NCBI GenBank assembly: GCA_007128865.1
Contig: SKWP01000162.1
Span: 1 to 14,891 of the forward strand
Origin: Paracoccaceae bacterium
Lineage (GTDB): Bacteria > Pseudomonadota > Alphaproteobacteria > Rhodobacterales > Rhodobacteraceae
Length of the DNA: 14,891 nucleotides
Reading direction: 5' to 3'
The notes under the pieces are model-generated. The model did not search any database, had not been told where the DNA came from, and saw only the letters and a program-made list of their open reading frames with translations. Both the position numbers and the translations under genes were made by a program. This document shows positions 1 through 14,891 of the stretch, in pieces (the first letter of the stretch is position 1; each line of letters begins with the position of its first letter).

Positions 1-158
1 CGGCCATTGCGGCCACGCAACGCGAAGCATCGGTGCTGGCATGCGGTGTCGGTGAGGGCTTGCTGGTGCTCGACCGCAGGACGCGGCACGAGGATCGGAT
101 CATCACCTCTGTCAAGCTGGTTTTTCACCCCGGCTACCGGATGCACACGCAGAGCTGA
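1..158 (+). CDS. GntR-family transcriptional regulator, C-terminal end (UTRA domain), partial
   Basis: The reading frame is already open at the window edge (first full codon at base 3) and ends at a TGA at 156-158, giving the last 51 residues. The end of the protein has the pattern of the HutC/FarR-type UTRA domain: a REASVLACGVGEGLLVLDR stretch, then a strand with IITSVKLVFHPGYRMH just before the stop. UTRA domains bind the small-molecule effector of GntR regulators; the DNA-binding helix-turn-helix lies upstream, outside the window. The gene points the same way as the enolase-like gene and the sox operon that follow, which makes it a candidate local regulator responding to the substrate or an intermediate. 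That role is inferred from position only. Family assignment is fairly secure for so short a piece. Confidence 0.75.
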   Translation, partial: AIAATQREASVLACGVGEGLLVLDRRTRHEDRIITSVKLVFHPGYRMHTQS

Positions 159-299
159 AATCGTATTCCGCCGATCCGGTCGATCCCGGCGGGCCGCAGG
201 CCGTTTCATGATCGCGCATGGCCGACCGAACCGATCGAACGGGTTCCGCATCTGAAGGATTCGGCATCACGACCCGCACGGTCCGATGCCGGTCGTTTC
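159..299 (+). other. short gap where the enolase cap-domain coding sequence should be
   Basis: There are 141 bases between the GntR stop and the first usable start of the enolase-like frame. None of the three forward frames resembles an enolase-superfamily capping domain, and no clear promoter or hairpin is visible. A normal family member would need roughly 95-100 more codons in front of the preserved part, which do not fit here. The simplest reading is that a deletion joined the end of the regulator gene region to the middle of the enolase gene. Confidence 0.45.
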
Positions 300-1169
300 G
301 TGCCGTGGTCTTGCCCCCGCTTCGCCGGCCGGCTTCTGGCCGGAATCGAGATGGCATTGTGGGATATCATGGGCAAGGCGGCCGAGCGGCCGGTGCATGC
401 GCTTCTGGGTGGGGCGGTTCACGACCGTATCGGGTATCATGGCTTTGCGATGGGCGCCGATGCAGCGGAAATTGCCGCCGAGGCGGGCAGGTTGGCGGCA
501 AACGGCCTTGACGTCATTTACATCAAGGGTGGTCGCGGTCTCGAAGAGGATGTGGAAACGGTGGCTCGGGTCCGCGAGGCCATCGGGCCCCGGGCGCGCC
601 TTCGCATCGATCCGAACGAATCCTGGTCGCCGCTGGCGGCGCGGCAGGCCATTGCCCGAATGGCGCCGCATGACCTCGAGTTCGTCGAACAACCCTGCAA
701 TTGCGAAAGCATCCCGGCACTGGCGCAGATCCGTGCGGTCTCGACCGTGGGTATCGCCGCAGACCAGTGGGTGTTCACGCCGTTCGAGGCTTTCGAGGTC
801 TGCCGGAGCGGCGCTGCGGACCTGATCGTGATCGGCCCTCACGAGACCGGAGGTCTTGCCGGCATGGCCGCCCTCGCCCGTGTCGCCGAAGCTGCCGGGC
901 TGAACATCTGCATTCGCGGCCTGTACGAAACCGGGATCACCGCATGTGCCGCCCATCAGCTGGCGGCAACATGCCCGAACCTCGACGATGGCAACCAGAA
1001 CATGATCGCCTTTCTGGAATGGGACATCATCGCTCGACCCGACAGGCGCCCCAAACAGGGCTCCTTGGCGGTGCTGACGGCTCCGGGGCTGGGCTTTGAA
1101 CTCGACCCGGACGCCGTGGCGCGTGTCGCCGAGCTTCATCGACGAAGCGGGCCGGCAACCGCCGGCTGA
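300..1169 (+). CDS. mandelate racemase/muconate lactonizing enzyme family protein, lacking its N-terminal cap domain
   Basis: The 289-residue frame (GTG start at 300, the first start in frame) matches the barrel part of an enolase-superfamily enzyme. These enzymes abstract a proton alpha to a carboxylate and stabilise the enolate on Mg2+. Visible landmarks are the GIEMALWDIMGKA helix (residues 15-27), IKGGRG with Lys76, and three candidate metal ligands: Asp104 in RIDPNESW, Glu130 in FVEQP and Asp155 in ADQW. GLYETGI follows near residues 207-213. Full-length relatives have about 370-400 residues. Here the frame begins at the very end of the capping domain that closes the active site, and the upstream gap is too short to hold the rest. 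No Shine-Dalgarno sequence is evident before the GTG. The second lysine typical of the MLE subgroup is not obvious: the position reads IGPHETGGL. The exact substrate cannot be assigned. It is probably a remnant pseudogene, or a gene damaged by a local deletion. Confidence 0.7.
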   Translation: MPWSCPRFAGRLLAGIEMALWDIMGKAAERPVHALLGGAVHDRIGYHGFAMGADAAEIAAEAGRLAANGLDVIYIKGGRGLEEDVETVARVREAIGPRARLRIDPNESWSPLAARQAIARMAPHDLEFVEQPCNCESIPALAQIRAVSTVGIAADQWVFTPFEAFEVCRSGAADLIVIGPHETGGLAGMAALARVAEAAGLNICIRGLYETGITACAAHQLAATCPNLDDGNQNMIAFLEWDIIARPDRRPKQGSLAVLTAPGLGFELDPDAVARVAELHRRSGPATAG

Positions 1170-1226
1170 CCGTCCCGCCATCCCGATAAGACCAGTATCC
1201 CGCGGCCACGGATGAGCTGTGTATCC

Positions 1227-2474
1227 ATGCGCCATTCCTTTCTGAACCTCCTGCGTCAGGGATTGTCGGGTCATCGCGGATGGCCGCAGGCGTGGCGCAA
1301 TCCGGAACCCCGCCGCAGTTACGAGGCGGTGATCGTCGGCGGCGGCGGGCATGGGCTGGCGACGGCCTACTACCTTGCAGGAGAGCATGGTCTGACCGAC
1401 GTCGCGGTGCTGGAACGTGGCTGGATCGGTGGCGGCAATACCGGGCGCAATACCACCAACGTGCGATCCGACTACATGTATCCTGAAAGTGCCGCGCTCT
1501 ATGACCTGTCCCTGCGGGTGTACGAGGGGCTGGGCCGGGAACTCGACTTCAACATCATGCTTTCGCAGCGTGGCTGGCTGTTTCTGATCCACGACCTGCA
1601 CCAGATGGAAACCGCCCGACACAAGGCGAACTGGATGCAGTGCAACGGCATTGACGGGGTGATCGTGGACAGTGCCGAAGCAAGGCGCATGCTGCCGGCG
1701 CTGAACCCGGCCGCAGATGCACGCTACCCGGTGATCGGCGCATTCCCGCAGCGTCGTGGCGGCACCATCCGGCATGATGCCGTGGCCTGGGGATACGCCC
1801 GCGCTGCCGACCGGCTCGGGGTGGACATCATCCAGAATTGTGCCGTCGAGGGTCTTGTCATGAACGGCGGCTGCGTGACGGCTGTGCAGATCAGCCGAGG
1901 CACCATCGGTTGCGGGCGCATGGGTGTCGCGGCCGCTGCGTGGACCGCCAGGGTAACGGCCATGGCCGGCTTTCCGCTGCCCATGACCAGCCACATCCTG
2001 CAGGCCATGGTCACCGAACCGGTGCGGCGCTGTCTTGACCATGTGGTGATCTCGCCTGCCACCGGCGCTTATGTGAACCAGACACGGAAGGGCGAACTGG
2101 TCATTGGCGGGATCATGGACCTGTACCAGAGCTTCAGTCAGCGCGGCACCTATCCGAGCATCGAAAAGGTCGTTGCTGCCGTGGTGGAAATGTTCCCGGC
2201 GTTTTCCTCGCTCAAGCTCATGCGCCACTGGGCCGGTGTGGTCGACATCACGCCGGATCGGTCGCCGATCATCGGCCCCAGTCCGGTGCCCAACCTGCAC
2301 CTGAACTGCGGTTGTGGTACGGGCGGGTTCAAGGCGATCCCGGCCGGTGGACTCCTGCTGGCCCACGCCGTTGCCACCGGCCGGCAGCATGCACTCGCCG
2401 AAGCCTTCGGCCTGGAACGCTTTCGCCTGAACGCGCTGGTCGACGAGGCTGCGGCTTCCGGCATCGCACATTAG
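1227..2474 (+). CDS. soxB: sarcosine oxidase subunit beta (heterotetrameric type)
   Basis: This is a FAD-dependent amine oxidase of about 415 residues, the usual SoxB size. With SoxA, D and G it oxidises sarcosine to glycine; SoxB holds the noncovalent FAD where substrate is oxidised and shares the covalent FMN at the SoxA interface. The N-terminus has the dinucleotide-binding VGGGGHGLATAYYL motif, then GGGNTGRNTT. The histidine in GGTIRHDAVAWGYARAAD matches the FMN-attachment histidine of characterised SoxB. The C-terminal NCGCGTGGFKAIPAGG closes the FAD site. An in-frame ATG at 1212 would add five residues. I prefer 1227 because family members begin M-R-x-S/Y ahead of the GLSGHRGW segment; neither start has a strong Shine-Dalgarno sequence. 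It leads an operon, with soxD starting 8 bases after its stop. No frameshift or missing motif was seen, in contrast to soxA. Confidence 0.93.
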   Translation: MRHSFLNLLRQGLSGHRGWPQAWRNPEPRRSYEAVIVGGGGHGLATAYYLAGEHGLTDVAVLERGWIGGGNTGRNTTNVRSDYMYPESAALYDLSLRVYEGLGRELDFNIMLSQRGWLFLIHDLHQMETARHKANWMQCNGIDGVIVDSAEARRMLPALNPAADARYPVIGAFPQRRGGTIRHDAVAWGYARAADRLGVDIIQNCAVEGLVMNGGCVTAVQISRGTIGCGRMGVAAAAWTARVTAMAGFPLPMTSHILQAMVTEPVRRCLDHVVISPATGAYVNQTRKGELVIGGIMDLYQSFSQRGTYPSIEKVVAAVVEMFPAFSSLKLMRHWAGVVDITPDRSPIIGPSPVPNLHLNCGCGTGGFKAIPAGGLLLAHAVATGRQHALAEAFGLERFRLNALVDEAAASGIAH

Positions 2475-2482
2475 GGGGCGCC

Positions 2483-2776
2483 ATGATCGTCATTCGTTGT
2501 CCGCATTGTCAGGTCGAGCGTCATGAGGATGAACTGTTCTACGGCGGCGAGGCGCTGCCGCCGCGCCCGTCCGATCCTTTGCAGCTTTCCGACCCGGAGT
2601 GGACCGGGCGGCTGTTCTTCCGGTCCAACCCCGAGGGCGCCGTGATCGAGGACCGGTGCTGCGCCGCCGGCTGCGGTCACTGGTTCCGGGTGCGGCGCTG
2701 CACGGCCAGCCATGCGATACTCGATGTCGCTCCGCCGCCGGCGATGCCCGTTCCGCTGCCGGAGTTCAGCTCGTGA
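2483..2776 (+). CDS. soxD: sarcosine oxidase subunit delta
   Basis: This small protein of 97 residues is the zinc-binding delta subunit of heterotetrameric sarcosine oxidase, a structural component that caps the complex. The start is the ATG at 2483, preceded by an AGGGGG Shine-Dalgarno four bases upstream; the frame is open further upstream, but that part overlaps soxB. Family landmarks are CPHC near the N-terminus (Cys6, Cys9), the YGGEALPPRP and RSNPEG segments, and AAGCGHWF. In relatives the second pair of zinc ligands is His and Cys spaced four apart. Here the histidine position is Cys60 and the partner is Cys64, so the site may be four-cysteine. Its stop codon overlaps the GTG start of soxA (GTGA at 2773-2776), suggesting translational coupling. 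Confidence 0.92.
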   Translation: MIVIRCPHCQVERHEDELFYGGEALPPRPSDPLQLSDPEWTGRLFFRSNPEGAVIEDRCCAAGCGHWFRVRRCTASHAILDVAPPPAMPVPLPEFSS

Positions 2777-3330
2777 GTGGCGGATACCGGCTCGATCAGG
2801 GCGGCAGGATAAACCGCGCCCGCCCTGTGTCCTTCCGGCTGGACGGACATCACATGCAGGGATTTGACGGCGACAGCCTGGCCTCGGCGCTTGTCGCCAA
2901 CGGAGTGCGGGTCGTGGCGCGCAGCACCAGGCTTCGCCGCCCGCGCGGGATCATGGCGCTGGGCCCCGAGGATCCCAACGGGTTGTTCAGGGTCAGAGAC
3001 GGGCATGGCTCCGATCCTTGTGCCAGGGCCGGGCTGGTGCCGCTGGTCGAAGGCATGGAGGCCGAAACCCTGTCCGGCCGGGCTGGTCCGCGGCTGGATC
3101 CGCTGGCGCCTGTCCAGGCCCTGGCCGGCTTCCTGCCCGCGGGCTTTTATTGCAAGACCTTCAAGTGGCCGGGCTGGAGCTGGTACGAAGGCGCAATCTG
3201 GTCAATGACAGGCCATGGAAGCGTCGAAGCCGCGCCCGATCCGCGTCGTCGCGAAATGCGCCATGACAGCTGCGATGTTCTGGTGATCGGTGCCGGTCCG
3301 GCCGGACTTGCGGCCGCGCGAGCCCTGGCC

Positions 3331-3335
3331 GGGCC
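3331..3335 (+). other. first soxA frameshift: one G short
   Basis: Frame 1 encodes GAGPAGLAAARALAG up to 3333. From about 3336 the protein continues in frame 3 as RRVLLADARPQAGGSLLWEE, the expected strand and loop after the nucleotide-binding motif. The sequence reads GGCC-GGG-CC where GGCC-GGGG-CC would keep the frame and give ALAGAGRRVLL. Frame 1 stays open to a stop at 3741 but no longer resembles SoxA after this point. Confidence 0.8.
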
Positions 3336-3677
3336 GGTCGGCGTGTCCTGCTTGCCGACGCCCGGCCGCAGGCTGGTGGAAGCCTGCTGTGGGAAGAAAC
3401 GCGCATCGACGGCCAGCCGGGCATCGACTGGGCCGCATCCGTTGTCGCCGGGCTTTGCGCCAACGGTCACAGATGGCTTCCCGACACCACGGCAACCGGC
3501 GCCTATGAGGGCGGGATGTTCACCCTGCTGCAGGCCCTGCGCGACGACCGGGGGCTTGTCGGCGAACGGATCTGGAAACTGCGCGCCCGTGCGGTTGTCC
3601 TGGCAACCGGCGCGCATGACCGCCCGATGCCGTTTGCCGACAATGATCGCCCCGGCATCTTTCTGGCGCGGGCGGTG

Positions 3678-3682
3678 CGGGG
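3678..3682 (+). other. second soxA frameshift: one G short
   Basis: Frame 3 encodes NDRPGIFLARAVRG up to about 3682; the protein then continues in frame 2 as LIGRYGVAPGRRLAILTN. The run at 3679-3682 has four G; a fifth would join the two pieces seamlessly (RAVRGLIGRYG). Unshifted, frame 3 ends at a TGA at 3729-3731. Confidence 0.8.
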
Positions 3683-5484
3683 CTCATCGGGCGCTACGGC
3701 GTGGCGCCTGGCCGGCGGCTTGCGATCCTGACCAACAATGACGAGGGCGCGCTGACCGCGCTTGTGGCCCGTCAGGCGGGTATGGAGCTTGCCGTGCTGG
3801 CGGATACGCGCCCGCGCAATTCCGCGCCCCTTTCCGTCGTGGCCGAATCCCGCGGCGTGCCCTGCCTTTTCAAGGCCGAATGCACAGGCAACGGCGGGCG
3901 GAGCGGGCTGCGCTGGATTTCCGTCCTGGCGTCGGGACAGGACCGGCGCATAGCCTGCGATGCCCTGGCGGTGACGGCCGGGACAATCCCGGCCCGGCAG
4001 TTGGCCGCGCAGGCGGATCTCCGGGTGGCCTTTCAGGCCGATACCGAACCGGCCTTCGCAACCGCACCCATGATTGCCAGCGACGGCACCGTTCCCTGGC
4101 TCGTGGCGGGCAGCGTGACCGGGGCAGTCGGGCTCCAGGCGGCACTGGCGCAGGGTCATGCTGCTCCGACCCACCTCGGGATAACGCCCGGCCCGGCCAT
4201 CGAAGGCCCTGTTGCAAGTATGGACCTGGCGGTTGGCGGCCTGACTGGCCCCTGGCGGGCCCGGCGCGCCAGGGACAGCCGTGTCTGGGTGGATATCCAG
4301 AATGACGTGAAGCTGAGTGATCTGCACCTTGCCGTGCGCGAAAACTATGTCCACCCGGAACACCTGAAACGCTATACCACCCTTGGCATGGGCACAGACC
4401 AGGGCAGGACTGCGACGGCCAACGGCATGGCTGTCCTTGCCGATCTGACCGGCCGGGATCCGGCGGCAGTTGGCGCCACCCGGCTTCGGCCACCTGCCAT
4501 CGCCATGCGCATGGGGACCATCGCGCATCTGCGCCAGGGTGATTGCCACGAACCGCGCCGGCAGCTTCCGGCCGCCGCCGTTCATCATCGCGTCGGGGCC
4601 ATCATGGAGGACTTCGGCTGGCAGCGCCCGGACTGGTATGGCGGCAACGGCGCAGACCGTGATGCAGCGGTCGCTGCCGAAAAGCAGGCGGTGCGCCAGT
4701 GTGTCGGCGTTTTCGACGCGTCGCCCCTGGGCAAGATCGAGGTCGCCGGTCCCGACGCCCGCAGCTTTCTTGACCGGCTCTATGCCGTTGATCTGACCCG
4801 TCTCCGCCGGGGGCGAATACGCTATGGGCTGATGCTGAACGAAAACGGAACCATCCTGGATGACGGGGTTGTCGCCTGTCTTGACGAGACCCTTTTTCTG
4901 GCCGGTCCGAGTTCGGCCAACGCCGGCCATGTCGCGCGCTGGCTGCAGCGCTGGCACCAGACGGAATGGCCCGAGCTGCGGGTTTCCATCAGCGATGTGA
5001 CGGTCCAATGGGCCACGCTGGCGCTGGCGGGACCGCAGGCGCGGGCGCTGTTGTCGATGCTGGAACCGGAATTCCCGATGACGGACTCCGAACTGCCGCA
5101 CATGTCGGTTGCCGAAGGCCGGGTTGCGGGACTGCCGGCGCGCATCGCGCGTGTCAGTTTCACCGGTGAGGTGCAATTCGAGGTTTCGGTGCCGGCTCGC
5201 GACGCTGCGCCGCTGCTTGGCCGGATGCTGGACCATGCCCTGGCAATGGGGGGCCGTCCCGTGGGTCTGGAGGCCTGGCTGCAATTGTGGATCGAGAAGG
5301 GATACATCCACCTCGGCACCGAAACCAACGGCCGAACCACCCCCGATGATCTTGGTTTCGGGGCGCTGATCGCGCGCAAGCAGGCGGGTTTCATCGGCAA
5401 GCGCGCGCTTGCGCTTCCCGGCGCCGGCGGCGCGAGGCGAGAGCAGCTTGTTGGCCTCCGCGCGGTCTCGGGCCGGCTGAGGGC

Positions 5485-5490
5485 GGGGGG
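5485..5490 (+). other. third soxA frameshift: one G short
   Basis: Frame 2 encodes GLRAVSGRLRAGG across a run of six G at 5485-5490. The expected C-terminal barrel continues in frame 1 as RILCDGKARPPCPTIGQVTS and runs to the proper stop at 5716-5718, which overlaps soxG. A seventh G restores the frame. Unshifted, frame 2 ends at 5545. Confidence 0.8.
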
Positions 5491-5714
5491 CGCATCCTGT
5501 GCGACGGCAAGGCAAGGCCGCCCTGCCCGACTATCGGTCAGGTGACATCGGCATGCCACAGCGATGCCTGCGGCGGACCCATCGCGCTGGCGCTGCTCGA
5601 AGCCGGCCGCAGCCGCATGGGTGAGCGGGTTCGCGTCTATTCGGAGGGCGAGGTTTCGGTGGCAGAGGTCTGCAGCACCGTCTTTCTCGACCCCGAAAAC
5701 CGGAGGTTGAGTCA

Positions 5715-6344
5715 ATGATCGATGCCACAGGGATGACAGGGCTAGAAGCCCGGGAAACGCTGCACGGCCGGGTATTCGGGAGCGGTGCGGTTGATTTCTT
5801 GCCCTTGCCGGCCGGTGGGGCATTGTTGCTGACCGCTGCAGTCGAGGCCAGGGCGGTATCCGAACCGCTTGGCCGGCTGCTCGGGCTGCCGGTGCCGATG
5901 CAGCCATGGCAGACCGAGACGCACCGGGGCAGAATGCTGCACTGGATTTCGCCAAGGTCATGGCTGCTGTCCTGCGATCAGGACGATGAGGCCGCGCTTG
6001 CGGCAGCCGTGCTGCGCGCCTTTCCTGATCGCTGTCTGCATGCCTGCGCGCAGTCGAGCCGCATCTCGCGCTTCGGGCTGCGTGGCGAGGGGGCGGAAGA
6101 CCTCTTGCGCCAGATCGGCTTTCTTGCGCTGGAGCCCGGCGGCATCGTGCCGGGCGGATTTCGCCGCACCCTGCTGGCAGGACAGCCAACCCTTGTTTGG
6201 CGCATCGGCCCGACCGAATGGCAGCTGGGCGTGGACCGCGACAAGGCCGACCATCTGCGCGGCTGGGTCTTGCGGATCATGCGCGACGAGGCCGCCAGCG
6301 ACCGGATAACGGCCATCACCGGCACTCAGGAACGGAGGGCATGA
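5715..6344 (+). CDS. soxG: sarcosine oxidase subunit gamma
   Basis: This 209-residue protein is the gamma subunit of heterotetrameric sarcosine oxidase, a GcvT-fold-like accessory subunit without its own flavin. The length is as expected for the family. Features seen are the PMQPWQTE segment, ISPRSWLLSC in the first half, the QSSRISRFGLRGEGAEDLL stretch in the middle, and PGGFRRTLLAG with WRIGPTEWQLGVDRDKADHL towards the end. The ATG at 5715 has GGAGG eight bases upstream and overlaps the last codon and stop of soxA (ATGA at 5715-5718). Its translation may therefore normally depend on ribosomes finishing soxA, so the soxA frameshifts could lower its output. Its own stop overlaps the start of the next gene in the same way. 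The family is poorly conserved, so the call rests partly on its place in the operon. Confidence 0.9.
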   Translation: MIDATGMTGLEARETLHGRVFGSGAVDFLPLPAGGALLLTAAVEARAVSEPLGRLLGLPVPMQPWQTETHRGRMLHWISPRSWLLSCDQDDEAALAAAVLRAFPDRCLHACAQSSRISRFGLRGEGAEDLLRQIGFLALEPGGIVPGGFRRTLLAGQPTLVWRIGPTEWQLGVDRDKADHLRGWVLRIMRDEAASDRITAITGTQERRA

Positions 6345-8800
6345 CCGTGACACAGACAGCAACCGACAATTCAGGCGATGGACGCACCCTGCCCGGACAC
6401 ACGCGGGTCGTCGTGATCGGCGGCGGTGTGGTGGGCTGTTCCATCCTCTACCACCTGGCAAAGTACGGCTGGACCGACGCGGTACTTCTGGAACGCGACG
6501 AACTGACCTCGGGATCGAGCTGGCATGCGGCCGGCCAGATACACACCATAAGCTCGGACCCGAACATAAGCCGGCTGCAAAGCTACACGATCGACCTTTA
6601 TCGCGAGATCGAGGAACTCAGCGGCCACAGCGTCGGGTTGAACATAACCGGGGGCTTCTACCTGGCCTCGAACCGTGACTGGTATGACTATCTCAAGCGC
6701 GAACGCTCCAAGGCCCGGTACATGGGGCTGCGTCAGGAATTCATCAGCCCCAGAGAGGTGGCCGAACGCCACCCCCTGATCGACCCCGGCCATTATCTCG
6801 CGGCATTGTGGGACGAGCAGGACGGTGATCTTGACCCCTCCGGCGCCACCTACGCCTTTGCAAAGGCAGCGCGCCGGCTGGGTGCAAGCTACTTCACCCA
6901 TACCCCGGTGATCGAGACCGCCCAGCGTCCGGACGGAAGCTGGGATGTGATTACCCCGCGCGGGCGCATCCATGCCGAAATCCTGGTGAACTGCGGCGGG
7001 CTGTGGGCGCGGGAGGTCGGCAGGATGCAAGGCGTTTCGCTGCCGGTCCAGCCGATGGAGCACCATTACCTTCTGACCGAGGCGATACCCGAAGTTGCCA
7101 ACCATCCCGGCCGGCTGCCCTGCGGTATCGATTATGAGGCCAATATCTATTTCCGCCGCGAACGGCAGGGCCTGCTGCTTGGCACTTACGAGCCCCGCGC
7201 AACGCCCTGGCAGGTCAAGGGAACCCCGCCGGACTTCGGACATGAACTCCTGCCGCCGGATCTCGAACGCATTGCAGACCGGCTCGAACTGGCCTTCGAG
7301 CGTATCCCGGCGCTTGCCACCGCAGGCATCCGGCGCGCGATCAACGGCCCCTTCACCTTCGGCCCCGATGGCAACCCGCTTATCGGTCCGGTGCCCGGCA
7401 TGCGCAATTGCTGGGTTGCTGTCGGGGTGATGGCTGGTTTCTGTCAGGGTGGCGGTGTTGGCCGCTCCATTGCGGAATGGATGATCGAGGGCGAACCTTC
7501 GATCGACATCGGTGCCATGGATGTCGCGCGCTTTGGCGCCTTTGCCACCGCCGACTGGGGCACCGTCAAGAGTGCCGAGAACTATGAACGCCGCTTCGTG
7601 ATGACCTTTCCCAACGAAACCCTGCCGGCCGGTCGCCGACAGAAGACCACCGCGCTTCATGACCGGCTTGTTGGCCGCGGTGCACGGATGGAGCAGGGCT
7701 TTGGCCTCGAACATGCACTGTGGTTTGCCGACGGGCCCGAGGATGCCTTCGAGGAGCCGAGCTTCCGGCGCAACCGCAGCCATGCCTATGTCGCCCGTGA
7801 GGTTGATGCGGTTCAGAAGGCGGCAGGCTGTGTCGAAACCGCGAATTTCAGCAAGCATCTTTTCACCGGCCCCGGTGCCGCCCGGTATCTTGACGAAATC
7901 CTGGCCGGTCGACTGCCGGCACCGGGGCGGGTGTCGCTGTGCCCGATGCTGACCCCGGGCGGGCGCCTCTATGGCGATCTGAGTGTCGGCTGTCTCGAGC
8001 AGGACCGCTACATGGTGATCGGTTCGGGCGCGATGCAGGAAGCGCATCGCCGTCATTTCGAGGCATTTCTGCCCCGCAACGGCGTGGAATACCGAAACGT
8101 CAGCGATGAATGGCACGGCCTGGCGCTGTCGGGCCCGAATTCGCGCGCGCTGTTGCAGCGTCTCTGCCGGGACGATCTCGGCGCGGAGGCGATGCGCTTT
8201 CGCGATCTGCGCAGAACAGTGGTCGGGGGTGTTCCCGTGTTGCTGCTGCGGATCAGCTTTTCGGGCGAACTGGGATACGAAATCCATTGCCCGCCAGCAT
8301 ATCTGCTGCGACTGAGCGAAGCCGTGGAAGACGCCGGCAACGATCTCGGGCTGCGCTGGTATGGCCTGCGCACGATGATGAGTCTGCGCCTCGAAAAGGG
8401 CTGGGGCGCGTGGGGGCTCGAATACCGGCCCGACTTCACCCCGGCCGAAGCCGGTCTTGCCGGTCTGATCGACTGGAAGAAACCCTTCATCGGGCGCGAG
8501 GCGGCATTGCGCGACCACGAGGCCGGACCGGCCCGCAAATTTGCCGTCCTCACGCTGGAGGCGGGCGACGCCGATGTTGTCGGTGACGAGGCAATCCTGC
8601 ACGACGGGCAGGCTGTGGGGTTTTTGACGTCGGGCGGCTTCGGTCACCGCACCGGCAACTCCATCGCCATGGGTTACCTGCCTGCCGAACTGACCGCTGA
8701 AGGGACCTTTGTCGAGGTCGAGATTCTGGGGGAGATGCGCAAGGCAAGGATCCGCCGGGACGCGTTGTATGACCCGGAAGGAAAGCGGATGCGCGGCTGA
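6341..8800 (+). CDS. dimethylglycine dehydrogenase/sarcosine dehydrogenase-like FAD protein with GcvT domain
   Basis: This 819-residue flavoenzyme is predicted to remove an N-methyl group from dimethylglycine, sarcosine or a similar N-methyl amine and pass the carbon to tetrahydrofolate. The FAD-dependent oxidase domain spans about residues 21-385, with VVVIGGGVVGCSILYHLA and, at 57-65, SGSSWHAAG, whose His62 matches the covalent FAD-attachment histidine of DMGDH and SARDH. The FAD-closing segment GPFTFGPDGNPLIGP lies at 336-350. An FAO_M-like linker is at about 390-445, followed by a GcvT N domain (ETANFSKHLFTGPGA, ISFSGELGYEIH) and a GcvT C-terminal barrel to about 805. The ATG overlaps the soxG stop (ATGA at 6341-6344) and has AGGAA eight bases upstream. 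A GTG at 6347 sits eight bases after GGAGG and is a possible alternative start. The gene is intact and has no electron acceptor encoded nearby, so it may use ETF or oxygen. Exact substrate unknown. Confidence 0.88.
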   Translation: MTVTQTATDNSGDGRTLPGHTRVVVIGGGVVGCSILYHLAKYGWTDAVLLERDELTSGSSWHAAGQIHTISSDPNISRLQSYTIDLYREIEELSGHSVGLNITGGFYLASNRDWYDYLKRERSKARYMGLRQEFISPREVAERHPLIDPGHYLAALWDEQDGDLDPSGATYAFAKAARRLGASYFTHTPVIETAQRPDGSWDVITPRGRIHAEILVNCGGLWAREVGRMQGVSLPVQPMEHHYLLTEAIPEVANHPGRLPCGIDYEANIYFRRERQGLLLGTYEPRATPWQVKGTPPDFGHELLPPDLERIADRLELAFERIPALATAGIRRAINGPFTFGPDGNPLIGPVPGMRNCWVAVGVMAGFCQGGGVGRSIAEWMIEGEPSIDIGAMDVARFGAFATADWGTVKSAENYERRFVMTFPNETLPAGRRQKTTALHDRLVGRGARMEQGFGLEHALWFADGPEDAFEEPSFRRNRSHAYVAREVDAVQKAAGCVETANFSKHLFTGPGAARYLDEILAGRLPAPGRVSLCPMLTPGGRLYGDLSVGCLEQDRYMVIGSGAMQEAHRRHFEAFLPRNGVEYRNVSDEWHGLALSGPNSRALLQRLCRDDLGAEAMRFRDLRRTVVGGVPVLLLRISFSGELGYEIHCPPAYLLRLSEAVEDAGNDLGLRWYGLRTMMSLRLEKGWGAWGLEYRPDFTPAEAGLAGLIDWKKPFIGREAALRDHEAGPARKFAVLTLEAGDADVVGDEAILHDGQAVGFLTSGGFGHRTGNSIAMGYLPAELTAEGTFVEVEILGEMRKARIRRDALYDPEGKRMRG

Positions 8801-8871
8801 GGCCCGAACGCTTGCAGCCGGCCCGACGTCAGGCACCATCGATCCACGGCATGGGCGGATGACACCCCAGC

Positions 8872-8894
8872 GCCGGCGCGCGTGGTTGGCCGGC
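8872..8894. other. GC-rich inverted repeat between convergent operons
   Basis: The 118 bases between the dehydrogenase gene and the importer hold GCCGGC, an 11-base loop, then GCCGGC, a six-bp stem that could mark a transcript end for both convergent operons. There is no run of T after it on either strand, so it is not a standard intrinsic terminator. In such a GC-rich sequence it could arise by chance. Confidence 0.2.
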
Positions 8895-8918
8895 CGAGGT
8901 GATCGAACGGGTTTCGTA

Positions 8919-9770
8919 TCAACCGGGGGTGAGGCCCCGAAGCCTTTCGCTGCGCCGCCGCAACAGTTCGATGGTCACCAGCAGCAGGACCGAGATCAGC
9001 ACCATCAGCGTGGCCACGGCCAGAATGGTCGGGCTGATGTCCTCGCGGATGCCCGACCACATCTCGCGCGGGATGGTGCGCTGTTCCGGCCCGGCGATGA
9101 ACAGCACGATCACGATCTCGTCGAAGGAGGTGATGAAGGCAAACAGCGCCCCCGAGATCACCCCCGGCAGGATCAGCGGCATGGTGATCCGGAAAAAGGT
9201 GGTCGAGGGCGAGGCGCCGAGGCTGGCCGCGGCACGGGTAAGCGAATGGTCGAACCCGACCAGCGTCGCGGTGACGGTGATGATCACGAAGGGCGTGCCC
9301 AGCGCGGTATGGGCCAGGACCACACCCAGATAGCTTTGCGCGATGTTGAGTTGCGAGAAGAAAAAGAACATGCCCGCAGCCGAGATGATCAGCGGCACGA
9401 TCATCGGCGATATCAGCAGCGCCATCACCAAACCCTTGAACGGCATTTCCGACCGTGACAGGCCCAGCGCCGCCAGGGTGCCGAGGGTGGTTGCCAGGAT
9501 CGTTGCCGCGATGCCGATCATGAACGAATTGCGGATCGAACGCATCCAGCTGTCCGAGCCGAGGAAGTCCTGGTACCAGCGCAGGCTGTAACCCTCGGGC
9601 CGGAGCATCAGCATCTCGGACGTGAAGGTGAAGAAGGGCTGCGCGTTGAAGCTCAGCGGGATCATCACCAGAATCGGCGCCATCAGGAAAAAGAAGATGG
9701 CATAGCAGATCACCCGGAAGGTGTAGTACCAGATCCTGTCCTTCGTCGTGGCATAGGCGGGAAGGGGCAT
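8919..9770 (-). CDS. ABC transporter permease, PotC/YdcV-like
   Basis: This 283-residue inner-membrane protein is the second permease of a polyamine/opine-type (PotABCD-like) ABC importer. A first membrane segment covers about residues 17-40 and further hydrophobic stretches fall at about 82-104, 113-137, 146-171, 205-227 and 246-270, six in all, as usual for this family. The EAA motif that docks on the ATPase is at 179-204 (RAAASLGASPSTTFF then PLILPGVISG). The ATG at 9770 has AAGGAG nine bases upstream, and that Shine-Dalgarno overlaps the stop codon of the upstream permease gene, so the two are translated as a pair. It is the last gene of the minus-strand operon and converges on the dehydrogenase gene. 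The substrate cannot be read from this subunit. Confidence 0.92.
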   Translation of the reverse strand: MPLPAYATTKDRIWYYTFRVICYAIFFFLMAPILVMIPLSFNAQPFFTFTSEMLMLRPEGYSLRWYQDFLGSDSWMRSIRNSFMIGIAATILATTLGTLAALGLSRSEMPFKGLVMALLISPMIVPLIISAAGMFFFFSQLNIAQSYLGVVLAHTALGTPFVIITVTATLVGFDHSLTRAAASLGASPSTTFFRITMPLILPGVISGALFAFITSFDEIVIVLFIAGPEQRTIPREMWSGIREDISPTILAVATLMVLISVLLLVTIELLRRRSERLRGLTPG

Positions 9771-9783
9771 GGCGATTGTCTCC

Positions 9784-11085
9784 TTACCCGAGCTTCAGAC
9801 TGTCGGCGCCGACGAGCCGGTTATAGAGCCAGTAGAGCGCGAGCACGCCCACCAGCAGCATCGTGCCCAATGCCGCGGCAAGGCCCCAGTTGAGCGATTG
9901 CTGCATGTGCCGGGCGATTTCGTTCGAGATCATCCTGCCCGACTGGCCACCCACAAGTGCCGGGGTGATGTAATAGCCGATCGATATGATGAAGACGAGC
10001 ACGCCACCCGCCCCGATGCCCGGCAGTGTCTGCGGAAAATACACCCGGCGGAAGGCGGTGAAGGGCGTGGCGCCCAGGCTCTTGGCCGCGCGCATGTAGC
10101 TGGGCGGGATGGTGCGCATCACCGAATAGAGCGGCAACACCATGAACGGCAGCAGGATGTGGGTCATCGCGATGATTGTGCCGGTCATGTTGTAGATCAT
10201 CTGGATACGGTTGGCGTCGTCCAGCAGGCCGATGGCAACGAGGGTTGAATTGATCACCCCCTGCTGTTGCAGCAGCACGATCCATGCCGATGTGCGCACC
10301 AGCAGCGATGTCCAGAACGGCAGCAGAACACAGATCATCAGCAGGCTGGCATGGCGCATCGGCAGGATCGACAGGTAATAGGCGATCGGAAAGCCCAGCA
10401 GGAAGGTCAGGAAGGTGATTGCCACCGACAGCATGATGGTACGGACGAACAGCGAGACATAGATGCGCCGGTTCTCGTCGCGCATGATCACGCTGCCGTC
10501 CTCGTCGTACTGGCGGTCAAGCGCGGCGACATAGTAGGACGCGGTCAGCGGCCGGCCTTCGCGCTTGATGATGCGCCACAGTTCCGGCTGGCCCCAGAGC
10601 CGGTGCGAACTGACGAAGGCATCGCGATACGGAGCCTCGAAACCGGGGGCCGAGCGCGCGGTGCGCGATATGGCGCTGCGGGCGGCGCTGAGTTCATAGT
10701 TCAGCCTGATGCCGAGCGGTCCCATCGCCTGCTCGCGCCGCGGCCGTTCGGAATCGACAACAAAGTCGGCATGCAGGGCGGCAAACACCTCTTCGCCCGG
10801 CAATTCGCGCCCGTCCCAGTCGCGCAGCGCTTCCAGCGTGTTGGGAAGCGCCCGGACAACCTGCGGATTGTCGACGCTGCGCCACATCATCTGGGCGATG
10901 GGAAAGACAAAGAAGGTCAGGATGAACGCAAGCAGTGGCACGACCAGAAGAAAGGCCGCAACCTTGCGCCGCCGTTCGGCCCGGCGCAGCGCCGCCCGCA
11001 GGGGGGTGCCGTCGGCCGTTGTCAGGCGGCCGCTGGAGTCGGTCTGCGCATCTTCGAACGCCGCGCCGGCATCGGCCTGTGCCAT
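9784..11085 (-). CDS. ABC transporter permease, PotB/YdcU-like, with a large loop after the first membrane segment
   Basis: This 433-residue permease is the partner of the downstream one. The first membrane segment is at about 43-65 (FLLVVPLLAFILTFFVFPIA). A hydrophilic loop of some 140 residues follows (about 70-210), and the remaining membrane segments lie at about 212-240, 246-272, 300-323, 358-376 and 400-422. The EAA motif is at 332-357 (RAAKSLGATPFTAFRR, PQTLPGI). The loop makes it longer than E. coli PotB, and it probably faces the periplasm by the usual topology. The frame stays open upstream to 11349, but that part lies over the binding-protein gene. The ATG at 11085 is preferred because GGGGAA lies just upstream and the sequence after it begins a typical charged N-terminal tail. 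Confidence 0.92.
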   Translation of the reverse strand: MAQADAGAAFEDAQTDSSGRLTTADGTPLRAALRRAERRRKVAAFLLVVPLLAFILTFFVFPIAQMMWRSVDNPQVVRALPNTLEALRDWDGRELPGEEVFAALHADFVVDSERPRREQAMGPLGIRLNYELSAARSAISRTARSAPGFEAPYRDAFVSSHRLWGQPELWRIIKREGRPLTASYYVAALDRQYDEDGSVIMRDENRRIYVSLFVRTIMLSVAITFLTFLLGFPIAYYLSILPMRHASLLMICVLLPFWTSLLVRTSAWIVLLQQQGVINSTLVAIGLLDDANRIQMIYNMTGTIIAMTHILLPFMVLPLYSVMRTIPPSYMRAAKSLGATPFTAFRRVYFPQTLPGIGAGGVLVFIISIGYYITPALVGGQSGRMISNEIARHMQQSLNWGLAAALGTMLLVGVLALYWLYNRLVGADSLKLG

Positions 11086-11137
11086 GCTTGCTTCCCCGTC
11101 GGTTGGCGCCGGCCATTGCTGCCGGTCGGTTCTTGTT

Positions 11138-11166
11138 GGCCGGGTCCGCATGGCGCGGGCCCGGCC
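11138..11166 (-). other. intercistronic hairpin after the binding-protein gene
   Basis: Read on the minus strand, GGCCGGG and CCCGGCC form a perfect seven-bp outer stem, and CCGC and GCGG add four bp inside after one mismatch, with a five-base loop. It lies 10 bases after the stop codon of the binding-protein gene and before the permease gene. No run of T follows, so full termination is unlikely. Hairpins here commonly protect the binding-protein mRNA from 3' decay and reduce read-through into the permease genes. Confidence 0.55.
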
Positions 11167-11176
11167 TGGCGGCAGA

Positions 11177-12283
11177 TTACTGCAGCATCCAGTTGGCGAA
11201 ACGCTCGCGCATCTCGTCGCCGTAATCGACCCAGAAGTCGTTATCGAGCACGATCGGCGCGAAATAGTTTTCCGGCGCGGTGGGCATGTGCGGGCCCATG
11301 TCGATGCCGAGATCGGCATGATCGCCCACCAGCGCGGCCGAGGACGCACGCGCCGGGCCGTAGCTGATGAACTTGGCCTGATCTGCCAGGCGCTGGGTGT
11401 CGGTGGCGAAATACAGGTAGTCCATCACCGCATCCAGGTTGCGCCCGTCGGCCGGCACCACCCAGCCATCCCATTCCACCACCTGGCCGTCCCAGATGAT
11501 TTCGGCATTCATGCCCTCGACTTCGATGGCATCGAACATCCGGCCGTTGTAGCCGGTGGCAAAGGCGACTTCACCATCGGCCAGAAGCTGGGGCGCCTGG
11601 GCACCTTCGGTCCAGAAGATGATGTGATCCTTGATCGTGTCGAGCTTGGCAAAGGCGCGGTCCACGCCTTCCGGCGTGCGCAGGACGTCATAGATATCGT
11701 CCGGGTCCACACCATCGGCATAAAGCGCCCATTCCAGATTGGTGCCGGGACGATCCTGAAGCGCACGACGACCGGGGAAGTTTTCCACATCGAACAGGTC
11801 GGCGATGGTTTCGGGCTGCCCGTCGGCGGGGAATGCATCCGGGCGGAAGGACAGCACGGTGGAATACACGATCTGCGGGATGAAGCATTCGCCAAGGCTG
11901 CCAGGCAGGAAATCCTCGGACGCAGGCGTGCCGTCAGGCGCCGCAGCAAGGATCGCGTCATGGTCGATCTGCATGATGATGCCTTCGTCGCAGGCAAGCT
12001 GCGCATCTGACGGCAGCATGTCGACGAGGTCCCATGTCACGTTGCCGGCCTGGGCCTGGGCCCGCAGCCCGGCAAGGGCGTTTGCCGAACCGTCATCGTT
12101 GATGATGGTCACATGCGGGTTCATTTCCATCCAGGGCTCGTGATAGGCGCGCACCTGGCTGGCGGTATAGGCCCCGCCCCAGGACACGATGGTCAGGGTA
12201 ACGGGCTCGTTGGCCTGGGCTGCACTCAGCGCCAGCAGGCTTGCGGCCGCGGTCGCGCCGGTGAGTTTCAGCTTGAATGCCAT
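11177..12283 (-). CDS. ABC transporter periplasmic substrate-binding protein, PotD/spermidine-putrescine type
   Basis: This 368-residue protein captures substrate in the periplasm and delivers it to the two permeases. A signal peptide is clear: Lys4 and Lys6, a hydrophobic stretch (TAAASLLALSA), and a likely cut after AQA at residue 24. The mature part opens with TLTIVSWGGAYTASQ, the first strand typical of the PotD-like (SBP_bac_8) family, and continues with the domain-crossing and lobe elements expected for its size. Cys98 and Cys133 could form a disulfide. The ATG at 12283 is preceded by a perfect AAGGAGGT, the strongest ribosome binding site in the window, which fits the excess of binding protein over transporter that such systems need. 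The family transports polyamines, opines and other organic cations or amino acids. A link to N-methylated substrates is inferred only from the neighbouring sox and dehydrogenase genes. Confidence 0.92.
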   Translation of the reverse strand: MAFKLKLTGATAAASLLALSAAQANEPVTLTIVSWGGAYTASQVRAYHEPWMEMNPHVTIINDDGSANALAGLRAQAQAGNVTWDLVDMLPSDAQLACDEGIIMQIDHDAILAAAPDGTPASEDFLPGSLGECFIPQIVYSTVLSFRPDAFPADGQPETIADLFDVENFPGRRALQDRPGTNLEWALYADGVDPDDIYDVLRTPEGVDRAFAKLDTIKDHIIFWTEGAQAPQLLADGEVAFATGYNGRMFDAIEVEGMNAEIIWDGQVVEWDGWVVPADGRNLDAVMDYLYFATDTQRLADQAKFISYGPARASSAALVGDHADLGIDMGPHMPTAPENYFAPIVLDNDFWVDYGDEMRERFANWMLQ

Positions 12284-12313
12284 TGAATGACCTCCTTGGT
12301 TGATGGTTCTAAA

Positions 12314-12360
12314 CCGGGTCGTGCCCGGCCTTGCGGTGACGCGCCGGCCCTGCCGGGCGC
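12314..12360 (-). other. two hairpins between the ATPase and binding-protein genes
   Basis: The 86-base gap after the ATPase stop holds two inverted repeats. One spans 12341-12360: five bp GCGCC/GGCGC, a one-base bulge, then three bp GGC/GCC around a three-base loop. The other spans 12314-12328: CCGGG and CCCGG around a five-base loop. Neither is followed by a T run. Together with the hairpin on the far side of the binding-protein gene they could set off a stable mRNA segment for that gene. GC-rich sequence makes small stems common, so the role is tentative. Confidence 0.4.
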
Positions 12361-12369
12361 CGGGTGGTT

Positions 12370-13473
12370 TCAGGACGGCATGTCGAGCGCGCGACAGTCC
12401 TTGGGCAGCCAGCCGACCTCGATGGTCGAACCGGGCTTGTGGCGCACCTGATCGGGTGCGTTGCGGGACTTCATGATGAAGTTTTCATTGCCCGCGACCT
12501 CGAGCCGGGTGCGGAAGACATCGCCCATGTAGATGAATTCCAGCACCTCGGCCCTGATGGTATGGGCATCCGGGTGCAGACGTTCCTTGTTGGCCTCGAC
12601 CCGTTCGGGCCGGATCGAAACCCGCGTGCGCTCGCCCGCGCGGGTCACGTTGACCGGGCGCGCATCGATGATTTCGCCGTTGTCCAGCTCCACCAGCGCC
12701 ACATCGCCGTGAATTTCCTTGATCACCCCGTCGAGCGTGTTGTTTTCGCCGATGAACTGGGCGACGAAGCTGTTCTGGGGTTCCTCGTACAGCACATCGG
12801 GCGGGGCCAGCTGCTGGATGCGCCCGTCGTCGAACACCGCGACATTGTCGGACATGGTCAACGCTTCGGTCTGGTCGTGGGTGACATAGACGGTGGTGAT
12901 GCCAAGATTGTGGGCAAGGCGGGTGATCTCGAACTGCATGTGCTCGCGCAGCTGCTTGTCCAGCGCGCCCAGCGGTTCGTCCATCAGCACCAGCTCGGGC
13001 TCGAACACCAGCGCGCGGGCCAGCGCGATACGTTGCTGCTGGCCACCCGACAGCTGCGCCGGACGGCGGTTGGCAAAGGCGCCCATCTGCACCATGTCGA
13101 GCGCGCGCGCGATCTTCTGTTCGCGTTCGGACCGGCCGAAGCCGCGAACCTCTAGCGGAAACGACAGGTTCTCGCCCACCGACATGTGCGGAAACAGCGC
13201 ATAATTCTGGAACACCATCCCGATCCCGCGCTTGTGGGGGGGGATGTTGTTGATCGGTCTGCCACCGAGAAGGATCTCGCCATGGGTGGCGGTCTCGAAG
13301 CCGGCCAGCATCATCAGGCAGGTTGTCTTGCCCGAACCCGACGGGCCGAGCATGGTCAGGAATTCGCCCCTGGCGATGCTGAGGTTGAGATCCTTCACGA
13401 CGAGCGTTTCGCCGTCATAGCTTTTCTGTACTCGGTCGAATACGACAAACCCTTCCGTGTCGTTTTCTGACAC
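12370..13473 (-). CDS. ABC transporter ATP-binding protein, PotA-like
   Basis: This ATPase of about 367 residues drives the importer encoded downstream. With the GTG start at 13473 the landmarks are Walker A GPSGSGKT at 43-50, Q-loop Gln89 in VFQNYALFPHM, signature LSGGQQQR at 141-148, Walker B VLMDEP around 162-167, and H-loop His199 in VTHDQTEAL. A C-terminal TOBE domain follows (QFIGENNTLDGV, then VSIRPERVEAN and EFIYMGDVFRTRLEV), as in PotA and other CUT1/MOI-type importers. A TTG at 13479 would add two residues, but it lies only two bases after the AGGGAG ribosome site, whereas the GTG at 13473 is spaced eight bases from it; I chose the GTG. It is the first gene of the minus-strand operon. 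Confidence 0.93.
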   Translation of the reverse strand: MSENDTEGFVVFDRVQKSYDGETLVVKDLNLSIARGEFLTMLGPSGSGKTTCLMMLAGFETATHGEILLGGRPINNIPPHKRGIGMVFQNYALFPHMSVGENLSFPLEVRGFGRSEREQKIARALDMVQMGAFANRRPAQLSGGQQQRIALARALVFEPELVLMDEPLGALDKQLREHMQFEITRLAHNLGITTVYVTHDQTEALTMSDNVAVFDDGRIQQLAPPDVLYEEPQNSFVAQFIGENNTLDGVIKEIHGDVALVELDNGEIIDARPVNVTRAGERTRVSIRPERVEANKERLHPDAHTIRAEVLEFIYMGDVFRTRLEVAGNENFIMKSRNAPDQVRHKPGSTIEVGWLPKDCRALDMPS

Positions 13474-13522
13474 TGGCAATTCTCCCTGTCACCATTCCGG
13501 CGGTTCCCGCCTCGTTGGTTCA

Positions 13523-13551
13523 AGTAAACCTGTTCGGGCGCATCATTGCAA
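13523..13551 (-). promoter_or_regulatory. possible sigma70-type promoter of the ABC importer operon
   Basis: On the minus strand TTGCAA (-35, 13551-13546) and TTTACT (-10, 13528-13523) are separated by 17 bases, each matching four of six consensus positions. Transcription would start near 13516, leaving about 40 bases to the ATPase start codon. The match is modest and found by eye only. Confidence 0.3.
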
Positions 13552-13597
13552 GGGCACTGCCCGAAAGATGTGCCGCGATGCCCTTACGTAACCCGCG

Positions 13598-13624
13598 TGA
13601 AAATCCATGAAAACAAGATTTTCA
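13598..13624. promoter_or_regulatory. 8-bp perfect inverted repeat, possible operator or activator site
   Basis: TGAAAATC (13598-13605) and GATTTTCA (13617-13624) are perfect reverse complements separated by 11 bases. They sit in a small AT-rich island within GC-rich sequence, about 50 bases upstream of the proposed -35 of the importer operon. The half-sites are roughly two helical turns apart centre to centre, as expected for a dimeric regulator. No specific regulator family can be named from the sequence. Confidence 0.4.
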
Positions 13625-13924
13625 GGGGTCATGCCGTGATGCCCCCGAGCCATGCGGTCGATTTTTCCGGATCCGGCGGCATGCCCGTTCCCATGGCGAT
13701 CGCCTGGACCGGAGTGCGCAAAAAATGATCAAAACAAGGGTCGACAAGCTCGCCAGAATTGTCCGAAAACGACACTTTTGAGCAGGCGCGGTCCTGCCGC
13801 ACACCGCCTTGAACCGGTCGGGCGCGGTTGCGAGACGCATGTTGCAGCGGTCTGATCCTGAACGCTTTTCCGTGGGCCGACGCATCACCGCTGGCCGTTG
13901 GTGAACGGCGCGACGGCGCCCGGG

Positions 13925-13942
13925 CAGAGCAGGCAGAGCAGG
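13925..13942. repeat. two tandem copies of a 9-base unit
   Basis: CAGAGCAGG occurs twice back to back at 13925-13933 and 13934-13942, inside the gene-free region. It is a simple slippage-type duplication and does not obviously do anything. Confidence 0.5.
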
Positions 13943-14586
13943 CGCCAGGCATCCGGTCGCCCGGGGGGCGCTCTGGGCCGTGCGGTTCGGACGCGCGCAC
14001 CGGCCCTGCAAGCCGTCAGGGCAGCGTTCCGGATTGCCGAACCCGATCGTCGTTGCCAGGCGGTCCAGCCTGACACGAACCGCATCCGGTATGCCATCGC
14101 CCGTCAGAACGGATGTCGGGAAGGCGGCACGGTGGCCGGCGCAACCGATTCGAATATTTGCGACAGGGGTGGTGCGCGGGCTTCCGGCATCGACACAGGC
14201 GCTGCCCGCGGCGCGTTGCGCGTGGCCCCGTCAAGTGGCCCCGGTAACACGAGCCCCGCCGCGCCGCTGCATCTGCCATGACGATCACGACGCGTGTTGG
14301 CGGGCCATACCCTTGCCGCAGAAGCCCGCTTGAACAGGAAGCGCCCGGCAGGTCAGCAATCCGCATCGCCCCGAACCGTCGATGCAGATCAGGCCTTCGG
14401 GGGGCAACGATATGGCGCATTGCCCACCCTGTGATGACACCCGTCGCGCGCCGGGTCCTGGCCGGCGATGACAGAACTTGCCCGGCCCGGCGATCAAGGG
14501 ATTGCGGCGCATTCATCCCCGGCCGGCCGAAACGAGTTTTCCCCCTCGCATCGGTGCGAATCCTTTGCTAGAAGGGCGCCGGTTTT

Positions 14587-14623
14587 CGGGGCCCGTTCCG
14601 TCAGCCGGGCGGGGCCCTGTTTT
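14587..14623 (+). terminator. possible hairpin with T-run just upstream of tRNA-Leu
   Basis: CGGGGCCC (14587-14594) pairs with GGGCCCTG (14612-14619) in eight bp including one G-U, with a 17-base loop, and is followed by TTTT at 14620-14623. It has the form of an intrinsic terminator on the plus strand, yet no plus-strand gene lies upstream and the tRNA begins six bases later. It might end stray transcription, or be part of the tRNA precursor leader if the tRNA promoter lies further upstream (a TAGAAG -10-like box is at 14569). The loop is long and the region very GC-rich. Confidence 0.3.
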
Positions 14624-14629
14624 CGTGTT

Positions 14630-14714
14630 GCGGGTGTGGCGGAACCGGTAGACGCACCAGATTTAGGTTCTGGCGCCGCGAGGCGTGGGGGTTCAAGTCC
14701 CTCCACCCGCACCA
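14630..14714 (+). tRNA. tRNA-Leu (anticodon UAG)
   Basis: This is an 85-base class II tRNA with the CCA end encoded. The acceptor stem GCGGGTG (14630-14636) pairs perfectly with CACCCGC (14704-14710), followed by A and CCA. The D-arm is GCG-GAACCGGTAGA-CGC. The anticodon stem CCAGA/TCTGG encloses the loop TTTAGGT, giving anticodon TAG at 14664-14666, which reads CUA and, by wobble, other CUN leucine codons. The long variable arm (GCC-GCGA-GGC) is typical of leucine tRNAs, and the T-loop is TTCAAGT with a GGGGG/CCCTC stem containing one G-U. The tig gene starts 23 bases later in the same direction. Confidence 0.97.
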
Positions 14715-14737
14715 GAGGGATGAAAGGGACGACAGGC

Positions 14738-14891
14738 ATGCAGGTCACCGAGACCTTGAACGAAGGCCTCCGGCGCAGCTACACCATCACGGTGACGGCT
14801 GCCGAACTCGACGCCAAGGTGGACGAGAAGCTGGCCGAGGCGCGACCCGATATCGAGATGAAGGGGTTCCGCAAGGGCAAGGTGCCATTCC
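14738..14891 (+). CDS. tig: trigger factor, N-terminal part, partial at window end
   Basis: The frame gives the first 51 residues of trigger factor, the ribosome-bound chaperone and peptidyl-prolyl isomerase that meets nascent chains at the exit tunnel. The start [19 protein letters not shown] and the ribosome-binding loop with the signature GFRKGKVP near residues 43-50 are diagnostic; this loop contacts the L23 protein. The ATG at 14738 has AAGGGA eight bases upstream. An in-frame ATG at 14720 would add six residues but has no properly spaced ribosome site, and relatives start with MQVTET. The rest of the gene lies beyond the window. Confidence 0.95.

Follow-up and report, generated by a model that had tools for sequence, protein, structure and literature searches.

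A probable soxA pseudogene in an accessory sarcosine oxidase cassette of a Paracoccaceae bacterium

Gene content of the locus

The window (the whole stretch of DNA analysed, 14,891 nt, contig SKWP01000162.1 of assembly GCA_007128865.1) carries a soxB-soxD-soxA-soxG cassette preceded by an enolase-like gene and followed by a dehydrogenase gene and a transporter cluster. The following features can be distinguished:

1..156, + strand: 3' end of a regulator gene, which we take to be of the GntR type (hutC-like); it continues in contig C271 (121-nt exact end overlap with G000:C271)
219..252, + strand: copy 1 of a dispersed repeat of 34 nt; copy 2 at 8887-8920
300..1169, + strand: enolase-superfamily ORF (mandelate racemase type), 5'-truncated (homologue alignment, Pfam)
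1212..2474, + strand: soxB, open (TIGR01373, 580.8 bits, cut-off 529.45)
2483..2776, + strand: soxD, open, divergent (Pfam SoxD, 76.8 bits, cut-off 27)
2773..3333, + strand: soxA piece 1, frame 1 (tblastn)
3331..3333, + strand: break 1, one base short; allele P0121 lacks this break
3334..3680, + strand: soxA piece 2, frame 3 (tblastn); out-of-frame extension to a stop at 3729-3731, likewise in allele P0121
3679..3682, + strand: break 2, one base short; common to P0121 and P0001
3683..5484, + strand: soxA piece 3, frame 2, inside an ORF at 3701-5545 (614 aa) that starts and ends as P0001 does
5485..5490, + strand: break 3, one base short; common to the window and P0001
5488..5718, + strand: soxA piece 4 (C-terminus), frame 1, sharing the register of the soxA stop
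5715..6344, + strand: soxG, open, divergent (39% identity to the soxG of locus L158)
6341..8800, + strand: dimethylglycine dehydrogenase-like protein, open (Pfam DAO, FAO_M, GCV_T and GCV_T_C above cut-off)
8919..13479, - strand: four polyamine-type ABC transporter genes (two permeases, binding protein, ATPase; open frames and family searches)

An open 221-aa ORF in C271 leads across the contig overlap into the frame of 1..156. The second permease (within 9784-11349) is a putative one, named as in the initial annotation. Eight of the 120 genomes searched had relatives of the dehydrogenase at 68-72% identity.

The initial annotation described soxB, soxD, soxG, the dehydrogenase and the four transporter genes as open, and the list of open reading frames agrees. 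As a picture of healthy neighbours it was nevertheless too kind, since each soxB allele is altered at an invariant residue (see below) and the enolase-like gene is truncated, a point that had been overlooked. This first gene of the cassette lacks, as assembled, about 116 N-terminal codons: only residues 117-392 of the homologue in L158, an intact cassette with the same gene order (G217:C47), are matched, at 309-1136, and Pfam MR_MLE_C is complete while MR_MLE_N is represented by positions 94-117 of 117. The soxD and soxG products score below the cut-offs of their specific families (TIGR01374, 70.7 bits against 116.5; TIGR01375, 43.8 bits against 143.95), and the Pfam search matched no family in soxG. 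A second, distant soxB-soxD-soxA set is found in the same genome on contig C427, where residues 1-968 of the SoxA protein P0026 are matched in one frame.

Three single-base breaks in soxA

When P0002, an intact SoxA of 970 aa, is compared by tblastn with positions 2601-5900, the match falls into four successive segments, covering residues 3-204 (frame 1, 52% identity), 186-301 (frame 3, 57%), 304-896 (frame 2, 51%) and 889-968 (frame 1 again, 56%). P0026 as query gives the same succession of frames. The course first proposed for this gene, through frames 1, 3, 2 and 1 with changes near 3331, 3679 and 5485, is thus reproduced with both queries. The gene (2773-5718) measures 2946 nt and 983 codons would need 2949, so that three bases are missing, one per break; at break 1, P0121 requires 957 nt and the window has 956. 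The stop of soxA (5716-5718) and the start of soxG (5715) still overlap, as had been claimed.

The two long soxA ORFs reach 182.9 and 528.8 bits with TIGR01372, and no single protein attains the whole-protein cut-off of 1164. Among the best 119 SoxA homologues listed, the window excluded, 112 are single proteins of at least 900 aa; the seven shorter ones were left out of the alignment. Compared with these intact homologues, the soxA reading frame of the window is spread over four frames by three single-base losses, and the function of its SoxA would be lost.

The identity of the missing bases

The initial annotation had each break one G short in a G run. That one base is missing at each holds; its identity as G is not established. 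Breaks 1 and 3 fall within glycine codons, the latter within a run of six G, and because the third base of such codons is free, the lost base could be any. Across 74 other contigs, 178 long ORFs encode glycine by GGC in 53% and by GGG in 20% of cases. At break 2, restoring a G gives glycine, a residue absent from this column in the 112 homologues of at least 900 aa (R in 98, Q in 11, and E, C and K in one each). Loss of G in G runs as a common cause is therefore unprovable from protein evidence and fits poorly at break 2; a mechanism based on short G runs at all three places, with the glycine third base free and a break 2 column that is never G, is unsupported.

Two of the breaks recur in allelic sequences

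Two protein representatives are nearly identical to parts of the window soxA. P0001 (614 aa) is exactly the frame-2 ORF of the window, including its start and its out-of-frame tail, with 7 of 614 residues different; its cluster holds 4 sequences, the longest contig being 23541 b (14891 b for the window contig). P0121 (319 aa) is continuous through break 1 and ends in the out-of-frame tail that follows break 2; it differs from the window at 3 of 186 residues in piece 1 and at 0 of 115 in piece 2, and its cluster holds 7 sequences (longest contig 29842 b). These representatives probably come from other strains. However, P0001, P0121 and a further representative, P0241, traced like P0121 to the 29842-b contig, are known as proteins alone, possibly derive from the same sample or platform as the window, and belong to clusters that may include the window's own protein, since all three carry the mark given to proteins encoded by the window.

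Because P0001 reproduces the frame-2 ORF together with its out-of-frame end, both break 2 and break 3 are present beyond the window assembly. The disruption is thus present in other, putatively independent sequences for break 2 (P0121 and P0001) and for break 3 (P0001). P0121, the sole allele that covers break 1, lacks it, and since P0121 reads through there yet carries break 2, break 1 would be a later event or a miscall. Breaks 2 and 3 thus appear older than the split of the window, P0001 and P0121 sequences, break 1 being younger or an error. A shared systematic miscall at breaks 2 and 3 was also considered and judged unlikely, as representatives with other residues share them.

Frame changes in the rest of the genome

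With 491 contigs and a completeness of 66.9%, the genome is a fragmented draft, and a platform-wide error could recur across several assemblies. With break 1 missing from P0121, all three breaks might then have arisen in sequencing or assembly, the gene itself being intact. A frame-change detector was applied to 74 of the 490 other contigs (407 kb), seven of them picked for GCV_T or SoxA matches and the remainder by contig number. Its sensitivity was 27/70. It gave 20 candidates, including breaks 1 and 2 of the window as two of them, but missed break 3. Sixteen of the 18 candidates outside the window were viewed: 11 were judged by eye to be ordinary gene boundaries and five were searched in Pfam. 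L117 looks broken and is the one credible case, at L163 two known genes adjoin, and L104, L189 and L191 have no Pfam family on one or both sides. These three, together with L160 and L197, which were left out of the inspection, make up five ambiguous places.

One credible and five ambiguous cases in 407 kb do not indicate that similar frame changes are common genome-wide. The expectation for a soxA-sized stretch is 0.02 (upper bound 0.10), or 0.11 (upper bound 0.25) if all five ambiguous places are included. In addition, the exact 121-nt contig overlap, a single case, suggests a short-read graph assembly, a type in which runs of 3-6 bases seldom suffer indels. With credible frame changes this rare, and with breaks 2 and 3 present in representatives that have other residues, the explanation by errors throughout is very improbable.

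A more restricted form, in which breaks 2 and 3 are real and break 1 is a miscall in the window assembly, has an appreciable, if minor, chance of being correct. It agrees with the lack of break 1 in P0121. However, given the rarity of frame changes in the other contigs scanned, it would be unlikely for an error to strike a gene that was broken already, and a pseudogene may be expected to collect further lesions. It is in any case a sub-case of the preferred explanation, that of a soxA gene in decay. Of the two possibilities raised initially, miscalls or decay, the second is favoured for breaks 2 and 3, given their recurrence in the differing P0001 and P0121, and the first may still apply to break 1.

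Substitutions at invariant residues

Twelve differences separate the SoxA and SoxB alleles, and 4 of these fall on 100% invariant columns: 2/2 in SoxB, 2/7 in the SoxA C-part and 0/3 in the SoxA N-part. In control pairs of at least 80% identity the corresponding numbers are 13/2030 for SoxB (51 pairs) and 9/2798 for SoxA (20 pairs). At columns 98% conserved the alleles again show 4/12, against 55/2030 (SoxB) and 31/2798 (SoxA). The expected number of invariant-column differences is 1.7 if neutral and 0.045 at the control rate. These figures indicate relaxed constraint, with a test resting on small numbers, 12 differences in all, and on substitutions in assembled contigs that could themselves be errors. 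One of the four, D106E, lies at a site where both alleles already leave the consensus; once it is removed, SoxA alone shows 1/10 (P 0.03). Each soxB allele has one change on an invariant residue. For instance, SoxB residue 368 (2313-2315) is C in the window and W in 119/119 homologues.

Departure from consensus at conserved columns was dropped as a proof of decay. The window SoxB departs at 16/200 and the SoxA C-part at 22/174 of such columns, but these values are unusable because P0242, an open SoxB of 82% identity, departs as much (21/202). Two further results speak against decay. The in-frame part of piece 2 showed no departures at 22 conserved columns and no differences from P0121. The adjacent dehydrogenase departs at 7/207 invariant columns, whereas its eight nearest relatives depart at 0 to 5, so the sox genes may not be alone in evolving faster. 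In the dehydrogenase control alignment (29 other loci), L215 shows 26 departures at invariant columns and itself looks broken or misaligned.

This loss of invariant residues also argues against the idea that SoxA works as two or more separately made pieces (319 and 614 residues) or is rejoined by ribosomal or transcriptional slippage. The 614-residue frame has equal ends in the window and P0001, break 2 is also in P0121, and the six-G run at break 3 could in principle be slippery. However, break 3 removes the last 80 residues of the homologues (889-968 of P0002), inspection of breaks 1 and 2 by eye revealed no slippery heptamer, and the predominance of single proteins among the best homologues listed is against a conserved frame transition: full-length homologues use one frame, and that of L158 is open over 977 codons. 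We regard such an arrangement as extremely unlikely, and consider equally far-fetched that the 319- and 614-residue frames, whose ends recur in other sequences, persist as a split SoxA that has taken on another role, e.g. the latter as a folate-handling subunit for the adjacent dehydrogenase.

A cassette probably in decay

The window soxA is very probably a real pseudogene partway through decay, with breaks 2 and 3 ancestral and break 1 a later lesion or a miscall, and the whole is best read, on sequence grounds, as an enolase-soxBDAG cassette that is accessory, redundant and decaying. Single-base losses at breaks 2 and 3, in either order, would have occurred in a common ancestor of the window's strain and the sources of P0001 and P0121, splitting SoxA into open frames of 319 and 614 residues. 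Break 1 would have been gained later by the window's lineage, or may be one wrong base in the assembly. The lineages would then have gathered substitutions in SoxA and in the still-open partner SoxB at positions that are invariant elsewhere, and the enolase-like gene would have lost its 5' end. The loss of soxA was probably tolerated because of the second set on C427. The earlier suggestion of decay after one inactivating hit is retained as to decay, and its order is refined, breaks 2 and 3 coming before break 1 unless the latter is a miscall.

Ordinary in kind but well documented, the locus illustrates probable operon decay cleanly and on a small scale in a bacterium that has not been cultivated, and alleles tell older from younger lesions. 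It suggests that an open partner, soxB, loses invariant residues after the complex is broken. This genome should not be counted as having sarcosine oxidase from the window cassette, and clustered frameshifts in drafts call for a look at alleles before they are dismissed as errors.

Comparison with known systems

The four soxA pieces align in order with SoxA of heterotetrameric sarcosine oxidase (TIGR01372; PDB 2gag, 1vrq and others), and the soxB-soxD-soxA-soxG order is retained, but the window lacks the single open frame of that protein. A close parallel is L158, from another genus of the same family, with enolase, soxB, soxD, soxA and soxG in the same succession (63, 66, 54, 50 [C-part] and 39% identity, respectively). 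It differs in its open SoxA and in an enolase gene of 403 codons, stop to stop, and its contig (11114 b) has no match to the window dehydrogenase (outside SoxA) or transporter genes. Literature excerpts on sarcosine oxidase and pseudogenes or frameshifts matched nothing beyond a cheese Arthrobacter genome. Indel-type prokaryotic pseudogenes, as treated in excerpts of the Pseudofinder report (PMC9336565), similarly have several small indels, relaxed constraint and intact homologues elsewhere, whereas the window lesions can be partly ordered because another allele lacks one of the breaks. According to excerpts of PMC3691474, Colwellia acquired a heterotetrameric sarcosine oxidase operon beside betaine demethylation genes and grows on sarcosine. 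Both loci thus place a sox operon next to genes for methylated-glycine catabolism, but in the window soxA is broken and the cassette includes an enolase-superfamily gene.

Gene order and genomic context

The sequence belongs to a draft genome (G000; 491 contigs, 2.84 Mb, 66.9% completeness), and the window spans contig C44 (14891 b) in full. The genes of the window are arranged as follows.

1-156: 3' end of a regulator gene, which we take to be of the GntR type; the rest lies on contig C271, reached through a 121-nt exact overlap
300-1169: truncated enolase-superfamily ORF, before soxB
After this ORF, in order: soxB, soxD, soxA, soxG and a dimethylglycine dehydrogenase-like gene
After the dehydrogenase-like gene, strand opposite to the sox genes: four ABC transporter genes of the polyamine type

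The exact overlap covers positions 1-121 of the window and the end of C271, which carries ORFs that are presumably hutF/hutI-like. An overlap with another contig was also looked for at the other end of the window and was not found. A tRNA-Leu gene at 14630-14714 closely precedes an ORF that is cut off by the contig end.

About 116 codons are missing from the start of the enolase-superfamily gene. The match of this gene to the enolase of G217, a genome of another genus of the family, is confined to residues 117-392, and the Pfam N-terminal domain is matched in its last 24 positions only. Elsewhere in G000 (67% complete), all enolase-family matches show 33% identity or less. The point of truncation is no more than 310 b from the contig end, so the contig may be chimeric there. 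The junction (approximately 253-308) lies just past the first copy of a 34-nt dispersed repeat that flanks the cassette in direct orientation (219-252 and 8887-8920), the copy at 8887 adjoining the 3' end of the opposite-strand permease gene. This repeat has six forward copies in G000 (degenerate pattern, up to 3 mismatches) and none in five congeners; a reversed control pattern gave no copies.

Relatives of the cassette

Among the SoxA relatives listed, the named ones belong to Ruegeria, Paracoccus, Yoonia and other Proteobacteria, with about 50% identity. In 295 sampled genomes of the family, its own included, the next best match to the C-terminal part of SoxA is on contig C47 of G217 (50%), where enolase, soxB, soxD, soxA and soxG are present in the same order as in the window; the other matches listed reach 36-43%. 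In five congeners no SoxA match exceeded 44%. Contig C427 of G000 carries distant soxB, soxD and soxA genes (49, 36 and 40% identity), the last value being that of a single-frame alignment to residues 1-968 of P0026, an intact SoxA.

Of the 120 family genomes searched, the window's own included, just 8 have a relative of the dehydrogenase (6341-8800) at 68-72% identity, which makes this copy, too, a probable accessory gene. Relatives near 50% are found in many other family genomes, among the matches listed. No soxB, soxD or soxG was matched within 1.5-kb flanks of the 68-72% dehydrogenases in those eight genomes; one flank (L202) showed a weak enolase-family match (26%) and another (L203) a permease match (34%).

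Frame breaks in soxA

Intact SoxA proteins align to four consecutive pieces over the soxA region, in frames 1, 3, 2 and 1, and the identity of one of them, P0002, is 51-57% in each piece. One base is short at each break, near 3331, 3679 and 5485. Up to the end of P0121, a SoxA allele representative, 956 bases are present versus 957 needed, and the whole gene has 2946 versus 2949 nt, so that the totals agree exactly and bear out the three one-base losses proposed in the initial annotation. Its additional claim of a G lost from a G run at every break cannot be demonstrated, because breaks 1 and 3 are in glycine codons, whose third base is mostly C in G000 (GGC 53%, GGG 20%; 178 ORFs), and a G at break 2 would give a glycine found in none of 112 full-length homologues (R in 98, Q in 11). 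Pooled G and C runs of length 3 (34.3 versus 27.0 per kb) and length 6 (0.68 versus 0.25) are more frequent in soxA than in the genome sample, and runs of 4 and of 5 are less frequent.

A six-frame codon-usage detector was applied to 75 contigs (421880 b including the window, 15% of the genome). Breaks 1 and 2 were among the 20 places that it flagged; break 3 escaped it, probably on account of the short C-terminal piece. Of 70 one-base deletions simulated in ORFs of at least 1200 nt, all of them 400 nt or more from either ORF end, the detector recovered 27. Sixteen of the other 18 places were looked at, five of these being family-searched, and only L117, on contig C7, has the look of a broken gene: its oxidoreductase fragment has no start and contains a frame change. 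This decayed-looking locus (approximately 2600-3541) consists of an aldose epimerase fragment followed by the frame-changed fragment, of Gfo/Idh/MocA type. Five places (L104, L160, L189, L191 and L197) are possible cases, and the remainder were assigned to gene boundaries, mostly by visual inspection. The breaks expected in 2946 nt are 0.02 (upper bound 0.10) with L117 alone counted and 0.11 (upper bound 0.25) with the five possible cases added.

Alleles and probable order of the breaks

The first match to the frame-2 ORF, P0001 (614 residues; cluster of 4 sequences, longest contig 23541 b), shows 7 substitutions, the same start and the same out-of-frame tail. The match to the frame-1 ORF, P0121 (319 residues; cluster of 7, longest contig 29842 b), is uninterrupted over break 1 and shares the out-of-frame tail past break 2. 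For the SoxB representative P0241 the longest contig is equally 29842 b, so it is probably on one contig with P0121. As read from cluster representatives alone, in clusters that may count the window's own protein, break 2 is present in both SoxA alleles; break 3 is present in P0001, P0121 stopping short of it; and P0121 lacks break 1, P0001 starting beyond it. Breaks 2 and 3 would thus have arisen first, the lineages would then have separated, and break 1, together with scattered changes at invariant residues, would have come later. Break 1 alone may be a miscall.

Constraint on the encoded proteins

The window SoxB differs from P0241 at two residues, both in columns identical in 119/119 other SoxB proteins: C replaces W at 368 in the window, and V replaces G at 78 in P0241. 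In SoxA, P0001 carries D instead of G at 566 (G in 112/112 homologues) and L instead of P at 351 (P in 101/112), the window and P0001 both depart from G at 106 (G in 112/112), and P0121 carries D instead of N at 69 (N in 96/112). Over both proteins, 4 of 12 allele differences are at invariant columns, versus 13/2030 for SoxB (51 pairs) and 9/2798 for SoxA (20 pairs) in disjoint control pairs of homologues with at least 80% identity. With 98%-conserved columns the alleles again give 4/12, versus 55/2030 (SoxB) and 31/2798 (SoxA). Among 12 differences, neutral change would put 1.7 at such columns, and the control rate 0.045. Numbers are small, and assembly substitution errors would give the same appearance. 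No departures were seen at the 22 conserved columns of piece 2. In the dehydrogenase, 7 of 207 invariant columns carry a departure, more than the 0 to 5 of its eight nearest relatives.

Overall distance from the consensus was discarded as a sign of decay, P0242 being an open SoxB (82% identity) that departs even more than the window SoxB does. This protein, from a 1910-b contig, has many departures in common with the window SoxB; by sequence comparison, therefore, a divergent SoxB clade is indicated beyond the window.

Interpretation

The cassette is most simply explained as redundant, accessory and in decay, and we infer from the sequence that SoxA function has been lost. A functional SoxA, split or recoded, is unlikely because break 3 takes away the C-terminus and the protein is losing invariant residues. 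soxA is a pseudogene of the ordinary kind; the ordering of its lesions through alleles is the less common feature.
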